DNA of 64,000 nucleotides from Acidimicrobiales bacterium (GTDB lineage: Bacteria; Actinomycetota; Acidimicrobiia; Acidimicrobiales; SKKL01). The notes under the pieces were generated by a model. The model saw nothing but the letters and a program-made list of their open reading frames with translations, made no database searches and was not told where the DNA came from. Positions 1 to 64,000 of the stretch are shown here, one piece after another; position 1 is the first letter of the stretch, and each line of letters starts with the position of its first letter. The stretch spans positions 334,165-398,164 of the forward strand of contig JAXHLR010000004.1 of assembly GCA_034521975.1 (NCBI GenBank), given 5' to 3'. A program made the translations under genes and the position numbers.

Positions 1-673
1 CGATCCCCCGCGACACCTCGTCGCCGGTCTCGGCGTCGATCACCGGGATCGACGGGTTGAGCACCACCCCGGCGCCGAGCATCGCACCCTCGCCGACCCG
101 GGCACCTTCGGTCACCATCGACCGGCTCCCGATGAACGCCTCGTCCTCGATCACCACCGGCGCGGCCTGCGGCGGCTCGAGGACGCCACCGATGCCGACG
201 CCACCGGACAGGTGGACGTTCTCGCCGACCTGGGCGCACGACCCGACCGTGGCCCAGGTGTCGACCATCGAGTTGGCCCCCACCCGGGCACCGATGTTCA
301 CATAGCTCGGCATCAGCACCACGCCACGGTCGAGGAACGACCCCCACCGGGCCGACGCGCCCGGGACCACGCGCACACCGGACGCCTCGTAGGCGGCCTT
401 GAGCGGGATCTTGTCGGCGTACTCGAACGGCCCCAGCTCGATGGTCTTCATCTGCGAGATCTTGAACAGCAGCAACACCGCGTGCTTGAGCCACTGGTTC
501 ACCAGCACCTCGCCCATCTCGCTCCCGTCGGGCACCACCTCGGCGATGCGCTCCTCACCCGCGTCGAGGCGGGCGATGGCGTCGCGGATGGTGGCGCCGG
601 CCTCGGGATCGGCGACATCGAAGGTGTCGCGCTCGTCCCAGATCCGTTCGATTCGAGCCTTCAGGTCTGCCAT
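1..673 (-). CDS. dapD: 2,3,4,5-tetrahydropyridine-2,6-dicarboxylate N-succinyltransferase (C-terminus beyond window)
   Basis: Transfers succinyl from succinyl-CoA to tetrahydrodipicolinate in the succinylase branch of DAP/lysine synthesis, in the cytoplasm. My translation begins MADLKARIERIWDERDTF and contains ISQMKTIELGPFEYADK, VPGASARWGSF, MPSYVNIGARVG and VHLSGGVGIGGVLEPPQ. These are the family's N-terminal domain and its left-handed beta-helix hexapeptide repeats. About 224 codons are present; the 3' end runs off the left edge, so only the last part is missing. It starts at an ATG at 673 and is divergent from the CoA-transferase, with 84 bp between them. The aminotransferase of the same pathway (dapC) is 4 kb away. 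The family assignment is firm. Confidence 0.95.
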   Translation of the reverse strand, partial: MADLKARIERIWDERDTFDVADPEAGATIRDAIARLDAGEERIAEVVPDGSEMGEVLVNQWLKHAVLLLFKISQMKTIELGPFEYADKIPLKAAYEASGVRVVPGASARWGSFLDRGVVLMPSYVNIGARVGANSMVDTWATVGSCAQVGENVHLSGGVGIGGVLEPPQAAPVVIEDEAFIGSRSMVTEGARVGEGAMLGAGVVLNPSIPVIDAETGDEVSRGI

Positions 674-757
674 GGAGGCCGAGACTATCGCCGCTGGGCC
701 GGCGCGCCCGACCCCGACCGGGCGCGATCGGCTGCGATTCCTGCTACGACTGACACC

Positions 758-2053
758 GTGAGCGCCACGACTCCACGACCTCCGTCGCTGTCACCCACCA
801 GCCCGGAGGCGGTCCTCTCGCACGTCTCGCCCGGCACCAGCATCATCGTGCCCCTCGCCAACGGCGAACCACGAACGGTGCTCGACGCCATCGAGTCCGG
901 AGCTGACGGCCTCCGCGGCGTGCGGGTGCACCAGATGCACGCCCTGTACGACCGCGACTACCTCAACGGGCGCTGGGCCGGCCGCCTCGACCACACCTCG
1001 TACTTTCTATCCCACATCACCAGGCCGTACTTCCACAAGGGCACGGTCGATCTGGTGCCGTGCAACTTCAGCGAGCTTCCCCGCCTGCTGCGCCGGCTCC
1101 CCGAACCCCGGCTGGTCATCGCCGCGGTGTCCCCTCCCGACCGCCACGGCTACTTCTCGCTCGGCACCAACGCCGACTACGTCTCGCCGTTCATCGGCCG
1201 GGTCCCGTTCTTCGTCGAGGCCAACCCCGCGATGCCGCGGACCTTCGGGCGCAACTCGATCCATGTCAGCCAGACCATCGGCTGGACCGAGGCCGACTAC
1301 CCCCTGTTCGAGATCGAGCCAGCAGAACCAGGTGAGACCGACCGCACCATCGCCCGGTTCGTCGCCGAGCGCATCCCCGATGGCGCCACCATCCAGGCCG
1401 GCATCGGATCGATCCCCAACGCCGTGCTGGGCGAGCTGTCGGGCCACCGCGACCTCGGCCTGCACACCGAGCTGCTGTCCGACGGCATCATCGACCTGGT
1501 CCACCGCGGGGTGCTCACCGGCACCCGAAAGCTCCGCCGACCGGGCAAACACGTCACGACCTTCGCCATGGGAAGCCGGGCGCTCTATGACTTCATGCAC
1601 GAGAACCCCGCGGTCGAGCTCTTGCCGGTCGACTACGTGAACGACCCACGGGTCATCGGCACCGAGCCGAACTTCGTCTCGATCAACGCCACGACCGAGG
1701 TCGACTTCCTCGGCCAGTGCGCCTCCGAGACGATCGGTGGACGGTACTGGTCAGGCAGCGGTGGACAGGCCGACTTCGCCCGGGGATCGACCTACGCCGA
1801 CGGTGGTCAAGGGTTCGTGGTGCTGCACTCCACCACCAGCGACGGCAGCTTCTCGCGCATCCGGTCGCGGCTCACCACCGGCTCCGCGGTCACCACCCTC
1901 AAGAACACCGTCGACAAGGTCGTGACCGAGCATGGGGTCGCCGAGCTGCGAGGCCGCTCGATCCGCGAGCGGTCGCGTGCGCTGATCGCGATCGCCCACC
2001 CCGCCTTCCGCGAGGAGCTCGAGCGCGAAGCGTCCGAGCTCGGCTACCTGTAG
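758..2053 (+). CDS. Acetyl-CoA hydrolase / 4-hydroxybutyrate CoA-transferase family protein
   Basis: Likely moves CoA between an acyl-CoA and a free carboxylate (acetate or 4-hydroxybutyrate type), or hydrolyses acetyl-CoA. The 431-residue length fits the two-domain family. Visible motifs are the glycine loop GIGSIPNAV, HTELLSDG with Glu238 (the catalytic Glu position in Clostridium 4-hydroxybutyrate CoA-transferase), and the C-terminal TEHGVAELRG. The GTG at 758 was chosen because the reading frame further upstream lies over dapD and shows no family similarity. The gene stands alone on the plus strand. The true acyl substrate cannot be read from the sequence. Confidence 0.85.
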   Translation: MSATTPRPPSLSPTSPEAVLSHVSPGTSIIVPLANGEPRTVLDAIESGADGLRGVRVHQMHALYDRDYLNGRWAGRLDHTSYFLSHITRPYFHKGTVDLVPCNFSELPRLLRRLPEPRLVIAAVSPPDRHGYFSLGTNADYVSPFIGRVPFFVEANPAMPRTFGRNSIHVSQTIGWTEADYPLFEIEPAEPGETDRTIARFVAERIPDGATIQAGIGSIPNAVLGELSGHRDLGLHTELLSDGIIDLVHRGVLTGTRKLRRPGKHVTTFAMGSRALYDFMHENPAVELLPVDYVNDPRVIGTEPNFVSINATTEVDFLGQCASETIGGRYWSGSGGQADFARGSTYADGGQGFVVLHSTTSDGSFSRIRSRLTTGSAVTTLKNTVDKVVTEHGVAELRGRSIRERSRALIAIAHPAFREELEREASELGYL

Positions 2054-2059
2054 CGCCGG

Positions 2060-2207
2060 CTACCGGTAGAAGACGGTGGGCTTACCGCCGGTGTCGAGGA
2101 TCTCGTCGATCCTCGCCGCGGAACCGGGACGGCCCAACAGATAGCCCTGGACCTGGTCGCACCCCAGCCGCCGGAGATGGTGGAGCTGATCGGCGGTCTC
2201 GACGCCC
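2060..2207 (-). other. Out-of-frame 3' end of the GGDEF/EAL gene
   Basis: In the frame shifted by one base from the upstream GGDEF/EAL coding frame, this stretch encodes VETADQLHHLRRLGCDQVQG followed by YLLGRP and ends ...KPTVFYR-stop at 2060-2062. That is exactly the conserved last helix and strand of an EAL domain. The shift falls at the GGG run (CCC at 2205-2207 on the plus strand). Removing one G would join the two frames into a 764-residue protein. The cause may be a real mutation or a base-calling error. Confidence 0.85.
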
Positions 2208-4355
2208 TTCGGCGAGGGTGGTCAACGACATCCCCTTGGCCATGCCGATCACCGCCTTGATGATCTGGGCGTCCTCCTCGGACTCACCCACGTTGGCGAC
2301 GAAGGACCGGTCGATCTTCACGACCGACAAGGGAAACGACTTCAGGGTCTGCAACGACGACCACCCGGTGCCGAAGTCGTCGAGCGCCAGCTCCACCCCG
2401 GCGGCGGCGAGCTCCTCCATCGCCGCCACCCCCGGCCCCATGTCGGCGACGAACGCGGTCTCGGTGACCTCGATCCCCACCGCCGACGGTGGCAGCCCGT
2501 GAGCGGCGATGGCCTTGGCGACCCGGGTCGCGACATCGTCGGTGTCGAGCTCGCGCCGCGACAGGTTGACCCACACCCGCGGCGCGGCGGTGCCGTAGCG
2601 GCGACGCCAGTCGGCGGCCTGCCGGCAGGCCTGGTCGAGGATCTCGGCTCCGAGATCGATGATGAGGCCGCTGCGTTCGGCCACCTCGATGAACTCGGCC
2701 GCCGGCACCAGACCCCGCTGGGGGTGCTGCCACCGGGCCAGCACCTCGACCCCCACCACCCGGTCGGTGCTCAGCGAGACGAGCGGCTGGTACACCGCCC
2801 TCAGCTCGCCGTCGGCGACCGCCCGGCGAAGCTCGCCTTCGACCTTGACCTGCTCGGTGACCAGGGCGCGGTGTGCAGGGTGGAAGTACTCGACGCCGCC
2901 GGCGCGGGCCTTGGCTGCGGTCATCGCCAGGTGAGCATCGCGGAGCATGTTCTCCGCGTCGCGAGCCTCGTCGCTCTCGGCCAGTCCCACGCTCATCGTG
3001 ACGAAGAACTCGTAGTCGTCGATGGTGAACACTCCGTCGACCGCGTTCTGCAGCAGGGTGACGAGCTCGTCGGCGGCCATCGTGCCGGGTGGGCTGAACA
3101 CCGCGAACTCGTCGCCACCGACCCGAGCGGCCATCATCCCGGGAGACAGCACGGCGGTGACCCGTTCGGCCACGGCCAAGAGCACCGCATCGCCCGCGTG
3201 GTGGCCGGCGGACTGGTTCACCGCCCCGAACCGGTCGAGGTCGAAGAGCGCGACCACTGGTGGCTGGGTCTCGGTGGAGCCCCCGGCCAGCACCGCGTCC
3301 ACCGCAGCCACGAACGCCAGCCGGTTGGGCAGCCCGGTGAGGTGGTCGAACGACCGCTGGTGCTCGACCAGCTCGTCCAGCTCCTCGCGGTGGGTCATGT
3401 CGACCCCGACCCCGTCGACCTGCTCGACCCGCCCCGACGGACCGACCACCCCACGCGCCCTGATGTGCAGGGTCCGCGGGGAGCCATCGGGCTGCTCGAT
3501 GCGGAACTCGGTGTCGATCCAGCCCTCGGTCACCACGTCGCGCATGGCTTGGTAGTAGATGTCGCGGTCCTCGTCGTGGACGAACCGACTGAAGTCGTCG
3601 ACGGTGACGAACAGGTCGCGGGGGTCGCGACCGAGCACCTCGCCCGCCACCTCGTTGAGGTAGGCGATGCGGCCGGTGATGAGGTCGATCGAGAAGGCCA
3701 TCTCCTGCATGGAGGTGAGCACCCCCGCCAGCCGCCGTTCGCTCGCACGGAGCGCGTCCTCGGCCCGCTTCTGGGCGGTGATGTCACGGCTCAGCGCCAA
3801 CATGGCCACTCGGCCGTGCCACTCGATGGGGTGGGCGACCACCTCGACCCACCGGTGCTCGCCGTGCGGACCGAAGTGCAGCAGCAGGCTCGGTTCGCTC
3901 CGCCGATCACCGCCGGAGACGAAGTGGACGATGCGATCCGAGCCCGGCATCGGACCGAGATCGGTGGTGCGTAGCGAGAGCAGCTCCTCGCGACGTCGAC
4001 CGTAGCGGCGCACCATGGTGTCGTTGACCTCGAGCAGCTCGAGGGTCTCGGGGTCGTACACCCACATGGCCTCGGGGCTGAGGTTGAACAGCGCCGCCTG
4101 GAGCTCGGTCTGGCTGGCCAGCTCCTCGTCGAGCCGGTTCATTCGTCGGTACATGCCGACGATGAGGTGGTAGAGGATGTACCCACTGACCGCGACGAAG
4201 CCCAGGCCCTTGACGATGTTTCCCCAGACCGAGCTCAGCGGGTCGCCGACCACCCCGAAGACCGCGTCGCTGAGCAGGATCCACACGGACGCGATGGCCA
4301 CATAGATCAGCGCGATGCTGCGTGCCGCCGCGCTCGCTCGATCGGGACCGCCCAT
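2082..4355 (-). CDS. Membrane PAS-PAS-GGDEF-EAL protein, frameshifted near its C-terminus
   Basis: A c-di-GMP turnover protein. Two N-terminal membrane segments (about residues 15-35 and 45-66) precede two PAS domains (about 80-205 and 215-340), a GGDEF domain with an intact ARVGGDEFAVF motif, and an EAL domain. The EAL domain shows EVLARWQHP, VNLSRRELD, EVTET, ALDDFGTGWSSL and KIDRSFV. The open frame stops at 2082 after LTTLAEG and a non-homologous Arg/Pro-rich tail, whereas the expected GVE... ending lies in the next frame (2060-2207). As written, the phosphodiesterase domain lacks its last catalytic Glu region and may be inactive. The ATG at 4355 follows a GGGAGG ribosome-binding site. No other c-di-GMP enzyme is adjacent; a second lies at 16.3 kb. 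Confidence 0.9.
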   Translation of the reverse strand: MGGPDRASAAARSIALIYVAIASVWILLSDAVFGVVGDPLSSVWGNIVKGLGFVAVSGYILYHLIVGMYRRMNRLDEELASQTELQAALFNLSPEAMWVYDPETLELLEVNDTMVRRYGRRREELLSLRTTDLGPMPGSDRIVHFVSGGDRRSEPSLLLHFGPHGEHRWVEVVAHPIEWHGRVAMLALSRDITAQKRAEDALRASERRLAGVLTSMQEMAFSIDLITGRIAYLNEVAGEVLGRDPRDLFVTVDDFSRFVHDEDRDIYYQAMRDVVTEGWIDTEFRIEQPDGSPRTLHIRARGVVGPSGRVEQVDGVGVDMTHREELDELVEHQRSFDHLTGLPNRLAFVAAVDAVLAGGSTETQPPVVALFDLDRFGAVNQSAGHHAGDAVLLAVAERVTAVLSPGMMAARVGGDEFAVFSPPGTMAADELVTLLQNAVDGVFTIDDYEFFVTMSVGLAESDEARDAENMLRDAHLAMTAAKARAGGVEYFHPAHRALVTEQVKVEGELRRAVADGELRAVYQPLVSLSTDRVVGVEVLARWQHPQRGLVPAAEFIEVAERSGLIIDLGAEILDQACRQAADWRRRYGTAAPRVWVNLSRRELDTDDVATRVAKAIAAHGLPPSAVGIEVTETAFVADMGPGVAAMEELAAAGVELALDDFGTGWSSLQTLKSFPLSVVKIDRSFVANVGESEEDAQIIKAVIGMAKGMSLTTLAEGRRDRRSAPPSPAAGVRPGPGLSVGPSRFRGEDRRDPRHRR

Positions 4356-4476
4356 GATCCTCCCTCTGGCCGGGGCGGGATGAGGGGGTCCCCGCCACAC
4401 GCCAGAGGCTACTGCCGCTGACGGTGGTTTCCCCTGGATCCTCGCGCGGACGGTGTTCGCCCAGGTGTCTGCTCGG

Positions 4477-5607
4477 TCAGTTCAGGCGCTGCTCGAGCAG
4501 ATCGATCCGGTCGTCGGGCTGCACCATGGCGAGCCGGACGTGGCTCGCACCCGTCGGCCCATAGAACTCGCCGGGGCTGACCAGCACGCCGGCATCCTCG
4601 GCGAGGCGCCGGGCGAAGGCCCAGGCATCACCGTCGGGGGCTCGCACCCAGAGGTAGAACCCGCCTCCGGGCAACGACACGTCGATGCCGTAGCTGCCCG
4701 CGAGCACGGCGGCGCACCGCTGCAGCCGACCCAGATAGGTGTCGCGTTGGGCGTCGACGTGGACGTCGTCGCCGAACGCGACCACCGCCGCGGCCTGGAC
4801 CGGTCCCGGCAGCATGAACCCCGCGTGCTTGCGCACCTCCTGCAGGTAGTGGACCAGATCGGCGTCGCCGGTGTAGAAGCCCGCCCGCATCCCCGCCAGG
4901 TTTGAGCGCTTCGAGAGGGAGTGCACGGCGAGGACCCCATCGGGTCCCGAGGCGAGGATCGTGCGGGCAGGACCGTCCCAGGTGAACTCGGCGTAGCACT
5001 CGTCGGAGAGCACCGTCACCCCTCGCTCGCGACCCCAGGCCGCGGCGGCACCGAGGTCGTCGAGACCTCCGGCGGGATTCCCAGGGGTGTTCACCCACAG
5101 ACACAACGCCCGGGCCGCATCGGCGTCGTCGATGGAAGCCAGGTCGAGCCGCCAGTCGGCGTCGACCGCGACGGGAACGGCGCGGCAACCGGCGAGCACG
5201 GCGCCCATCTCATAGGTGGGGTAGCTGATCGCCGGGTACAGCACCGTGTCGCGTGCGGGGGTTCGCAGCTTCAGCCACTGGGGAATGCCGGCCACCAGCT
5301 CCTTGGTGCCGATGCACGCCCCCACGGCGCTGGGCTCCACCACAGCACCCAATCGACGTTCGAGCCACGCCGCGGCCGCTTCTCGAAAGGCCGCGGTCCC
5401 GATCGAAGGCGGGTATCCCCGCTCGGCGCCCGAACCGGCAAGCATGGCCACCACCGCGTCGGGCGGTGGGTCACAGGGGGTGCCGATCGACAGGTCGATC
5501 ACACCTCCCTCGTGGGCGGCAGCCACCGCCTTCAACCCGTCGAGGCGGTCGTAGGGATACGGTGGGGGGACGAATCCGGGTGCGGTCACCCCTTCATGGA
5601 ACCACAC
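4477..5607 (-). CDS. dapC: Succinyldiaminopimelate aminotransferase (class I/II, PLP-dependent)
   Basis: Converts N-succinyl-2-amino-6-ketopimelate to N-succinyl-LL-DAP with glutamate as donor; cytoplasmic. The 376-residue frame shows the fold type I hallmarks NTPGNPAGG, SDECYAEFTW and HSLSKRSNLAGMRAGF, with Lys233 as the probable PLP lysine. The N-terminal FVPPPYPYDRLDGLK resembles actinobacterial DapC. The start is uncertain: GTG at 5607, or GTG at 5589, which better fits family N-termini. It lies 11 bp after hflX on the same strand and probably shares its message. Presence of dapD nearby supports the succinylase pathway assignment over a generic aminotransferase. Confidence 0.88.
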   Translation of the reverse strand: MWFHEGVTAPGFVPPPYPYDRLDGLKAVAAAHEGGVIDLSIGTPCDPPPDAVVAMLAGSGAERGYPPSIGTAAFREAAAAWLERRLGAVVEPSAVGACIGTKELVAGIPQWLKLRTPARDTVLYPAISYPTYEMGAVLAGCRAVPVAVDADWRLDLASIDDADAARALCLWVNTPGNPAGGLDDLGAAAAWGRERGVTVLSDECYAEFTWDGPARTILASGPDGVLAVHSLSKRSNLAGMRAGFYTGDADLVHYLQEVRKHAGFMLPGPVQAAAVVAFGDDVHVDAQRDTYLGRLQRCAAVLAGSYGIDVSLPGGGFYLWVRAPDGDAWAFARRLAEDAGVLVSPGEFYGPTGASHVRLAMVQPDDRIDLLEQRLN

Positions 5608-5618
5608 CCGGTGAAGAA

Positions 5619-6965
5619 TCAGCCGATGACGAACTCCGACAGCCGGGCCCAGGACGCGTCGCCGAGACGAGCCCGCAGGCGCATGCCGGACTCGGCGGCG
5701 TGCTCATCGAGCACCTCGCCCTCGCGATGCACCGCGGCCAGCACATCGCCCCGTTCGAAGGGAACCATCAGCTCGACCAGGTGGGTCAACGACCGGAGCC
5801 GCTCGGACATGGTGGCGAGGCAGGCATCGATCCCGTCAGCAGTGGTCGCCGAGACCGCGACCGACCCGGGATGGGCGGCCACGAGCTGGCGGGCGGCGAC
5901 CGGAGCCAGGTCGGACTTGTTGAACACCAGCAGCTCGGGTACGTCGCCGGCGCCGATCGCGCCCAGCACGTCGTGCACCGCCTCGATCTGGGCGCCGGGA
6001 TCCGGAGCCGAGGAATCGACCACGTGTACCAACAGATCGGACTCGCCAACCACCTCGAGGGTGGACTTGAACGCTTCGACGAGCTGGTGGGGAAGCTTGC
6101 GGACGAAGCCCACCGTGTCGGTGACCAGCACGGTCTCACCGCCCGGAAGCTGGAGCCGGCGGGTGGTGGCATCGAGGGTGGCGAAGAGACGATCCTCCAC
6201 CAGCACTCCGGCATCGGTGAGCTGGTTGAGCAGCGTGGACTTGCCGGCATTGGTGTAGCCGACGATCGACGCCTTCTGGAACGGGGAGCGGCGGCGGGAC
6301 TTGCGCTGGTTGTCCCGGTGCCGTGCGATCTCGCGGAGATTGGCTTCGAGCTTGTGGATCAGCCGGGTGACGCGGCGCCGATCGACCTCGAGCTGGGTCT
6401 CGCCCGGGCCGCGGCGGGCGCCGATGCCACCCATCTGCTGCGAGAGGGTCTTGCCTCGCCCGCGCAAGCGTGGCATCCGGTACCTGAGCAGCGCGAGCTG
6501 GACCTGGGCCTTGCCTTCGACGGTGTGGGCGTTCTGGGCGAAGATGTCGAGGATCACCGCCGTGCGATCGATGGCCGACCGGCCGAGGATCGTCTCCAGG
6601 TTGCGTTGCTGGGCGGGGCTGAGCTCGTCGTCGAACACCACCGTGTCGGCGTCCACCGACTCGGCGACCTCGAGGATCTCCTGGGCCTTGCCCTTGCCGA
6701 CATAGGTCGCGGGATCGGGAGCGCCACGCCGCTGGACCACCCTGGCCACCTCGTCGGCACCTGCGGTGTCGACCAGCAGGGCCAGCTCGTCGAGACTCGC
6801 CTCGGTGTCGTCGTCGGTCTCGCCGGGAGCGGTGACGCCCACGAGCACGATCCGCTCACGAAAGGCACGCTCGATGAACGCACCCTGCTCGCCGCCGTGC
6901 TCGCCGAACGCACCCCGGTGGGTCTCGTCGGGCTGGGCGCCCCGATCGTCGCGCCGCTCACCCAC
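5619..6965 (-). CDS. hflX: Ribosome-associated GTPase HflX
   Basis: GTPase that binds and splits stalled or hibernating 70S ribosomes. The 448 residues contain the N-terminal HflX domain (TYVGKGKAQE), the linker (MGGIGARRGPGETQLEVDRR), and the G domain with G1 GYTNAGKST, G3 DTVGF and G4 NKSD. The GTG start at 6965 overlaps the dapF stop by 8 bp (dapF ends 6958), which suggests translational coupling. The order dapF-hflX after miaA is the usual actinobacterial arrangement. Confidence 0.97.
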   Translation of the reverse strand: MGERRDDRGAQPDETHRGAFGEHGGEQGAFIERAFRERIVLVGVTAPGETDDDTEASLDELALLVDTAGADEVARVVQRRGAPDPATYVGKGKAQEILEVAESVDADTVVFDDELSPAQQRNLETILGRSAIDRTAVILDIFAQNAHTVEGKAQVQLALLRYRMPRLRGRGKTLSQQMGGIGARRGPGETQLEVDRRRVTRLIHKLEANLREIARHRDNQRKSRRRSPFQKASIVGYTNAGKSTLLNQLTDAGVLVEDRLFATLDATTRRLQLPGGETVLVTDTVGFVRKLPHQLVEAFKSTLEVVGESDLLVHVVDSSAPDPGAQIEAVHDVLGAIGAGDVPELLVFNKSDLAPVAARQLVAAHPGSVAVSATTADGIDACLATMSERLRSLTHLVELMVPFERGDVLAAVHREGEVLDEHAAESGMRLRARLGDASWARLSEFVIG

Positions 6966-7788
6966 CGGCGAGCTCCCGGTCGTCGATCTCGATGTCGGCG
7001 ATGTGCACCGCGGGTCCGTGCAGCATCGCCCGCCCGTCGACCAGCTCGACCAGCACCGTCCCGCCGGGCATGGCCACCTCGGCGGCGGCGTTCACCAGAC
7101 CCCACTGGTGGGCGACGAACGCGGCGGCGCAGGCACCGGTACCACAGGCCTCGGTGACGCCGACCCCTCGCTCCCACACCCGAAACGACAGCGTGCCGTG
7201 GACGATGCCCGGGGCGATCACCTCGAGGTTGATGCCGTCGGGGAACGCCGACTCGACCACAGGGCCCACCGATTCGAGGTCGATGTCGGCCGGATCTTCG
7301 ACCCAGGCGACCAAGTGCGGGTTCCCGAGGTCGGCGGTGGCCACGTCCTTGGTGACGAACGGGAGCTCGATGCCGGTTGCCCCGGGCCCGGCGCCGACCT
7401 CGCCCATGTCGACCCGCACGGTGACCTCACGCGGGGAGGGGCCTTCGGTCACCTCCAGCTGCCGGGGACCGGCATCGGTGGCGGCGACGATCGTGCCGCT
7501 GGCCCAGCCTCGAGCCCTGGACACCGCCTGGGCCAGGCACCGGATGCCGTTGCCGCTCATCTCGGCCCGGCTCCCATCCGCGTTCCACAGCCGCATCACC
7601 ACATCGGACCCGGGCTCGTCACCGGGCCCGGGGGCAGCGCCGTGGATGAGGCCGTCGGCACCGATCCCGGACCGGCGGTCGCACAGCACGCGCGCCAGCT
7701 CGGGGCCGGCGGTCACCGGCGCGTCGTTGGTCTCGTCGAGGACGACGAGGAAGTCGTTGCGCAACCCGTGGTGCTTGGTGAGCTTCAT
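6958..7788 (-). CDS. dapF: Diaminopimelate epimerase
   Basis: Interconverts LL- and meso-DAP, the peptidoglycan cross-linking residue and lysine precursor. The two-base mechanism cysteines are visible in SGNGIRC and EACGTGACAAA. The ATG at 7788 gives MKLTKHHGLRNDFLV, the standard family N-terminus; an in-frame ATG at 7827, directly after miaA, is an alternative. Length is 276 residues, as expected. It sits between miaA and hflX in one minus-strand operon. Confidence 0.96.
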   Translation of the reverse strand: MKLTKHHGLRNDFLVVLDETNDAPVTAGPELARVLCDRRSGIGADGLIHGAAPGPGDEPGSDVVMRLWNADGSRAEMSGNGIRCLAQAVSRARGWASGTIVAATDAGPRQLEVTEGPSPREVTVRVDMGEVGAGPGATGIELPFVTKDVATADLGNPHLVAWVEDPADIDLESVGPVVESAFPDGINLEVIAPGIVHGTLSFRVWERGVGVTEACGTGACAAAFVAHQWGLVNAAAEVAMPGGTVLVELVDGRAMLHGPAVHIADIEIDDRELAGG

Positions 7789-7832
7789 CTCGGTCCAGTC
7801 TCGCCCGTTGCGGCCCGACTCCACCATCGGGT

Positions 7833-8744
7833 TCACTCGCCGTCTGAGATCGACAGCAGCTGGTCGAGCAACGACGCCGGGTCGGCGATCGTGTCCAGCC
7901 ACCGGATGCGGGGATCGCGGCGGAACCACCGTTCCTGGCGTCGGGCGAAGCGACGGGTGCGCCGCAGGGCGAGCTCGAGCGCCTCGTCGAGGGTGCACTC
8001 GCCCCGCAGGTGGGCGGCCAGCTCCTTGTAGCCGAGCGCCTGGGACGCGGTGGGCGACCAGCCACGAGGGTCGTCGAGCAGGCGTTGCACCTCACCGACG
8101 AAGCCCGCCTCGAGCTGGTGCTGGTAGCGCCTGACGATCCGATCGTCGATGACCGAACGGGGCAGGCGGATGCCCACCAGCTGGAACCGGCACGGCGGGT
8201 ACTCCTCCAGGCCGGGCCCGTAGGAGGAGAAGGGCCGACCGCTGCCGAGGGTCACCTCGAGCGCCCGCAGCACCCGCCGCCGGTTGGTGGGTTCCATGCG
8301 GTCGGCAGCCACCGGATCGAGCTCGCGGAGCCGTGCGTGCAGCGCCACGGTGTCGGGCTCAGCGTCGAGCTCGGACGCAACCCCGGGGAACCGGCCGGGG
8401 ATCTCGAGATCGTCGATCACCGCCCGCAGGTACAACCCGGTACCCCCGACCAGCAACGGTCGCTTCCCGCGCGTCTCGACGTCGGCGATGCCGGATCGCA
8501 CCGTCTGCTGGAACTGGGCGACGGTGAACTCCTCCCACGGGTCGACGAGGTCGATGCAGTGGTGGGGCACCTCGGCCCGCTCGGCCACGGTGGGCTTCGC
8601 GGTTCCGATGTCCATCCCCCGATAGACCTGCATCGAGTCGACCGACACCAGCTCGATGTCGGGCCTCGCCCTGGCCATGGCCAGCGCCAGGCCGGACTTG
8701 CCCGACGCAGTGGTGCCGACCAGCGCCAGCGGCTGCGGGTTCAT
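7833..8744 (-). CDS. miaA: tRNA dimethylallyltransferase
   Basis: Prenylates A37 of UNN-reading tRNAs; its product is the substrate of MiaB, encoded two genes upstream. It has a P-loop GTTASGKS at residues 10-17, SVDSMQVYRGMDIGTAKP, and the conserved GGTGLY and RRVLRALEV segments. Length is 303 residues from the ATG at 8744. It starts 4 bp after the stop of the preceding APH-like gene, so it depends on the same transcript. Confidence 0.97.
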   Translation of the reverse strand: MNPQPLALVGTTASGKSGLALAMARARPDIELVSVDSMQVYRGMDIGTAKPTVAERAEVPHHCIDLVDPWEEFTVAQFQQTVRSGIADVETRGKRPLLVGGTGLYLRAVIDDLEIPGRFPGVASELDAEPDTVALHARLRELDPVAADRMEPTNRRRVLRALEVTLGSGRPFSSYGPGLEEYPPCRFQLVGIRLPRSVIDDRIVRRYQHQLEAGFVGEVQRLLDDPRGWSPTASQALGYKELAAHLRGECTLDEALELALRRTRRFARRQERWFRRDPRIRWLDTIADPASLLDQLLSISDGE

Positions 8745-8748
8745 CGCA

Positions 8749-9540
8749 CTAGAAGAACTCGTCGAGCATGACGAAGAAGTCGAGCCGGGCGAGATCGGGT
8801 TGATCGATCCCATAGGCGTCGAGGAAGGGACCGACCGCGTGTCCGCCGAAGTTGTTGGCGATGCTCCTGGCGGCGATGCCCAGGTCCCGGTGACGGTCAC
8901 CCACCCCGACCCGTCCGAGGTCGACATAGCCACTGATGGCCCCGTCCTCGAGGATCACGTTGGGCACGCAGTAGTCGCCGTGGAGCACGACCGTGTCGTC
9001 GTCGCCTCCGGGCACCGAGTCGATCATGAGCTGGAACAGCTCGTGGGAGCTCAATCCGGCATGGAGCGGCTCGAAATCGGTCTCGTCGACCCGGCCCGCC
9101 TCCATCCGCGCCCGGGCTCGCTCGAGGGCGATGGGTGTCGTCGCGTCGAAGGGGCAGTCGTCGACCGGTGCCCGGTCGTGGAAGGTGCGCAGGCCCTCGC
9201 CGAGAACGTGAACAAGGCGCTCGACCTCCATCTGGTGCTCGGGCCGGGTCGCATCGCTGCCCACCAACGCGGTCGTGAGGAGCCATTCGTGCTCGCCATC
9301 GCTGCCCGACGCGACCACCTCGGGCACCGGCAGATGCCGAGCGAGCCACCTTGCACGCTCGGCTTCGCCGACCAGGGAGGTCTCGAGGTCGTCGGCCACC
9401 TGCACCTTGAGCACCCAGGTGGCGTCGGGGCGGCGGACCCACGCGGTGATCGCCGGGGAACGACCGCCGGTGATGGGGACGACCTCGGCGTCGCCGACGA
9501 GGTCGGCGAGCGCCTCAGGAAGGGTTCCGGGTGCGGCCAT
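8749..9540 (-). CDS. APH(3')-like aminoglycoside phosphotransferase family kinase
   Basis: Small-molecule kinase of the APH/choline-kinase fold. The 263 residues show the catalytic loop HGDYCVPNV, the metal-binding segment GYVDLGRVGVGDRHRDL and the ending FFVMLDEFF, which together resemble the APH(3') subfamily closely. WVLKVQ supplies the probable nucleotide-binding Lys. It is tightly packed between miaB (6 bp) and miaA (4 bp), so it is co-expressed with housekeeping tRNA-modification genes. That context suits a resident gene better than a mobile resistance cassette. The substrate is unknown, and aminoglycoside phosphorylation is only inferred. Confidence 0.85.
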   Translation of the reverse strand: MAAPGTLPEALADLVGDAEVVPITGGRSPAITAWVRRPDATWVLKVQVADDLETSLVGEAERARWLARHLPVPEVVASGSDGEHEWLLTTALVGSDATRPEHQMEVERLVHVLGEGLRTFHDRAPVDDCPFDATTPIALERARARMEAGRVDETDFEPLHAGLSSHELFQLMIDSVPGGDDDTVVLHGDYCVPNVILEDGAISGYVDLGRVGVGDRHRDLGIAARSIANNFGGHAVGPFLDAYGIDQPDLARLDFFVMLDEFF

Positions 9541-9546
9541 GTGGCC

Positions 9547-11013
9547 CTAGCCGGCGGCGACCGGGATGCGGGTGCGATGGCGGGGAGTGGCCACCACCTC
9601 GCGGAGGATCCCACGCAGGTGGTGGGGCGCGGCCTCGGTGACCTCGACGGTGGCGATGGTGCCGACCCGCATCGGCGACGCGGCCGGGAAGTGGACGAGC
9701 TTGTTCTGGCGGGTGCGGCCGGTGAGCACCGATCGATCGCGCTTGGAGGGCCCTTCGACGATGACCTCCTCGACGCGGCCGATGCGGTCCTGGTTGCGGC
9801 GCATGGCCGACCGTTCGACCACGTGGCGGAGCCGGTCGAAGCGATCGACACAGACCGCGTGATCGACGAACTGGTCGACCATGGCCGCCGCCTCGGTCCC
9901 TTCGCGCGGCGAGAAGATGAAGGTGTAGGCGGAGTCGTAGTCGGCGGCGGCGGCGACCTCGAGGGTCCGTTCGAAGTCGTCCTCGGTCTCACCTGGGAAT
10001 CCGACGATGATGTCGGTGCTGACGGCCAGGTCGGGGACGCCGGCGCGGGCCGCGGCCAGCTTCTCGAGGTAGCGATCGGCGGTGTAGCCGCGGTGCATGG
10101 CGGCCAGGACACGGTCGGACCCCGACTGCAGCGGCAGGTGCAGGTGCTCGCACACGGCGGGCGTATCGGCCATGGCGGTGATGGTCTCGGGGCGCAGGTC
10201 CTTGGGGTGGGGACTGGTGTAGCGGACCCGGGAGATGCCCTCGACCGCGCCGACCGCACGCAGGAGATCGGCGAAGAGGGGGCGCGGGCGCCGCCGATCG
10301 TCTCCGGCCCACTCCTGGCCCGCGACCTCGGCATCGGCCACGGGGTCGGGATCGCCCGTACGCAGGCGGGTGGTGAGGTCGCGACCATAGGAGTTGACGT
10401 TCTGGCCGAGCAGCGTGACCTCGACCACGCCGTCGGCGGCCAACTGCTCGACCTCGCTCACCAGCTCGCCGAACGGGCGGCTCGCCTCGGCGCCGCGCAC
10501 CGAGGGGACGATGCAGAAGGCGCACGTGTTGTCACAACCGATCTGGATGGTGACCCACGCCGCATAGTCGACCTCGCGCTTGACCGGCAACGCCGACGGG
10601 AACGAGTCGGCGTCATCGAGGGCCGCCTGCTGGAGGATCTCGGTGACCGGTCCCTGCTCGCGCGCCTCGCGCAACAGCTCGGCGGCACGGCTCACGTTGT
10701 GGGTGCCGAACACGACATCGACATGCGGTGCGCGCTCGCGGATGAGCTGCTGGTCCTTCTGAGCGAGGCATCCGCCGACCACGATCTCGAGATCGGGCCG
10801 TTCTGCCTTCAGAGACTTGAGGTGGCCGAGCTTGCCGTAGAGCTTGTTGTCGGCGTTCTCGCGGATGCAGCAGGTGTTGAGCACGACGACGTCGGCCTCG
10901 TCCTCGCTGGGCGCGGGCACCAATCCGTCGGCCTCGAGCAGGCCCGCGATGCGTTCGGAGTCGTGCTCGTTCATCTGGCACCCGTAGGTGCGGATGGAAT
11001 AGGACCGGGTCAC
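9547..11013 (-). CDS. miaB: tRNA-2-methylthio-N6-dimethylallyladenosine synthase
   Basis: Radical-SAM methylthiotransferase acting on i6A37 made by MiaA. The N-terminal UPF0004 domain begins SIRTYGCQMNEHDSERIAG. The radical-SAM cluster motif is CDNTCAFCIVPSVRG, and a C-terminal TRAM domain occupies about the last 70 residues. Length 488 is in range. The GTG start at 11013 overlaps the stop of the upstream dehydrogenase by 4 bp (GTGA), so the two are translationally coupled. RimO at 25.6-26.9 kb is a paralogue with a distinct motif set. Confidence 0.97.
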   Translation of the reverse strand: MTRSYSIRTYGCQMNEHDSERIAGLLEADGLVPAPSEDEADVVVLNTCCIRENADNKLYGKLGHLKSLKAERPDLEIVVGGCLAQKDQQLIRERAPHVDVVFGTHNVSRAAELLREAREQGPVTEILQQAALDDADSFPSALPVKREVDYAAWVTIQIGCDNTCAFCIVPSVRGAEASRPFGELVSEVEQLAADGVVEVTLLGQNVNSYGRDLTTRLRTGDPDPVADAEVAGQEWAGDDRRRPRPLFADLLRAVGAVEGISRVRYTSPHPKDLRPETITAMADTPAVCEHLHLPLQSGSDRVLAAMHRGYTADRYLEKLAAARAGVPDLAVSTDIIVGFPGETEDDFERTLEVAAAADYDSAYTFIFSPREGTEAAAMVDQFVDHAVCVDRFDRLRHVVERSAMRRNQDRIGRVEEVIVEGPSKRDRSVLTGRTRQNKLVHFPAASPMRVGTIATVEVTEAAPHHLRGILREVVATPRHRTRIPVAAG

Positions 11014-11915
11014 CCTGACAGGTTAGGACCCCTGGGCCGATCTGGCCGACCGCCCGCCGTGACGAGCTGCTCGCTGACCTCCCACAAGCGGGCGGCCGCA
11101 GCGTCGTCGCGGGCCGCCCGCGACGGCGTGGCCGGTCGCCGATCGACGTAGTAGCCGCCGGTCAGGTCGGCGATCTCCTCGGCTGCCGCCAGGTACACGA
11201 TGGTGTCGGCTCCGGTCGCGGCGTCGACGGCGAACGGCCGCGGGAGCATCCTGACGAACTGCTGGGTGATCCGGGTGTCGCCCTCGCCACCGAAGTTGGT
11301 CTTGACCAGACCAGGGTGCACGGCGTTGACGGTCACTCCCGTGCCCTGCAGGCGCTTCGACAGCTCCCGCGTGAACAGGATGTTCGCAAGCTTGGTCTTG
11401 GCGTAGACGTCGTAGCTGAAATAGCGGCGGGTGCTCTGCAGGTCGTCGAAGGCCAGGCCGCGGTAGGCGAAGCGGTGCATGTCCGAGGAGACCACGACGA
11501 CGCGGGCGGGAGCCGAGTCGACCAGACGAGGGCGGAGCAGCTCGACCAGCAGGAAGTGGCCCAGGTGGTTGACCCCGAACAGGTACTCGAACCCCTGCGT
11601 GGTCTCGGATCGCTTCGACAGGGTCAGCCCGGCGTTGCACACCAACACGTGCAGCTGCTCGACGCGCTCGAGCACCTCGGCAGCGCACCGCCTCACCGAG
11701 TCGAGGTCGCCCAGATCGAGCTGCACCAGGTGCGGGCGCGCTCCGCCGCGCCGGGCGACCTCCTCGACGGCGAGCGCACCCTTGGCCAGATCTCGCGCGG
11801 TGATGACCACCTCGGCGCCCAGCTCGACGAGCTGGACGGCGGCCTCCTTGCCGATGCCCGAGTTGGCGCCGGTGATCATCACCGTGCGGCCGTCCATGCG
11901 TGGCAGATCGGACAT
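11010..11915 (-). CDS. Short-chain dehydrogenase/reductase (retinol dehydrogenase-like)
   Basis: NAD(P)-dependent Rossmann oxidoreductase. It shows the cofactor loop TGANSGIG, the NAG motif in VCNAGLTL and the catalytic YAKTK; the segment NHLGHFLLVELL is typical of the retinol-dehydrogenase-like group. The ATG at 11915 gives MSDLPRMDGRTVMITG, about 301 residues. It lies directly downstream of recA on the same strand and overlaps miaB by 4 bp, in the place where recX usually sits. Its substrate is unknown, and nothing in it suggests a RecA-regulating function. Confidence 0.9.
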   Translation of the reverse strand: MSDLPRMDGRTVMITGANSGIGKEAAVQLVELGAEVVITARDLAKGALAVEEVARRGGARPHLVQLDLGDLDSVRRCAAEVLERVEQLHVLVCNAGLTLSKRSETTQGFEYLFGVNHLGHFLLVELLRPRLVDSAPARVVVVSSDMHRFAYRGLAFDDLQSTRRYFSYDVYAKTKLANILFTRELSKRLQGTGVTVNAVHPGLVKTNFGGEGDTRITQQFVRMLPRPFAVDAATGADTIVYLAAAEEIADLTGGYYVDRRPATPSRAARDDAAAARLWEVSEQLVTAGGRPDRPRGPNLSG

Positions 11916-12046
11916 GGCCCCAGCGTAGATCCGGACGCGGCACCGCCGACCGGTGACACGCACACGGCCGGCGGCGGCGTAGCCCCGAACCCGGACGGGC
12001 GAGGGCGATCTACTGGTCGGCTGCGCTCGGGGGCGCTGTGGCGGAC

Positions 12047-15000
12047 TCAGTCATCGAGGGTGATGGGCTCGTCGTCGGCGTCGGTCATGGCCTCGACCCC
12101 GGCGGCATCCTCGCCGTCGCCCTCGGCCTCGGCCTCGGCGTCGACGCCGATGCCGACCTGGGTCCGGACCCGCTCGGAGATCTCGACCATGATCTCGGGG
12201 TTGTCGTGCAGGAACCCCTTGGCGTTCTCGCGACCCTGGCCGAGCTGTTCGCCCTCGTAGGTGTACCAAGCCCCCGCCTTCTTCACGATGCCGAGGTCGA
12301 CACCGAGGTCGAGGACCGATCCCTCGCGGCTGATGCCCTGGCCATACATGATGTCGAACTCCGCTTGCTTGAACGGCGGGGCGCAGTTCGACACCACGAT
12401 GTCGTTGGCCACGAAGGTGTGGTGCTCGTCGACCTCGACGTCATAGATCGGACGCCACTCGGCGGGTGAGACCTCGACGATCTGGTCGAACCAGACCTGC
12501 TCAGCGAGGATCTCATCCAGGAAGGAGCTTTCGAGCGCATCGGCGAGTGCTCGGACGCGGTCGCGACGCAAGCGGCTCGTTCCGAGCACCTGCTTGAGCC
12601 CGCCCCTCGGGTCCCCTGCCCCAGGACCCACCAATGCCGCTGCCTCTGCGGGGGCCATCCCCCGACCTCGCAGATAGGCCAGCACCGGCTCGGTCACTGC
12701 CACAGGCAGATAGTTGCGCTGGGAGCCGCGGTGTCGGCCCTCGCCTGCCTCGGCCAACGCAGCGCTCACTGCCTCGCCCTTGCGGCCCCACATGGGGATG
12801 ACCTCGGCGTAGCGCTCGACGTTCTCGATGCCCGAGATACGTACCTCCCACACGACCTGCTTGGCCTGGATCCGGCGTCCCTCCACCAGACTCGGGCGCC
12901 GGGCGCTCGGATCGTAGGAGCGGACCGAGCTGCCGATGCCCCACCGCAACAACTGCCAGTGGATCTGATGGGCGAGCTGTTCGGATGTGGTGGTGAACCC
13001 GATGCGGATTCCACCGGTCTGCTCTCGGGTGACATAGCCATCACTGGCCCACAGCCCGAAGATGAGATTGGCAACGACCTCCGAGGACACCTCGGGAGCG
13101 AAGAAGGACGCCGGGATGCGCTTCTCGGATGCAAGGTGGCCATGGATCCCTGCCCAACGGACGAGAGCGAGTACGCCATTCTGTTCGCCTGGACGGTGCG
13201 AGAGGGCGTAGTCGTAGCCACGGCCCCGCTGATGCACCTCGCAGCCGAGGGACCGGGCGATGTCGCTCACGTCCTCGATGTACTCGGCATCGGTGTTGAC
13301 GAAGGAGATCGGGGTCTTGCCACCGACATAGCCATCACCGATGAGGTACCCCAGCAGGCGGGCATGGTCGACCGGGACTGGTTCGACGTCGCCGAAGCCG
13401 AGGAAGGTGCGAGGGCGGGCGAGGCGATCACCCGTGTCGAGCTCGCCGGCCTCGACCCAGCCGCGGTCGGTCATGACCTTGTGGTCGGGTGTGACCCACA
13501 GCTCGGTGCCGTCACGAAGGTGCAGGCCGATCGTCTCCGCCTCACCTTGGTCGAACCGCTGGGTGATGGGACGGACGTGGAGCCCACCGACTTTGTCGGC
13601 AGCCACAACGTGGCCTCCCTGCTCGTGTTCGACGATGTCTTCAATCCGCTGGGTGAGCCCGCTGACCGGATCGAACACCGTGGTACCCGCGGCGACGCAC
13701 TTGTTCTTCACGACCTTGCACCGGGTGCGGTTGCCCACCACCTCGACGCCGTCCTTGATCGACTCGATGCGGCGGATGTCGATGCGGATCGACGAGTAGA
13801 ACTTCAGCGCCCGCCCACCTGGAGTGGTCTCGGGTGAGTTGTGCACCATGGTGCCGTCGACGAAGTAGTTGTGGGTGCCGTCGACCTCGATGTCGAAGCG
13901 GTGGGTGGCTCCACCGTGTGGTGGGCCGGTGGTGATGTCGATGACCGGCAGGGGCATGAGCACCTGGCGCTGGTCGGCGAAGACCGGCTCGACCTCGAAA
14001 CGGCCCTGGTAGGCGGGCAGCAGCTTGTGCTGCATCGAGGGATGCACGAACGGGGCGATCAGCGCGTGCAGCTTGGCCGTCTCGTCCTTGGAGAAGGTGA
14101 GCACCGCCTGGCCCCGGGTCCCACGCGAGCTCAGCGTCGGGTGCAGGTCCCAGGTGTCGGCCAGGTACTCGACCAGACGCCGACGAGACCCTGCCTCGAT
14201 GGCCTGGACGCAGATCTCCGAGCGCCCACTGCCGCCGTGGGTGCGGGCCTGCAGCCCCTTGGGCCGCAGGCTGAAGCCACCGTCGTCCATGTACCAGATG
14301 GCCAGCGACAGCGGCGTGAGGCCCTTGAGGTAGTCGTCGCTGAGCACCTTGCGGCCGCCCACATAGGTGGCGTCGCGCAGCTCGGCCAGCTCGGGAAGCG
14401 GCGACAGGTCGTGGAACACCGCGCCCTTGGCGTTGGCGGTGCGGCTGGTGCCGATGTTGGCGAACAGCTCGGCCTTCCAGTCGGAGTAGGGGGCCTGAGC
14501 AGCCCCGTGGCCCCATCGAAAGCGAGCGGCGTGGCCGCTGCGGCTCGGCGACAGGGCTCCGTCGCCCATCAACCCCCCGAGCACGACCTGCCACTGGAAG
14601 TCGGACAACCGCTCGGAGACCGTCTGCATGACCCGGTCGCCCGGCGCCAGCTCCTGGGCCTCCCGCCACCCGCCGGGTGTGCGGATGAGGTGGTTGGGGG
14701 TGCAGGCGAACTGTGATCGCCCGTTGCCCGACGGCTTGGCGACGGTGAACCGGAGGAACTCGTCGGTGCGTCCGTTGTCGAACCAGTTGGTGACCCGCTT
14801 GGGCACCACGGCATCGAGCTCGGGGTCATAGGACAGGACCTCGACCGGGAGCTTCTGGTTGACGATCTTGCCGATCTTCTCCTGGGTGCCGTCGGCCAGG
14901 GTGACCCGGGTGTGGTAGTCGAAGCACCCGAACATCACCCCGATCTTCTCGCGGAGCTGGTTGATGAAGATGCAGATGGTGTGGGACCGGTTGAGGTTGG

Positions 15001-15529
15001 CGGTGAGCTTGCGCAGCGCCTGGGACATGAGCCGGGCCTGCAGACCGACGTGGCTGTCGCCCATCTCGCCTTCGATCTCGGCCTTGGGGGTGAGCGCGGC
15101 GACCGAGTCGATGACCACCACGTCGAGCGCTCCCGAGCGCACCAACATGTCGGCGATCTCGAGGGCCTGCTCGCCGGTGTCGGGCTGGGAGATCAACAGC
15201 TCGTCGACATCGACCCCGATGGCGCGGGCATAGACCGGGTCCATGGCGTGCTCGGCGTCGATGTAGGCGCAGATGCCGCCGTTGCGCTGGGCCTCGGCCA
15301 CCACGTGCATGGCCAAGGTGGACTTGCCCGATGATTCGGGCCCGTAGATCTCGGTGACGCGCCCTCGGGGGAGGCCCCCCACCCCCAGGGCCACGTCGAG
15401 GGCGATGGAACCGGTGGGGATCGATTCGATCGCCATCGTGCCCTTCTCGCCCATCTTCATGACCGAGCCCTTGCCGAACTGCTTCTCGATCTGGCCGAGG
15501 GCCATGGACAGTGCCTTGTCTCGTTCCAC
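12047..15529 (-). CDS. recA: RecA recombinase precursor with two inteins
   Basis: DNA-strand-exchange ATPase and SOS co-protease, made as a 1160-residue precursor. Host parts are residues 1-201 (Walker A GPESSGKS at 63-70), 565-610 and 1049-1160; after splicing the protein would be 359 residues, a normal RecA. Intein 1 (202-564) follows EKIGVMFG and intein 2 (611-1048) follows KVVKNK. The acidic C-terminal tail ([11 protein letters not shown]) is typical. The start is a GTG at 15529 after GGGAGAG. A consensus SOS box lies 163 bp upstream. recX is absent downstream. The reading frame is continuous through both inteins. Confidence 0.98.
12386..13699 (-). other. RecA intein 2 (438 aa, M. tuberculosis-site type)
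   Basis: Self-splicing protein element inserted after KVVKNK, the site used by the M. tuberculosis RecA intein, to which it is visibly homologous ([39 protein letters not shown]). Cys1 is present, block B is TPDH, and the endonuclease motifs are LLGYLIGDG and [10 protein letters not shown]. It ends VVSN followed by Cys+1, so the penultimate residue is Ser (codon at 12389-12391) where most inteins, including the M. tuberculosis one, have His. Length is close to the 440-residue mycobacterial intein. Confidence 0.95.
13838..14926 (-). other. RecA intein 1 (363 aa, M. leprae-site type)
   Basis: Self-splicing element inserted between EKIGVMFG and SPETTPGG, the M. leprae RecA site. It begins [20 protein letters not shown], has block B TPNH and the two LAGLIDADG-type motifs LGGLMGDG and LAIWYMDDG, and ends VDGTMVHN followed by Ser+1. 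All residues expected for the standard splicing pathway are present. It resembles the M. leprae intein throughout. The Cys codon is at 14924-14926 and the terminal Asn codon at 13838-13840. Confidence 0.96.
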
Positions 15530-15691
15530 CGGTCTCTCCCGTGTGTCGTGCGATGCGTGCGATGCGTGCTCTGTCTGGTGGGGCCGGCACGTCTCCCGTG
15601 AGAGCTGTGGTGCGATGACCCGATGAACGAACCCTACGGAGGGGGTGTGACACCCGAGCGGCTGCCCGGGCGAATGACACCACCGTAGTTC

Positions 15692-15705
15692 CGAACGAGT
15701 GTTCG
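15692..15705. promoter_or_regulatory. LexA-type SOS box
   Basis: CGAACGAGTGTTCG is a perfect inverted repeat matching the actinobacterial/Gram-positive LexA box CGAAC-N4-GTTCG. It lies in the divergent gap, 163 bp before the recA start and 58 bp before msrB. recA control is the expected role; an effect on msrB is possible but unsupported. Confidence 0.85.
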
Positions 15706-15762
15706 ATCAAGCATCGAACAGCACAGGTCGAACAGGAGGATCCGAACCCCGCCGGTGGCAGC

Positions 15763-16218
15763 ATGGAACCCATGGCCGACAACACCACCGACGACACCAC
15801 CGACGACACCACCGACACGGTCTCCCCCATCGCGGTCGACGAGGACGAGCTGCGCGCCCGCCTCACCCCCGAGCAGTTCGAGGTCGCACGCCGCGCCGGC
15901 ACCGAACGGGCCTTCAGCGGCGCCTACTGGGACACCAAGGAGCCCGGCACCTACCGCTGCGTCGTCTGCGACCTCGAGCTCTTCCGGTCCGACACCAAAT
16001 ACGACTCGGGCTCGGGCTGGCCCAGCTTCTGGGAGCCGATCTCGCCCGACCGGGTCACCCTCCACACCGACACCAGCCACGGGATGACCCGCACCGAAGC
16101 CCGGTGCGCGCGGTGTGACTCCCACCTCGGCCACGTGTTCCCCGACGGCCCCCGACCCACCGGCGACCGCTTCTGCATGAACTCGGCGTCGCTCGCCCTC
16201 GAACCCGATGAGCACTGA
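15763..16218 (+). CDS. msrB: Peptide-methionine (R)-S-oxide reductase
   Basis: Reduces methionine-R-sulfoxide in oxidised proteins. The 151 residues carry the structural zinc cysteines (C66/C69 in YRCVVCD, C115/C118 in ARCARCD), SGSGWPSFW and the catalytic Cys138 in [10 protein letters not shown]. The N-terminus has a Thr/Asp-rich leader (about 20 residues) not found in the core family. The start is the ATG at 15763 or the in-frame ATG at 15772. It is cytoplasmic as far as can be seen, divergent from recA, and followed by a small hairpin. Confidence 0.95.
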
Positions 16219-16235
16219 TCAGGGCCCTACGCTGC

Positions 16236-16250
16236 ACCCTCCTCGAGGGT
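16236..16250 (+). terminator. Small hairpin after msrB
   Basis: ACCCTC-CTC-GAGGGT forms a 6-bp stem 18 bp after the msrB stop. There is no T run, so termination is only a suggestion. Confidence 0.35.
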
Positions 16251-16299
16251 TCGAGCCCCACTAGACTGCGAGAAGCTCCCATCTCCCGTCAGGCCCTCG

Positions 16300-18186
16300 A
16301 TGCACCCATCACCGCGCCATGACCAAGTTCGGGGAGGCCACCCGCGGCGGCTCCGGCTCCGAAGCCTGATCCTGCTCGTCGTGCTCCTCCCCACCCTCGG
16401 GATGCTCGCCATGGCGACTGTCTTGGCGAGCGAAGCCCTCACCACCCGAGACAGCGCGCGACGGGTCGATGCGCGTGTCGCGACCCTCGGCGCGCTCGCC
16501 GACGCGAGGGTGGTGCTCGTCAACGAACGAACCACCTCAGGCGTGCTGGTCTTCGCCACCGAGCTCGGCTTCGACGAGGAGGAGCTCCTCGACTTCACGG
16601 GGACCGACCACCGCTCCGAGCTACTGGCGTCCCGAACGGCTGTCGACACGAGCGCCATCCTGCGCAGCCTTCCAGCGATGGCCGACCACCGCTCCCGCCT
16701 GCACGACGTGCGCGAGGCGGTCGACGAGGGGACCGCCTCGAGCTCCCAGGTCGTGTCGATCTATGACGACCTCACTGCCGCGGTCGACCAGGCGTGGACC
16801 GACGAGTTCGACCAGCTCCAGGACGACCTGCGATCCGGGGAGGTCACCGGTTCGCTCCAGAACCGAGCCGGTGCGCTGCGCGCGGCCTTCGCGGCCCAGC
16901 GGTGGGGGATGACGCAAGCGTCGTTGGTGATCGAGCTGTACGAGACCGAGACGTCCGACCCCGCGACTGAGATCCAGGTGATCGCAGCAGGTGCCCGCTA
17001 CCATGCGGCGGTCGAGACCCTTGAGGATGTCCGCGGCCCCATTGCGAACGAGGTCTGGGACGACTACCTGAGCGACCCCGCCGTCCGACGTTTCGGTCGC
17101 GACCTCGAGGAGGTCGAGGAGGAACTGGTCTCCGGCCCGTCGCTGGTGCTGGAGGACCCGGCCACCTTCCAACAGTCACTCGCCGACGCCGAGGTCTGGG
17201 CCGCGGGACTCGGAGACCTGGTGCGGGCTGCGGCACAGGACCTGAGCACGGAGACCGTCCAGCAGGAGCGCGACGCCGCGAACAGTCTGCAGGTGCGCGT
17301 CGGCGCCGCCGGCGTCCTCACCCTCCTCTCGCTTGCCGGCGCGGTTCTGCTCACGAGGAACATGACCCGTCCGGTCCGGCGCCTCGAGGAGGCGGCAAGC
17401 CAGATCCGGGCTGGCCAGTTCGACCTCGAGCCGATCGAGACCGGCGGGCCACGCGAGTTGGCCGACACCGCGGTGGCGTTCAACGAGATGACCGCCACCC
17501 TCGCCAGCGTGGAGACCTACGCCACCACTCTGGCCGACGCACCCGAGGACCCGTTGCTCGACCACCCCATCCCGGGTCGCACGGGCCAGGCCCTGCAGGT
17601 TGCGCTCAACCGGCTGCGCTCGTCGATCCGCCAGGCCGAGAAACGCCGAGGGGAGCTCGAGGTGGTGGCGACCCACGATGCCCTCACGGGACTGTTCAAC
17701 CGCTCCGCTGCGTTGACGATGATCGGACACGACCTGGCAGCCGCCGAGCGCTCCGACGGTGCGGTCATGGCGCTGTTCATCGACCTCGACGAGTTCAAGC
17801 CCATCAACGACCAGTACGGCCACGCCGCCGGCGACGATGCCCTCCGCCTCGTCGCCGATGCCCTTCGCGAGACCACGCGCGAGGCCGATGTCGTCGCCCG
17901 TATCGGTGGTGACGAGTTCCTCGTCGCCGGCGCGGTCGCCGACGATGCTGGCGAGGTCGAAGGCCTCGCCGAGCGCATCCGCGACGCGATCGGGTCCACC
18001 CGACTCGGCACCGTGGACGGACCGATCGGTCTGCACTGCAGCATCGGCATGGCCCTGAGCCTTCCCGGCGACAGCGTCGACCTGCTCGTCCAGCGCGCCG
18101 ACGCGGCGATGTACGACGCCAAGAAGCAGGGACGCGACCGCATCGCCTGGGCCCGGTCCGAGCGAATGAGGCCCTCCCAGCCCTAG
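16300..18186 (+). CDS. Membrane diguanylate cyclase with periplasmic sensor and HAMP domain
   Basis: Makes c-di-GMP from two GTP at the membrane. The 628-residue layout is TM1 about 22-43; an extracytoplasmic helical sensor about 44-331 of the nitrate/nitrite-sensor-like type; TM2 about 332-351; HAMP (MTRPVRRLEEAASQIRAGQF); then a GGDEF domain from about 452. The active site GGDEF is at 536-540, preceded by READ five residues earlier, an RxxD product-inhibition site. Both sites appear intact, so an active and feedback-inhibited cyclase is predicted. The ligand is unknown. The probable c-di-GMP riboswitch lies 4.7 kb downstream. Confidence 0.92.
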   Translation: MHPSPRHDQVRGGHPRRLRLRSLILLVVLLPTLGMLAMATVLASEALTTRDSARRVDARVATLGALADARVVLVNERTTSGVLVFATELGFDEEELLDFTGTDHRSELLASRTAVDTSAILRSLPAMADHRSRLHDVREAVDEGTASSSQVVSIYDDLTAAVDQAWTDEFDQLQDDLRSGEVTGSLQNRAGALRAAFAAQRWGMTQASLVIELYETETSDPATEIQVIAAGARYHAAVETLEDVRGPIANEVWDDYLSDPAVRRFGRDLEEVEEELVSGPSLVLEDPATFQQSLADAEVWAAGLGDLVRAAAQDLSTETVQQERDAANSLQVRVGAAGVLTLLSLAGAVLLTRNMTRPVRRLEEAASQIRAGQFDLEPIETGGPRELADTAVAFNEMTATLASVETYATTLADAPEDPLLDHPIPGRTGQALQVALNRLRSSIRQAEKRRGELEVVATHDALTGLFNRSAALTMIGHDLAAAERSDGAVMALFIDLDEFKPINDQYGHAAGDDALRLVADALRETTREADVVARIGGDEFLVAGAVADDAGEVEGLAERIRDAIGSTRLGTVDGPIGLHCSIGMALSLPGDSVDLLVQRADAAMYDAKKQGRDRIAWARSERMRPSQP

Positions 18187-18292
18187 CGTCGAGCTGCCCC
18201 CGCCACGATGACTGAGCGACATGGCGAAGGTCCCGCGACGGAGCGACCATCTCCCCGGTTCGAGTCCTCGGCACAGGGGTAGGGTCGACACC

Positions 18293-20743
18293 ATGACCAC
18301 CGCCGCGAAGTCCACCACGTGGTGCCGGTGGTTCGCGGACCTGACCAACGACGACGTCGCCGAGGTCGGAGGCAAGAACGCCTCGCTCGGTGAGATGGTC
18401 CGCGAGCTCGGCGAACTGGGCGTCAAGGTGCCCGATGGCTTCGCCACCACCGCCGACGCGTACCGCACCTTTCTCACCGCGAACGATCTCGACGACAAGA
18501 TCGCCAAGGAGATCGGCCGCTTCCGCGACGGCACCAGGCTCTCCACCGTCGGCAAGAAGATCCGCGACCTGATCCTCAAGGCCGAGCTGCCCGGCCCGCT
18601 CGCCGAGGCGATCACCAGCCACTACGGCGAGCTGAGCCAGCGCGCCGGACGCCACGACGGCCTCGACGTCGCCGTGCGCTCCAGCGCCACCGCCGAAGAC
18701 CTGCCCGACGCCAGCTTCGCCGGCCAGCAGGACACCTTCCTCAACATCCGCGGTCCCGACGCGCTGCTCGACGCGGTCCGTCGGTGCTATGCATCGCTGT
18801 TCAACAACCGGGCCATCGCCTACCGCGAGGAGAAGGGGTTCGACCACCTCGAGGTCGCGCTGTCGGTCGGCGTGCAGCGCATGGTGCGCTCCGACGAGGC
18901 CAGCGCCGGGGTGATGTTCACCATCGACACCGAGACCGGCTTCCCCGACGCCGTGCTCATCGACGCCGCCTACGGGCTCGGCGAGTCGGTCGTCGGCGGC
19001 CTCGTCGACCCCGACGAGTACCGGGTGTTCAAGCCCCTGCTCCACGACCCCGACCGCCCCGGCCTCGTCCCCATCATCTCCAAGAAGCTCGGCACCAAGT
19101 CGACCAAGATCGTCTACGCGGAGGGGGGCGACGATCCCGGCGCCGATCCCACCGCGACCGTCGACACCGACGAGGCCGACCAGACCCGGTTCGTGCTCGA
19201 CGACCGCGCCATCATCGAGCTGGCCCACGCCGCGCTCACCATCGAGCACCACTACGGCCGGCCCATGGACATCGAGTGGGCCAAGGACGGTCCCGACGGC
19301 GACCTGTTCATCGTCCAGGCCCGTCCCGAGACCGTCGCCGCCTCCCGCCAGACCTCCAGCATCCACACCTACCGCATCCACGAGCACCCCGAGCCCCTGG
19401 TCACCGGGGAGGCCATCGGCCAGTCGATCGGTAGCGGCGAGGTCACCGTCATCGACTCCCCCGCCGACGGCGACAAGCTGCCCGACGGCGGCGTCCTGGT
19501 CACCGGCATGACCGACCCCGACTGGGTGCCGATCATGAAGCGCGCCGGCGCCATCGTCACCGACCACGGTGGTCGCACCTCCCACGCCGCCATCGTCTCC
19601 CGCGAGCTGGGCGTCACCGCGGTGATCGGCACCGGCGACGCGACCGAGCGGCTCAAGGGTGCCGGCGTCGTCACCGTGTCCTGTGCCGAGGGCAGCACCG
19701 GCAAGGTCTACGAGGGCGAGCTCGACTACGACGTCGTCGACCACGATCTCACCGACATCCCCGAGACCCACACCAAGGTCATGCTCAACCTGGCCGAGCC
19801 CGACGGGGCGCTGCGCTGGTGGCAGCTGCCCGCCGACGGCATCGGCCTGGCCCGCATGGAGTTCGTCATCGGCCAGCACGTCCAGGCCCACCCTCTCGCA
19901 CTCCTGCACCCGGACCGGGTCGAGTCCGACGACGACCGGGCCCGCATCGACGAACTGGTGCGCGGGTTCCCCGACCCCACGACCTACTTCGTCGAGACGC
20001 TCGCCCGCGGGCTGGCCTCGATCGCCGCGTCGCAGCACCCCCGCAAGGTGATCGTGCGGATGAGCGACTTCAAGACCAACGAGTACGCCGAGCTGGTCGG
20101 TGGGCGCGCCTTCGAGCCCCACGAGGAGAACCCCATGATCGGGTGGCGGGGCGCCAGCCGCTACTACCACGACAACTACCGCGACGGGTTCGCCCTCGAG
20201 TGCCAGGCCATCCGCCTCGCCCGCGAGACCATCGGGATGGACAACATCGTCGTGATGATCCCCTTCTGTCGGACCTTGACCGAAGCCGACGCCGTGCTCG
20301 CCACCCTCGCCGAGCACGACCTGATCCGGGGCGCCCACGGCCTCGAGATCTACGTCATGGCCGAGATCCCCGCGAACGCACTGCTGGCCGAGGAGTTCGC
20401 CGCCCACTTCGACGGGTTCTCGATCGGGTCCAACGATCTCACCCAGCTCGTGCTCGGAGTCGACCGCGACTCCGACATCCTCGGCAGCGAGTTCGACGAG
20501 TTCGACCCCGCGGTGCGCAAGGCGATCGAGATGATCATCGACGGTGGCCACGCCAGGGGCAAGCCGGTCGGGTTGTGTGGCCAGGCCCCGAGCGACCACC
20601 CCGAGTTCGCCGAGTTCCTCGTCGAGGCCGGCATCGACTCGATGTCGGTCACCCCCGACAGCTTCCTCTCGGTGAAGCAGCACGTGGCCACCGCCGAGCG
20701 CGAACATCGTCACGACCCGCGCTCGGAGGAGCATCGGGGCTGA
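18293..20743 (+). CDS. ppsA: Phosphoenolpyruvate synthase
   Basis: Converts pyruvate + ATP to PEP + AMP + Pi for gluconeogenesis. The 816 residues comprise the ATP-grasp domain (VGGKNASLGEM, AVRSSATAEDLPDASFAGQQ), the swivelling phosphohistidine domain with H431 in GGRTSHAAIVSRELG, and the C-terminal PEP/pyruvate barrel ending with catalytic C762 in GLCGQAPSD. It is slightly longer than the 792-residue E. coli enzyme. The ATG at 18293 was chosen for the family N-terminus (TWCRWFADLTNDDV). It is not PPDK, whose domain order and length differ. Confidence 0.95.
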   Translation: MTTAAKSTTWCRWFADLTNDDVAEVGGKNASLGEMVRELGELGVKVPDGFATTADAYRTFLTANDLDDKIAKEIGRFRDGTRLSTVGKKIRDLILKAELPGPLAEAITSHYGELSQRAGRHDGLDVAVRSSATAEDLPDASFAGQQDTFLNIRGPDALLDAVRRCYASLFNNRAIAYREEKGFDHLEVALSVGVQRMVRSDEASAGVMFTIDTETGFPDAVLIDAAYGLGESVVGGLVDPDEYRVFKPLLHDPDRPGLVPIISKKLGTKSTKIVYAEGGDDPGADPTATVDTDEADQTRFVLDDRAIIELAHAALTIEHHYGRPMDIEWAKDGPDGDLFIVQARPETVAASRQTSSIHTYRIHEHPEPLVTGEAIGQSIGSGEVTVIDSPADGDKLPDGGVLVTGMTDPDWVPIMKRAGAIVTDHGGRTSHAAIVSRELGVTAVIGTGDATERLKGAGVVTVSCAEGSTGKVYEGELDYDVVDHDLTDIPETHTKVMLNLAEPDGALRWWQLPADGIGLARMEFVIGQHVQAHPLALLHPDRVESDDDRARIDELVRGFPDPTTYFVETLARGLASIAASQHPRKVIVRMSDFKTNEYAELVGGRAFEPHEENPMIGWRGASRYYHDNYRDGFALECQAIRLARETIGMDNIVVMIPFCRTLTEADAVLATLAEHDLIRGAHGLEIYVMAEIPANALLAEEFAAHFDGFSIGSNDLTQLVLGVDRDSDILGSEFDEFDPAVRKAIEMIIDGGHARGKPVGLCGQAPSDHPEFAEFLVEAGIDSMSVTPDSFLSVKQHVATAEREHRHDPRSEEHRG

Positions 20744-20779
20744 TCGCCCAATTCGGACCAGACACGAGGGCGGACTCTG

Positions 20780-21238
20780 GTGGACCACGCCGAGCAACCG
20801 ATGCGCCGAGATCCTCCCGCGATGGCGCCGGCCACGACCACTGCCATCGTCGGTGTGGTCGCCTACAGCGTCGTCGTCGCCCGGATCGAACCGTTCACCC
20901 GCCCCTCCGAGGTGGCGATCGGTCTCGGCATCCTCGCGATCGCCGCCATCGCGGTGCGTGCCGGCTGGCACCGGCGGGGACCGACCGGCGCGCGGCTCCG
21001 AGCCCCACGGTCGTCGCTGGAACCAGGCTCTCGGCGATCTGGGTCGGTGCTGATCGCCGCCATCGGCTTGTTCCAGCTGGCCCAGTTCCAGTCCAATCCC
21101 CGCGAGCCCTATCCGACCCTCAGCTCGCTGGCCTCGATCGCCTTCGGGACATGGCCGGTGCGGGCCGCCGCGATCGCGGGGTGGATCGGCCTCGGCATCT
21201 ACCTCGTCGGGGCAGGTCCGAGGAAGCACCATCGATGA
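20780..21238 (+). CDS. Small multi-pass membrane protein
   Basis: A 152-residue protein with two hydrophobic segments near the N-terminus (TTAIVGVVAYSVVVA and AIGLGILAIAAIAV) and one or two near the C-terminus (SVLIAAIGLFQLAQF, AAAIAGWIGLGIYLVG). The C-terminal pattern resembles the following gene product and may be DUF6186-like. GTG at 20780 is the long start; ATG at 20822 would still include all membrane segments. Its stop overlaps the next ATG (ATGA), so the two are coupled. Function unknown. Confidence 0.7.
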   Translation: MDHAEQPMRRDPPAMAPATTTAIVGVVAYSVVVARIEPFTRPSEVAIGLGILAIAAIAVRAGWHRRGPTGARLRAPRSSLEPGSRRSGSVLIAAIGLFQLAQFQSNPREPYPTLSSLASIAFGTWPVRAAAIAGWIGLGIYLVGAGPRKHHR

Positions 21239-21477
21239 TGCGGGGACTGCCACCCGCCGACCGAACCACCAACCTGGTGATCTGGGTGGTGCTGTGGACC
21301 CTGTTCTTCGGCTGGACCGCGTTCACCGCCCTCCGCCACGACCTCCCGCGCTTCGCGACGCTGGTCTCGGCCTTCCGCCAGCGTCGCTGGGCTCGCTGGG
21401 CCCTGCTGGCGGCGTGGGCCTGGCTGGGCTGGCACCTGTTCGTGCGCACCTGGGTCGGCGCCCACGGCGAGCCCTGA
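21235..21477 (+). CDS. 80-residue two-TM membrane protein, DUF6186-like
   Basis: Begins MMRGLPPADRTTNLVIWVVL, has two hydrophobic helices, and ends with a basic stretch and WALLAAWAWLGWHLFVR, a pattern I associate with the small actinobacterial DUF6186 family. The ATG overlaps the previous stop by 4 bp, good evidence of a real coupled gene. Function unknown; the DUF name is from memory and tentative. Confidence 0.7.
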   Translation: MMRGLPPADRTTNLVIWVVLWTLFFGWTAFTALRHDLPRFATLVSAFRQRRWARWALLAAWAWLGWHLFVRTWVGAHGEP

Positions 21478-21486
21478 CGTTCGGGG

Positions 21487-22392
21487 TCATCCCCGCAGGG
21501 CCGGGCCGACCGTCTCGATGAAGCGGTCCATCACCTCGTGCTTTGCCACCCCCGCGGGGAGGGTGAAGTCGGGGACGATCAGCTCGTCGACCCCGGCGTC
21601 GCGGTAGTCAGCCACGATCTCCACCAGCTGGTCCGGGGTGCCGACGAGCGCCGCCCGGCCGATGTCACGTTCGCGCATCCTGGCCGCCGACGCCTCGTCG
21701 TCCATCACGAACAGCAGCCCCTGAGCCGACCGGGTGATCTCGGAGGGGTCGCGCCCGAGGTCCTCGCAGTGGCGATCGAGCACCGCGTTCTTGTGCCGGA
21801 GGGTGTCGGGGGTGCCCCACACGTTCCAGCGGTTGGCGTACTTCGCCGCGATGCGCATGGTGCGCTTCTCGCCTCCTCCGCCGATCAGCAGCGGTAGCGG
21901 GGAGCGCACCGGCTTGGGCTCGAGCGGCGCGTCGACCAACTGGTAGTGCGCGCCCGAGAAGGTCGTGGTGGGGTTGGCGAACAGCGAGGTGATGACCTCG
22001 CAGGCCTCGTCGAGGCGGTCGAGGCGACCCTTCACCGTCGAGAACTCGATGCCGTAGGCCCGGTGCTCGTTCTCCTGCCAGCCGGCCCCGAGACCGAGGA
22101 CGATGCGACCACCGCTGACGTGGTCGGCGGTGGCGGCCATCTTGGCCAGCACCGCCGGGTGCCGGTAGGTGTTGCCGGTGACCAGCACCCCGATGTCGAC
22201 CCGGGGCACCAGGGCAGCCAGCGCGCTCACCAGCGTCCAGCCCTCGTGCATCGGACCGGAGGTGTCCTCGGCGTTGGGCATGAAATGATCGACCACGTAC
22301 ACGCCGTCCCACCCGGTGGCCTCGGCGTGGCGGGCGCCGGCGAGGATGTCGTCCCACGGCTGTCCGTTGTTGGTCCAGAAGATGAAGCGCAT
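21487..22392 (-). CDS. LLM-class F420-dependent oxidoreductase
   Basis: TIM-barrel oxidoreductase of the luciferase-like family that typically uses coenzyme F420. The 301 residues include WDGVYVVDHF, the cis-peptide region GVLVTGNTYRHPAVLAK, GRIVLGLGAGWQENEH and PLLIGGGGEKRT, all typical of actinobacterial F420 members. It is 22 bp downstream of the VOC gene on the same strand. The substrate is unknown. Confidence 0.92.
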   Translation of the reverse strand: MRFIFWTNNGQPWDDILAGARHAEATGWDGVYVVDHFMPNAEDTSGPMHEGWTLVSALAALVPRVDIGVLVTGNTYRHPAVLAKMAATADHVSGGRIVLGLGAGWQENEHRAYGIEFSTVKGRLDRLDEACEVITSLFANPTTTFSGAHYQLVDAPLEPKPVRSPLPLLIGGGGEKRTMRIAAKYANRWNVWGTPDTLRHKNAVLDRHCEDLGRDPSEITRSAQGLLFVMDDEASAARMRERDIGRAALVGTPDQLVEIVADYRDAGVDELIVPDFTLPAGVAKHEVMDRFIETVGPALRG

Positions 22393-22414
22393 GGCCAGAC
22401 CGTACCGGGGGCAG

Positions 22415-22795
22415 TCAGGGCAGGTCGTGACAAACGGCTTCGATGTTGTGACCGTCGGGGTCGCGCACGAACGCGGCGTAGTAGCCGGGGTGGTACTCGG
22501 GCCACACCCTGGGGTTGTGCAGCACCTCGGCGCCCGCCACGACCGCTGCTCCGAAGAAGGTCCGCACCGCCTCGCGGTCGGCAGCGGCGAAGGCGATGTG
22601 GATCGGCCGGTTGGTGCCCTGGTCGACCAGGGGGCCCAGCCAGAAGCTGGGCTTGGCGCCGATGCCGTACCCGATCACCGCGCCGAAGTCCAAGACCCTG
22701 GAGACGCCCAGCGGCGCCAGCACCGCGTCGTAGAACTCGGAGCTGACCGGCACGTCGGCGCACTGGATCGACACATGGTCGAGCACCTCGCTCAA
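22415..22795 (-). CDS. VOC-superfamily (glyoxalase/dioxygenase-like) protein
   Basis: A 126-residue single VOC module with paired beta-alpha-beta-beta-beta motifs. Probable metal ligands lie in LDHVSIQ (His) and DGHNIEAVCH (Glu), with IHIAFAA in the middle strand. Close relatives are annotated as glyoxalase or bleomycin-resistance-like proteins, but no substrate can be assigned. It is the first gene of a two-gene unit with the LLM oxidoreductase and is divergent from the riboswitch-controlled gene. Confidence 0.88.
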   Translation of the reverse strand: MSEVLDHVSIQCADVPVSSEFYDAVLAPLGVSRVLDFGAVIGYGIGAKPSFWLGPLVDQGTNRPIHIAFAAADREAVRTFFGAAVVAGAEVLHNPRVWPEYHPGYYAAFVRDPDGHNIEAVCHDLP

Positions 22796-22937
22796 CCTAG
22801 TTGCCAGCAGCCCGAGACGCCCGCCGTGGCGATCTCAGGGGGCGCGAGAGAACTCATCACGTCCTTCAGGAATCGGTAACGCCGGCGGTCCCCGGTGCGT
22901 TCCCCCTGTTGAGTGGATCACTCCGATCGCTCCTTCC

Positions 22938-23012
22938 AAGCCGAACAGGCAACCCGTCAGCGATGACGGCAAGCAACGCCACGGGCCTCCCCGAGGCATC
23001 CGGGCTACCGAA
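22938..23012 (+). promoter_or_regulatory. Probable class I cyclic-di-GMP (GEMM) riboswitch
   Basis: The stretch has the order of elements of the GEMM-I aptamer: ACAGGCAACC; a perfect 6-bp stem CCGTCA/TGACGG (22954-22959, 22964-22969) closed by a GCGA tetraloop; the joining segment AAGCAACGCCACGGGCCT; a second hairpin GCCTC/GAGGC (22985-22989, 22993-22997); then ATCCGGGCTACCG. Published consensus features (GNRA-capped P1b, GACGCAAAGCC-like junction, GCCxCGGGxCU, CCGGGUUACCG) line up with these. A Shine-Dalgarno GGAG (23015-23018) follows within 8 bases and the ATG is at 23026, so control of translation is likely. CTCC at 22930-22933 could pair with that GGAG. Confidence 0.8.
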
Positions 23013-23025
23013 CTGGAGACACCTC

Positions 23026-23595
23026 ATGATGATCACCGAATTCCTCGCAGGGCTCGCCCTGACCACCAAGATCGCCGCGGTCACCGGCGCCGTGGCCGTC
23101 ACCGGCGCCGCCGCAGGAGCCGCCGGGGTCCTGCCCACCCAGGCAGAGTCCACGATCGAGGCTGACGTCGAGGCCGAGGCCGAGGTCGAGGTCGAGACCC
23201 CCGCCGGGCCGGCTGATGCGGACACCGTCACCACCCCGGAGGCTGCCAAGTTCGGCACCGCCGTGGCCGAGACGGCCCGCGAAGGCGGCGTCGACGGTCC
23301 CTCGATCGCAGCCGAGGCACGCACCCAGGGACAGGGCGGCGCCGATCAGGCGAACAGCACCCCGGCCGCGGACCACATCCCCGACGGCACTCCGACAGGT
23401 CCGCCGGACTCGCTGCCGGCCGAGGCTGACACCCGGGCCGAGACCGACACCCGGGCCGAGACCGACACCCGGGCCGAAGCCGAAGCCGAAGCCGAAGCCA
23501 AGGTCGAAGCCGAGGTCGGGACCTCCTCGACCCCCGAGCTCGACGAGATCCCCGACGATCTCGGTTCCGGAGTCGCCCCCGGTCCCAGGGGCTGA
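23026..23595 (+). CDS. Acidic low-complexity membrane-anchored or secreted protein under riboswitch control
   Basis: A 189-residue protein. Residues 1-37 form a hydrophobic signal or anchor (MMITEFLAGLALTTKIAAVT onwards), followed by a Glu/Ala/Val-rich stretch (43-60), a short ordered-looking part (KFGTAVAETAREGGVDGPSI, 75-94) and a repetitive acidic tail with ADTRAET-type repeats and AE dipeptides (133-165). It has no cysteines and no enzymatic motif. ATG at 23026 after GGAG is clear. The probable c-di-GMP riboswitch directly upstream suggests a role in surface, adhesion or lifestyle change, but that is inference. I do not recognise the family. Confidence 0.8.
   Translation: MMITEFLAGLALTTKIAAVTGAVAVTGAAAGAAGVLPTQAESTIEADVEAEAEVEVETPAGPADADTVTTPEAAKFGTAVAETAREGGVDGPSIAAEARTQGQGGADQANSTPAADHIPDGTPTGPPDSLPAEADTRAETDTRAETDTRAEAEAEAEAKVEAEVGTSSTPELDEIPDDLGSGVAPGPRG
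23428..23516 (+). repeat. Tandem 18-bp then 6-bp coding repeats
   Basis: GACACCCGGGCCGAGACC occurs at 23428-23445 and 23446-23463, with a third partial copy from 23464. It runs into four GAAGCC units and degenerate GAAGCC/GAGGTC-like units. The unit lengths keep the reading frame and encode the DTRAET and AE repeats of the acidic protein. Such tracts usually vary in copy number by slippage. Confidence 0.9.
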
Positions 23596-23683
23596 GCCAG
23601 GCGAAAACCACTCCATCGCATGACCTGTGAGCGGGTCGTCGGCCACCCGGCGATCCCGCTCACCGTCGCGATCGGGGCGACAC

Positions 23684-24943
23684 CTATGGATCGGGTGTCT
23701 CGGCCTGCAGGCGACGTCGGAGCAGGTCGAGCACCGAGATGGCCGAGAACTGCTGCACCCGGTGGCGGTCGCCGGGCATCCGCACCTGGCGGGACTCGAC
23801 CTCGTCGCCGAGCGCCAACCCGAAGAACACCGTGCCGGGACGCTGGTCCTCCTGGGGTTCGGGCCCCGCAACCCCGGTGACGGCGATGCCGACATCGGCA
23901 TCCAACCGTCGACGCACTCCGATGGCCATGGCCTCGGCCGCCTCGGCCGAGACGACGGGGCCTTCGGGTACGTCGAGCAGCGAGAACTTGACCGCTGACC
24001 CATAGGCGACGACGCCACCCCGGAACACCTTCGATGACCCGGGCACATTGGTGATGCGCGACGCGATCAGACCGCCGGTGACCGACTCGGCCACCGCCAG
24101 GGTGAGCCCCCGGTCCCCGAGCAGCGAGATCACGGCGTGCTCCATCGTCTCGTCGTCGACCCCGAAGACGATGTCGCCGACGATCTCGCGGACGATGGTC
24201 TCCTCCGCCGCGATCGCCTCGTCGGCCTCGGCCTCGGTGGGGGCCTTGACGGTGATCCGCACCTTGATCCCCTCGATTCCGCTGGCGAGGAACGCCAAGG
24301 TCGCCTTGGGCTCGGCATCGAGGCGTTCGATCTCGTCGTGGAGGAGCTCGGCCAGTCCCGACTCGGACTGGCCCCAGGTGCGCAGCACCCGGCTCTTGAT
24401 GACCGCCGTGACCCCAGCCCGGTCCTGCAGGTCGGGGATGACGGTGCCTGCCACCATCTCCTTCATCTCGTAGGGGACCCCGGGAACGGCGTAGACGACC
24501 TTGCCCTCGTACGGACCCGCCATCGGACAGACCAGGCCCGGCGCGGTGCCCGGCATCTCAGCGATGGTCGAGGCACCCTCGGGGATCAGAGCCTGACGCA
24601 GGTTGTTGGCCGACATCGTCCGGCCCCGCGATCCGAACATCGCTCGGATCCGTGCCTCGATCGCCTCGTCGCGAACCAGCTCGACCCCCATGACGTCGGC
24701 GAGGACCTCCCGGGTGATGTCGTCCTGGGTGGGACCCAACCCACCGCACATGATCACCGCGTCGCTGCGGTCGAGGGCCACCCGCAGCGCGCTCACCATG
24801 CGGTCGTGGTTGTCGCCCACCTTGGTCTGGAAGTGGCTGTCGATGCCTGCGAGCGCAAGGTGCTCACCCATCCACGACGAGTTGGTGTCGACGATCTGAC
24901 CCAACAGCAGCTCGGTCCCGACAGCGATCACTTCACAGCGCAT
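23684..24943 (-). CDS. cinA: CinA-family protein (NMN deamidase / ADP-ribose pyrophosphatase)
   Basis: The 419 residues contain an N-terminal MoCF-like domain (EVIAVGTELLLGQIVDTNSSW, CGGLGPTQDDITRE, YAVPGVPYEM) and a C-terminal CinA domain (AESVTGGLIASRITNVPGSS, VAYG, VTGVAGP). The C-terminal domain deamidates NMN in pyridine-nucleotide recycling; the N-terminal domain is a pyrophosphatase in some relatives. It lies downstream of pgsA. recA, which often follows cinA, lies 8 kb away here, separated by plus-strand genes. Confidence 0.95.
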   Translation of the reverse strand: MRCEVIAVGTELLLGQIVDTNSSWMGEHLALAGIDSHFQTKVGDNHDRMVSALRVALDRSDAVIMCGGLGPTQDDITREVLADVMGVELVRDEAIEARIRAMFGSRGRTMSANNLRQALIPEGASTIAEMPGTAPGLVCPMAGPYEGKVVYAVPGVPYEMKEMVAGTVIPDLQDRAGVTAVIKSRVLRTWGQSESGLAELLHDEIERLDAEPKATLAFLASGIEGIKVRITVKAPTEAEADEAIAAEETIVREIVGDIVFGVDDETMEHAVISLLGDRGLTLAVAESVTGGLIASRITNVPGSSKVFRGGVVAYGSAVKFSLLDVPEGPVVSAEAAEAMAIGVRRRLDADVGIAVTGVAGPEPQEDQRPGTVFFGLALGDEVESRQVRMPGDRHRVQQFSAISVLDLLRRRLQAETPDP

Positions 24944-25004
24944 GAGCGGTGAGGCTACCGGTAGCGCCGGCCCGGAGAACGACGAGGGGGCGCGCTGGGA
25001 GACC

Positions 25005-25559
25005 TCAGCCCACCTCGGCGGCCCGGCTGCCGTCGTAGAGGTAGTGCAGGCCGGTACCGACGGTGAGCACGACTGCGGCCCACAGGAGGCCGTCGGCCAG
25101 CCATGCCGGGTTGGATGCCAAGGGGATGAGGGCGAACCCCACCGCGAGCTGCTGGGTGAGGGTCTTGAGCTTGGCGCTGGTCCGGGCGGGGATCGTCAAC
25201 CCCCGGCGGGCCCAGTACGAGCGGTACATGCTGATCGCCACCTCACGCACGGCGATGAGGACCACTGGCACGAGCGCGAACCGCCCGATGGCGACCAGCG
25301 CAGCCATGGCGCCGAGCACCAGCACCTTGTCGGCGAGCGGATCGAGGAAGGCACCCGAACGGGTGGTGCCGTGACGGCGGGCGAGGTAGCCGTCGAACCC
25401 GTCGGTGAGGCACAGGAGCGTCCAGGCGGCGAAGACCCACCACGACGCACCGGCCTCGGTGATCGACACCAGCAGCACCGGCGAGATGAGCAGGCGCGCG
25501 ATGGTGACGTAGTTGGCCGGCGTCGCCAGCGCCGTCGGACCGAACGCCGTATCGGTCAT
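25005..25559 (-). CDS. pgsA: CDP-diacylglycerol--glycerol-3-phosphate 3-phosphatidyltransferase
   Basis: Integral-membrane CDP-alcohol phosphotransferase making phosphatidylglycerophosphate. The 184 residues contain the family signature in DGFDGYLARR followed by GAFLDPLADK, i.e. DGx2DGx2ARx8Gx3Dx3D, and about four or five hydrophobic helices. The ATG at 25559 is 13 bp after rimO. The order rimO-pgsA-cinA supports the housekeeping assignment over other CDP-alcohol transferases. Confidence 0.93.
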   Translation of the reverse strand: MTDTAFGPTALATPANYVTIARLLISPVLLVSITEAGASWWVFAAWTLLCLTDGFDGYLARRHGTTRSGAFLDPLADKVLVLGAMAALVAIGRFALVPVVLIAVREVAISMYRSYWARRGLTIPARTSAKLKTLTQQLAVGFALIPLASNPAWLADGLLWAAVVLTVGTGLHYLYDGSRAAEVG

Positions 25560-25572
25560 CGCCCCGCCGTCC

Positions 25573-26874
25573 TCATGGCCGGGCTCCCACCACAGCGGCC
25601 GACGACTCTGCAGCGACGAGATCGGGGCCGAGCGATTCGGTCACCACCACCCGATGGAACCGGCCGACCTCGAGGTGGTCGGGAACGGTGATGACACCGT
25701 CGATCTCGGGGGCTTCGCGGTGGCTGCGGGCGACACCGGGCTCGTCGACGAGCACCTCGAGGGTCGACCCGATGAGCCCGGTGCGGCGGGACGCGGTGAT
25801 GGCATCCTGCATCTCGGTGAGCTCGGCGAGGCGCTCGGCGACCAGCCCGTGGGGCACCACTCCGTCGAGGCCGGCGGCATAGGTGCCGGCCTCGGCCGAG
25901 TAGGCGAAGAAGCCGCACCAGTCGAGCTGGGCCTCCTCGACGAAGTGCAGCAGTCGGTCGTGGTCGTCTTCGGTCTCGCCCGGGTACCCCACGATGAAGT
26001 TGGACCTGAACGCGGCGTGTTCGTTACGTGCCCGGATCGTGGCGATGCGGTCGAGGAACCGCTCGCCGTCGCCCCACCGCCGCATCCGCCGCATCAACGG
26101 GCGCGACACGTGCTGGAGGCTGAGGTCGAAGTAGGCCACATCGGTGGCCAGAATGGCGTCGACCAGGGCGTCGGTGAGATCCGACGGGTACAGGTAGAGG
26201 AGCCGCACCCACGGGACCCGGGCGGCCACCGCCTCGACGAGCGGCACGATCGCGCGCTCGCCTACCCCCTGGTCGCGGCCGAACGAGGCCAGATCCTGGG
26301 CGACCAGCACCACCTCGGTCGCTCCCAGTCCATCGACCTCAGCCAGGATCGAGTCGATGCTGCGGGACCGCTGCGGGCCACGGAAGCTGGGGATGGCGCA
26401 GAACCCACACGCCCGGTCACAGCCCTCGGCCACCTTCACGTAGGCCCAGGGAGCGGTGGAGGGCGGGCGGGGCAGGTTCAACAGGTCGAAGCTGGGGACC
26501 GCGCTGGGAACCGCATCACCGGTGGAACCGCGGTCGGGACGGGTCGGCCCCAGGGTGACCGGCACCCCGAACCCCGCGACCGCATCGGCTTCGGGCAGCG
26601 CCTCGGCCAGTTCGTCGCCGTAGCGTTCGGCCATGCACCCGGTGACCACGATCTCGGCGCCGTCGCGACGCTGGTCGGACAGGGCCAGCACGGTGTCGAT
26701 CGACTCCTGGCGGGCATCTTCGATGAAGGCGCAGGTGTTGACCACGACCAGGTCGGCGTCCTCGGGCCGGGACGCGGCGACGAGCCCGTCGGCGGTGAGG
26801 GTGCCGACCAGCTTGTCGGAGTCCACCTGGTTCTTCGGACAGCCGAGGGTCTCGACCCAATAGCTCCTGGCCAT
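25573..26874 (-). CDS. rimO: Ribosomal protein uS12 methylthiotransferase
   Basis: Radical-SAM enzyme that methylthiolates Asp of ribosomal protein S12. The N-terminus is YWVETLGCPKNQVDSDKL, diagnostic for RimO against MiaB; the radical-SAM motif is CDRACGFCAIPSFRG, and FFAYSAEAGTYA and a C-terminal TRAM domain follow. The 433-residue length is normal. It heads the rimO-pgsA-cinA unit. Confidence 0.96.
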   Translation of the reverse strand: MARSYWVETLGCPKNQVDSDKLVGTLTADGLVAASRPEDADLVVVNTCAFIEDARQESIDTVLALSDQRRDGAEIVVTGCMAERYGDELAEALPEADAVAGFGVPVTLGPTRPDRGSTGDAVPSAVPSFDLLNLPRPPSTAPWAYVKVAEGCDRACGFCAIPSFRGPQRSRSIDSILAEVDGLGATEVVLVAQDLASFGRDQGVGERAIVPLVEAVAARVPWVRLLYLYPSDLTDALVDAILATDVAYFDLSLQHVSRPLMRRMRRWGDGERFLDRIATIRARNEHAAFRSNFIVGYPGETEDDHDRLLHFVEEAQLDWCGFFAYSAEAGTYAAGLDGVVPHGLVAERLAELTEMQDAITASRRTGLIGSTLEVLVDEPGVARSHREAPEIDGVITVPDHLEVGRFHRVVVTESLGPDLVAAESSAAVVGARP

Positions 26875-26938
26875 GACCGCACAAGCCTACCTGGGGGCCG
26901 AAGGCGGACCTCAGCCGGGCTCGGCGGCCACCGCGTGG

Positions 26939-27844
26939 TCAGCCGGCGTGGGACGGCCAGTCGATGGCAGCCAGCACCCCTGTGGCCGACATCGTGACGT
27001 ACGCGGTGTTGGGGTCGTCGGGGCCGAAGCAGATGTTGGTGACCAACGGATCGGGGAGCTCGACGAACTCGACACGGGCACCGTCGGGTGACACCGCAGT
27101 GATCCCGCCGATGCCGAGCGTGCCGACGCAGATCCAGCCCTCGGGATCGACCGCGAGCGAGTCGAACAGCTTCCCGGCCCCCGGGTGACAGAGCACCTGG
27201 CCCCCGGCGTTGAGCCCGTCGGTGGAGGCCACCTCCCCGGGAGCGGGCACGTCCCACGCCAACAACCTCCCGTGGTGGGTCTCGGCGACGTAGACCCGAT
27301 CATCCGATGGTGACAGTCCGATGCCGTTGGGAGAGTCGAGGGGAGCGATGACCTCGCGGATCGAGGCGCCGTCGGCGGTGGCGTGATACACCTGCCCGCG
27401 GTCGCGCGTGTTGCGGAACGTGCGTCCGTAGTCGGTGAACCAGAGATCGCCTCGGGCATCGACCACCAGGTCGTTCGGCGCGTGCAGGGCCTCGCCGTCG
27501 CAGCCCGTGTAGAGGGTGGTGATCTGACGGCTCGTGAGATCGATGCGCCGGATCGAGCCTCCCACCCAGGTGTCGGGCGTCGTCGGTCCGGGCACGAGCA
27601 CCTCGCCCAGGTCGACGAAGTCGAAGTTGCCTCCGTTGTCGCACACATACAGCGCGTCGTCGTGACCGAGCGCCGCACCGTTGGGGCCGGGCAGCCCCTC
27701 GGCCAGGTTCGAGACCGTGCCGTCGGGGGCGACGCGGCTCACCACGCCTCCCGCGATCTGACACACCACGATCGACCCGTCGGCCATCACCACCGGACCC
27801 TCCGGGAACCGCAGCCCTGTCGCCAGCTCTCGCACCTCGGTCAT
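26939..27844 (-). CDS. SMP-30/gluconolactonase/LRE-family beta-propeller hydrolase
   Basis: Six-bladed propeller, probably a metal-dependent lactonase. The ATG at 27844 follows GGGGGATCC and gives a 301-residue protein starting MTEVRELATGLRFPEGPVVM. The metal Glu is expected in FPEGPVV, with Asn/Asp ligands in HAPNDLVVDARGDLWFTDYG and SPNGIGLSPSDDRVYV. No signal peptide is visible, so it is probably cytoplasmic. Its substrate cannot be inferred. Confidence 0.9.
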   Translation of the reverse strand: MTEVRELATGLRFPEGPVVMADGSIVVCQIAGGVVSRVAPDGTVSNLAEGLPGPNGAALGHDDALYVCDNGGNFDFVDLGEVLVPGPTTPDTWVGGSIRRIDLTSRQITTLYTGCDGEALHAPNDLVVDARGDLWFTDYGRTFRNTRDRGQVYHATADGASIREVIAPLDSPNGIGLSPSDDRVYVAETHHGRLLAWDVPAPGEVASTDGLNAGGQVLCHPGAGKLFDSLAVDPEGWICVGTLGIGGITAVSPDGARVEFVELPDPLVTNICFGPDDPNTAYVTMSATGVLAAIDWPSHAG

Positions 27845-27908
27845 GTGGATCCCCCGTTCGTCGGACCGTGCCGGCCATGGTCCCACGTGGACCGCCCGCC
27901 GGTGTCGA

Positions 27909-28865
27909 TCAGCCGGATGGACCGACGAGCACGACCGACCCCGCGTAGACGGCGAGGAGGAACGCACCCTCCCACCGCGTGACCTGTCGCCCGGTGATCA
28001 TCAACACCCAGGTGCCGAACCCGACCGCGACCATGGCGAGGACGCCGACACCGAGCAGCCGTGGCGCCTCGAGGTCGCCGGTCCCGGCCAGCACGAGCAC
28101 CGCGCCGACCGCCAGCGAGTTGAACAGGTTGCTGCCCAACAGGTTGCCGACGATGAGGTCGGGCTCCCCGGCCCGAGCCGCCGCGATGGCGGTGACCAGC
28201 TCGGGCAACGAGGTGCCGATGGCCACCAGGGTGAACCCGACGAACCCGCCCGACAGCCCCGCTGCATCGGCGATGCCGACCGCGCCCATCACGAGGAGCT
28301 GGGCCCCGACGACGGTACCGACCAGGCCGGCGACGGTGCGCAGCACCTCGACCCGCAGACGCGGCATGTGGGCCCGGTGGGTGAACTCGGCCACCTCGCG
28401 CTCGAGGTCGGGATCGGGGGTCGTCCCGCCCGAGGTGATGATGACGCCCAGGCTGGCCACCAGTGCCACCAGGAGGACCACCGCCTCCCACCAGCTGATC
28501 CCGCCCTGGACGAAGATGGCGAACAGCACGACCGACCCCACCATCAGTGGGGTCTCCTTGCGCAACGTCGAGCCGGCGATGCCGACGGGCACGATCAGCG
28601 CGGCCGCGCCGAGCACGAGGGTGAGGTTGGCGACGTTGGACCCGACGACGTTGCCGACGCCGACCTCGGGGTCGCCCTGGAACGCGGCGACCCCCGAGAC
28701 CAGCATCTCGGGCGCCGAGGTCCCGAACCCGACGACGACCGCACCGACCACCACCGCGGAGATGCGCAGGACCAGGGCGATGCGCGCCGCGCCGAGCACG
28801 AACTGATCGGCCGCCTTGGTCAGGAACACCAAGCCGACCGCCACGAGGACGATGTCGAGAATCAC
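27909..28865 (-). CDS. Calcium/sodium antiporter of the CaCA family (YrbG-like)
   Basis: Integral membrane cation exchanger of 318 residues with about ten helices in two inverted halves. Each alpha-repeat is visible: GFGTSAPEMLVS with GNVVGSNVANL in the first half, and AIGTSLPELVTAI with GNLLGSNLFN in the second. The acidic residues of both repeats, which bind the cation, are retained. It starts at a GTG 11 bp after ftsK, so it probably shares the ftsK transcript. Confidence 0.93.
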   Translation of the reverse strand: MILDIVLVAVGLVFLTKAADQFVLGAARIALVLRISAVVVGAVVVGFGTSAPEMLVSGVAAFQGDPEVGVGNVVGSNVANLTLVLGAAALIVPVGIAGSTLRKETPLMVGSVVLFAIFVQGGISWWEAVVLLVALVASLGVIITSGGTTPDPDLEREVAEFTHRAHMPRLRVEVLRTVAGLVGTVVGAQLLVMGAVGIADAAGLSGGFVGFTLVAIGTSLPELVTAIAAARAGEPDLIVGNLLGSNLFNSLAVGAVLVLAGTGDLEAPRLLGVGVLAMVAVGFGTWVLMITGRQVTRWEGAFLLAVYAGSVVLVGPSG

Positions 28866-28876
28866 GGGATCGGACG

Positions 28877-31354
28877 CTAGGAGATGTGCTCGACCTCGTC
28901 TGCATCGGCATCGTCGTGGTCGGAGGAGCCAGCGCCTGCGAGCTCTTCGGGGGTCATCAGCACCGCCCTGGCCTTGGAACCCTCGGACGGGCCGACCACG
29001 CCCCGTTGTTCGAGCAGGTCCATGAGGCGGCCGGCGCGAGCGAAGCCGACCCGCAACTTGCGTTGCAGCATCGAGGTCGAGCCGAGCTGGCTGCGCACCA
29101 CCAGCTCCATCGCCTGGTTCAACAGGTCGTCGTCATCGTCGCCCCCGGAGGCTCCACCACCACCGCCGCCGGTGCCGGCCAAGCCCAGTGCGGCACCTTC
29201 GCTCTCGGCCTGGACCTCCTCGTTGTAGGCGATCTCGGGGGCCTGCTTGCGCCACGCCTTGGCGACGTCGCGGACCTCCTCCTCGGTGACCCATGCACCC
29301 TGCACCCGCTGGGCGACCGACGACGTGGCGGTGAGCATCAACATGTCGCCCTTGCCGATGAGGCGCTCGGCGCCGGCCTGGTCGAGGATGACCCGGCTGT
29401 CGGCGAGGCTCGAGACCGCGAAGGCGATGCGGCTGGGGATGTTGGCCTTGATGAGACCGGTGATGACGTTGACCGATGGCCGCTGGGTGGCCAGCACCAG
29501 GTGGATGCCCACCGCCCGGGCCTTCTGGGCGATGCGGCAGATGCTGGCCTCGACGTCGCGGGCGGCGACCATCATCAGGTCGTTGAGCTCGTCGACCACG
29601 ATCACGATGAACGGCAGGCGCTGGTACTCGAGCGGTTCGCCGTCGGGGCCGAGCTCTCCCGCGCCCGGGGCGTCACGCAGGTCGCCGCGGTCGTACGCGG
29701 CGTTGTAGCCGGTGATGTCGCGGACCCGGACCGCTTCGAGCAGCTCGTAGCGGCGGTCCATCTCCCGCACGGCCCAGTCGAGGGCGTTCGCGGCCTTCTT
29801 GGGGTCGACGACGACCTCGGTGAGCAGATGGGGCAGCTTGGAGTACTGGGTGAGCTCGACTCGCTTGGGATCGACGAGGATCATGCGCACCTGATCGGGT
29901 GTGGCCCGCATGAGCATCGAGGTGACCACCGAGTTGATGCACGACGACTTGCCCGCTCCGGTGGCCCCGGCGATGAGCACGTGGGGCATCTGGGCCAGGT
30001 TCAGCATCACCGACGAGCCGTTGATGTCGCGACCGACCGCGACCTCGAGGGGGTGCTTGGCCGCCTTGGCCTCGGGGGTGACGAGCAGATCGCCGAGGGC
30101 GACGATCTCTCGCCGGGAGTTGGGGACCTCGACGCCGATGGCCTGACGCCCGGGGATGGGGGCCAGGATGCGCACGTCGGGCGACGCCATGGCATAGGCG
30201 ATGTCCTTGTGGAGGCTGGTGACCCGGGCGACCTTGACCCCCGGCCCGAGCTCGAGCTCGTAGCGGGTCACGGTGGGTCCGACCACCATCCCCACCAGGC
30301 GTGTCTCGACGCCGTGCTCGGCCAGGGCCTGTTCGAGCACCCGACCGGTGTCCTCGACCGCCTTCTGGTCGACCCGGTGGGGTCCGGCCTTGCGCAGGAC
30401 CTCGGGCTTCGGCAGCTTCCAGGGCGATGACGCCGCGGCCGGCCCGAGATCGATGTGGAGCTGCTCGGCATCGGTGCGATCGCCGGCGGCGCCGGTTGAA
30501 TCGGCGGCCGGCGCCGGTGGGCGACGCCGCCGCGTGGCCTTCGGGCCGCCTTGGTCCTGGTCGAACAGATCTGGCGACGGCGAGCCGTCGGGAGCAACCT
30601 CGGAGGTGGTGAGATCGATGGCGTGGCCGCCGACCACCATGGTCGGCGTCTCACCCGCGGTGCCGGGCCCGCCTGGGTGACCGTCATCCTGGAACTGGGC
30701 GGAGCCATCGGCGCGCTCACCCGGGGCCCGCATGAGGGCGCCGATGCCCGTGCCTGCGCCCCGCACGACGAACCGGAGCGCCGAGGCCACGGCGGCGAGC
30801 ACGGTGCGGACGGGGATGTGGGTGATGACCACCAGCCCCAGCACGGTGACGGTGACGAGCACCAACGTCGCCCCCCAGACCCAGGCGACGGCCTCGAGCG
30901 GCGCGCCGGTGGCAGCGCCGAGGAACCCACCGGAATCGATCAGGGCGTCGACCCCGGTCACGTCGTCGGGCGCATCGACCCAGACGTGGAGGAGACCGGT
31001 CACCCCGACCAGCACCAGCGCCGCGCCGACCGCCACGCGGACAGCGGCGCCACGGTCCTCGGTGGCGACCTGCTGGCGAACCAGGGCGATCCCCGCCACC
31101 ACCAGGGCAACCGGGATCACGTAACGGAGCAGACCAACCAGCGCTCCCGCCCCGGTGTCGATCGTGGTGCCGGCCGGGCCGGCGATCTCGAAGTAGGTGC
31201 CGAGACCCGCCACCAACCCGAGGGTCAACAGGATGAGACCCCACGCATCGAGGACGTGGCCCTCGAACGCGGTGCGCAGCACCGGCGGCCGAGGTGCGGC
31301 CTTGGTGCTGGATGTGGTGGTGGAACGGGGACGGGAGGACTGCTTGGTGGCCAC
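28877..31354 (-). CDS. ftsK: DNA translocase FtsK
   Basis: Septal double-stranded-DNA pump for chromosome segregation. From the GTG at 31354 (preceded by GAGGTG) the protein has 825 residues. About four membrane helices lie in the first 200, followed by an acidic/proline linker and an alpha-beta motor with Walker A GATGAGKSS (about 465) and Walker B FIVIVVDELNDLMM (about 585). A C-terminal gamma winged-helix domain (STSMLQRKLRVGFARAGRLM) follows a Gly-rich spacer. The Walker B loop reads DELND where DELAD is usual. Confidence 0.97.
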   Translation of the reverse strand: MATKQSSRPRSTTTSSTKAAPRPPVLRTAFEGHVLDAWGLILLTLGLVAGLGTYFEIAGPAGTTIDTGAGALVGLLRYVIPVALVVAGIALVRQQVATEDRGAAVRVAVGAALVLVGVTGLLHVWVDAPDDVTGVDALIDSGGFLGAATGAPLEAVAWVWGATLVLVTVTVLGLVVITHIPVRTVLAAVASALRFVVRGAGTGIGALMRAPGERADGSAQFQDDGHPGGPGTAGETPTMVVGGHAIDLTTSEVAPDGSPSPDLFDQDQGGPKATRRRRPPAPAADSTGAAGDRTDAEQLHIDLGPAAASSPWKLPKPEVLRKAGPHRVDQKAVEDTGRVLEQALAEHGVETRLVGMVVGPTVTRYELELGPGVKVARVTSLHKDIAYAMASPDVRILAPIPGRQAIGVEVPNSRREIVALGDLLVTPEAKAAKHPLEVAVGRDINGSSVMLNLAQMPHVLIAGATGAGKSSCINSVVTSMLMRATPDQVRMILVDPKRVELTQYSKLPHLLTEVVVDPKKAANALDWAVREMDRRYELLEAVRVRDITGYNAAYDRGDLRDAPGAGELGPDGEPLEYQRLPFIVIVVDELNDLMMVAARDVEASICRIAQKARAVGIHLVLATQRPSVNVITGLIKANIPSRIAFAVSSLADSRVILDQAGAERLIGKGDMLMLTATSSVAQRVQGAWVTEEEVRDVAKAWRKQAPEIAYNEEVQAESEGAALGLAGTGGGGGGASGGDDDDDLLNQAMELVVRSQLGSTSMLQRKLRVGFARAGRLMDLLEQRGVVGPSEGSKARAVLMTPEELAGAGSSDHDDADADEVEHIS

Positions 31355-31478
31355 AGGCACCTCGGACGCGAAGGATCGGCAGGCTCCACCCACCATCCAT
31401 GGTCGCCGCCCCACCGGTCGAGGTCAAGCATCCTCGGGCGCGACCGGTGGCGCCGTCGCCACCGGATACGGTCGGGCG

Positions 31479-32591
31479 ATGCACCGATCGGTGGGTGTCG
31501 CCCTGGCCCTGACCCTCATCCTCGCCGCCTGCGGTGGCGACGACGACGCGGGTCCGAACGAAGGTGAGCAGCCCCCGTCGACGGTCGAACCCGGCCCCTC
31601 GGTCCCGGTGCGGGTCATCGGCGCCATCGAGGAGACCGACGAGGGCTGGCTGCTCTGTCCCGGCGCGGTCGCTCCCTGTTGGCCGGTCGTCGACGACCCC
31701 GAGCCCGGGACGCGTTCGGGTTCGGTCGTCGCGACCGGCACCTGGGACCGCGACACCATCGACCTCGACACGGTCGAGCCCGGGCCCCGAGACCGGTCCG
31801 GGCTCACCAACCCCTGCCGAGCAGAGGGTGACCAGCCCGACGAGGTGTGGCAGGACGACGAGGCCTTCGACGACTACGTCGAGTCGATCCCCGAGCATCT
31901 CGCCGGCGTGTGGCTGGCCGACGACGTGTTGGTGATGGTCGTCACCGACGACGTCGGGGCGCACCGCGCCGCTCTCGATGACCGGGGGATCCAGGGTGTC
32001 TGTGTTGCCGACCTGGGGTTCGAGCACACCCTGGCCGAGCTCGACTCCACCCTCGAGGAGATGTCACAGCGCTGGCCGTCGTGGGCAGACCAGGGATGGG
32101 TGGTGCTCAGCGGCAGCGTCGACGTCGCGGCGAACCGGGTCGTCGTCGCCTTCGACCAGATCGACCAGGGCCTCCGTGACGAGATCGAGACGACGTGGGG
32201 TGACCGGGTGGAGATCCGCGCCAACGTCGAGGTGCTCGACGGCCCGGTCGAGCAACTGGAGTTGCCGCCAGCCGAGAACGAGATCACCGTCACCACCCAG
32301 CCGCGAGGATCGGGTGGCATGGACGCGCTGGGTCGGTTCACCCTGCGGTTCGATGCGGGCCGTGAGTGCCTGTACCTCGAGGCGAGCGACGGCAGTCGCA
32401 CCAAGCCGATCTGGCCGTTCGGCTACCGGGCGCTGCCGGACCCGGTCCGCGTGGTCGACGGTCGGGGTGAGGTGGTTGCGGTGGTCGACCAGCAGCTCGA
32501 GCTGGGTGGCGGGTCCGGACAGGTGCTCCCCGACTCCGACGACCCCACCGACTGCGGAGCCGCCACCGTCTGGGTGATCAGCCCCACCTGA
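31479..32591 (+). CDS. Predicted lipoprotein of unknown function
   Basis: The 370 residues begin MHRSVGVALALTLILAACGG, a lipoprotein signal peptide with lipobox LAAC (Cys18). A Pro/Ser-rich spacer precedes a folded region with several cysteines (LLCPGAVAPCW, NPCRAEG, DAGRECLY) and a Trp-rich ending. It is likely anchored on the outer face of the membrane. It is divergent from ftsK with a 124-bp gap and is followed by a strong hairpin. I do not recognise a family. Confidence 0.85.
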   Translation: MHRSVGVALALTLILAACGGDDDAGPNEGEQPPSTVEPGPSVPVRVIGAIEETDEGWLLCPGAVAPCWPVVDDPEPGTRSGSVVATGTWDRDTIDLDTVEPGPRDRSGLTNPCRAEGDQPDEVWQDDEAFDDYVESIPEHLAGVWLADDVLVMVVTDDVGAHRAALDDRGIQGVCVADLGFEHTLAELDSTLEEMSQRWPSWADQGWVVLSGSVDVAANRVVVAFDQIDQGLRDEIETTWGDRVEIRANVEVLDGPVEQLELPPAENEITVTTQPRGSGGMDALGRFTLRFDAGRECLYLEASDGSRTKPIWPFGYRALPDPVRVVDGRGEVVAVVDQQLELGGGSGQVLPDSDDPTDCGAATVWVISPT

Positions 32592-32638
32592 GCCCCCCGG
32601 GCCAAGTCCGCCTCCACCGCATGACCCCCCCCAACGCG

Positions 32639-32685
32639 TTCTGTGAAGAGTTTCCAACCGCATGGGTGCGAAACCCTTCACAGAA
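32639..32685. terminator. Large inverted repeat between convergent genes
   Basis: The arm TTCTGTGAAGAGTTTC (32639-32654) pairs with GAAACCCTTCACAGAA (32670-32685); 15 of 16 positions match. The 15-nt spacer itself can extend the stem through CAACC and GGGTG around GCAT. It lies between the lipoprotein stop and the rnj stop, so a bidirectional terminator is the simple reading, although neither side has a long T run. Confidence 0.7.
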
Positions 32686-32713
32686 GGCCGGGAGCCGAAG
32701 AGGGGCTGATCCG

Positions 32714-34375
32714 TCAGGCCTCCATGACCACGGGGACGATCATCGGACGGCGCTTGGTCCGCTTGTTCACGAACCGGCCCGCGGCCCGGCGCACCACCCG
32801 CTGGATGGTCTCGATGTCGCGGCCCTCGTTGACCAGCGCGTCCTCGATGGCCTCGCGCACGACCGTGGTGGCCTCGTCGAGCAGGTCCTCGGCCTCGGGG
32901 GCGTGGATCCAGCCCCGGGTGATGAGCTCGGGACCGGTGATGACCGTCCCGGCCATCACGTCGATCGCGACGACCACGACCACCACGCCTTCCTCGGCCA
33001 AGACCCGACGGTCGCGCAGCACCCCATGGCTGACGTCGCCCACGATGCCGTCGACGTAGAGATAGCCGGCCGGCACCGGGTCACCCCGCTTCAGGCCGTC
33101 GTCGGAGAGCACCACCGAGTCGCCGTCCTCGCACAGCAGGATGTGGTCGGGGTCCATCCCGACCGCGGAGGCCACCTTGGTGTGGGCGACCATGTGGCGA
33201 TACTCGCCGTGGACGGGGATGAACCACTCGGGCTGCACGATCGAGTGGAGCGTCTCGAGCTCGCCGGCCTTGGCGTGACCGGTGGCGTGCACGTCGGAGA
33301 TCCCGGAGTGGACGACATCGGCGCCGAGTCGCACCAGCCCGTCGATGACCTTGCTGACGTTCATCTCGTTGCCGGGGATGGGGTGCGAGCTGAGGATGAC
33401 GGTGTCGTCGGGGGTGATCTTCAAGAACTTGCTCTCGCCGGCGGCCATGCGGGCCAGCGCCGACATGGGCTCGCCCTGGCTGCCGGTGGAGATCACACAG
33501 ACCTGGCCGGGGTCGAGGTCGGCGACGTCTTCGATGTCGGCGATGGCGTGGTCGGGGATGTGGAGCAGGCCGAGGTCGCGGGCCAGCTTCACGTTCTTCT
33601 TCATGGACATGCCGAGGGTCACCACCGTGCGGTCGAAGGCGATGGCCGCGTCGGCGATCTGTTGCACCCGGTGGATGTGGCTGGCGAAGCTGGCGGTGAC
33701 GATGCGCCGCCCCTCGTGGGCGTGGAACAGGTCATAGAGCACACCCCCGACCGACGACTCGGACCGGGAGTGACCCGGTTCTTCGGCGTTGGTCGAGTCG
33801 GCGAGCAGGAGTCGGACTCCTCCGTCCTTGGCGAGTTGGCCCATGCGGGCGAGGTCGGTGAGTCGACCGTCGACCGGGGTGAGGTCGAGCTTGAAGTCGC
33901 CGCTGTGGAGGATGGTGCCCTGGGGCGTGTGGAACGCGGTGGCAAACCCGTGGGGCACCGAGTGGGTGACGGGGATGAACTCGACGTCGAAGGGCCCGAT
34001 CTGGCGTCGCTCGCCGTCGCGCACCGGGATGAGCTCGGTGCGCTTGAGCAAGCCGGCCTCCTCGATGCGGTTCCGGGCGATGCCGAGGGCGAGCTCGGAG
34101 CCGTAGACGGGGAAGGAGACGTCGCGCAGCAGGTACGAGAGGCCACCGACGTGGTCTTCGTGGCCGTGGGTGGTGAGACAGGCCTCGATGCGGTCGGCGT
34201 TGTCGAGCAGGTAGGAGAAGTCGGGTAGCACCAGGTCGATGCCCAACATGTCGAGGTCGGGGAACATCAGTCCGCAGTCGAGCAACATGATGCGGCCCTC
34301 GACCTCGATGCAGGCACAGTTGCGCCCGATCTCGCCCAGGCCTCCGAGGAAGGTGATCTTGACCGGTGCCGGCAT
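32714..34375 (-). CDS. rnj: Ribonuclease J
   Basis: Metallo-beta-lactamase/beta-CASP RNase with 5'-3' exo- and endonuclease activity in mRNA decay and rRNA maturation. The 553 residues have the metal motif THGHEDHVGG (H70, H72, D74, H75), SGDFKLD, the beta-CASP domain (STGSQGEPMSALARMAAG, SSHPIPGNE) and HVHGEYRH-like IPVHGEYRH. Its ATG overlaps the dapA stop (TGATG), so dapA-rnj is a coupled pair, a common actinobacterial arrangement. Confidence 0.97.
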   Translation of the reverse strand: MPAPVKITFLGGLGEIGRNCACIEVEGRIMLLDCGLMFPDLDMLGIDLVLPDFSYLLDNADRIEACLTTHGHEDHVGGLSYLLRDVSFPVYGSELALGIARNRIEEAGLLKRTELIPVRDGERRQIGPFDVEFIPVTHSVPHGFATAFHTPQGTILHSGDFKLDLTPVDGRLTDLARMGQLAKDGGVRLLLADSTNAEEPGHSRSESSVGGVLYDLFHAHEGRRIVTASFASHIHRVQQIADAAIAFDRTVVTLGMSMKKNVKLARDLGLLHIPDHAIADIEDVADLDPGQVCVISTGSQGEPMSALARMAAGESKFLKITPDDTVILSSHPIPGNEMNVSKVIDGLVRLGADVVHSGISDVHATGHAKAGELETLHSIVQPEWFIPVHGEYRHMVAHTKVASAVGMDPDHILLCEDGDSVVLSDDGLKRGDPVPAGYLYVDGIVGDVSHGVLRDRRVLAEEGVVVVVVAIDVMAGTVITGPELITRGWIHAPEAEDLLDEATTVVREAIEDALVNEGRDIETIQRVVRRAAGRFVNKRTKRRPMIVPVVMEA

Positions 34376-35259
34376 CAGTACCCCAGCTCGTCGAGCAGGG
34401 CACGCCCGATGTCCTCGAGCCCGTCGGGTTCGGGACCCATCGGCGGTCGGCAGGCGCCACCCGGGAGCCCCATCAGCCGCAACATGGCCTTGGTCGGAAC
34501 CGGGTTCGGCGCGGCGTCGCCGGTCTCGAACTCGAACGACGGGATCATCAAGGCGTTGAGCCGGCGAGCCTCGTCGTGCTTGCCTGCCTCGAAGGCCTCG
34601 ATCATCTGGGCCATGAGGCCGGCCACCCAGTGGGTGGCGACCCCGACGACCCCGACCGCACCCGCGGCCAGCAGTGGCAGGGTCATGTTGTCGTCGCCGC
34701 TGTAGACCTCGAAGCCCTCGGGGGCCCGAGCCAGCAGTGCAGCAGTGGCACCGGGGTTGCCGGCAGCGTCCTTCACCGCCACCACGTTCGGGTACGCCTC
34801 GGCCAGAGCGAGCATCGTGGCCGACTCGATCTTGCGACCGGTGCGGCCTGGGATGTCATAGAGCATGATCGGGCGATCGGTGGACTCGGCGATCGCCGCC
34901 CAGTGGGCGAGCAACCCCGCCTGGGAGGGCTTGTTGTAGTAGGGCGTGACCGACAAGATGCCGTCGACGCCCATGTCGGTGGCGGTCCTGGTCATCGCCA
35001 TGGCATGGGTGGTGTCGTTGCTGCCGGCCCCACCGATGACGATCGCGTCGGGGACCGCCTCTCGGACCGTGCGGATGAGATCGAGGTGCTCGGCCGCGGT
35101 GAGCGTGGGGCTCTCGCCGGTGGTGCCGGCGACCACGACACCGTCGTTGCCGTGATCGACGAGCCAGCGCGCCAGGGTGGCTGCGCCGTCGAGGTCGAGC
35201 GCGCCATCAGCGGCGAACGGCGTCGCCATCGCGGTGAGCACCCGTCCGAATCGGGCCAT
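34375..35259 (-). CDS. dapA: 4-hydroxy-tetrahydrodipicolinate synthase
   Basis: Condenses pyruvate with aspartate semialdehyde, the first committed step to lysine/DAP. The ATG at 35259 gives 294 residues starting MARFGRVLTAMATPF. The Schiff-base lysine is K163 in VVAVKDAAG; YDIPGRTG (Y134, R139) and the TTGES loop (T46, T47) complete the active site. It precedes rnj with a 1-nt overlap. A hairpin at 35346-35362 separates it from the propeller genes upstream, so it probably has its own promoter. Confidence 0.97.
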   Translation of the reverse strand: MARFGRVLTAMATPFAADGALDLDGAATLARWLVDHGNDGVVVAGTTGESPTLTAAEHLDLIRTVREAVPDAIVIGGAGSNDTTHAMAMTRTATDMGVDGILSVTPYYNKPSQAGLLAHWAAIAESTDRPIMLYDIPGRTGRKIESATMLALAEAYPNVVAVKDAAGNPGATAALLARAPEGFEVYSGDDNMTLPLLAAGAVGVVGVATHWVAGLMAQMIEAFEAGKHDEARRLNALMIPSFEFETGDAAPNPVPTKAMLRLMGLPGGACRPPMGPEPDGLEDIGRALLDELGY

Positions 35260-35345
35260 GACGCTCGTCTCCTCCTCGCCGACAATCGGCGTGTTACTGA
35301 TCGCAGCAGGCTGATGCGAGACCGACGCGATGTTACCAGCGCAGC

Positions 35346-35362
35346 CCACCCTCCTCGGGTGG
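35346..35362 (-). terminator. Hairpin between the propeller operon and dapA
   Basis: CCACCC-TCCTC-GGGTGG forms a perfect 6-bp GC-rich stem 17 bp beyond the stop of the propeller gene ending at 35380 and about 87 bp before dapA. There is no T tract; a weak or Rho-type terminator is possible. Confidence 0.45.
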
Positions 35363-35379
35363 CCGGGGCCGCTCCTGGC

Positions 35380-36723
35380 TCAGCGGGACAGCGGCTCGTA
35401 GCGCCGGTCGCCCAGCACATGGGCGACACGCACCCCCCTGGGGGCCGCCGAGCCGTCCAGGGCGCGTCGGAGATCGTCGCGGCGGTGCACCGAGGTGAGG
35501 TCTCGATCGAAGGTGAGGACCGCGGCAACCCCGAGCTCGTCGACGAGACCGAGGTGGTGGTGGGCGACGGCCATCGCGTGCGTGCTGTCGGGGTTCCACA
35601 GCACCGTGAGCGTGCCGACCCGACGGGTCGGGCGCGCCACGCCGGCCGAGCGAACCGCACCGACATCGCCCACCACCCGTCCACCTCCGGTGGCGGTGTC
35701 GAAGACCGCGAGCCCGCCGCGGGTGGCCAGGGCCAGCCGGCTGCCATCAGGCGAGAAGACCGGCTCGAACGCGTACGTCGAGTCGTCGCCGGCCAGCTCG
35801 AGCCCTGATGGCAAGGTGGCCATGACCGCACCGTCGCTCGCCGCCAGGATCTCGACCCGACAGTCGAAGGACCGGCCACAGGTCTCGACGGCGAGGCGTG
35901 AGGACCCCACTGCCATCACCCGCCCGTGGCCGATCCGGGTCAGCTCGCGCGAGTCGAGGTCGAAGCTGTAGATGCCATGGGGGCTCTCGTGGATCAGGCG
36001 TCGACCGGCGACCCCGACGGTGGACCCACCCACCCCATCGAAGGGGAACCCCCACGCCGCGATCTGCTCGCCACGCGGGTCCAGCTCGGTGAACGAACGC
36101 CCCGACGGCATGATCACCGTGTCGTCGGTGGTCGTCCACGTCTCGAACGGCCCGGGCAGCCCGTCGTGCGGCGGCCCGAGCGACGAACCCCAGACCGACC
36201 CGTCCGAGAGCGACACTCCGGCGAACCGGCTGATGAGCACATCTTCCATGAGGACCCGGGGCAGCTCCTCGGTCCACCCGTCGTCGGGGTCGCCGGTGCG
36301 GATCACCTGCGTACCCGTCTCACCGTCGAGGGGGAACTGCACCACCGTGCCGTCGGGCGCCACTTGCAACAGAACCTGATCCTCGAAGCCCTCAACCGCT
36401 TCGTACCCGTCGCCGGTGCCCGGTGGCGTGGACGGAACCGAGCTACCCGTGGTCGGCGTACTGGGTTCCGGTTCATCCTCGGCCACCTGGGGGCCGTCCC
36501 CGTCGCCACCGGTGACGAGGCCGATCCCCACCATCGCCACCACCGCGATCACGACCAGCACCGCCACCCGTCGGCGTCGGCCACCGGCAGTGACCCTGAC
36601 CGGTTCGCCCGGCCCGGCCGCCCCGGTCCCTTCGATCTCCAGCTCGGGAAGCGCTCCGCACCCCGGACACGGGCCGACCGGTCCACGGACGGTGCCACAG
36701 GAAGGGCAGGGCGACCGACTCAT
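35380..36723 (-). CDS. Zinc-ribbon, membrane-anchored beta-propeller-like protein
   Basis: The 447 residues start with a zinc ribbon (C6/C9 in CPSCG and C19/C22 in CPGCG), then a single membrane helix (about 52-72), a Thr/Pro linker and a long extracytoplasmic domain of WD40/propeller-like repeats (VFSPDGSRLALATRGGLAVF, IYSFDLDSRELTRIG). The topology puts the ribbon inside and the propeller outside. It is a paralogue of the next gene, sharing ...EGFED... and the HGIYSFDLDSR/SGIFRFDLDDR blade, and its ATG overlaps that gene's stop by 4 bp. Function unknown. Confidence 0.82.
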   Translation of the reverse strand: MSRSPCPSCGTVRGPVGPCPGCGALPELEIEGTGAAGPGEPVRVTAGGRRRRVAVLVVIAVVAMVGIGLVTGGDGDGPQVAEDEPEPSTPTTGSSVPSTPPGTGDGYEAVEGFEDQVLLQVAPDGTVVQFPLDGETGTQVIRTGDPDDGWTEELPRVLMEDVLISRFAGVSLSDGSVWGSSLGPPHDGLPGPFETWTTTDDTVIMPSGRSFTELDPRGEQIAAWGFPFDGVGGSTVGVAGRRLIHESPHGIYSFDLDSRELTRIGHGRVMAVGSSRLAVETCGRSFDCRVEILAASDGAVMATLPSGLELAGDDSTYAFEPVFSPDGSRLALATRGGLAVFDTATGGGRVVGDVGAVRSAGVARPTRRVGTLTVLWNPDSTHAMAVAHHHLGLVDELGVAAVLTFDRDLTSVHRRDDLRRALDGSAAPRGVRVAHVLGDRRYEPLSR

Positions 36724-37958
36724 CTGCCCTCGGGCCCGAACCCGGTGTCGCTCAGCAAGAACTGGTGGGGCCCGCTCCCGGGCGCGCCGAGCGCAGCGGA
36801 CAGGTCGTCGAGACGGCGGACCTCACCGGCGTCGCGATCGAACCAGGCGACCACGATCCGGTCGGGCTCATCGGCATCGGACGGCGCGGTGGGGAGCATC
36901 ACGAGTCCTGCGGAGGCGTCGGGCGCCCACAGGACCGTGGCGGGCCCGCGGACGAATCGTTCGGGGATGGGCGTCTCGACCACACCGAGGACCTCGCCGG
37001 TGTCCACGTCGATCACCGCCACCCCGTCGCGGAGAACCAGTGCAAGGCGCTGGCCGTCGGGTGAGAACCGGTGACCCCACAGCGGCTCGGCCGGCCCGAC
37101 GACTTCGGCGCCGCCGATGGTGGGATCGACCACCGAGCGGGTCGCGCCGTCGGCGAGATCGATGACGCGCCGCTCACACCGGAGCTGCTCGTCGCAGACG
37201 CGGACCAGCGCGACACCGGCGCCGACCGCACGCACCTCCCCGGGACCCAACCCGACGACGGACCGATCGTCGAGGTCGAACCGGAAGATGCCGCTCGGAC
37301 CGTCGTGCACGACCTGGCGCCCCGCGACCCCGGCGACCTCGCCCTGGCCGCGGGCGACGACCGGCGACTGCACCCCTTCCTGGCGACGCATATCGTCGGT
37401 CCACCACTCCACCAGTCGATCGCCGGCGGCGATCAGCGCGCTGCCCCTGCTCGTCGACCCGACGACCCGACCGCGGCCCGAGCCGGCGTCGCCGAGGTTG
37501 CTCAGCGACCACCACCGGCCGTCGTGCAGCGACAACCCACCCATCGGGCTCACGAGCACGCCACGGACGAGCACGGCCGGGAAACCGACCTGGGCCCGGT
37601 GGAAGTCCACCTGCACCTCGCTGACGACCCCACCCCCCAACGGGGCTTGAAGGATCTCGCCGGCGCCGCTGTCGGTGATCACCAGCCATCGGTCCTCGAA
37701 CCCCTCGATCGCGGCGAACGGCGAAGCCCCGGGTGTCGGCCCGGTGCCGGGCTCCGACGAAGGCGGGAGGCTGGTGGTGGGGTCGGTCTCGTCGGGCTCC
37801 GCTGCGTCGTCGGGCTCCTGCGGCGGGTCGGGCTCCTGCGGCGGGTCGGTCGTACCGTCATCGGGAGTCCAGACGATGTTGAGCACCACCAATGCGGCAA
37901 CGACCGCCAGCGCGCCGGCGGCCAGGCGGGCACCGGAGATCGTCGCCCGACCAGCCAT
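36720..37958 (-). CDS. Membrane-anchored beta-propeller-like protein, paralogue of its neighbour
   Basis: The 412 residues have an N-terminal membrane helix (about 10-29), a Pro/Glu/Asp-rich linker with two exact PDPPQE-type repeats, then propeller-like repeats (HRFSPDGQRLALVLRDGVAV, IFRFDLDDRSVV). It lacks the zinc ribbon of the downstream paralogue. It starts 2 bp after the SURF1 stop and overlaps the next gene, giving a three-gene operon. Function unknown; a scaffold or sensor role is only a guess. Confidence 0.82.
   Translation of the reverse strand: MAGRATISGARLAAGALAVVAALVVLNIVWTPDDGTTDPPQEPDPPQEPDDAAEPDETDPTTSLPPSSEPGTGPTPGASPFAAIEGFEDRWLVITDSGAGEILQAPLGGGVVSEVQVDFHRAQVGFPAVLVRGVLVSPMGGLSLHDGRWWSLSNLGDAGSGRGRVVGSTSRGSALIAAGDRLVEWWTDDMRRQEGVQSPVVARGQGEVAGVAGRQVVHDGPSGIFRFDLDDRSVVGLGPGEVRAVGAGVALVRVCDEQLRCERRVIDLADGATRSVVDPTIGGAEVVGPAEPLWGHRFSPDGQRLALVLRDGVAVIDVDTGEVLGVVETPIPERFVRGPATVLWAPDASAGLVMLPTAPSDADEPDRIVVAWFDRDAGEVRRLDDLSAALGAPGSGPHQFLLSDTGFGPEGR
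37811..37846 (-). repeat. Two tandem 18-bp repeats in the propeller linker
   Basis: CGGGCTCCTGCGGCGGGT occurs twice back to back (37811-37828, 37829-37846), encoding the repeated DPPQEP of the linker. It preserves frame. Confidence 0.9.
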
Positions 37959-37960
37959 GC

Positions 37961-38773
37961 TCAGTCGTCGACCGGGACCTGGGCCGACCTGCGGCGCGGC
38001 GGCTTCGCGTGACCCCGAGCCTCTGCTGCCCGTTCACGAGCCACCTTGCGCAGCACCAGCGGGTAGCCGAACGCGGCAATCGTGGCGAAGGTGAACCACT
38101 GGAACGCGTACCCGAGGTGTGGCCCTTCGCCGAGTTCGACCGGCTCGACCGGGACCGGAACCTGCCCGGGCTGCGCCGGGGTCTGGCCCGACAAGGTGAC
38201 ATAGGCCGGCAGCACCGGGTAGTCGACCTGTGCGGCGAGGCGGCCGACGTCGGCCCGGGCCAGACGTTCGAGTCGCCCTTCGGCGGGATCGGTGGCACCG
38301 AAGCTGCCCCGCTGCTGGCTGGCGGTGACCGAGCCGACCACGGTCACCTCGCCCGCGGGCGGGTGCGCCTCGACGATCCGTTCGCCGTCGCCGACGGCCA
38401 TGGGAACCCAGCCGCGGTTCACCACCACACCCGTGCCCTCGTCGGTGACCAGCGGGGTCAGCACCCAGTACCCCGGCGCTCCCTCGTAGGTGCGATTCGA
38501 GACCGTGACCTGGTCGTCGAGCTGATAGACACCGTCGACCTCCACCGTGCGGAGCTCGACCTCGTCGATGTCGTCCTCGCTGTCGGTTGGCCCGACCAGC
38601 TCGCTGATCGGCACCACCGGTTGCTCGGACCGCGATGCCTCACGTTCGTTGACCTCCCGCCGCTGCTCCAGGCGGTCGAGCTGCCACAACCCCGCGACGA
38701 CACAGCCCGCCACGATGAACAGCGCCAGCAGGTGCGACAAGATCCATCGGGGACGCACGGCGAACCGGTACAC
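37961..38773 (-). CDS. SURF1-family protein (cytochrome oxidase assembly)
   Basis: Membrane protein linked to haem insertion into cytochrome aa3 oxidase. The 270 residues have an N-terminal helix (about 12-32) followed by GLWQLDRLEQRR, a large outer domain with GYWVLTPLV and VVVNRGWVP, and a second helix near 222-242 (HLGYAFQWFTFATIAAFGYP). These are standard SURF1 landmarks. It heads the operon with two propeller-like genes. Confidence 0.92.
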   Translation of the reverse strand: MYRFAVRPRWILSHLLALFIVAGCVVAGLWQLDRLEQRREVNEREASRSEQPVVPISELVGPTDSEDDIDEVELRTVEVDGVYQLDDQVTVSNRTYEGAPGYWVLTPLVTDEGTGVVVNRGWVPMAVGDGERIVEAHPPAGEVTVVGSVTASQQRGSFGATDPAEGRLERLARADVGRLAAQVDYPVLPAYVTLSGQTPAQPGQVPVPVEPVELGEGPHLGYAFQWFTFATIAAFGYPLVLRKVARERAAEARGHAKPPRRRSAQVPVDD

Positions 38774-38827
38774 GGTGTGCAGAGTAACGGCGGCCGGGCC
38801 GATGCCGGCATCGGTAGGGTTGACCGC

Positions 38828-39091
38828 ATGGCCAGCGTGGTTCGTGAAGCCCTCGACGAGCTGATGCGCGCGTCGGACGATGGTCGCGTCGACGCTGTGT
38901 GCACCGAGCTCGACGTGCGGCTTCTCGGCGTCTTCGGATCCGCCGTCGATCCGTCCACTGACCCCAACGACATCGACGTGTCCGTCTGGTTCGAAGGCGA
39001 CTCGCGGGCTCTCGACCTGCTCGACCGACTGACCGAGATGAGCGGGACCGACCGCATCGATCTGCTCGACCGCCAGGCGCTCGCGGGATGA
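38828..39091 (+). CDS. Minimal nucleotidyltransferase (MNT/MntA-like)
   Basis: An 87-residue protein of the pol-beta nucleotidyltransferase fold. The active-site motif is GS at 37-38 followed by DID at 48-50 (VFGSAVDPSTDPNDIDVSVW). MntA-type proteins of this size act as antitoxins by AMPylating HepT toxins. The partner ORF overlaps by 4 bp (ATGA) as expected, but looks shortened. The catalytic residues appear intact. A stand-alone nucleotidyltransferase function is the alternative. Confidence 0.8.
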   Translation: MASVVREALDELMRASDDGRVDAVCTELDVRLLGVFGSAVDPSTDPNDIDVSVWFEGDSRALDLLDRLTEMSGTDRIDLLDRQALAG

Positions 39092-39261
39092 GTCCCGTGC
39101 GACTCGATCGCGCCATCGTGCTGAGGCGGCTCCGCACGATGGCCGACACCCTGTCCGACCTCGACAGCCTCGCGGGCTCGACCGCGGCCATCGCGAGCGT
39201 GACCACCGACTACCGGCACTACGCGCGAGCCGTCGCCGGGTGGCTCGACCGCACTGGTTGA
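39088..39261 (+). CDS. 57-codon ORF resembling the N-terminal half of a HepT-like protein
   Basis: Encodes MSPVRLDRAIVLRRLRTMAD and then a short helical stretch ending WLDRTG. The position (overlapping the MNT stop), the basic LDRxxVLRRLxxMxxxLSDLD pattern and helical character recall the start of HEPN/HepT toxins, which are normally 100-140 residues. The RxxxxH RNase motif, found in the C-terminal half, is absent. The ORF ends 9 bp before the end of convergent rsgA. It may be a toxin remnant or a distinct small partner. Homology is inferred by eye. Confidence 0.55.
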   Translation: MSPVRLDRAIVLRRLRTMADTLSDLDSLAGSTAAIASVTTDYRHYARAVAGWLDRTG

Positions 39262-39270
39262 TGCCGCGCG

Positions 39271-40263
39271 TCAGCGTCGGGAGCGTCGGGCCTCCCGGCG
39301 GGCGGTCACCTCGGCTCGTTCCTCGGCCTCGGCGGCCTCTCCGGCCAGCGCCTGCCAGGCCTGGAACCGGGAGCGGGCCAGGTCTCCCGAGTCGACCGCC
39401 TCTCGCACCGCGCAGCCCGGTTCGGAGTCGTGGAAGCAGTCGGAGAAGCGGCAGGACCTGGCCAGCTCGGCGATGTCGGTGAACGACGCGGCGACCGCCG
39501 CGGGGTCACCCCACACGCCCACTGACCGGATGCCGGGCGAGTCGATGATCACACCGCCGGTCGCCAGCAGGTAGAGCTCGCGGGCGGTGGTGGTGTGGCG
39601 CCCCTTGGCGTCGCCGCGCCGCACCTCGCCGGTGGCGGCCACGTCGTCTCCGGCCAGCAGGTTGACCAAGGTCGACTTGCCCGCTCCCGACTCCCCGATG
39701 AGGACCACCGTCCGACCGACGAGACGACGGCGCAGATCGTCGATCCCCTCGGAGTCGGGGACCGAGACCACCACCACGTCGACACCCGGGCTGGCCGACT
39801 CGACCTCGTCGACCACCCGGTCCACGTCCTCCACCAGGTCGGCCTTGGTGAGCACCACGAGGGGCTCGGCCCCGGCATCGCGGGCCAGCAGCGAGGCTCG
39901 CTGGATGCGGCCGTCCTTCACGGGCCGGTCCAGGCCGCACACGACGCCCACGATGTCGATGTTCGCGGCCAACAGCTGCTCGACCCCTTTGTCGGGGTCG
40001 CGCCGCCGCAGCAGAGACCGGCGGGGCAACAGGTGGGCGACCGCACCGTCGCGAACCACGACCCAGTCCCCCACCGCTGCCGGTGCGTCGATCCGCATGG
40101 GGTACTGGTCGGTTCCGTCGGAGGTCGCGACGGTGAGGGCGACGCCGTCGTGGCGCACGACACGGCCCGGCTCGGGCCGAGCTCCTCCTCGGTCGGCCAC
40201 TACCTCGAGCGCGGCTGCCCAGCCTTCGTCCCAGCCATAGGCGGCGAGCCCCGCGGTGCTCAT
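39271..40263 (-). CDS. rsgA: Ribosome small subunit-dependent GTPase
   Basis: Circularly permuted GTPase that checks late 30S assembly. The 330 residues have an N-terminal OB fold, then G4 TKAD before G1 GESGAGKST and G3 DSPG, the permuted order typical of RsgA. A C-terminal zinc site lies in CRFSDCFHDSEPGC. The basic tail TARREARRSRR is probably RNA-binding. It is convergent with the nucleotidyltransferase pair. Confidence 0.96.
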   Translation of the reverse strand: MSTAGLAAYGWDEGWAAALEVVADRGGARPEPGRVVRHDGVALTVATSDGTDQYPMRIDAPAAVGDWVVVRDGAVAHLLPRRSLLRRRDPDKGVEQLLAANIDIVGVVCGLDRPVKDGRIQRASLLARDAGAEPLVVLTKADLVEDVDRVVDEVESASPGVDVVVVSVPDSEGIDDLRRRLVGRTVVLIGESGAGKSTLVNLLAGDDVAATGEVRRGDAKGRHTTTARELYLLATGGVIIDSPGIRSVGVWGDPAAVAASFTDIAELARSCRFSDCFHDSEPGCAVREAVDSGDLARSRFQAWQALAGEAAEAEERAEVTARREARRSRR

Positions 40264-40391
40264 CGGCGTCGCGGGCGTCCCTCCCCGAGCGATGTCATGT
40301 CGCAGACGCTACCCGCACTCGACATCGAGGACTCCTCTCACTGGGCGCTACGAGCATCTACACTTCGCACTCCAGGACGGGACGGGCGAAG

Positions 40392-40922
40392 GTGGGGGTT
40401 CGGGTGCGAACGATCTTGGCAATGACGGTGCTCGGTGTGATGCTGCTCGGTAGCTGCGGCGACGACAGCGACGACGCGGCACCAGACACACCGGCTACAG
40501 ACGAGACCGACACCGGCAGCGACGACGACAGCAGCAGCAACGACGACAGCAGCGGTAGCAGCAGCGGCAACGCCATGGGCACAGCGACCATCGACGGGGT
40601 CGTCTATGAGTTCCCCGACGTGCGCGACTGCGGTCTCGGCGATTCCGGGTTCCCCAACGATCGCGATTTCGTCGGGTACTCGGCTGACGGAGAGGTCGTC
40701 ATGTCGGTCGGGTACTTCGAGGATGAGTCGCTCGCCGGCCTCAACTCGATCTCGGTCGAGATCGACGAACCGCACGCGCTGTACTCGTCGCAGTACGCCC
40801 CCGACGGCGAGTTCGTCATCGACGTGCTCCCCAACGGCGCCGAGGGCAACACAACGGTGGGCGCGGTGGGCATCGAAGTCTCCAGCGGCGACCGCGAAGC
40901 CACCTGGTCGTTCACCTGCTGA
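40392..40922 (+). CDS. Small predicted lipoprotein
   Basis: The 176 residues have a lipoprotein signal ending LLGSC (Cys22), an Asp/Ser/Gly-rich low-complexity spacer (about 24-60) and a small beta-rich domain with one internal Cys (DVRDCGLG) and a terminal Cys (WSFTC) that could form a disulfide. The start is a GTG at 40392. It lies alone between rsgA and the acyl-CoA ligase, convergent with the latter. No family recognised. Confidence 0.82.
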   Translation: MGVRVRTILAMTVLGVMLLGSCGDDSDDAAPDTPATDETDTGSDDDSSSNDDSSGSSSGNAMGTATIDGVVYEFPDVRDCGLGDSGFPNDRDFVGYSADGEVVMSVGYFEDESLAGLNSISVEIDEPHALYSSQYAPDGEFVIDVLPNGAEGNTTVGAVGIEVSSGDREATWSFTC

Positions 40923-40946
40923 TCGGCGCCGCCGAGGCGAGCCTGG

Positions 40947-42572
40947 TCAGGCAGGCAGCTCGTAGTCGTCGAACTTGGCCCGCAGGTCCTTCTTGGAGAA
41001 CTTGCCGACCGAGGTCTTGGGGATCTCGTCGACGATCTGCACGTCGTCGGGCAGCCACCACTTGGCCACGCGCGGAGCGAGGAACTCCATCAGCTCGTCC
41101 TTGGTGAGGCTGGCACCCTCGCGCACCACCACGCAGGCGAGCGGGCGTTCCTGCCACTTGGGATGAGAGATACCGATGACTGCGGCCTCGGCCACTGCGG
41201 GGTGGGCCATGATCTCGTTCTCGAGCTCGACCGAGCTGATCCACTCGCCGCCCGACTTGATGACGTCCTTGGTGCGGTCGACCAGGCGGATGTAGCCGTT
41301 GGGGTCGACAGTGGCGACGTCGCCGGTCTTGAGCCAACCGTCAGAGGTGAACGACTCGGGTGAGCGCTCGTCGGCGTAGTACTCGCGGATCACCCACGGC
41401 CCCCGCACCTGCAGCTCACCGGAGGCCTCGCCGTCCCAGGGCTGCTCCTCGAGGGAGTCGGGATCGACCACCCGCATCTCGACCCCGAACGACACGATCC
41501 CGACGGTGGTGCGCAGGTCGGCTGCCTCCTCCTCCGAGAGGTCGCCGAGGCTCGACTTGATGGTGCACACCGAGGCGATGGGACTGGTCTCGGTCATGCC
41601 CCAGGCCTGGAGGATCGGCATGCCGATCTTGGCCCGGAACCCCTCCGACAGAGCCTTGGGCACCGCCGAACCGCCACAGGGGATGGCCCGCAGCGACGAC
41701 ACGTCGTGGCCGTCGAGGGCGTCGAGCACGCCCATCCAGATGGTGGGGACCCCGGCGGCGACGGTGACCCGCTCGGTCTCGATCAGACCCAGCAGCGCAC
41801 CCGGCGAGAGGTCGGGGCCCGGCATGACGATCTTGGCTCCGGTTGCCACCGCCACGTGGGCGAGGCCCCACGCGTTGGCGTGGAACATCGGCACCACGGG
41901 CAGGATGACGTCGGACTCGCGGATGCCGACCCCGTCGGCGGCCATCGCACCGAAGGTGTGCAGGAAGATCGAGCGGTGCGAGTACACCGCGCCCTTGGGG
42001 TTGCCCGTGGTGCCACTCGTGTAGCACATCGACGCGGCCTGGTTCTCGTCCTCGACCTTCCACTCGACCGGCGACGCCGCGGCGAGTAGCTCCTCGTAGT
42101 CGTGGACCTCGATGTCGGCGTCGATCTCGGGGATCTCGCCGCCGGTGTCGTTCATGACCACCAGGTGCTTCACGGTGGTGAAGGTGGGCAACAGTGGACC
42201 GAGAAGCCCCATGAGCGACAGGTCGACAAAGATCGCCTCGTCCTCGGCGTGGTTCACCACATAGGTGAGCTGGTCGGGGAACAGCCGGATGTTGAGGGTG
42301 TGCAGGACCCGACCCGAGCAGGGCACGGCGAACCACAGCTCGAGGTGACGCTGGGTGTTCCATGCGAAGGTGCCCACCCGCCCGTCAGAGCTGATGCCGA
42401 GCCGGTCGAGCACCCCTCCGAGGCGCCTCGAACGTTCGGCCCACTCGCCGTAGGTGGCGCGCTGCAGACCCGTCGGGGTCGCGGTGACGACCTCCTTCTC
42501 CGGGAAGTACCGCTCGGCCCGCTCGAAGATGTGTGGCAACCCAAGCTCGGTGAGCTGCATCAGACCCTGCAT
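40947..42572 (-). CDS. Long-chain acyl-CoA synthetase (AMP-forming)
   Basis: Activates a fatty acid with ATP and CoA. The 541 residues contain the AMP-binding P-loop [16 protein letters not shown], the A5-like motif [27 protein letters not shown] and the C-terminal lysine segment [12 protein letters not shown]. The ATG at 42572 follows CAGGGGGATC, better than the upstream in-frame start at 42608. It is divergent from the DedA-like gene. Acyl-CoA dehydrogenase and thioesterase genes occur 16-19 kb away but not in the same operon. Confidence 0.92.
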
Positions 42573-42649
42573 GTGATCCCCCTGAATGGTGGTCGATACC
42601 TCCGACACGCCGATGGTATGCGGCGCGGTGCACTCGTGCCTGCCCGGAG

Positions 42650-43393
42650 GTGTCAGAATCGGCGGTCGTGAGCGGCGTACCCGAAGTTCGGCCGACCCCG
42701 AGCCGCAAGGTCCTCATCCTGATCGCCACGCCGCTCGTGATCCTCACGATCGGCGCCTACATCGGCGACGCGCTCGCGCCAGACCTGGTGAACCGCAACC
42801 CGGTGCTGCTCATTCTGCTCAACGCCAGGAACCGCAACCTGGCGCTGGTCACCAACCAGCTCGACGCCGTGACCTTCTATGTCATTGGGACGCTGCGCCT
42901 GCTGCTCAGCGACCCGCTCTTCTACCTGCTCGGCTGGTTCTACGGCGACGCTGCGGTGAAGTGGGCCGAGCGGAACACCAAGACCCTCGGCGACTCGCTG
43001 CGCTGGGTCGAACAGCACTTCAAGCAGTTCTCGCTCCCACTGGTGTTCGCCTTCCCCAACAACTTCATCTGCCTGTTCGCCGGTGCAGCAGGCATGCGAC
43101 CGATCGTCTTCGCCGTGGCAAACGTCTCGGGAACGATCGCTCGTCTCGTGGCCATCCGGGTCGTCGGTGCGCAGTTCTCCGGCCCCATCGACTGGCTGTT
43201 GGAGTTCATCGGAACCTACCGGATCCCCCTGCTCGTGGTGAGCATCTCGCTCGCTGCGTTCACGTTCCTCAACGAGTTCCGACGGGGCGGCGGCGAGCTC
43301 ACGGGCCTGACGAAGCTGCCCGACGAGATGGACGAAGGCGACGCATCCCCGACCGATCCCGGTCCGGCTACCAACCCGCACCCCGAGGACTGA
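42650..43393 (+). CDS. DedA/VTT-domain-like membrane protein
   Basis: The 247 residues have an N-terminal helix (VLILIATPLVILTIGAYIGD), a VTT-like core (PLFYLLGWFYGDAAVKWAER, VFAFPNNFICLFAGAAGMRP) and a C-terminal helix, then an acidic cytoplasmic tail. This matches DedA/SNARE-associated proteins, proposed lipid scramblases or transporters. Start is uncertain: GTG at 42650 overlaps GGAGG, and GTG at 42668 is an alternative. A hairpin follows the stop. Confidence 0.75.
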   Translation: MSESAVVSGVPEVRPTPSRKVLILIATPLVILTIGAYIGDALAPDLVNRNPVLLILLNARNRNLALVTNQLDAVTFYVIGTLRLLLSDPLFYLLGWFYGDAAVKWAERNTKTLGDSLRWVEQHFKQFSLPLVFAFPNNFICLFAGAAGMRPIVFAVANVSGTIARLVAIRVVGAQFSGPIDWLLEFIGTYRIPLLVVSISLAAFTFLNEFRRGGGELTGLTKLPDEMDEGDASPTDPGPATNPHPED

Positions 43394-43398
43394 GGACT

Positions 43399-43423
43399 CC
43401 GACGGCGGCTGCCCGTCCGTCGG
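43399..43423 (+). terminator. Hairpin after the DedA-like gene
   Basis: CCGACGG and CCGTCGG form a perfect 7-bp stem around an 11-nt loop between the DedA-like stop (43393) and the LuxR-type gene start (43439). No T tract. Confidence 0.45.
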
Positions 43424-43438
43424 CGGTAGCGTCGAGTC

Positions 43439-45109
43439 GTGACCTCGGACACGTCCACGCTGGTGGAGCGGGGCCAGCTCGCCCTCGCCGACGGCGACTG
43501 GCACACCGCGATCGATGCCTTCACGTCGGTCCTCGAGCTCGAACCTCACCCCGCGGCCAGCTTCGGGCTGGGTTCGGCGCAGTGGTGGCAGGGCGAGATC
43601 CGCGAGGCGTTGCGGTCCTGGACCGCCGCCTACCAGGGGTTCCGGCGAGCGGGAGCAGCGGCTGAGGCGATCATGGCCGCCATCCAGCTCTCCTTCATCT
43701 ACAGCGCCAACCTCGGTAACGAGGTCGTGGCGTCGGGATGGGTCCGACGTGCGGTCCGCCTCGCCTCCGAGGTCGAGATCCCGGTGCTCGACGGCTGGAT
43801 CGCCCTGACCGAGTCGGTGTTCAGCACCGACCACGCCACCGCGCTCGAGCTCGGCCAGCGCGCCCACGCCACCGGCGTCGCCAACGGCGACCGCGACCTG
43901 GAGATCTCGGCGCTGACCGCCATGGGCCTGGCCCATGTGAACGCAGGCAACACCACCGACGGATGCGCGCTGCTCGACGAGGCGATGGCCGCCGCAATCG
44001 CCGGTGAGGCCGACACCCCCGACACCGTGGTGTTCACCAGCTGTCTCATGATGCGGGCCTGCTGCGCCTGTGCCGACTTCCCTCGGGTGGTCCACTGGGT
44101 TCGCGCCCTCGATGACTTCGTCGAGCGGTTCGGCAACCCCTACCTGCACACGAGCTGTCGCACCCACTACGGCGAAGTGCTCGCCGCCACCGGGGACTGG
44201 GGCCGAGCCGAGACCGAGCTGCTGGCCGCCATGCGCCTTGCCGCCGACGGGCTCCCGAAGGTCCAGGCCGACGCCGCCGCCTGCCTGGCCGACCTGCGCA
44301 TCACCCAGGGACGGGTCGACGAGGCGCGCCAGATCATCCGAGGCTTCGAGGGTCTGCCCGCATTGGCCGCGGTGACGGCCCGACTCCAGATCCTCGACGG
44401 CGACCTCACCGGAGCGGAGACCACCATCTCCCGTGGACTCGAGCAGCTCGGCTCCGAGGCAGCGCCCAGCGCCCAGCTTCGAGAGCTGCTCGGGATCTGC
44501 CAGCTCGCCAACGGTGACACAAGCGCCGCGATCGAGTTCGGCCGCCAGATCGCCAAGGCCGGCGCCGAGACCGGCTGCACGATCATCCGGTGCCGTGGCC
44601 AGCGCCTGTTCGGACGCGCCCTCACTCGCGATGGCGATGTCGGTGACCCCGGCGAAGCCCGCGAAGCCCTCGAAGCCGCACTGGCCGGGTTCGTCGAGCT
44701 CGACCTACCTCTCGACGTCGCGAGCACCCGCATGGTGCTGGCCGAGCTGCTCGACGCCGGCGGAGACACCCAGGCCATCACCGAGGGGCGCGCCGCCCAT
44801 GCCACCTTCGCCGAGCTCGGTGCGATAGCCGACGCCGATCGGGCCGCGAGCTGGCTCCGCGAGCGCGGCACGACCGTGACCCGGGGCGACGGGGGCCCGA
44901 GCCTCTCAGGCCTGACCCGACGCGAGACCGAGGTGCTGGGCCGCCTCGGCGAGGGTCTCTCCAACCCCGAGATCGCCGAGCGTCTCTTCGTGAGTCGACG
45001 GACCGTCGAGCACCACGTGGCTAGCATCCTCTCCAAGCTCGGGCTGCGGAACCGGGCCGAGGCGGCAGGGTTCGCGGTGCGCCAGGGGGGCGATCTCGCG
45101 GCGAAATAG
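43439..45109 (+). CDS. LuxR-family regulator with TPR-like sensor region
   Basis: The 556 residues consist of alpha-helical tetratricopeptide-like repeats over about the first 470 and a C-terminal LuxR/NarL HTH (LTRRETEVLGRLGEGLSNPE, then AERLFVSRRTVEHHVASILS, about 490-550). No N-terminal ATPase or receiver domain is present, so it is not a classic LAL or response regulator. It directly precedes osmC and the methyltransferase on the same strand and may regulate them. A palindrome GGTGAACTCACC (45109-45120) lies at its end. Confidence 0.88.
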   Translation: MTSDTSTLVERGQLALADGDWHTAIDAFTSVLELEPHPAASFGLGSAQWWQGEIREALRSWTAAYQGFRRAGAAAEAIMAAIQLSFIYSANLGNEVVASGWVRRAVRLASEVEIPVLDGWIALTESVFSTDHATALELGQRAHATGVANGDRDLEISALTAMGLAHVNAGNTTDGCALLDEAMAAAIAGEADTPDTVVFTSCLMMRACCACADFPRVVHWVRALDDFVERFGNPYLHTSCRTHYGEVLAATGDWGRAETELLAAMRLAADGLPKVQADAAACLADLRITQGRVDEARQIIRGFEGLPALAAVTARLQILDGDLTGAETTISRGLEQLGSEAAPSAQLRELLGICQLANGDTSAAIEFGRQIAKAGAETGCTIIRCRGQRLFGRALTRDGDVGDPGEAREALEAALAGFVELDLPLDVASTRMVLAELLDAGGDTQAITEGRAAHATFAELGAIADADRAASWLRERGTTVTRGDGGPSLSGLTRRETEVLGRLGEGLSNPEIAERLFVSRRTVEHHVASILSKLGLRNRAEAAGFAVRQGGDLAAK

Positions 45110-45182
45110 GTGAACTCACCGATGCGGAATCGGTCCGCTTCGGGGGATCCTCGACTCGAACCCCGAGACGAGGAGGAATCCC

Positions 45183-45743
45183 GTGGCTGACACCGACACC
45201 AGATCGCTCAACGGCATCGACATGGAACGGTTGGGGGCGCTGTTCGAACAGGCCCACGCCAGCGAGGGACCGATGACCTTCGAGCTGGGAACCCGGCACC
45301 GCTGGTTGGGTGGCCAAGCGTCGGAAGGCTACGCCACGAGCCTGGACGCTCTGGGTGAGACGATCGATCGGTCCCACCACACCTTCCACAACGATCTGCC
45401 CGCCGTGCTCGCGGGCGACGACGCCGGACCCGGTCCGACCGAGCTCCTGCTCGGCGCGGTGGGCGCCTGTGTCACCACGGCGCTGGTCCAGCAGGCCACC
45501 GCCCAAGGGATCAGGCTCGACCGGTTGGAGATCGACACCAGGGCCACGCTCGACGCCAGAGGCGTGTTCGGCGTCGAAGGGACCGCCGTTGGCCCGCAGG
45601 GCATCACCCTGCGCTTCAGCATCGACGCCGACGCCGAACCCGAGCAGCTCGAAGCCTTGGCCAACGCGGCGATCGCGAGCTCGCCGACCGCCGCCGCGAT
45701 CGCCCAGCGGACCCCGGTGCGTGCGGAGGTGAGGCGGTCGTGA
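45183..45743 (+). CDS. OsmC-family protein
   Basis: The 186 residues have the OsmC fold, with the N-terminal cysteine in GPTELLLGAVGACVTTAL. The second, C-terminal cysteine that OsmC/Ohr peroxidases use is replaced (SSPTAAAIAQRTPV), so thiol-peroxidase activity is doubtful. GTG at 45183 follows GAGGAGG. Its stop overlaps a GTG (45740) that appears to be the original start of the methyltransferase gene (GTGA overlap). Confidence 0.88.
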   Translation: MADTDTRSLNGIDMERLGALFEQAHASEGPMTFELGTRHRWLGGQASEGYATSLDALGETIDRSHHTFHNDLPAVLAGDDAGPGPTELLLGAVGACVTTALVQQATAQGIRLDRLEIDTRATLDARGVFGVEGTAVGPQGITLRFSIDADAEPEQLEALANAAIASSPTAAAIAQRTPVRAEVRRS

Positions 45744-45828
45744 CCACCACCGAGACCATCGACACCACCCGAGCCGAGGCCTTCGCCGAGACGCATGACC
45801 GGCGTTCTGAACGACGGAGCCTTGGCGA
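45740..45828 (+). other. Disrupted 5' end of the methyltransferase gene (two +1 shifts)
   Basis: From the GTG at 45740 the frame reads VTTTETIDTTRAEAFAE and then departs from the family. The next frame reads [11 protein letters not shown], and the third frame continues [13 protein letters not shown] into the main ORF. Removing one base near 45791 and one near 45827 would restore the expected N-terminus of this methyltransferase family. Neither site is a long homopolymer. Confidence 0.75.
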
Positions 45829-46818
45829 TTGATGGCCAGCATCGGACATCGGACCGGCCTGTTCGACACCATGGCGCAGTTGCCGCCGTCCACCAGCGAC
45901 GGGATCGCCCAAGCAGCGGGACTGGACGAGCGCTACGTGCGGGAGTGGCTGGGAGCGATGACCACCGGCGGGATCGTGGAGCACGACCCCGATGCCGGCA
46001 CCTTCCGCCTGCCACCCGAACACCACCCGTTCGTAACCCGCGGCGGCGGTGCCACCAACATGGCCAAGACGATGCAGATGTTGCCCATGCTCGCCACGAT
46101 CTCCAACGAGATCGTGGACCGGTTCCACCACGGCGGCGGTGTCCACTACGAGGCCTACACCGAGTTCCACCGGTTCATGGCCGAGGAGAGCGCCGCCGTG
46201 TTCGACGCGGCGCTCATCGATCAGATCCTGCCCCTTGTCCCTGGCTTGCCGAACCGGCTGCGCGACGGCATCGACGTGGCCGACATCGGCTGTGGCAGCG
46301 GTCACGCCGTCAACCTCATGGCACGAACGTTTCCCGGGAGCCGCTTCGTCGGCTACGACTTCTCCGAGGAGGGAATCGCCGCTGCCAGCAGCGAGGCGAC
46401 CCACCTCGGTCTCGACAACGCCACCTTCGAGCTGGTCGACGTGGCCAAGCTCGACGCTGCCGGTGGCTTCGACGTGGTGACCGCCTTCGACGCCATCCAC
46501 GATCAGGCCCATCCGGCCACCGTGCTGGCGAACATCCACCGGGCGCTGCGGCCGGGCGGCACGTTCCTCATGGTCGACATCAACGCGAACAGCGACGTGG
46601 CCGACAACCTCGAGCACCCGGTCGCGCCGTTCCTCTACACGGTGTCGACCATGCACTGCATGACCGTGTCGCTCGCGCTCGACGGCGACGGGCTCGGCAC
46701 GGTGTGGGGCGAGCAGCTCGCCCGACAGATGCTCGCCGACGCCGGGTTCGTCGACGTCGAGGTCGAGGTCCTCGACGAGGACCCGCTGAACAGCTACTAC
46801 ATCGCCCGCAAGCCCTGA
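45829..46818 (+). CDS. SAM-dependent methyltransferase with N-terminal winged-helix domain (5' end disrupted)
   Basis: The open frame (329 residues from TTG at 45829, or ATG at 45832) starts inside the N-terminal dimerisation/winged-helix domain ([20 protein letters not shown]). It continues into a class I methyltransferase core with motif [42 protein letters not shown] and [12 protein letters not shown]. About 29 N-terminal residues are out of frame (see 45740-45828). It could still start internally. It is convergent with dapB, 2 bp apart. Substrate unknown. Confidence 0.85.
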
Positions 46819-46820
46819 CC

Positions 46821-47618
46821 TCAGACGCCGAGGACGGCGTCGAGGCCGACGGTGAGGCCGGGGAGATCGCCGATGCGCTTCACTGCCAGCACCACCCCAG
46901 GCATGAACGACGAGCGGTCGTAGGAGTCGTGGCGGATGGTGAGGGTCTGGCCGGTGGTGCCGAGGAGCACCTCCTGGTGGGCGACGATGCCCCGCAGGCG
47001 CACCGAGTGCACCGGGATCCCGCCCGGACCCCTCCCGCCTCTGGCGCCCTCGAGGGTGTTGTGGGTGGTGGGGTCGGGCGCCCACTGGTCGGACGCGGCG
47101 GCCATGCGCTCGACGGTGTGCATGGCGGTGCCCGAGGGGGCGTCGATCTTGTGGTCGTGATGGAGCTCGATGACCTCAGCGGTCTCGAAGAACGGGGCCG
47201 CCAGCTCGGCGAAGCGGGCCATGAGCACGGCCCCGACGGCGAAGTTGGGGGCGATGACGCAGTTGCTGGAAGAGAACGCGGCCGCCAGCTCGTCATGGTC
47301 CGCCTCGGTGAACCCCGAGGTGCCGACCACGGCATGGATGCCGTTGTCGGCCAGGAACGCCACGTTCTCGCGTGCCGCGTCGATGCGGGTGAAGTCGACG
47401 GCCACCTCGACCTGCTTGCGGACCAGCTCGTCGGGCCCGCTGGCGATCTGGAGGTCGTGGCCGTCGACCCCGCCCACGGTACTCAGGTCGAGACCGGCGT
47501 GGTGGGGATCGACGGCGGCGACGAGCTGGAGGTCGGGGTCGTCGATCACGGCCTGGCAGACGGTCGTGCCCATCCGGCCTGCGGCCCCGAAGACCCCCAC
47601 TCTGATCGGGTTCGGCAT
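46821..47618 (-). CDS. dapB: 4-hydroxy-tetrahydrodipicolinate reductase
   Basis: NAD(P)H-dependent second committed step of lysine/DAP synthesis. The 265 residues have the Rossmann loop VGVFGAAGRMGTT, VDFTR, GTSGF, APNFAVGAVL and the active-site segment ELHHDHKIDAPSGTA with catalytic His and Lys. It follows the pnp-M16-nitroreductase block, as is common in actinobacteria. Confidence 0.97.
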   Translation of the reverse strand: MPNPIRVGVFGAAGRMGTTVCQAVIDDPDLQLVAAVDPHHAGLDLSTVGGVDGHDLQIASGPDELVRKQVEVAVDFTRIDAARENVAFLADNGIHAVVGTSGFTEADHDELAAAFSSSNCVIAPNFAVGAVLMARFAELAAPFFETAEVIELHHDHKIDAPSGTAMHTVERMAAASDQWAPDPTTHNTLEGARGGRGPGGIPVHSVRLRGIVAHQEVLLGTTGQTLTIRHDSYDRSSFMPGVVLAVKRIGDLPGLTVGLDAVLGV

Positions 47619-47645
47619 GATCGGAGCCTACTGGTCAGGCACCGT

Positions 47646-48353
47646 TCACCTCGACGGTGGTGGGCCGGCGCTGGTGTGGCGGGTGTCGGGGGGCTCGGTG
47701 GCCCACGGCGCCGGCGACTCCCAGGCGTCGTCGAAGACGAGCTCGCCGACGGGGCGGCGCCGCACGGGTCCGTGACCACCCTCGGGAACGCCGAGGGTGA
47801 TGGTCGCCATCACGAACACGTCGTCAGGAATGCCGAGCAGGCTGCGCAGCTCGTCCTCCACGCCGTGGTGCCACATGGTCATGACTCCGCCGTAGCCGAG
47901 GGCGCGTGCGGCCACCAACAGGTTCTGGCATGCCGGATAGACCGACCCGCCGTCGGTGAGACGTCCTCGGCGTCCGACCATGCAGGCCAGCACCACCACC
48001 GGCACCTGTTCGAACCGGTCGACGTACTGCTGCATCGCCCGTGCGGTTCGGGCCTTGGGCGAGTCGCCGTCGGTGCCGCTCCCCTGCTCGTAGCCATCGG
48101 CCCGCCGCTTCGCCGCCCAACCGGCACGGAACGCCTCACCCAGCACCGCCTTCGCCTGCAGCGCGTTGGGGCCGTCGCGCAGCACCAGGAAGCGGAAGTT
48201 CTGGCGGTTGGAGCCCGATGGCGCTCGGGTGGCAACGAACAGGATTCGGGAGAGATCCTCGTCGGGGATCGGATCGGACCGGTAGCGACGGATGGCCCTG
48301 GTGGTCGCGATGGCGTCGAGCACCGCGTCGGCGTCGGTGAACGGCTCAGGCAC
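47646..48353 (-). CDS. Nitroreductase-family FMN oxidoreductase
   Basis: The 235 residues carry the FMN-binding N-terminal TTRAIRRYRSDPIPDEDL and ATRAPSGSNRQNFRFLV and the C-terminal MTMWHHGVEDELRSLLGIPD. It probably acts as a dimer with NAD(P)H on an unknown acceptor. The GTG start follows the M16 peptidase stop with 1 bp between, so the two are co-translated. The Pro-rich C-terminal tail is extra. Confidence 0.9.
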   Translation of the reverse strand: MPEPFTDADAVLDAIATTRAIRRYRSDPIPDEDLSRILFVATRAPSGSNRQNFRFLVLRDGPNALQAKAVLGEAFRAGWAAKRRADGYEQGSGTDGDSPKARTARAMQQYVDRFEQVPVVVLACMVGRRGRLTDGGSVYPACQNLLVAARALGYGGVMTMWHHGVEDELRSLLGIPDDVFVMATITLGVPEGGHGPVRRRPVGELVFDDAWESPAPWATEPPDTRHTSAGPPPSR

Positions 48354-48354
48354 C

Positions 48355-49608
48355 TCAGGCCACCGTGGCGAAGCGGTCCTCGTCGAAGGGCCCCACCGCG
48401 GCGAGGGTGCGGGGACCGCCCAGCACCCGGGAGGCGACCCGCTGCACGTCGTCGAGGGTGACCGCCGCCACCCGGGCGAGGTGGTCGTCGACCGAGGTGA
48501 CGAACCCTCGCACCGTCTCGCTGGACCCGAGCCTGCCCATGCGGCTCCCCGAGTCCTCGAGGCCGAGCACCATCGAGCCCGAGATGAAGCCCTTGGCGAC
48601 CTCGAGCTCGCGGGTGGTGATGCCGTCGGCCACCAGGTCCGACACCACGCCGTCGATGACGGTGAGCGCCTCGGTGGAGCGTCCGAGCGCGGTTCCCACG
48701 TAGACGATCAACGCACCGCTGTCGGCGAACAGCGAGGTGCCCGAACCGACCGAGTAGGCGAGCCCACGCTCCTCGCGCACCTCCTGGAACAGCCGCGACG
48801 CCATGCCACCGCCCAGGACCTGGTTGAGCACCGCAAGGGCGTAGCGGTCGGGGTCGTCGAAGGACACGGCGCGCCAGCCGAGCGCCACGTGCGCCTGTTC
48901 GGTGTCGCGGCGCTGCACCGCCAGCGACCGCGGCGGCTCGGTGGGAGCGTGTCGCGGTGGGCGCTGCCCGCCGGTGCGACCATCGAAGCAGGCCTGGACT
49001 CCGGCGACGACGCGATCGTGATCGAGCTGGCCCGCCGCAGCGACCACCAGATTGACCGGGTGGTAGTGGTGGGCGAAGAAGCCGGCGATGTCGTCGCGGC
49101 CCATGGCCTCGATCGTGTCGCGGGTGCCCACGGTCTCCCACCCCAGCGAGTGACCGGGGTACATGGCCTGGAACAGCAAGGTGTGCACGAGGTCGTCGGG
49201 GTCGTCCTCGTCCATCGCCAGCTCCTCGAGGATCACCTGCCGCTCGGCCTCGACCTCGTTGGGACGAAAGGCGGGGGCGGTGACCACGTCGGAGAGCAGC
49301 TCGAGGCCGGCATCGAGCGCGTCGGCCGGCAGCCGCGTGTAGTACGCGGTGTGCTCCTTGGCGGTGAAGGCGTTCATCTCGCCGCCGACCGCGTCGACGG
49401 CCTCGGCGATCTGGCGAGCGCTACGGTGCTCGGTTCCCTTGAACAGCAGATGCTCGAGGAAGTGCGACGCTCCCGACAGCTCGGCGGGCTCGTCGCGGCT
49501 GCCCACCGCCACCCAGAACCCGGTGGTGACCGAACGCGCCTCGGGCATCGCCTCGGTGACGACGCGGATGCCCGAGGACAGAACGGTTCGTTCGATCCCC
49601 TCGCCCAC
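48355..49608 (-). CDS. M16-family zinc metallopeptidase
   Basis: Processing-peptidase-like zinc protease of 417 residues. The inverted zinc motif HFLEH lies at residues 49-53, with the third ligand Glu in ERQVILEELAMDEDDP. The C-terminal half holds the non-catalytic M16 domain (GWRAVSFDDPDRYALAVLNQ). It sits downstream of pnp by 32 bp, a conserved neighbourhood in many Gram-positives. Substrate unknown. Confidence 0.94.
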   Translation of the reverse strand: MGEGIERTVLSSGIRVVTEAMPEARSVTTGFWVAVGSRDEPAELSGASHFLEHLLFKGTEHRSARQIAEAVDAVGGEMNAFTAKEHTAYYTRLPADALDAGLELLSDVVTAPAFRPNEVEAERQVILEELAMDEDDPDDLVHTLLFQAMYPGHSLGWETVGTRDTIEAMGRDDIAGFFAHHYHPVNLVVAAAGQLDHDRVVAGVQACFDGRTGGQRPPRHAPTEPPRSLAVQRRDTEQAHVALGWRAVSFDDPDRYALAVLNQVLGGGMASRLFQEVREERGLAYSVGSGTSLFADSGALIVYVGTALGRSTEALTVIDGVVSDLVADGITTRELEVAKGFISGSMVLGLEDSGSRMGRLGSSETVRGFVTSVDDHLARVAAVTLDDVQRVASRVLGGPRTLAAVGPFDEDRFATVA

Positions 49609-49640
49609 CTGGGCGGGGGAATCGACGCCGGTGCGGGTGC

Positions 49641-52067
49641 TCAGCGACGGCCTCCGCGGCGTCCGCCGCCGCGACCACCACGCCCGCCGCCGCGACCACC
49701 ACGATCATCACGGTCGCCGCCGGCGGGTGCCGCGGAGGCGGGCCCGAGATCGCCGAGCTCGCTCTTGAGCTCGTCCTCGAACTCGTCCTCGAACGACACC
49801 GCAACGCGGTCGGCGTCGCCCGACCCGGCATCGTCGGAGCGGGAGTCTGAGCGCGAGTCCGAACGTGAGTCGGAGGAGCCCTCCTTCTGCGCTGGCGCAT
49901 CACCGGCGAGCGACAGCGACACCTTGCCCTGCGGATCGACGTCGTCGACGGTGACCTCGACCGAGTCGCCGAGATCGAAGACGTCCTCGACCTTGTCGAT
50001 GCGCTTGCCCTTGCCCATCTTGGAGATGTGCAACAGACCGTCGCGGCCGGGAAGGATGTTGACGAAGGCACCGAACTTGGTGATGTTGACCACCCGGCCG
50101 GTGTAGGTCGCACCGACCTCGGCCACCGGCGGGTTGAGGATCAGCTTGATCTGGCGTTCGGCTTCCTCGACCGCGTCGAGGTCCGACGACGAGATGGACA
50201 CGGTGCCGATCATGCCGTCGTCGTCGACGTTGATGTCGGCGCCGGTCTCCTGCTGGATGGCGTTGATGACCTTGCCCTTGGGGCCGATGACCTCGCCGAT
50301 CTTGTCCATCGGGATCTCGAAGCCGCGGATCTTCGGGGCGGTGGGGCCGACCTCGGGGCGGGGCTCGGCGATGACCTCGGCCATCTTGTCGAGGATGTGC
50401 AGGCGGGCTTCCTTGGCCTGGGAGAGTGCCTCGGCCAGCACCTCGAGGGGGAGGCCCTCGATCTTGGTGTCGAGCTGGAGCGCGGTCACGAACTCCGACG
50501 TACCGGCGACCTTGAAGTCCATGTCGCCGAAGGCGTCTTCAGCACCGAGGATGTCGGTGAGGGTCGTGTACTTGCCGTTCTCGTAGATGAGACCCATGGC
50601 GATGCCGGCGACAGCAGCCTTGATGGGCACGCCGCCGTCCATCAGCGACATCGACGACGAGCAGACCGATGCCATCGAGGTCGAGCCGTTGGACGACAGG
50701 ACCTCAGACACCAGACGCAGCGCGTAGGGGAACTCCTCCTCGTCGGGAACGACGGGCAGCACAGCACGCTCGGCGAGGAGACCGTGGCCGACCTCGCGGC
50801 GCTTGGTGCCACCGACCCGGCCGGTCTCGCCGTTGGAGAAGGGCGGCATCGTGTAGTGATGCATGTACCGCTTCTTCTCGGTGGGGTTGAGGCTGTCCTT
50901 GTAGGTGATGTCCATGGCCATGCGGGGCATGCCCAGGGTGAGGATGTTGAGCACCTGGGTCTCGCCCCGCTGGAACAGCCCCGAACCGTGGGCGGTGGGC
51001 AGGAGCCCGACCTGGCACGAGATGTCGCGGATGTCGGCGGGGCCACGGCCGTCGATGCGGATGCCCTCGTCGACGACACGGTCGCGGATGACCTTCTTGG
51101 TGAGCGCCTTGATGGCACCCGACACCTCACGCTCGCGGCCCTCGAACTCCTCGGCCAGCGCAGCCTTGATCTCGTCGCGGATGGCGTCGTTGGTGGCGTT
51201 GCGCTCGGTCTTGTCGGCGATGGCGTTGGCCTCGGCCATCTTCGCCTTGCCCAACTCGGTGACCCGGGCGTAGATGTCGTCGCCGTAGTCGGCCTCGGCC
51301 TTGAACGGCAGCGGCTCGCGCACACCGGCCTTGGCGACGAGCTCACGCTGCAGGGCGATGGCCTCGCGGATCCATACCTTGGAGGCCTCGAGCCCTTCGG
51401 CGATGACCTCTTCGGTGACCTTGGGGGCACCGTCCTGGTAGTACTTCCAGGTGTCCTCGGTGGCGCCGGCCTCGACCATCATCACCGCGATGTCGGAACC
51501 GTCGGCGGTCTCGCGGCCGGCGACGACCAGCTCGAAGGTTGACGCGTCGCCCTCCTGGTAGGTGGGGTGGGGAACCCAGGTGCCGTCGGTGGTGTAGGCA
51601 ACCCGAACCGCACCGATGGGGCCCTCGAACGGGATGCCCGAGATCATCAGCGAGGCGCTGGCACCGTTGATGGCCAGCACGTCGTGGGGGTTCTTCATGT
51701 CGACGCCGAGCACGGTGCCGATGACCTGGGTCTCGTGGCGGAAGCCCTCGGCGAAGGACGGGCGCAGCGGTCGGTCGATGAGGCGACAGGTGAGGACGGC
51801 CTCGTCGGAGGGACGTGCCTCCTTGCGGAACACCGAACCGGGGATGATGCCGGCCGCGTAGCGCTTCTCCTCGATGTCGATCGTGAGGGGAAAGAAGTCC
51901 ATGCCCTCGCGGGCCGAGGTGGCCGCGTTGGCGGTCATGAGGATCTTGGTGCCGTCGAGGGTGGCGACGACCGCGCCCATGCTCTGGGGAGCGAGAAGAC
52001 CGGTCTCGAAGGACAGGGTCTTGTCGGATCCGGAGATCGGGGCGGAAACGATGATGGGTTCAGCCAT
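49641..52067 (-). CDS. pnp: Polyribonucleotide nucleotidyltransferase (PNPase)
   Basis: Phosphorolytic 3'-5' exoribonuclease. From the ATG at 52067 the protein has 808 residues: two RNase-PH domains, a KH domain (GFEIPMDKIGEVIGPKGK, about 578-635) and an S1 domain (about 650-722). The unusually long tail is Ser/Asp-rich and then Arg/Gly-rich (DDRGGRGGGRGGRGGGRRGG). The tail resembles RGG RNA-binding tracts. rpsO lies 225 bp upstream, and the leader contains two hairpins, as expected for autoregulated pnp. Confidence 0.97.
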   Translation of the reverse strand: MAEPIIVSAPISGSDKTLSFETGLLAPQSMGAVVATLDGTKILMTANAATSAREGMDFFPLTIDIEEKRYAAGIIPGSVFRKEARPSDEAVLTCRLIDRPLRPSFAEGFRHETQVIGTVLGVDMKNPHDVLAINGASASLMISGIPFEGPIGAVRVAYTTDGTWVPHPTYQEGDASTFELVVAGRETADGSDIAVMMVEAGATEDTWKYYQDGAPKVTEEVIAEGLEASKVWIREAIALQRELVAKAGVREPLPFKAEADYGDDIYARVTELGKAKMAEANAIADKTERNATNDAIRDEIKAALAEEFEGREREVSGAIKALTKKVIRDRVVDEGIRIDGRGPADIRDISCQVGLLPTAHGSGLFQRGETQVLNILTLGMPRMAMDITYKDSLNPTEKKRYMHHYTMPPFSNGETGRVGGTKRREVGHGLLAERAVLPVVPDEEEFPYALRLVSEVLSSNGSTSMASVCSSSMSLMDGGVPIKAAVAGIAMGLIYENGKYTTLTDILGAEDAFGDMDFKVAGTSEFVTALQLDTKIEGLPLEVLAEALSQAKEARLHILDKMAEVIAEPRPEVGPTAPKIRGFEIPMDKIGEVIGPKGKVINAIQQETGADINVDDDGMIGTVSISSSDLDAVEEAERQIKLILNPPVAEVGATYTGRVVNITKFGAFVNILPGRDGLLHISKMGKGKRIDKVEDVFDLGDSVEVTVDDVDPQGKVSLSLAGDAPAQKEGSSDSRSDSRSDSRSDDAGSGDADRVAVSFEDEFEDELKSELGDLGPASAAPAGGDRDDRGGRGGGRGGRGGGRRGGRR

Positions 52068-52081
52068 GTGTGGCTCCTTCT

Positions 52082-52185
52082 CGGGGGATCGGTTCCCCCG
52101 TTCGAGGCAGCTGGCCAGTTCCCAGATGAGAAGCCCCCGACCGGTCTCTCGTCGAGCGAGCCGGGGAATCCACAACTGGCAGCTG
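52082..52185 (-). promoter_or_regulatory. Structured pnp leader
   Basis: Two hairpins precede pnp. CGGGGGA/TCCCCCG (52082-52100) is a perfect 7-bp stem with a 5-nt loop ending 14 bp before the start, next to the GGAG site. CAGCTGGCCAGTT (52108-52120) pairs with AACTGGCAGCTG (52174-52185) as a 12-bp stem with one bulge that closes a further GC-rich hairpin region. In E. coli a long leader stem is cut by RNase III and degraded by PNPase itself; a similar loop is inferred here. Confidence 0.65.
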
Positions 52186-52252
52186 ACCGTGCCGCCGGTG
52201 GGTTGTCTGGTTGCCCGGTGCCGGCGATGGGAGCCGGCCCCGGATGTGCGAC

Positions 52253-52275
52253 GGGCGGTCCGCTGGGGACCGCCC
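52253..52275 (-). terminator. rpsO-pnp intercistronic hairpin
   Basis: GGGCGGTCC-GCTGG-GGACCGCCC is a perfect 9-bp stem 16 bp downstream of the rpsO stop. No T run follows on the minus strand, so it may attenuate transcription or protect the rpsO 3' end. Confidence 0.65.
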
Positions 52276-52291
52276 GAGGCGAGATCTGGTG

Positions 52292-52567
52292 CTAGCGGCG
52301 CAAGCCGAGCTTGGAGATGATGGCTCGATAGCGCTCGACGTCGTTCTTCTTCACGTAGTCGAGCAGCCGGCGCCTCCGACCGACGAGCATCAGCAGCCCA
52401 CGACGGCTGTGGTGGTCCTTCTTGTGGACCTTGAGGTGCTCGGTGAGGTGGGTGATGCGTTCGGTGAGGAGCGCGATCTGGACCTCGGGAGACCCCGTGT
52501 CGGAGTCGTGGAGCCGGTTGTCGGCGATGGTGTCCGACTTTGGCGGAAGCTGATGGATGTCGGCCAT
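52292..52567 (-). CDS. rpsO: 30S ribosomal protein uS15
   Basis: The 91 residues include [40 protein letters not shown] and [20 protein letters not shown], the S15 signature. It binds 16S rRNA early in 30S assembly. The ATG is at 52567. It forms the conserved rpsO-pnp unit. Confidence 0.98.
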
Positions 52568-52786
52568 GGTGGTGGTGGAATCCTCCGGTGAGGGGTGGGT
52601 CGTTGGCCCGGCTTCGAGGACCGCTGGGCGGGAACTGAAGCGCCGAGCGCGCGGGCGGGGTTGCCCGTGCGAGCGATATGAGGCTACCAGCACGGTCCCG
52701 CGGTCGTCGCATCGCCACCCGTTACGATGGCGCTTCCGGGGCGCCACCGACGCCCCGAAGCCCACCCCAACCCCCTGGGAGCCCTC

Positions 52787-53644
52787 GTGGCTGTTCGTGT
52801 CGCGGTGTTCGGATCGCTCAACCACGACCTCACGTTCTGGGTGCCGCACCCTCCCGCGCCCGACGAGACGATGCGAGCCCATCGCATGGCCGAGTTCGTG
52901 GGCGGCAAGGGCGCCAACCAAGCCGTCGCCGCCGCCCGGCTGGGCGCAGAGGTCTCGATGATCGGGCGGGTCGGCACCGACGCCTCGGCATCGATCATCC
53001 GAGAACGGCTCCGAGACGACGGAGTGGACACGGCGGCGGTGACCGCGATCGATGGCCCGACCGGAACCGCGGTGCCGATCGTGAGCGACGACGGGCAGGT
53101 GTCGATCATCATCGCCGCCGGGGCCAACGGGGCGATCGGTCCCGCCGACGCCGACGCGGCGGCGTCGGTCATCGCGGGTGCCGACGTGTTGCTGCTCCAG
53201 GGCGAAGTGGACGCCTCCGCGTCGGCACGCGCCGCGGCGATCGCCCGCGACGCGGGCCGGCTCGTGGTGTTCAACGCCGCACCCGTGCCCGATCGGGCCG
53301 ACCTCATCCTCGGCTGCGATCCGCTCGTGGTGGTCAACGCCCACGAGGCGCTCGAGCTCGGGCTGGAGTCGTCCCCGAGGGTCGTGGTGACCCTGGGCGG
53401 TGCCGGGGTCCAGGTCGGCGACACCCGGGTGGGGGCGTTCCCCGTCGACGTGGTCGATCCCACCGGCGCCGGCGACGCGTTCTGTGCGGCACTGGCCATC
53501 GCCATGGTCGAGGGGGCCGATGTCGTCGCCGCGGCACGGTTCGCCGCCGCCGCCGGCGCGTGCGCCGTCGGGGTGGCCGGCGCCCAACCGTCGATGCCCA
53601 CCAGGGCCCAGGTGGAGCAAATGTTCGCCGGAGCGGGCGGCTGA
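52787..53644 (+). CDS. PfkB-family carbohydrate kinase (ribokinase-like)
   Basis: The 285 residues carry [31 protein letters not shown] (first PfkB motif) and [18 protein letters not shown] with the catalytic Asp and anion hole. This matches ribokinases best, but the sugar cannot be fixed. GTG at 52787 follows CTGGGAG. The gene is a plus-strand insert between rpsO and the VOC-ribE unit. Confidence 0.9.
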
Positions 53645-53962
53645 GCGGCTGGACCCCCAGGATCTCGAGGGCCATCGATGACCTGGCTGACCCCGAAACC
53701 TCGCGGATTCGGCGCGCTGAGCGCGACAAATCCGCGACATCTCCTGGCTGGGTGGTCCTGAGCAGCAGCTCGACGTAGCGACGGAGGGGTGGGTGTGTGT
53801 CAGGGCGATGCTCCTCATGTTGGCGATGCGCTTGCTCGGAGTCGGCGCAGCCATCTGGGGCCAACGCCTGAGCGCCCAGGAGCCGACGACCGACCTGGTG
53901 ATCCGCGACGACGCGATGCTCACTGATGGCGAACCGATCCCGATCGGCCAGACTGGTCGGCG
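53645..53962. other. 318-bp gap with one hairpin
   Basis: The only gene-free stretch over 300 bp. CGCGGATT (53702-53709) pairs with AATCCGCG (53729-53736), and inside it CGCGC-TGA-GCGCG forms a second stem, so a 35-nt stem-loop follows the kinase gene. The short frame running through the rest into the VOC gene has no recognisable product. I see no promoter motif, tRNA or repeat. Confidence 0.6.
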
Positions 53963-54400
53963 ATGCCCGCACACCCCCGTTGGACCCACATCGCCCTCCC
54001 CTGCTCCGACATCGAGGCCACGGTCGACTGGTACACCACCTACACCCCACTGGTGGTGCTCGACCGGCGCGAGGACCCCGACGGCAAGAACGCCTGGCTC
54101 GCCCACGAGGGCCAGGTCGACAACCCCTTCGTGTTGGTGCTGGTGATGTTCTACGCCAAGGAGGGCAGGCTCCAGCCCCAACTGGCCCCCTTCGCCCACA
54201 TCGGCATCGAGCTTCCCGCCCGCGCCGACGTCGATGCCATGGCCGACCGCGGCCGCGAGCACGGGTGCCTGGCCTGGGAGCCGGTCGAGCTACCACCACC
54301 GGTCGGCTACGTGTGCGCACTGCACGACCCGGATGGCAACGTGGTCGAGTTCAGCTACGACCAGGGCGTGTATGCCAAGGTGCAGGAGGTCTGGGGCTGA
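53963..54400 (+). CDS. VOC-superfamily (glyoxalase-like) protein
   Basis: The 145 residues begin [20 protein letters not shown], with metal-ligand candidates in THIALP (His), FAHIGIE (His) and [12 protein letters not shown] (Glu). A glyoxalase I-like or dioxygenase-like activity is possible; the substrate is unknown. Its stop overlaps the ribE start (TGATG), making it first in a coupled VOC-ribE-ABC transporter unit. Confidence 0.88.
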
Positions 54401-54969
54401 TGTTCACCGGTCTGGTCGAGGAGCTCGGCGCCTTCGTCGCGCTCGACGGTGGCCGCGCTCGCTTCGAGGCGCGAGCGGTGCTCGACGGGGTGGCCATCGG
54501 CGATTCGATCGCCACCAACGGGTGCTGTCTCACCGTGGTGGCCTTCGGCGACGACTGGTGGGAGACCGACCTCAGCGACGAGACGTTGCACCGCACGAGT
54601 CTCGGCGCGCTCTCGCCGGGCGACCGGGTCAACCTCGAACGTCCTGCCCGGGTCGGTGATCGTCTCGGTGGCCACATCGTGCAGGGCCACGTCGACGGGA
54701 TCGGCACCGTGCGAGCCACGCCTCCCGACCTGGAGATCGAGGTCCCACCCGACCTGCTCCGCTACTGCGTCGAGAAGGGGTCGATCACCGTCGACGGGGT
54801 GAGTCTCACCATCGTCGAGGTCACCGACGCCGCCATCACCGCCGCCATCATCCCCCACACCGCTCAGGCCACCACCTTGGGCCACACACCGGTCGGGTCC
54901 CCTGTGAACGTCGAGGTGGACGTCATCGCCAAGCACGTCGAGCGACTGCTCCAGCCCTACACCGGATGA
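54400..54969 (+). CDS. ribE: Riboflavin synthase alpha subunit
   Basis: Dismutates two 6,7-dimethyl-8-ribityllumazine molecules to riboflavin. The 189 residues consist of two lumazine-binding barrels: [10 protein letters not shown] with NGCCLTVV in the first, and GDRLGGHIVQGHVDGIGTV with TVDGVSLTIVEV in the second. The other rib pathway genes are not in the window, and ribF, which uses the product, is 7 kb away. It overlaps both neighbours by 1-4 bp. No FMN riboswitch is visible upstream. Confidence 0.96.
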   Translation: MFTGLVEELGAFVALDGGRARFEARAVLDGVAIGDSIATNGCCLTVVAFGDDWWETDLSDETLHRTSLGALSPGDRVNLERPARVGDRLGGHIVQGHVDGIGTVRATPPDLEIEVPPDLLRYCVEKGSITVDGVSLTIVEVTDAAITAAIIPHTAQATTLGHTPVGSPVNVEVDVIAKHVERLLQPYTG

Positions 54970-55769
54970 CCGATGCCGAGCCCCTGCCGGCGGCCGAGGG
55001 CATCCACATCGACGGGGTCTCGAAGCGCTTCGAGCGCACGGGCCAGTCGGTGGCGGCGCTGGCCGACATCAGACTCGACATCGCCGAGGGCGAGCTCGTC
55101 TCGGTCATCGGACCCAGCGGCTGCGGCAAGAGCACGCTGCTGCGGATCATCGGAGGTCTGCTGACACCCGACATCGGGACCGTCACCATCGGCACCCACA
55201 CCCCCGAACAGGCCCGGCGCCAGAAGCACTTCGGCTTCGTCTTCCAGACCCCGGCGCTGTTGCCCTGGCGCACGGTGATCGACAACGTCGCTCTGCTGGG
55301 TGAGGTGAACCGGCGCAACAACCGACGTCACGAGCGCCCGCCACCAGGACCGGCCGAGCTGCTCGATGCCGTCGGCCTCACCGGCTTCGAGCACGCCCAC
55401 CCCGCCGAGCTGTCCGGCGGCATGCAACAGCGGGTCGCGCTCGCTCGCGCCGTCGCCCTCGGCGCTCCCGTGCTGTTGATGGACGAGCCCTTCGCCGCCC
55501 TCGACGAGATCACCCGCTCGGACATGCGCTACCTGCTGCTCGACATGTGGGAACGGACCCGGGCGACCTGTGTGTTCGTGACCCACAGCATCGACGAGGC
55601 GGTCGCCCTGTCGGACCGAGTGGTGGTGCTCGGGCCGCGCCCTGGTCGGGTGGCCGCGATCGAGCCCATCGATCTGGGACGGCCCCGCCACCCCGATCTC
55701 GAGGACACCGCCGAGTTCCGCAGCCACGTCGGGCACATCCGCCGGCTCCTCCACGCCGGCTCCCGGTGA
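54966..55769 (+). CDS. ABC transporter ATP-binding protein, nitrate/sulfonate/taurine type
   Basis: The 267 residues show Walker A GPSGCGKST, Q-loop FQTPALLPWRTV, signature LSGGMQQR, Walker B LLMDEPFAALDE and the H-loop VTHSIDEAV. The NitT/TauT (SsuB/TauB/ThiZ-like) class is clear. Its ATG overlaps the ribE stop (ATGA), which suggests uptake of riboflavin, a flavin precursor or a related heterocycle. That is inference. Confidence 0.93.
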   Translation: MTDAEPLPAAEGIHIDGVSKRFERTGQSVAALADIRLDIAEGELVSVIGPSGCGKSTLLRIIGGLLTPDIGTVTIGTHTPEQARRQKHFGFVFQTPALLPWRTVIDNVALLGEVNRRNNRRHERPPPGPAELLDAVGLTGFEHAHPAELSGGMQQRVALARAVALGAPVLLMDEPFAALDEITRSDMRYLLLDMWERTRATCVFVTHSIDEAVALSDRVVVLGPRPGRVAAIEPIDLGRPRHPDLEDTAEFRSHVGHIRRLLHAGSR

Positions 55770-55866
55770 CGCCGTTCCGGAGTCGCGCCGCAATCGTGTC
55801 GGGCCGATCATTCGACCACACTGGTCGACGCATGCACACCACCTGCTGTCCGACCCACGCGCGCCC

Positions 55867-56670
55867 ATGAGGACCGTCGCCGGACTCCCCGATCCTGTCC
55901 AACCCCATCGACGGGTGCGCCGCACCGCGGCGGGCATCGTGCCCGCCCTCGTCGCGTTCGGGGTGATCTTCGGTGGTTGGGAAGCGTTCGTCCGGGCCCG
56001 AGGGATCAACGAGATCATCCTCCCCACGCCGTCGGCGATCGCCATCGAGCTGTGGGAGAACCCGGGCCGATGGTGGAGCGACGCGGTCGTCACCGGCGGT
56101 GAGGCGGTGTTGGGACTCGGCGTCGCCTTCGTGGTGGCGGTGAGCCTGGCCATCGCCATCTCACACTCGGTGCTGATGGACCGGGCGCTCAGCCCCGTCG
56201 TGACCATGATCCAGGTCACCCCGGTGATCGCCCTGGCCACACCGCTCACCATCTGGTTGGGGTTCGGCCTGGCTCCCAAGGTGGTGATGGCGGCGCTCAT
56301 CACCTTCGTGCCGCTGGTGATCAACGCGGCGACGGGCTTCCGGGCCGTCGAACCCAGCACCCACGAACTGTTCCGTTCGGTGGCCGCCAGCCGCGCCGAG
56401 GTGTTCTGGAAGCTGCGCGTGCCCCACTCGCTCCCCTATTTGTTCTCCGCCCTGCGAGTGTGCGTCGGCCTCGCCCTGATCGGCGCCCTGGTGGCCGAAT
56501 GGTTCGGCAGCACCGAAGGCCTGGGGCGCACCATGGTCCAAGCCCGCAACAGCCTGGCCTACACCAAGCTGTGGGCGGCGGTGGCGGTGCTCATGCTCAT
56601 GGGCATCGTGGGTGTCACGCTCGTACGCCTCGTCGAACGCTGGGTGCTGCGCTGGCACCCCAACAGCTGA
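55867..56670 (+). CDS. ABC transporter permease, nitrate/sulfonate/taurine type
   Basis: The 267 residues have about six membrane helices and the cytoplasmic EAA loop (FRSVAASRAEVFWKLRVPHS). It is the partner of the upstream ATPase, 97 bp away. No substrate-binding protein gene lies in or next to the unit, so that subunit must be encoded elsewhere or be missing. Related SBP-dependent systems carry thiamine precursors, riboflavin or sulfonates. Confidence 0.92.
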   Translation: MRTVAGLPDPVQPHRRVRRTAAGIVPALVAFGVIFGGWEAFVRARGINEIILPTPSAIAIELWENPGRWWSDAVVTGGEAVLGLGVAFVVAVSLAIAISHSVLMDRALSPVVTMIQVTPVIALATPLTIWLGFGLAPKVVMAALITFVPLVINAATGFRAVEPSTHELFRSVAASRAEVFWKLRVPHSLPYLFSALRVCVGLALIGALVAEWFGSTEGLGRTMVQARNSLAYTKLWAAVAVLMLMGIVGVTLVRLVERWVLRWHPNS

Positions 56671-56707
56671 GGCCCCACGTGGCCACCCGGGCGGCGCGAC
56701 CAGCATC

Positions 56708-57847
56708 ATGGATGCCGTGACCCTTCACATCGGCCCGTTGCACCTCGACCCTCCGGTCGTGCTCGCCCCCATGGCGGGGGTGACCGATGCGCCGTTCCGC
56801 GTGCTGTGCGCCGAGTGGGGCGGTGGCCTGTTCGTGTCCGAGATGCTGACCGCCCGCGGGCTGGTCGAGGGCGGCGAGAAGTCGTGGCGCATGGCCCGCC
56901 ACCACCCCGCCGAAGCGATCCGCTCGGTCCAGCTCTATGGCGCCGATCCCGCCACCATGGGCGAGGCGGTCCGCTGCCTCGTCGACACCGCCCGCATCGA
57001 CCACATCGACCTCAACTTCGGGTGCCCGGTCCCCAAGGTGACCCGCAACGGTGGCGGCGCGGCACTGCCGGTGCGCCGCAAGCTGGTCGCCGCGGTGATG
57101 CAGGCCGCTGTCGACGCCGCCGGACCGGTGCCGGTCACGGTGAAGATGCGTCTCGGTCTCGACGACGACCGCCTGACCTATCTCGACACCGCCCGGGCGG
57201 CGGCCGAGGCCGGAATCGCGGCCGTCGCGCTCCATGCTCGCACCGCCGTCCAGGGCTACTCGGGCACCGCCACCTGGGACGCCATCGCCACCCTCCGCGA
57301 GGCGCTCGGCGAACAGGTACCGGTGCTCGGCAACGGCGACATCTGGTCGGCGGCCGACGCGGTCGACATGATGGCCACCACCGGGTGCGACGGCGTGGTG
57401 GTCGGTCGCGGATGCCTGGGCCGTCCCTGGCTGTTCGCCGATCTGGCCCGCGCCCTCGAGGGCGAACCGTCCCACGGCCCTCCCCGGCTCGGCACGATCG
57501 CCACGACGATCCGTCGCCACCTCGAGCTGTCGCTCGACTGGTACTGCGACGAGACCGGGGCGATCCGTCGCCTGCGCAAGCACCTGCGCTGGTACCTGCA
57601 GGGATACCCGGTGGGCGCCGACCTGCGACGAGCGGCAGGCTCGGTCTCCACTGCGGCCGACGTTCGCGCCCTGGCCGATCGCCTCGACCCCGACCTGGAG
57701 ATCCTGACAGAGGCCATCACCGCTCCCCGAGGACGCACCGACGCGATTCGCCGCCTGGCGCTCCCGGACCGCTGGAGCGACGACATCTGGCACGACCGGG
57801 ACGGCGGGCCGGTCGATGACCCGCTCATCGCCCACAGCGGCGGCTGA
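56708..57847 (+). CDS. dusB: tRNA-dihydrouridine synthase
   Basis: FMN enzyme reducing uridines in the tRNA D-loop. The 379 residues include VVLAPMAGVTDAPFR, QLYGADP, the catalytic Cys106 in DLNFGCPVPKVTRNGGGAAL, VTVKMRLG, LHARTAVQGYSG and VLGNGDIWS. The C-terminal helical Dus domain (IRRLRKHLRWYLQGYP) is present. ATG at 56708. It follows the ABC permease on the same strand. Confidence 0.96.
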   Translation: MDAVTLHIGPLHLDPPVVLAPMAGVTDAPFRVLCAEWGGGLFVSEMLTARGLVEGGEKSWRMARHHPAEAIRSVQLYGADPATMGEAVRCLVDTARIDHIDLNFGCPVPKVTRNGGGAALPVRRKLVAAVMQAAVDAAGPVPVTVKMRLGLDDDRLTYLDTARAAAEAGIAAVALHARTAVQGYSGTATWDAIATLREALGEQVPVLGNGDIWSAADAVDMMATTGCDGVVVGRGCLGRPWLFADLARALEGEPSHGPPRLGTIATTIRRHLELSLDWYCDETGAIRRLRKHLRWYLQGYPVGADLRRAAGSVSTAADVRALADRLDPDLEILTEAITAPRGRTDAIRRLALPDRWSDDIWHDRDGGPVDDPLIAHSGG

Positions 57848-57862
57848 ACGCCCCGCGGCCTC

Positions 57863-58219
57863 TCAGCGGTCGGGGTTGCCGTCGGGACAGGTCATGAAGC
57901 GCCGGACCAGGCCGTCGCGGACATCGACCTCGTAGTACCCGTCGGTCTCGCTCACGAAGGTGTAGGTGCCGTCGTCGTCGGACTCGAGGCGCCAGCTGTC
58001 GTCCACGGGAAACACGTCGGAACGGGCCTGGACGAAGACCCGCAACGCGTCGGTGGGTGACATGTCACCTTCGATGTCGGAGTCGTCTCGTGCGACCTCG
58101 CACCCGTCGGGGACATCGTCGCCCGATCGCCACGCCACCAGCCCGAGCGCGCCGACACCGACGAAGACCAGTACCGCCACCGCCGCCAACACCTTCTCGA
58201 GCACCGACCAGTCCTTCAC
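57863..58219 (-). CDS. Hypothetical protein with one membrane helix
   Basis: The 118 residues start with an N-terminal membrane helix (VLAAVAVLVFVGVGALGLVA, about 9-28) and an extracytoplasmic domain of about 80 residues with two cysteines (DGCEVARD and RFMTCPDG) that may pair. It is rich in Asp. The GTG at 58219 is divergent from the next gene by 51 bp. No family recognised. Confidence 0.75.
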   Translation of the reverse strand: MKDWSVLEKVLAAVAVLVFVGVGALGLVAWRSGDDVPDGCEVARDDSDIEGDMSPTDALRVFVQARSDVFPVDDSWRLESDDDGTYTFVSETDGYYEVDVRDGLVRRFMTCPDGNPDR

Positions 58220-58270
58220 TCCACCATCTTGACAGGGCCCTCTTCACCGTCGGCGCGCGATGATCGACCC

Positions 58271-58642
58271 ATGGGTCTCCACCGCCACCGCCGATCGACC
58301 ATCGTCGCCACCGTCCGAATTGCCCTGCTGGTCGCCCTCCTACTGACGGGGCTGATGGCCGAGCCCGGCCCGGCACTGGCCCAGAGCGATGAGAGCGGCG
58401 ATGCCACCAGCACCAGCGTCGTCGAGCGCGACGGGCAGTCACCGGCAGGCGACATCCTGCCCCAGCCCAACAGCGGCGAGGCACCCGACTCTCCCGGCGA
58501 TCCCGGCGGGTGGCAGCAGTACCTCGTGTTCGGGCTCATCTTCGCCGGTCTGGCTGCGATCGTGGCGCTGGTGGTCCGAGAGTCCCGACAGGCGCGCTCG
58601 CCCGATGCCCGCCAGAACCCGACGGCCGGACCCGAGGGCTAG
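58271..58642 (+). CDS. Hypothetical protein with signal peptide and C-terminal membrane helix
   Basis: The 123 residues have an N-terminal signal (IALLVALLLTGLMAEPGPAL, cleavage likely after ALA), a short Ser/Pro/Gly-rich outer segment and a C-terminal helix (LVFGLIFAGLAAIVALVV) with a basic tail. It is predicted as a type I membrane protein. No family recognised. Confidence 0.75.
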   Translation: MGLHRHRRSTIVATVRIALLVALLLTGLMAEPGPALAQSDESGDATSTSVVERDGQSPAGDILPQPNSGEAPDSPGDPGGWQQYLVFGLIFAGLAAIVALVVRESRQARSPDARQNPTAGPEG

Positions 58643-58839
58643 GGCCGAACTGGGGGAGCGAACGGACCGAGCCCACCCGTGAGCATCGTGGGGTCGTCCC
58701 CGCCTCGGTCCACGCGGACCCGATTGCGCCGAGCACGCTGGCGGCGGGGGTCGACCAGCCACGAATCGACCTCCGCGAGGATCTCGTCCGGGATGTCGTT
58801 GCTGCGTTCCGAACCAGAAGCCGACAGTGTGCTGCTCAT
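58639..58839 (-). CDS. Possible small protein of 66 residues
   Basis: The frame starts ATG at 58839 after GAGGT and reads MSSTLSASGSERSNDIPDEI, then an acidic helix, an Arg-rich stretch (DPRRQRARRNRVRVDRGG) and a Gly/Pro-rich end. Codon third positions look like neighbouring genes, and the ribosome-binding site is good, but there is no recognisable family. Its end overlaps the 3' end of the opposite gene by 4 bp. Confidence 0.4.
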   Translation of the reverse strand: MSSTLSASGSERSNDIPDEILAEVDSWLVDPRRQRARRNRVRVDRGGDDPTMLTGGLGPFAPPVRP

Positions 58840-58891
58840 ACCTCAGTTAACGCCGTGGGTGGTGGATGTGTTACGGCAGGTGGCGGACCGC

Positions 58892-60211
58892 TCAGTTGCG
58901 GGGAACGTCCTTCCACGGCAGTCCCTTGGACGCGTCGGGCTCGCGGGGCAGACCGAGCACCCGATCGCCGATGATGTTGCGCTGGATCTCGGAGGTGCCG
59001 CCCTCGATGCTGTTCCCCCGCGACCGCAGGAACGCCCGAGCCCGCATGGCCGTCGCGGTGTCATCGGGCTCCCACGCCATCGGGGTGCCGAGCAGATCGA
59101 CCGACAGCACCTGGCTCGTCATGTTGAACTCGGTGGAGAACAGCTTGGCGATGGAGCCCTCGGGGCCGGGTTGACCGGCCTTCTGCTGGGCCGCGGCCCG
59201 CTGCATGTTGAGCGTGGAGATCCGACCGACGATGTACATGCGCATGAGGCGGTCGCGCACCACCTTGTCGTCCCAGGTGCCCTTGTCCTTGGCCTCCTGG
59301 ATGAGTAGCTGGACCACGGATCCACCGCCCCGCATCCCCTCGGCGGTGCCGTCACCGAAGCCCGGCCGGCGCCGTTGCTGATCGTCGCCACCACCACCAC
59401 GCCGACGGCGGCGCCCGGCCGACCCACCACCGAATGCTCCCGAGAGCGCGACCCGCTCGTTGAGCAGCGTGGTCTGGGCCACCGACCATCCCTCGCCTTC
59501 GGGCCCGAGGCGACACGAGTCGGGGATGCGGACGTCGTTGAGGAAGACCTCGTTGAACTCGGCATCGCCGGTGATCTGACGCAACGGGCGGACCTCGACG
59601 CCGTCGGTCTCCATGTCGAGCAGGAAGTAGGTGATGCCCTTGTGCTTGGGGGCGTCGGGGTCGGTCCGGGCGATGAACATGCCCCACTTCGCGATGTGTG
59701 CGCCCGATGTCCAGACCTTCTGGCCGTTCACCACCCACTCGTCGCCGTCGCGAACCGCCCGGCTGGACAGTCCGGCGATGTCGGAGCCGTTGCCTGGCTC
59801 GGAGAACAGCTGGCACCACCACTCGCCCTGGGCCATCCCCGAGAGGAACCGACGCTTCTGGTCCTCGGTGCCGTACTCGCGGATGGTGGGCGCGGCCAGA
59901 CCGAAGCCCAAGATGTTGAACGACCGGGGCACCTCGTACTCGGACTTGATCTCCTCGACGATGGCCGCCTGGTGGCGATCGAGCCCGGCCCCGCCGTACT
60001 CGACCTCCCAGTCGGGCATGGCCCAACCCGCCTTGCCGATCTCGTCCAGGAACGCCGCCTGGTCGAGCTGGGCCCGGCCTCGGGCAAAGGCCTCATCGTC
60101 GTCGTTCTCGATGCCGGCGACCCAGTCGGCAGGCAGGTGGTCACGCAACCAGCCGGTGAACTCGTCGCGGAGTTGGTCGTCGGATCGGGTGTTCGTCACG
60201 TCGGTGCTCAT
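58892..60211 (-). CDS. Acyl-CoA dehydrogenase
   Basis: FAD-dependent alpha,beta-dehydrogenation of an acyl-CoA. The 439 residues contain WWCQLFSEPGNGSDIAGLSS (FAD/substrate motif), VWTSGAHIAKWG, and the C-terminal SIEGGTSEIQRNIIGDRVLG. Between the middle and C-terminal domains lies an unusual Arg/Gly-rich insertion (GGGSAGRRRRRGGGGDDQQR). The ATG at 60211 follows AGGAG. The thioesterase gene lies 66 bp upstream, and the two are probably one operon for fatty-acid or sterol-side-chain breakdown. Confidence 0.93.
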   Translation of the reverse strand: MSTDVTNTRSDDQLRDEFTGWLRDHLPADWVAGIENDDDEAFARGRAQLDQAAFLDEIGKAGWAMPDWEVEYGGAGLDRHQAAIVEEIKSEYEVPRSFNILGFGLAAPTIREYGTEDQKRRFLSGMAQGEWWCQLFSEPGNGSDIAGLSSRAVRDGDEWVVNGQKVWTSGAHIAKWGMFIARTDPDAPKHKGITYFLLDMETDGVEVRPLRQITGDAEFNEVFLNDVRIPDSCRLGPEGEGWSVAQTTLLNERVALSGAFGGGSAGRRRRRGGGGDDQQRRRPGFGDGTAEGMRGGGSVVQLLIQEAKDKGTWDDKVVRDRLMRMYIVGRISTLNMQRAAAQQKAGQPGPEGSIAKLFSTEFNMTSQVLSVDLLGTPMAWEPDDTATAMRARAFLRSRGNSIEGGTSEIQRNIIGDRVLGLPREPDASKGLPWKDVPRN

Positions 60212-60277
60212 CGGATCGCTCCTGGAGATGTCGGATGGACTCGTATCAGGGGGAGAGGATCGCGGGGACCGGCCGGA

Positions 60278-61234
60278 TCAGGGCGGCGGTGGGGCACCCG
60301 TGGAGCGCAGGAGGCACTCCTGGACGAACGAGGCGACCAGCACCCCGTCCTGGGTGTGGAAGCTGCCCCGCGCCAAGCCCCGGGCCCCGTGGTTGGTGAT
60401 GGGGTCGACCGAGAACAACAGCCAGTCGTCGACCCGGAACGGTCGGTGGAACCACACGGCGTGATCGAGGCTGGCACCTCCCCAACCCGAGTGGTCCGAC
60501 CCCGGTGCCCTGGCGCTGCGCACCACCGCCATGTCGGACACGAAGGTGAGTGCGCAGGCGTGCAGGTTCGGGTCGTCGCCGAGCGGTTCGCGCGACCGCA
60601 CCCACGCGGGATGGGGCCGGAAGTCCTCGGTGACCTGCAGCGGCCGCATGTCGAACAGGCCACCCATGGGGCCACCTCGTCGCATCCGGCGAGCCCGCTC
60701 GATCCGGGCTGCCCGGGCATCGGGATCTGATTCGCCCGCCCCTTCCTCGGCCTCGAGCGCCTCGCGCATCCACGGTGGGGCGTTTCGGCCCCGGCCCAGG
60801 GGCATTCCCATCGGCCCGTCGCCCATCGTCACCTCGTCGGGGCCGGGCCGAAGCTCGGGTGCTTCGACCTGCCAGTCGTAGCCCTCCTCGACCACGTGGA
60901 ACGACGCATCGAGCACGAAGATCGCCTCGTCGCCCTGGCGGGCGGTGACCCGGCGGGTGGCGAACGAGCGCCCGTCCCGGATGCGCTCGACCTCGAGGTG
61001 CAGCGCGATGTTCGGACGACCGGGCCGGATGAAGTAGGAGTGCAGCGAGTGAACCCGGCGATCGGCGGGAATCGTCAACGTGGCGGCCCGCAGCGACTGA
61101 CTGGCAACCTGACCGCCGAAGAGTCGCGGTGGACCCTCGGCCGGAGTGGGCGCCACGTAGAGGTCAGGCCCGACAGCTTCGAACTGCAGGAGCTCGCGCA
61201 GTCCGCCTGGTCGAGCAGCATCGGTGGAACTCAG
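60278..61234 (-). CDS. Acyl-CoA thioesterase II (TesB-like)
   Basis: Hydrolyses acyl-CoA. Two hotdog repeats are visible (LFGGQVASQSLRAA, HSLHSYFIRPG; and SLDHAVWFHRPFRVDDWLLF). The family N-terminus LRELLQFEAVGPDLYVAPT is encoded upstream of the first GTG (61156) in the same open frame. No ATG, GTG or TTG precedes it before a stop codon, so CTG at 61234, preceded by GGAAAGG, is the likely start (318 residues). An Arg/Met/Gly-rich segment separates the two repeats. Confidence 0.85.
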   Translation of the reverse strand: MSSTDAARPGGLRELLQFEAVGPDLYVAPTPAEGPPRLFGGQVASQSLRAATLTIPADRRVHSLHSYFIRPGRPNIALHLEVERIRDGRSFATRRVTARQGDEAIFVLDASFHVVEEGYDWQVEAPELRPGPDEVTMGDGPMGMPLGRGRNAPPWMREALEAEEGAGESDPDARAARIERARRMRRGGPMGGLFDMRPLQVTEDFRPHPAWVRSREPLGDDPNLHACALTFVSDMAVVRSARAPGSDHSGWGGASLDHAVWFHRPFRVDDWLLFSVDPITNHGARGLARGSFHTQDGVLVASFVQECLLRSTGAPPPP

Positions 61235-61343
61235 AACTGCGTGCCTTTCCGATCATGACCGGGCTTGCCCGTACCGGTCCGATGCTTCGGCACTCTAATG
61301 GTTCTGACCGCGACCCCCGACAGAGGGTGTCGCGGGCCCACGA

Positions 61344-62288
61344 TCAGGACAGGCCCAACACCTGACGGGTCGTGGCGACATCGACCTCGAGCTGGGCGAC
61401 CAAGGCCTCGATCGACTCGAAACGCATCTCGGAGCGCAGCAGCTCGACGAACTCGACCCGAGCCAACTCGTGGTAGAGGTCGCCGTCGAAGTCGAGTAGG
61501 TGGGCCTCGAGCAGCGAGGTGTCGGCGTGCTCGTAGAACGTGGGGCGACGTCCGAGGTTGATCGCTGCCGGGTGGCGATCGCCGCCGGGTTGGATGTACC
61601 AGCCGGCATAGACGGCATCGGCGGGAATGGCCATGGCCCTCGGCACGGGGATGTTGGCGGTGGGGAAGCCGATCTGGCGGCCCCGCTTGTCGCCTTGCAC
61701 CACGGTTCCCCGCAGCTCATAGAGCCGACCCAGCATCGTCGCCGCCGAACTGACGTCGCCGCCGGCCAGCGCCCGACGGATGGCGGTCGAGGAGACGGGT
61801 TCGACGGCTTCGTCTCTCTGCAGCAGCGAGAGGCCGTGCACCTCGAACCCGTGGCGGCCACCGAGCTCGCGCAGCAGCGCGACGTTGCCGCCGCGCTGGT
61901 GTCCGAAGTGGAAGTCCTCGCCAACCACCACGGCCTTGGCCCCCAGACGTTCGACCAGTACCTCGCCCACGAAGTCCTCGGCGTCCTCCTTGGCCCTGGC
62001 CTCGTCGAAGTGCACCACGAACGTGCAGTCGACCCCTGCCGCTTCGAGGAGCTCCAGCTTCTGGTCGAGCGAGGTCAGCAGCGCCGGCGCGCTCTCGGGC
62101 CGCAGCAGCGTGGCCGGATGACGGTCGAAGGTCACCACCGCGGTGGCGACGCCCAAGCGGTCGGCTTCGGCCTGGGTGGCCCTGATGACCGACTGGTGCC
62201 CGAGGTGCACCCCGTCGTAGACGCCGATGGTGACCGCACAACCGGCGATGGATGCGGGACTGTCCTCGTTGTCGCGGATGACCTGCAC
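61344..62288 (-). CDS. ribF: Bifunctional riboflavin kinase / FAD synthetase
   Basis: Makes FMN then FAD. The 314 residues have the N-terminal nucleotidyltransferase (GVYDGVHLGHQSVI, VVVGEDFHFGHQRGG, SSTAIRRALAGG) and the C-terminal kinase (GDKRGRQIGFPTANIPV, YHELARVEFVELLRSEMRF). It lies downstream of truB with 57 bp between, in the conserved infB-rbfA-truB-ribF order. Confidence 0.97.
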   Translation of the reverse strand: MQVIRDNEDSPASIAGCAVTIGVYDGVHLGHQSVIRATQAEADRLGVATAVVTFDRHPATLLRPESAPALLTSLDQKLELLEAAGVDCTFVVHFDEARAKEDAEDFVGEVLVERLGAKAVVVGEDFHFGHQRGGNVALLRELGGRHGFEVHGLSLLQRDEAVEPVSSTAIRRALAGGDVSSAATMLGRLYELRGTVVQGDKRGRQIGFPTANIPVPRAMAIPADAVYAGWYIQPGGDRHPAAINLGRRPTFYEHADTSLLEAHLLDFDGDLYHELARVEFVELLRSEMRFESIEALVAQLEVDVATTRQVLGLS

Positions 62289-62345
62289 GACCCCGACGCT
62301 ATCGGCCGTGGCAGTCCGGGCACCACAAGGCCGAACGGTCGCCGA

Positions 62346-63218
62346 TCATCGGGGAGCCACCACCACCGCCGGTTTGACGCGACCGTCGCCGGCGGGCTCG
62401 TAGACCGCGAGGAGCCGACCCTCGGGGTCGACGACCGGCCACGGCCCGTCACCGTCGGCACCCAGCGTCGCCCGGTCGAGCACCCGGCCGTGTCCGACCA
62501 GGACCGCGGTGTCGGTGTCGGCCCGCACCGACGCGTAATCGCGCAATGCCGCCGCCGGCGGCAGGACCACCGGCGCCTCCACCGGGTGAGCATCGGCCAA
62601 GGTGAACGATCCGATGGCGGTGCGCCGCAGCGCCCTGAGGTGGGCGCCACCACCGAGCGCGGCACCGAGGTCGGCGGCCAAGGTCCGCACGTAGGTGCCC
62701 GACGAGCACTCGACCTCGGCCTCGAGCACTCCCGGCTCGCCGTCGACCGAGGTGAGCTCGAACCGGTGCACGGTGACGGGGCGAGCCTCGCGCTCGACCT
62801 CGACCCCTTCGCGGGCCAGCTCGTGGAGGCGTCTGCCACCCACCTTGACCGCCGACACCATCGGCGGCACCTGCCAGATGTCGCCGGTGAGCGCCAGCGC
62901 CGCCTCGCGGGCGGCGTCGAGGGTGACGTGGGACATGTCGTAGGTAGCGGTGACATCGCCCTCGGCGTCGAGGGTGGTGGTCTCGGAGCCGAGCACGATC
63001 TGGCCCACATAAACCTTGCGCAGCGGGGTCAGGAACCGCAGCAACCGGGTGACCCGCCCCACACCCACCAGCAGGACCCCGGTGGCACCGGGATCGAGGG
63101 TGCCGGCGTGGCCGACCTTGCGGGTGCCGAGCACCCCACGCAGCTTGGCGACAGCGTCGTGGGAGGTCCATCCCGGCGCCTTGTCGATCACCGCCAGCCC
63201 GTCGGGGCCTGTGCTCAC
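62346..63218 (-). CDS. truB: tRNA pseudouridine(55) synthase
   Basis: Makes the T-loop pseudouridine of tRNA. The 290 residues have the catalytic Asp42 in KVGHAGTLDPGATGVLLVG, the LRFLTPLRKVYVG segment and a C-terminal PUA-like part. The start overlaps the rbfA stop by 4 bp (GTGA), so translation is coupled. Confidence 0.97.
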   Translation of the reverse strand: MSTGPDGLAVIDKAPGWTSHDAVAKLRGVLGTRKVGHAGTLDPGATGVLLVGVGRVTRLLRFLTPLRKVYVGQIVLGSETTTLDAEGDVTATYDMSHVTLDAAREAALALTGDIWQVPPMVSAVKVGGRRLHELAREGVEVEREARPVTVHRFELTSVDGEPGVLEAEVECSSGTYVRTLAADLGAALGGGAHLRALRRTAIGSFTLADAHPVEAPVVLPPAAALRDYASVRADTDTAVLVGHGRVLDRATLGADGDGPWPVVDPEGRLLAVYEPAGDGRVKPAVVVAPR

Positions 63219-63637
63219 GGTCCGTCCTCGTCCGGATCAGAAGCCGACCGAGGATCGGGCTCGTCGTCACGCACCTCGGGGAGGTCGCGCAGGATCGCCT
63301 CGATGCGGGCCGCGCTCTCGGCCACGGTGTCGAGCCGGAACACCAGCTCGGGCACACGCCGGACCCGCGCCTGGGTGCCGATGGCCCGCTGCAGGCGGAT
63401 CCGATGATCGGCCAGGGCGAGCGCGGCGTCCTGCTCCTGATCGGCGTCGTGCACCAGGTAGAACACCGTTGCCCGCGACAGCTCGGCATCGACGTCGACC
63501 TCCATCAACGTCACCAGATCGAGCCGGGTGTCGTCGATGCGCTCGAGCTCGTCTGCCAGGATCTCCTGGAACAGCTTGTTGAGCCGCGCGGTGCGCGGGT
63601 AGTGACGCCCCGAGCTACCACGGGAGCGCCGGCTCAC
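63215..63637 (-). CDS. rbfA: 30S ribosome-binding factor A
   Basis: KH-fold factor for late 16S rRNA 5' processing. The 140 residues include RLNKLFQEILADELERIDD, the RATVFYLVHDADQEQDAALA region and PELVFRLDTVAESAARIEAI. It overlaps DUF503 and truB by 4 bp each. Confidence 0.95.
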   Translation of the reverse strand: MSRRSRGSSGRHYPRTARLNKLFQEILADELERIDDTRLDLVTLMEVDVDAELSRATVFYLVHDADQEQDAALALADHRIRLQRAIGTQARVRRVPELVFRLDTVAESAARIEAILRDLPEVRDDEPDPRSASDPDEDGP

Positions 63638-63927
63638 CGATCCACCTCCAGCCAGTGGCGCTCCACCCCGAGCACCTGCACGTCGGGCACCGACCAGATG
63701 AAGCGTTCGACCTCATCGACCACCTCGGTGGCATGGTGAGCTGAGTTGGACACAACCGCCACCCCGATGCAGGTTCGCTGCCAGGTGTCCTCGTGGTCGA
63801 CCTCGGCGATGGCCACGCCGTAGCGCCGGCGCGCCCCTTCGATGATGGGCTTGAGCGTTGCTCGCTTGGCCTTCAGCGAGCGGGACTCGCCCAGGTGCAG
63901 GTCGACACGCATGCTGAGCACGTGCAC
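63634..63927 (-). CDS. DUF503 family protein (YlxP-like)
   Basis: The 97 residues start MHVLSMRVDLHLGESRSLKA and contain KRATLKPIIEGARRRYGVAI and the AEVDHEDTWQRTCIGVAVVS segment, the DUF503 signature. This family sits between infB and rbfA in many Gram-positives. Function unknown but linked to ribosome maturation by context. The start is GTG at 63927 or ATG at 63912. Confidence 0.93.
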   Translation of the reverse strand: MHVLSMRVDLHLGESRSLKAKRATLKPIIEGARRRYGVAIAEVDHEDTWQRTCIGVAVVSNSAHHATEVVDEVERFIWSVPDVQVLGVERHWLEVDR

Positions 63928-63944
63928 GGATCAGGCTCCGATCG

Positions 63945-64000
63945 TCAGGATCGGGGGATCTCCCGCTCCTCGTAGGTCTCGATGATGTCCCCCTCCTTGA
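63945..64000 (-). CDS. infB: Translation initiation factor IF-2, C-terminal end only
   Basis: The last 17 codons in this frame read KEGDIIETYEEREIPRS-stop, matching the end of IF-2 domain IV (family pattern VKVGDVIEAYE). The rest lies beyond the right edge. It is 17 bp upstream of the DUF503 gene, in the expected order. Confidence 0.9.
   Translation of the reverse strand, partial: KEGDIIETYEEREIPRS

Follow-up and report, generated by a model that had tools for sequence, protein, structure and literature searches.

Introduction

Riboswitches are usually taught as 5′-leader elements, and those GEMM-I variants that sense cGAMP carry the substitution G20A. Among ECF sigma/transmembrane anti-sigma operons, SigD-RsdA is presumably the nearest described relative of the genes considered here. 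The ligand-contact positions of the c-di-GMP-I (GEMM-I) aptamer Vc2 are G20, A47 and C92, and its interhelical pair C44-G83 has been called universally conserved (PMC4744006), a pairing also given as conserved in PMC3764141. GTAACG is quoted as the SigD consensus (PMC8583896).

We analysed a window, a stretch of 64,000 nucleotides from an Acidimicrobiales bacterium (GCA_034521975.1, contig JAXHLR010000004.1, positions 334,165 to 398,164, forward strand), in which an RNA element of the GEMM-I kind precedes the gene of an acidic membrane or secreted-type protein. Our main reading, to which we give a probability of about 0.72, is that the element is a c-di-GMP-I aptamer of an A44 subclass, placed in the leader and gating the GGAG beside it, and that its relatives are intragenic and most likely control an internal start.

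Identification of a c-di-GMP-I element in the window

The features of the locus, all on the + strand, are as follows.

22875..22901, +, putative SigD-like ECF promoter GGTAACG-N16-CGTT (-35 GTAACG at 22876-22881, -10 CGTT at 22898-22901)
22939..23013, +, predicted c-di-GMP-I (GEMM-I) aptamer of the A44-U83 subclass (RF01051, RF03167, R1, R2; R1/R2 envelope 22935-23016)
22948, +, equivalent of G20, c-di-GMP contact (alignment column mapping; contact residues per PMC4744006)
22954..22969, +, P1b/P2 hairpin CCGUCA-GCGA-UGACGG with GNRA loop, covarying across relatives
22972, +, equivalent of A44 (alignment; C44 in 58/60 other elements, A in 25/25 intragenic copies)
22975, +, equivalent of A47, which intercalates in c-di-GMP; an A, hence not the GGC variant (alignment)
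22978..23005, +, P3 hairpin GCC-A-CGG-GCCUC...GAGGC-AU-CCG-GGC (R1/R2 matches, folding)
22999, +, equivalent of U83 (canonically G83), potential A44-U83 interhelical pair (alignment)
23008, +, equivalent of C92, c-di-GMP contact (alignment)
23015..23018, +, Shine-Dalgarno GGAG adjoining the aptamer 3′ end (sequence; SD-like there in most intragenic relatives)
23026..23595, +, target gene, 189 aa, ATG at 23026 or 23029, with a hydrophobic segment and an acidic Ala-rich tail

An earlier sequence-only reading had recognised a 75-nt element with the GEMM-I landmarks in order, namely a 6-bp stem (CCGTCA-GCGA-TGACGG), AAGCAACGCCACGGG, a second hairpin and CCGGGCTACCG, and the model match at 22939-23013 (+) bears this out; the GNRA-capped stem and the second hairpin with its two-base bulge are both present. 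The check it had proposed, a search with the Rfam c-di-GMP-I covariance model RF01051, returned 38.9 bits against a curated cut-off of 35, the sole match of that model genome-wide. The best Rfam match at these positions was RF03167 (c-di-GMP-I-GGC; 38.5 bits, E=1.1e-7), which did not reach its cut-off of 59. A scan of the entire window at Rfam gathering thresholds listed nothing, probably because this better-scoring, sub-threshold clan member displaced RF01051; relaxed and single-family searches did detect the element.

A lineage model (R1) was built from 33 aligned related elements, with the window and sister-species elements left out, and its consensus fold shows double changes in 13 of 17 pairs. 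On the 64-kb window R1 gave one match only, at 22935-23016 (+) with 61.5 bits and E=6.6e-18, so the element is not a chance match. Taken together, the models identify it by sequence as a genuine c-di-GMP-I class aptamer with a putative ligand and switch direction. The Shine-Dalgarno and start codon were also placed correctly: GGAG occupies 23015-23018, and the ATG said to lie 16 bases after the element is the second one (23029), the first being at 23026. No stop codon interrupts the reading frame of the target across the aptamer (ORF 22801-23595). At 16300-18186 (+), 4.8 kb from the element, lies the gene of a HAMP-GGDEF protein, a probable membrane diguanylate cyclase, and this nearby protein makes c-di-GMP synthesis in the host plausible, no more.

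RF01051 matches above the cut-off occur in 23/148 genomes of the order. The canonical elements there precede CAP/SCP-like secreted, type IV pilin-like and glycosidase-like proteins and also a TasA/SipW-like pair, all judged by eye and without profile search. One canonical element (L164, G014:C41) stands before the gene of a TasA/camelysin-like protein, behind which comes a signal-peptidase-like ORF, again judged by eye. In the sister species the A44-U83 element (L054, 1497-1578) precedes a TadE gene (PF07811). If the protein behind the window element is a surface or secreted one, it is in line with these targets.

The target protein belongs with anti-sigma-like proteins

The target protein had been described as having a hydrophobic N-terminus and an acidic, Ala-rich tail without known family. 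The composition was confirmed (20% Asp+Glu, 22% Ala), and Pfam and NCBIfam gave no family above cut-off for the protein encoded at 23026-23595. The protein is nevertheless homologous (E 8.7e-11 to 2e-9) to the membrane-plus-extracellular half of a set of ECF anti-sigma-like proteins. These relatives were found by whole-genome protein search, the general genome-contig and viral-contig collections having yielded none, and they too match no Pfam or NCBIfam family and no Pfam anti-sigma domain. Upstream of 22935 the window encodes no anti-sigma N-terminus, the putative sigma-binding part, and no ECF sigma gene lies next to the target, whose neighbours are glyoxalase-like, luciferase-like and CinA genes. 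Homology gives the target a place in a family: it corresponds to the membrane/extracellular half of the anti-sigma-like proteins, without their N-terminal part.

Relatives of the element lie within coding sequences

Two relatives of the element, L191 and L192, were first taken as leader riboswitches of a similar protein, until their ORFs showed the elements to be inside the coding sequence. When the L191 ORF served as a protein query, members of its family turned up in 17/248 genomes of the order, and R1 detected a GEMM-I element of 39-55 bits inside most of these ORFs. In the 14 copies with an intact frame the element is always 85 nt long and read in one frame, and in the protein it becomes a linker such as TEKGDLPATAASNVPGPAPQAAGLPKWRKR, which joins an N-terminal, cytosolic-looking part to the membrane segment. 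Wherever upstream sequence sufficed, an ECF sigma gene was found directly upstream of the element-bearing ORFs (Sigma-70 region 4 in 3/3 sigma genes tested), which identifies these ORFs as ECF anti-sigma-like genes.

A second model (R2), made from the 14 intragenic copies only, retrieved further copies with the same ORF architecture, both from additional genomes of the class and from elsewhere in the phylum. Intragenic GEMM-I folds of the A44 subclass thereby amount to at least 25 genes, which are spread over several families of the order and also over other classes. RF01051 itself gives nine matches over cut-off (35-42.5 bits) in 20 loci with intragenic copies, two of the nine in L278. Two or three intragenic A44-type elements stand close together on single contigs (L278, 294-378 and about 1780-1857; G779:C30, 759-2655), and these clusters are perhaps tandem sigma/anti-sigma units.

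Behind the intragenic element Arg is coded by AGA/AGG in 20/25 cases versus 1/20 upstream, creating an SD-like stretch, and in most copies a Met is then present behind it; in some (e.g. L236, L238, L240) the element is not directly followed by an ATG. An internal RNA-gated start would require just such an SD-like stretch with a Met, although their presence is no proof of one. In the open-access literature we found no report of intragenic c-di-GMP riboswitches; they may have been noticed earlier elsewhere.

Selection on the RNA inside the ORFs

To be read as relics, the intragenic copies would have to be conserved for the protein linker only, with the window element an ordinary leader c-di-GMP-I riboswitch. 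Such elements are common in leaders of the order and the window copy lies outside any recognisable anti-sigma region, both of which speak for this explanation, which we consider the likeliest of the alternatives, yet unlikely. Against it stands a comparison with synonymous-codon shuffles in which the protein sequence of each copy was held fixed. In the first set of 14 copies, 263/266 pairs are kept versus 163.7 ± 6.2 in the shuffles. A second set, made up of nine copies from other classes and two more, keeps 201/209 versus 131.6 ± 5.4. Nearly every copy alone beats its own shuffles, the exception being L290, for which 136/3000 shuffles were as good. Over the 25 copies 97.7% of cells pair and 49 cells are changed on both sides (the copies are related, so that these counts are not independent), and the outcome named beforehand as counting against the riboswitch, no significant covariance-model hit and no conserved pairing in homologues, is not what we found. 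The covariation score of the 25 copies is 0.325, as against at most 0.093 with the partners slid.

Also opposed to relics are stem changes that keep the helix while altering the protein (CUGCCG/CGGCAG, CUGUCC/GGACAG, CUGCUG/CAGCAG and CUGGCC/GGCCAG) and a conservation of synonymous sites far above that of the flanks: where the amino acid is identical, the codon is identical in 84% of comparisons within the element and in 51% and 47% in the flanks, overall identity being 0.81 versus 0.45 and 0.39. Real copies could not be told from their synonymous shuffles by minimum free energy (z from -1.8 to +1.0), which we therefore leave out of the evidence. Judging by the other comparisons, the intragenic copies seem to be conserved as protein and as RNA fold alike.

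The ligand-contact residues are intact and the interhelical pair is altered

Mapping of positions on a 62-row element alignment revealed that the window element has G, A and C at the ligand-contact positions 20, 47 and 92. Among the 25 intragenic copies the same residues are found in 25/25 (G20), 24/25 (A47) and 25/25 (C92), with A48 in 25/25 and A44 invariant, accompanied by G83 or U83. One intragenic copy (L288, 1501-1585, minus strand) has A47 replaced by G, the mark of the GGC variant, and a weakened P3.

The pair C44-G83 is not kept in the window element and that of the sister species (L054), both of which have A44-U83; in the window these bases could still pair as A-U. Positions 44/83 are C-G in 57/62 rows and A-G in L191 and L192. 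A canonical-type element (L022, 1498-1590) has C44 yet A83, and its interhelical pair is broken. The canonical sites altered in the window element are A25, G42, C44, A49 and G83. R2 scored the window element at 71.5 bits (E=4.8e-20), the canonical elements tested (L018, L002, L039) at 49.4 bits at most and the sister-species copy more weakly, at 44.5 bits. A tree of the elements groups the window and sister copies with the intragenic ones at a split with support 92/87, which, given the few columns, is not decisive. The earlier call of a c-di-GMP-I riboswitch was right in kind, with the contact residues preserved, and missed that the element is of the A44 subclass and not of the common C44-G83 form, that its nearest relatives lie within ECF anti-sigma-like genes and that the target has a place in that protein family. 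From residues and scores it is best classified as a variant of the c-di-GMP-I class, not a typical member, and the other known members of its subclass appear to lie mostly within ECF anti-sigma-like coding sequences.

The unusual A44-U83 and A44-G83 combinations, together with an RF03167 score on the window close to that of RF01051, could point to a variant with a different ligand, of which GEMM-I has known examples; the ligand would be 3′,3′-cGAMP or an unknown dinucleotide. We regard this as quite unlikely, the residues speaking against it: G at position 20, A and not G at position 47, and C92 intact. The two specific variants were rejected separately, the cGAMP-sensing one on position 20 (G, not A) and the GGC variant on position 47 (A) and on a score below 59.

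A paralogue without the aptamer shares the promoter-like motif

The same genome holds a paralogue of the target (L062/L080, contig C8, 112630-113106) that is 62% identical to it and lies beside an ECF sigma gene. Its leader shares with that of the window gene the motif GGTAACG-N16-CGTT and the next 40 bases, after which the aptamer is entirely absent. The pattern has four matches in the genome, and only those of the window and the paralogue precede the paralogous genes. From its sequence and position the motif is probably a SigD-type ECF promoter. In the simplest history, the membrane half and the aptamer would have become a free gene under a SigD-like promoter, one copy of which lost the aptamer.

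The gene can evidently exist without the aptamer, since the paralogue has the same promoter and protein, and this observation favours the view that the window element has lost its function and is decaying, having been copied along with the membrane half out of an anti-sigma gene. The C49-U90 mismatch in the window and the weaker sister copy (44.5 bits with R2) point the same way, but all three helices of the window element are intact and its interhelical pair reads as a Watson-Crick A-U, leaving decay little chance of being correct. It is highly improbable that a conserved protein linker (TEKGDLxATAASNVxGPAPQxAGLPK) produced the covariance-model match as an artefact and that the RNA has no function: the nearest relatives are coding, with a constant frame and length (85 nt), and the window frame is open too, but many canonical relatives lie in leaders outside such ORFs, no anti-sigma N-terminus is attached to the window copy, pairing exceeds synonymous shuffles in nearly every copy, protein-altering changes hold the stems in L235, L242, L233 and L278, and a pure coding artefact was rejected by synonymous shuffling in two sets of copies.

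Proposed mechanism

The reading of an A44-subclass aptamer that gates GGAG builds on computed results: a conserved fold with its ligand residues intact, the assignment to a subclass, the homology and the intragenic location. From there we infer c-di-GMP as the ligand, control at translation, the ligand as OFF signal, the internal start and the promoter. A SigD-type ECF promoter would transcribe the leader and the aptamer would fold, with c-di-GMP sitting between G20, A47 and C92 of the window aptamer. The state of the closing helix would then determine if the GGAG next to it is available for translating the membrane-anchored acidic protein. Most likely, c-di-GMP would stabilise the closing helix beside GGAG (23015-23018) and lessen initiation at 23026/23029. 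Such OFF switching through P1 over the Shine-Dalgarno is weakly suggested by the data: the pairing probability of the window Shine-Dalgarno is 0.85 free versus 0.80 with the aptamer folded, so that occlusion is not clearly predicted, and conservation of a P1 extension over it is marginal (104/2000 permutations as good).

In the relatives, the same RNA encodes the linker of the full-length protein, and most likely it would also gate a second, internal start just behind it. A fuller proposal, for which we see even odds, is that the intragenic A44 aptamers in several classes of the phylum combine linker code with a ligand-gated ribosome-binding site for the internal start and so set the ratio of full-length anti-sigma to membrane half, the window gene being the second product in free-standing form. 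If this is true, the membrane half made from the internal start cannot bind sigma, and c-di-GMP sets its ratio to the full-length anti-sigma.

The A44 subclass embedded in anti-sigma-like coding sequences is the more interesting result, and the window element is its free-standing relative. A widespread mid-ORF aptamer under protein and RNA constraint would be a new architecture. Such intragenic aptamers would tie c-di-GMP directly to ECF sigma/anti-sigma signalling and would provide an example in which riboswitch-driven internal initiation can be tested. The pair C44-G83, described as universally conserved, is shown to be replaceable in a natural subclass.

Comparison with known systems

With the c-di-GMP-I family RF01051 the window element shares the fold, the GNRA-capped stem, G20/A47/C92 and a score over the cut-off, and it differs in having A44-U83 in place of C44-G83 and its nearest relatives in coding sequences. 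The GGC family RF03167 resembles it in the sequence of P3 and of the closing helix and gives the top Rfam score in the window, whereas that score is 38.5 against a cut-off of 59 and position 47 is A versus the G of the model consensus (GCGAA). As in ECF sigma/anti-sigma operons such as SigD-RsdA, the genes of the target's relatives directly follow ECF sigma genes, and their products combine a cytosolic part at the N-terminus with a membrane segment and an Ala/Pro-rich extracellular part; the -35 GTAACG of SigD recurs in the promoter-like motif of the window. Unlike those operons, the relatives have no Pfam anti-sigma domain and carry the aptamer in the coding sequence, and the window copy differs further in that the N-terminal part is missing.

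Follow-up and report, generated by a model that had tools for sequence, protein, structure and literature searches.

A 47-bp palindrome between convergent genes of an Acidimicrobiales genome, probably a solo copy of a mobile element paired with AbiEi/MTES_1575 nuclease genes

The palindrome and its copies in the genome

The DNA analysed here is a stretch of 64,000 nucleotides from an Acidimicrobiales bacterium, hereafter the window, in which a short palindrome is located between the 3' ends of a plus-strand gene and the minus-strand gene for RNase J. The features of the locus are as follows:

31491..32591, + strand: gene without family match, predicted by a codon-model gene caller; its stop codon lies 47 nt before the element
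32639..32685, + strand: 47-bp palindromic element, putative solo copy, oriented so that the loop reads GCATG; 18 of 21 pairs formed
32639..32659, + strand: left arm with the outer box TTCTGTGAAG; among the 24 copies of the related genome G006, conservation is highest in the outer 10 bp
32660..32664, + strand: loop GCATG, identical in 4 of the 10 other seed copies of the same genome
32665..32685, + strand: right arm with the outer box CTTCACAGAA
32714..34375, - strand: RNase J (TIGR00649, 513.5 bits with a cut-off of 400); its stop codon lies 28 nt after the element

The original prediction, made from the letters alone, had described an inverted repeat with AT-rich arms that differ from their surroundings, can be extended through the loop and lie between convergent genes, and each of these points agrees with our results. 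The arms TTCTGTGAAGAGTTTC (32639-32654) and GAAACCCTTCACAGAA (32670-32685) are complementary at 15 of 16 positions and have only 6 G+C of 16 each, against about 70% G+C in the window, and they grow inward to the full palindrome of 47 bp with its 5-nt loop. As for the neighbouring genes, the plus-strand one has no NCBIfam match, and the convergent setting is as described. Folded as RNA, either strand of the element outperforms all of 200 shuffles (z -4.8 and -4.9). It is also the best palindrome of 41-51 bp in the window, and an equal one appears in one of ten composition-preserving shuffles of the window; the symmetry alone is not overwhelming, and a chance origin would be possible on that ground. 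It is the copies elsewhere in the genome, rather than the symmetry, that place the palindrome beyond chance. Within the window none of 4227 Rfam families reaches its gathering score, and at 32400-32900 no hairpin followed by a T-run, as in an intrinsic terminator, is found on either strand. A second and weaker palindrome at 53695-53743 of the window (17 of 22 pairs) falls within the range of shuffled windows.

The suggestion that the repeat might be dispersed is borne out by a genome search. The 16-base arm pattern with at most 2 mismatches gives 15 matches, two of which are the window's own arms, and the reversed pattern used as control gives none; inspection of these sites together with one further site yields 11 clear copies of 47 bp. 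The best preserved is located at C6:604833, where all 21 stem pairs are formed. A covariance model (R1) was trained on these 11 copies, and its re-finding of the same 11 sites is circular by construction; the window copy, itself in the training set, scores 72.9 bits and is second best of the 11. Beyond the training set R1 gives one weak extra site at C3:145907 (E 0.03), and everything else has E above 0.5. In the seed set of this genome alone, covariation is not above that of shuffles.

Related palindromes in the order and the sites they occupy

Matches to R1 are present in 8 of 41 genomes, namely the window's own and 40 relatives. For a test of length, 7 genomes were searched with TTCTGTGANG-N{10,40}-CNTCACAGAA, which permits anything from 30 to 60 bp, and 33 pairs were obtained (23 in G006, 8 in G016 and 2 in the window's genome; control 0). 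As many as 32 of them are exactly 47 bp long, and the remaining one has 43 bp. Across the 24 copies in G006, the outer 10 bp are essentially invariant and the inner stem is variable with compensation: 38 changes affect both sides of a pair, against 17.9 +/- 3.0 in shuffled sets, with 0 of 500 shuffles as high. Such compensation is not an effect of the model, because 23 of the 24 copies are matches to a pattern that is blind to the inner stem. With a second model (R2), built from 53 copies, and an E limit of 0.001, matches appear in 49 of 397 genomes from the order, representing 35 of 203 genera. In G204 and G316 the palindromes have 49 bp, those of G204 being very G+C rich inside, and therefore the fixed length depends on lineage. 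In G343 two equally oriented solo palindromes are separated by about 170 bp (C3, 1192-1408, locus L218).

When named genomes were scanned with the exact pattern, 26 stretches were found, of which 24 come from MAGs labelled Acidimicrobiia, Microthrixaceae, Actinobacteria or Actinomycetota, one from a 'Chloroflexi' and one from a 'bacterium'. The stretch in the 'Chloroflexi'-labelled MAG (JAJFTV010000073.1, 3254-3300, locus L165) is a 47-bp palindrome in AT-richer surroundings, its box being TTCTGTGAGG and its inner stem perfect, and may reflect transfer, mis-binning or chance.

Intergenic copies are located between convergent genes much more often than would match the share of such pairs among genes in general. 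Among 62 intergenic elements pooled from G006, G009, G016 and the window's genome, 33 lie between convergent genes, compared with 36 of 220 adjacent gene pairs taken from the window and 25 of 26 named loci with genes from our own codon-model caller (odds ratio 5.8, p 2e-8). In G006 there are moreover 7 of 24 copies inside open reading frames; 6 of these 7 share the same phase and therefore encode similar peptides. For example in a thiamine-diphosphate enzyme, the peptide encoded by the element lies where 3eya, the closest PDB homologue, shows a gap. An empty site is seen at a convergent junction where G195 has a copy and G170, of the same genus, has none, the two stop codons overlapping directly in G170; this comparison is of one locus at about 75% DNA identity. 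Together, the empty site and the in-frame intragenic copies indicate that the palindromes have been inserted. In the flanks, no target-site duplication is recognisable by eye. As for the window itself, the 3' end of RNase J in G001, a genome of the same genus, bears a degenerate 47-bp relative (read by eye), and in none of 11 other genera does a palindrome follow the RNase J orthologue; the age of this insertion is therefore probably that of the genus. We also noted a CoA-transferase family III protein in G006 (C12:6485, locus L101), which has several matched stretches with the element in frame between them.

A nuclease gene between paired palindromes

In six genomes the palindromes occur as pairs about 1 kb apart, and in all 6 cases the pair encloses a single gene of one family, whose product joins an AbiEi-type N-terminal domain to an MTES_1575/DUF559 nuclease domain. 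Of the 6, 4 have one Pfam domain or more above its cut-off and 2 have sub-threshold matches only; PADLOC profiles for AbiEi match all 4 enclosed proteins tested. The proteins are diverse, the other five being 25-30% identical to the first. In an alignment of 50 genes, some of them poorly aligned in this region, the E of the common E-x-D is present in 46, its D in 35 and the H in 40. The structure predicted for one nuclease from a 2-row alignment has a mean pLDDT of 37 and forms no part of the argument.

Searching 14 genomes with the alignment of the six proteins gives 94 matches in 13 of them, including 6 in the window's genome. The flanks of 50 of these 94 genes were analysed, a palindrome being counted at a score of 6 or more. 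A palindrome is found on at least one side in 40 of the 50 and on both sides in 25, against 9 of 109 control windows; furthermore, in 30 the left and right flanks resemble each other more closely than 99.9% of mismatched flanks do, and 4 of the 50 have neither flank palindrome nor flank match. Most of these palindromes lie no further than about 100 bp from an end of the gene, and they differ from gene to gene. Similarity of the proteins is not significantly related to similarity of the palindromes in a Mantel test (rho 0.11, 174 of 2000 permutations). In a sample of the phylum, the gene occurs in 34 of 90 genomes. Out of 28 loci taken there, one was lost to a contig end. The other 27 divide into 12 above the flank-match threshold and 15 below it, and a palindrome of score 6 or more stands on at least one side in 12 of these 27. 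One match lies on a named plasmid in Tsukamurella.

If each gene has a palindrome of its own, the dispersed copies in the same genome should resemble that palindrome. For G006, G015, G016, G171 and G195, the palindrome match was the route to the gene, hence these genomes are not independent in this respect. Among genomes chosen for their solo copies only, a nuclease gene with the same palindrome is found in 3 of 4 (G063, G204 and G343). G143 has dispersed TTCTTTGAAGG palindromes (loci L224 and L225), which none of the 4 genes examined, out of its 8 nuclease genes, carries. The strongest test goes from gene to copies, in G009, a single contig without any R2 match that was entered as a negative control. 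Its gene at C1:4620202 is flanked by a different palindrome. A search for it with at most 3 mismatches gave 29 places, the two flanks plus 27 elsewhere in the genome, and none for the control; thus the flank palindrome of a gene predicted its own solo copies, and the prediction for this genome, set beforehand, came true. In 20 stretches, 22 of these copies are alike over about 51 bp and then diverge; 12 are located between convergent, 7 between tandem and 3 between divergent genes, with 0 inside genes. At the level of sequence, these comparisons establish an association of gene and palindrome.

Reading of the element, its rivals and known systems

In our view the palindrome of the window is probably a non-autonomous solo copy. 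The palindromic mobile element to which it belongs would, when autonomous, consist of a palindrome, an AbiEi/MTES_1575 nuclease gene and another palindrome. More broadly, and with a confidence a little better than even, we propose that Actinomycetota harbour a class of mobile DNA whose palindromes of 47-51 bp, one at each gene end, are propagated by an AbiEi-wHTH joined to a restriction-type (MTES_1575/DUF559) nuclease and by no transposase, recombinase or HUH enzyme. Each gene would evolve its own palindrome, so that many independent pairs of gene and palindrome would exist within one order.

In this proposal the nuclease would be the mover of the palindrome, and a route of binding, cleavage and copying can be envisaged. 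The AbiEi-like N-terminal domain would recognise the outer box of its own palindrome (TTCTGTGAAG in the window copy), the MTES_1575/DUF559 domain would cut at or beside that box, and the hairpin DNA would then be copied or repaired so as to be inserted at a new site, mostly at gene ends. The gene itself would rarely be mobile, and it is the bare palindrome that would spread, as is thought for RAYT and REP. We prefer such direct spread to a model in which the full element moves and then collapses, because there are more solos than genes and no two genes of one genome were seen to share a palindrome. Binding of inverted repeats by AbiEi proteins is described in PMC7319586. The idea of a protein-binding palindrome, which the original prediction had also raised, is accordingly plausible by way of the AbiEi-type DNA-binding domain of the cognate gene family.

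Several other explanations were weighed. The palindrome could be a bidirectional terminator or an mRNA-stabilising hairpin serving two convergent genes, its copies being a useful module. The strong hairpin on both strands, the excess between convergent genes (33/62 versus 36/220) and the 47-bp relative at the 3' end of the RNase J orthologue in G001 all speak for it. However, there is no T-tract on either strand; termination needs neither an exact length nor a conserved outer box, both of which are nearly constant here; copies occur within reading frames; 11 of 11 other genera do without a palindrome after RNase J; and the gene-specific palindromes at nuclease genes would be left unexplained. 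We therefore do not retain the terminator offered in the original prediction as the primary identity of the element and hold this explanation unlikely, with a side effect on termination being possible. An operator or regulon is also conceivable, in which the palindromes are sites for the AbiEi-like protein, acting in autoregulation and at dispersed places without any mobility. It would agree with the inverted-repeat binding of AbiEi antitoxins described in PMC7319586 and with the closeness of most palindromes to gene ends (within about 100 bp), yet the palindromes stand at both ends of the gene and not at the promoter side only, the solos lie at gene 3' ends and inside genes instead of at promoters, near-identical copies of 47-51 bp have unrelated flanks, and the orthologous site in G170 is without one. 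All this makes mere regulation very unlikely.

Homing would keep mobility and assign it to the full element, which would invade a palindrome by double-strand break repair and later be lost by recombination between the flanking palindromes, leaving the solos as vacated or empty sites. A flanking pair could indeed recombine in the manner that gives solo LTRs, and the C-terminal domain belongs to a family of restriction-endonuclease type; but solos stand to full elements as 27 to 1 in G009, and in no genome were two of the examined genes seen to have the same palindrome. The excess of solos and the lack of shared palindromes mean that full elements do not appear to multiply, and we regard homing as an improbable account. 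Finally, hairpins might simply be expected from the composition of a GC-rich genome, and one of ten shuffled windows does contain a palindrome as good; such an artefact is refuted by the copies of the same sequence, by their near-fixed length and by the prediction that came true in G009, and its probability is practically negligible.

Some further candidates were tried and rejected. Insertion into pre-existing terminator hairpins, an idea that arose from flanks looking complementary by eye, gives a mean flank complementarity of 6.47 for 96 elements, no higher than the 6.45 obtained after permutation within genomes. A mobiliser of RAYT/IS200 type is rejected for the window's genome, where the Y1/RAYT transposase family PF01797 has 0 matches, 5 of 14 control genomes being positive. 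Carriage by phages was considered for both partners: two viral stretches of one same sequence match the palindrome, with a poorly palindromic AT-rich interior, and are probably unrelated, and 18 viral stretches matched the peptide pattern of the nuclease, with 0 confirmed relatives in viral contigs. In G009 two solo pairs with a spacing of about 0.9 kb (loci L342 and L343) recall a composite transposon and enclose non-nuclease genes, of mycothiol maleylpyruvate isomerase type and for a luciferase-like monooxygenase; we take them as coincidence. Apart from these rejected candidates, a MITE with a DDE parent transposon would be marked by a target-site duplication and by a parent transposase sharing its ends; to the eye the flanks contain no such duplication, and the gene that has the same ends here comes from another family.

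Among known systems, the closest likeness in architecture is with REP/RAYT (the REPtron), for which PMC8266576 and PMC3733652 describe short dispersed palindromes, found chiefly between genes and close to their 3' ends. There, as here in relatives of the window's genome, the palindromes scattered through a genome also stand on either side of a gene, and gene and palindrome family are paired in sequence. The differences are that the enzyme here is an AbiEi and MTES_1575/DUF559 protein instead of a Y1 HUH transposase, and that the stem is longer, about 21 bp where PMC3733652 gives 5-13 or 8-9 bp for REP, closes on a 5-nt loop and belongs to an element of nearly fixed length (47-51 bp). By eye, the flanks of the copies have no GTAG/CGTC tag at a constant position. 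Rickettsia palindromic elements (RPE), as described in PMC10969869, also include palindromic repeats in frame inside protein genes, although the window copy itself is intergenic; they measure about 150 bp against 47 bp here, belong to another phylum and another sequence, and have no cognate nuclease described in that source. The AbiEi antitoxins of type IV toxin-antitoxin systems have in common with our genes the N-terminal AbiEi domain and inverted repeats near the gene. Unlike in AbiE, here there is no AbiEii toxin gene, all 6 palindrome pairs enclose one gene only, the fusion is to a nuclease domain, and the repeats are present on both sides of the gene as well as dispersed in the genome.

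Small, repeated nuclease genes, as here, are otherwise represented by Vsr/EDxHD homing endonucleases and by the mycobacterial DUF222-HNH repeat family REP13E12, and we know of no flanking and solo palindromes for either. To our knowledge the AbiEi/MTES_1575 enzyme class has not been known to spread palindromes, and for this reason we hold the kind to be new; if architecture is weighed over enzyme, it could be classed as a variant of the REPtron kind. A search of open-licence literature found no link of DUF559, MTES_1575 or AbiEi genes to dispersed palindromes.

If the proposal is true, the problem addressed by REP/RAYT, that of a tiny palindrome with a dedicated enzyme to spread it, would have a second and independent solution drawn from a restriction-nuclease family, and one more way would be known in which 47-bp palindromes come to lie at gene 3' ends and in some protein loops. 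Genes of the nuclease family are annotated only as 'DUF559 domain-containing protein'; in view of their presence in 34 of 90 phylum genomes, a common family of unknown role would thus receive a function. The proposal can be tested directly, since from each gene one can predict what its solo copies should look like in sequence.

As for a partner of the window copy, the best candidate in its own genome is the gene at C3:146054, which is 63% identical to a gene of G001 (C98:22123, same genus). The latter has TTCTGTGAG-type palindromes on both sides, and C3:146054 has a related palindrome on its left side only, at C3:145907. Its product has no Pfam match to MTES_1575 or DUF559 at E 0.01 and carries Tyr in place of the Asp of the common E-x-D, as likewise does the G001 gene, so judging by its sequence this partner looks degenerate. 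For this reason the local palindrome family is probably decaying, which fits its imperfect copies, and the window copy is probably now immobile. Other AbiEi-type genes in the same genome, at C5:61081-61983 (L251), C6:216631 (L260) and C6:537224 (L261), have flank repeats or palindromes of their own that are unrelated to the window palindrome, the two flanks of L251 being identical at 43 of 45 positions.
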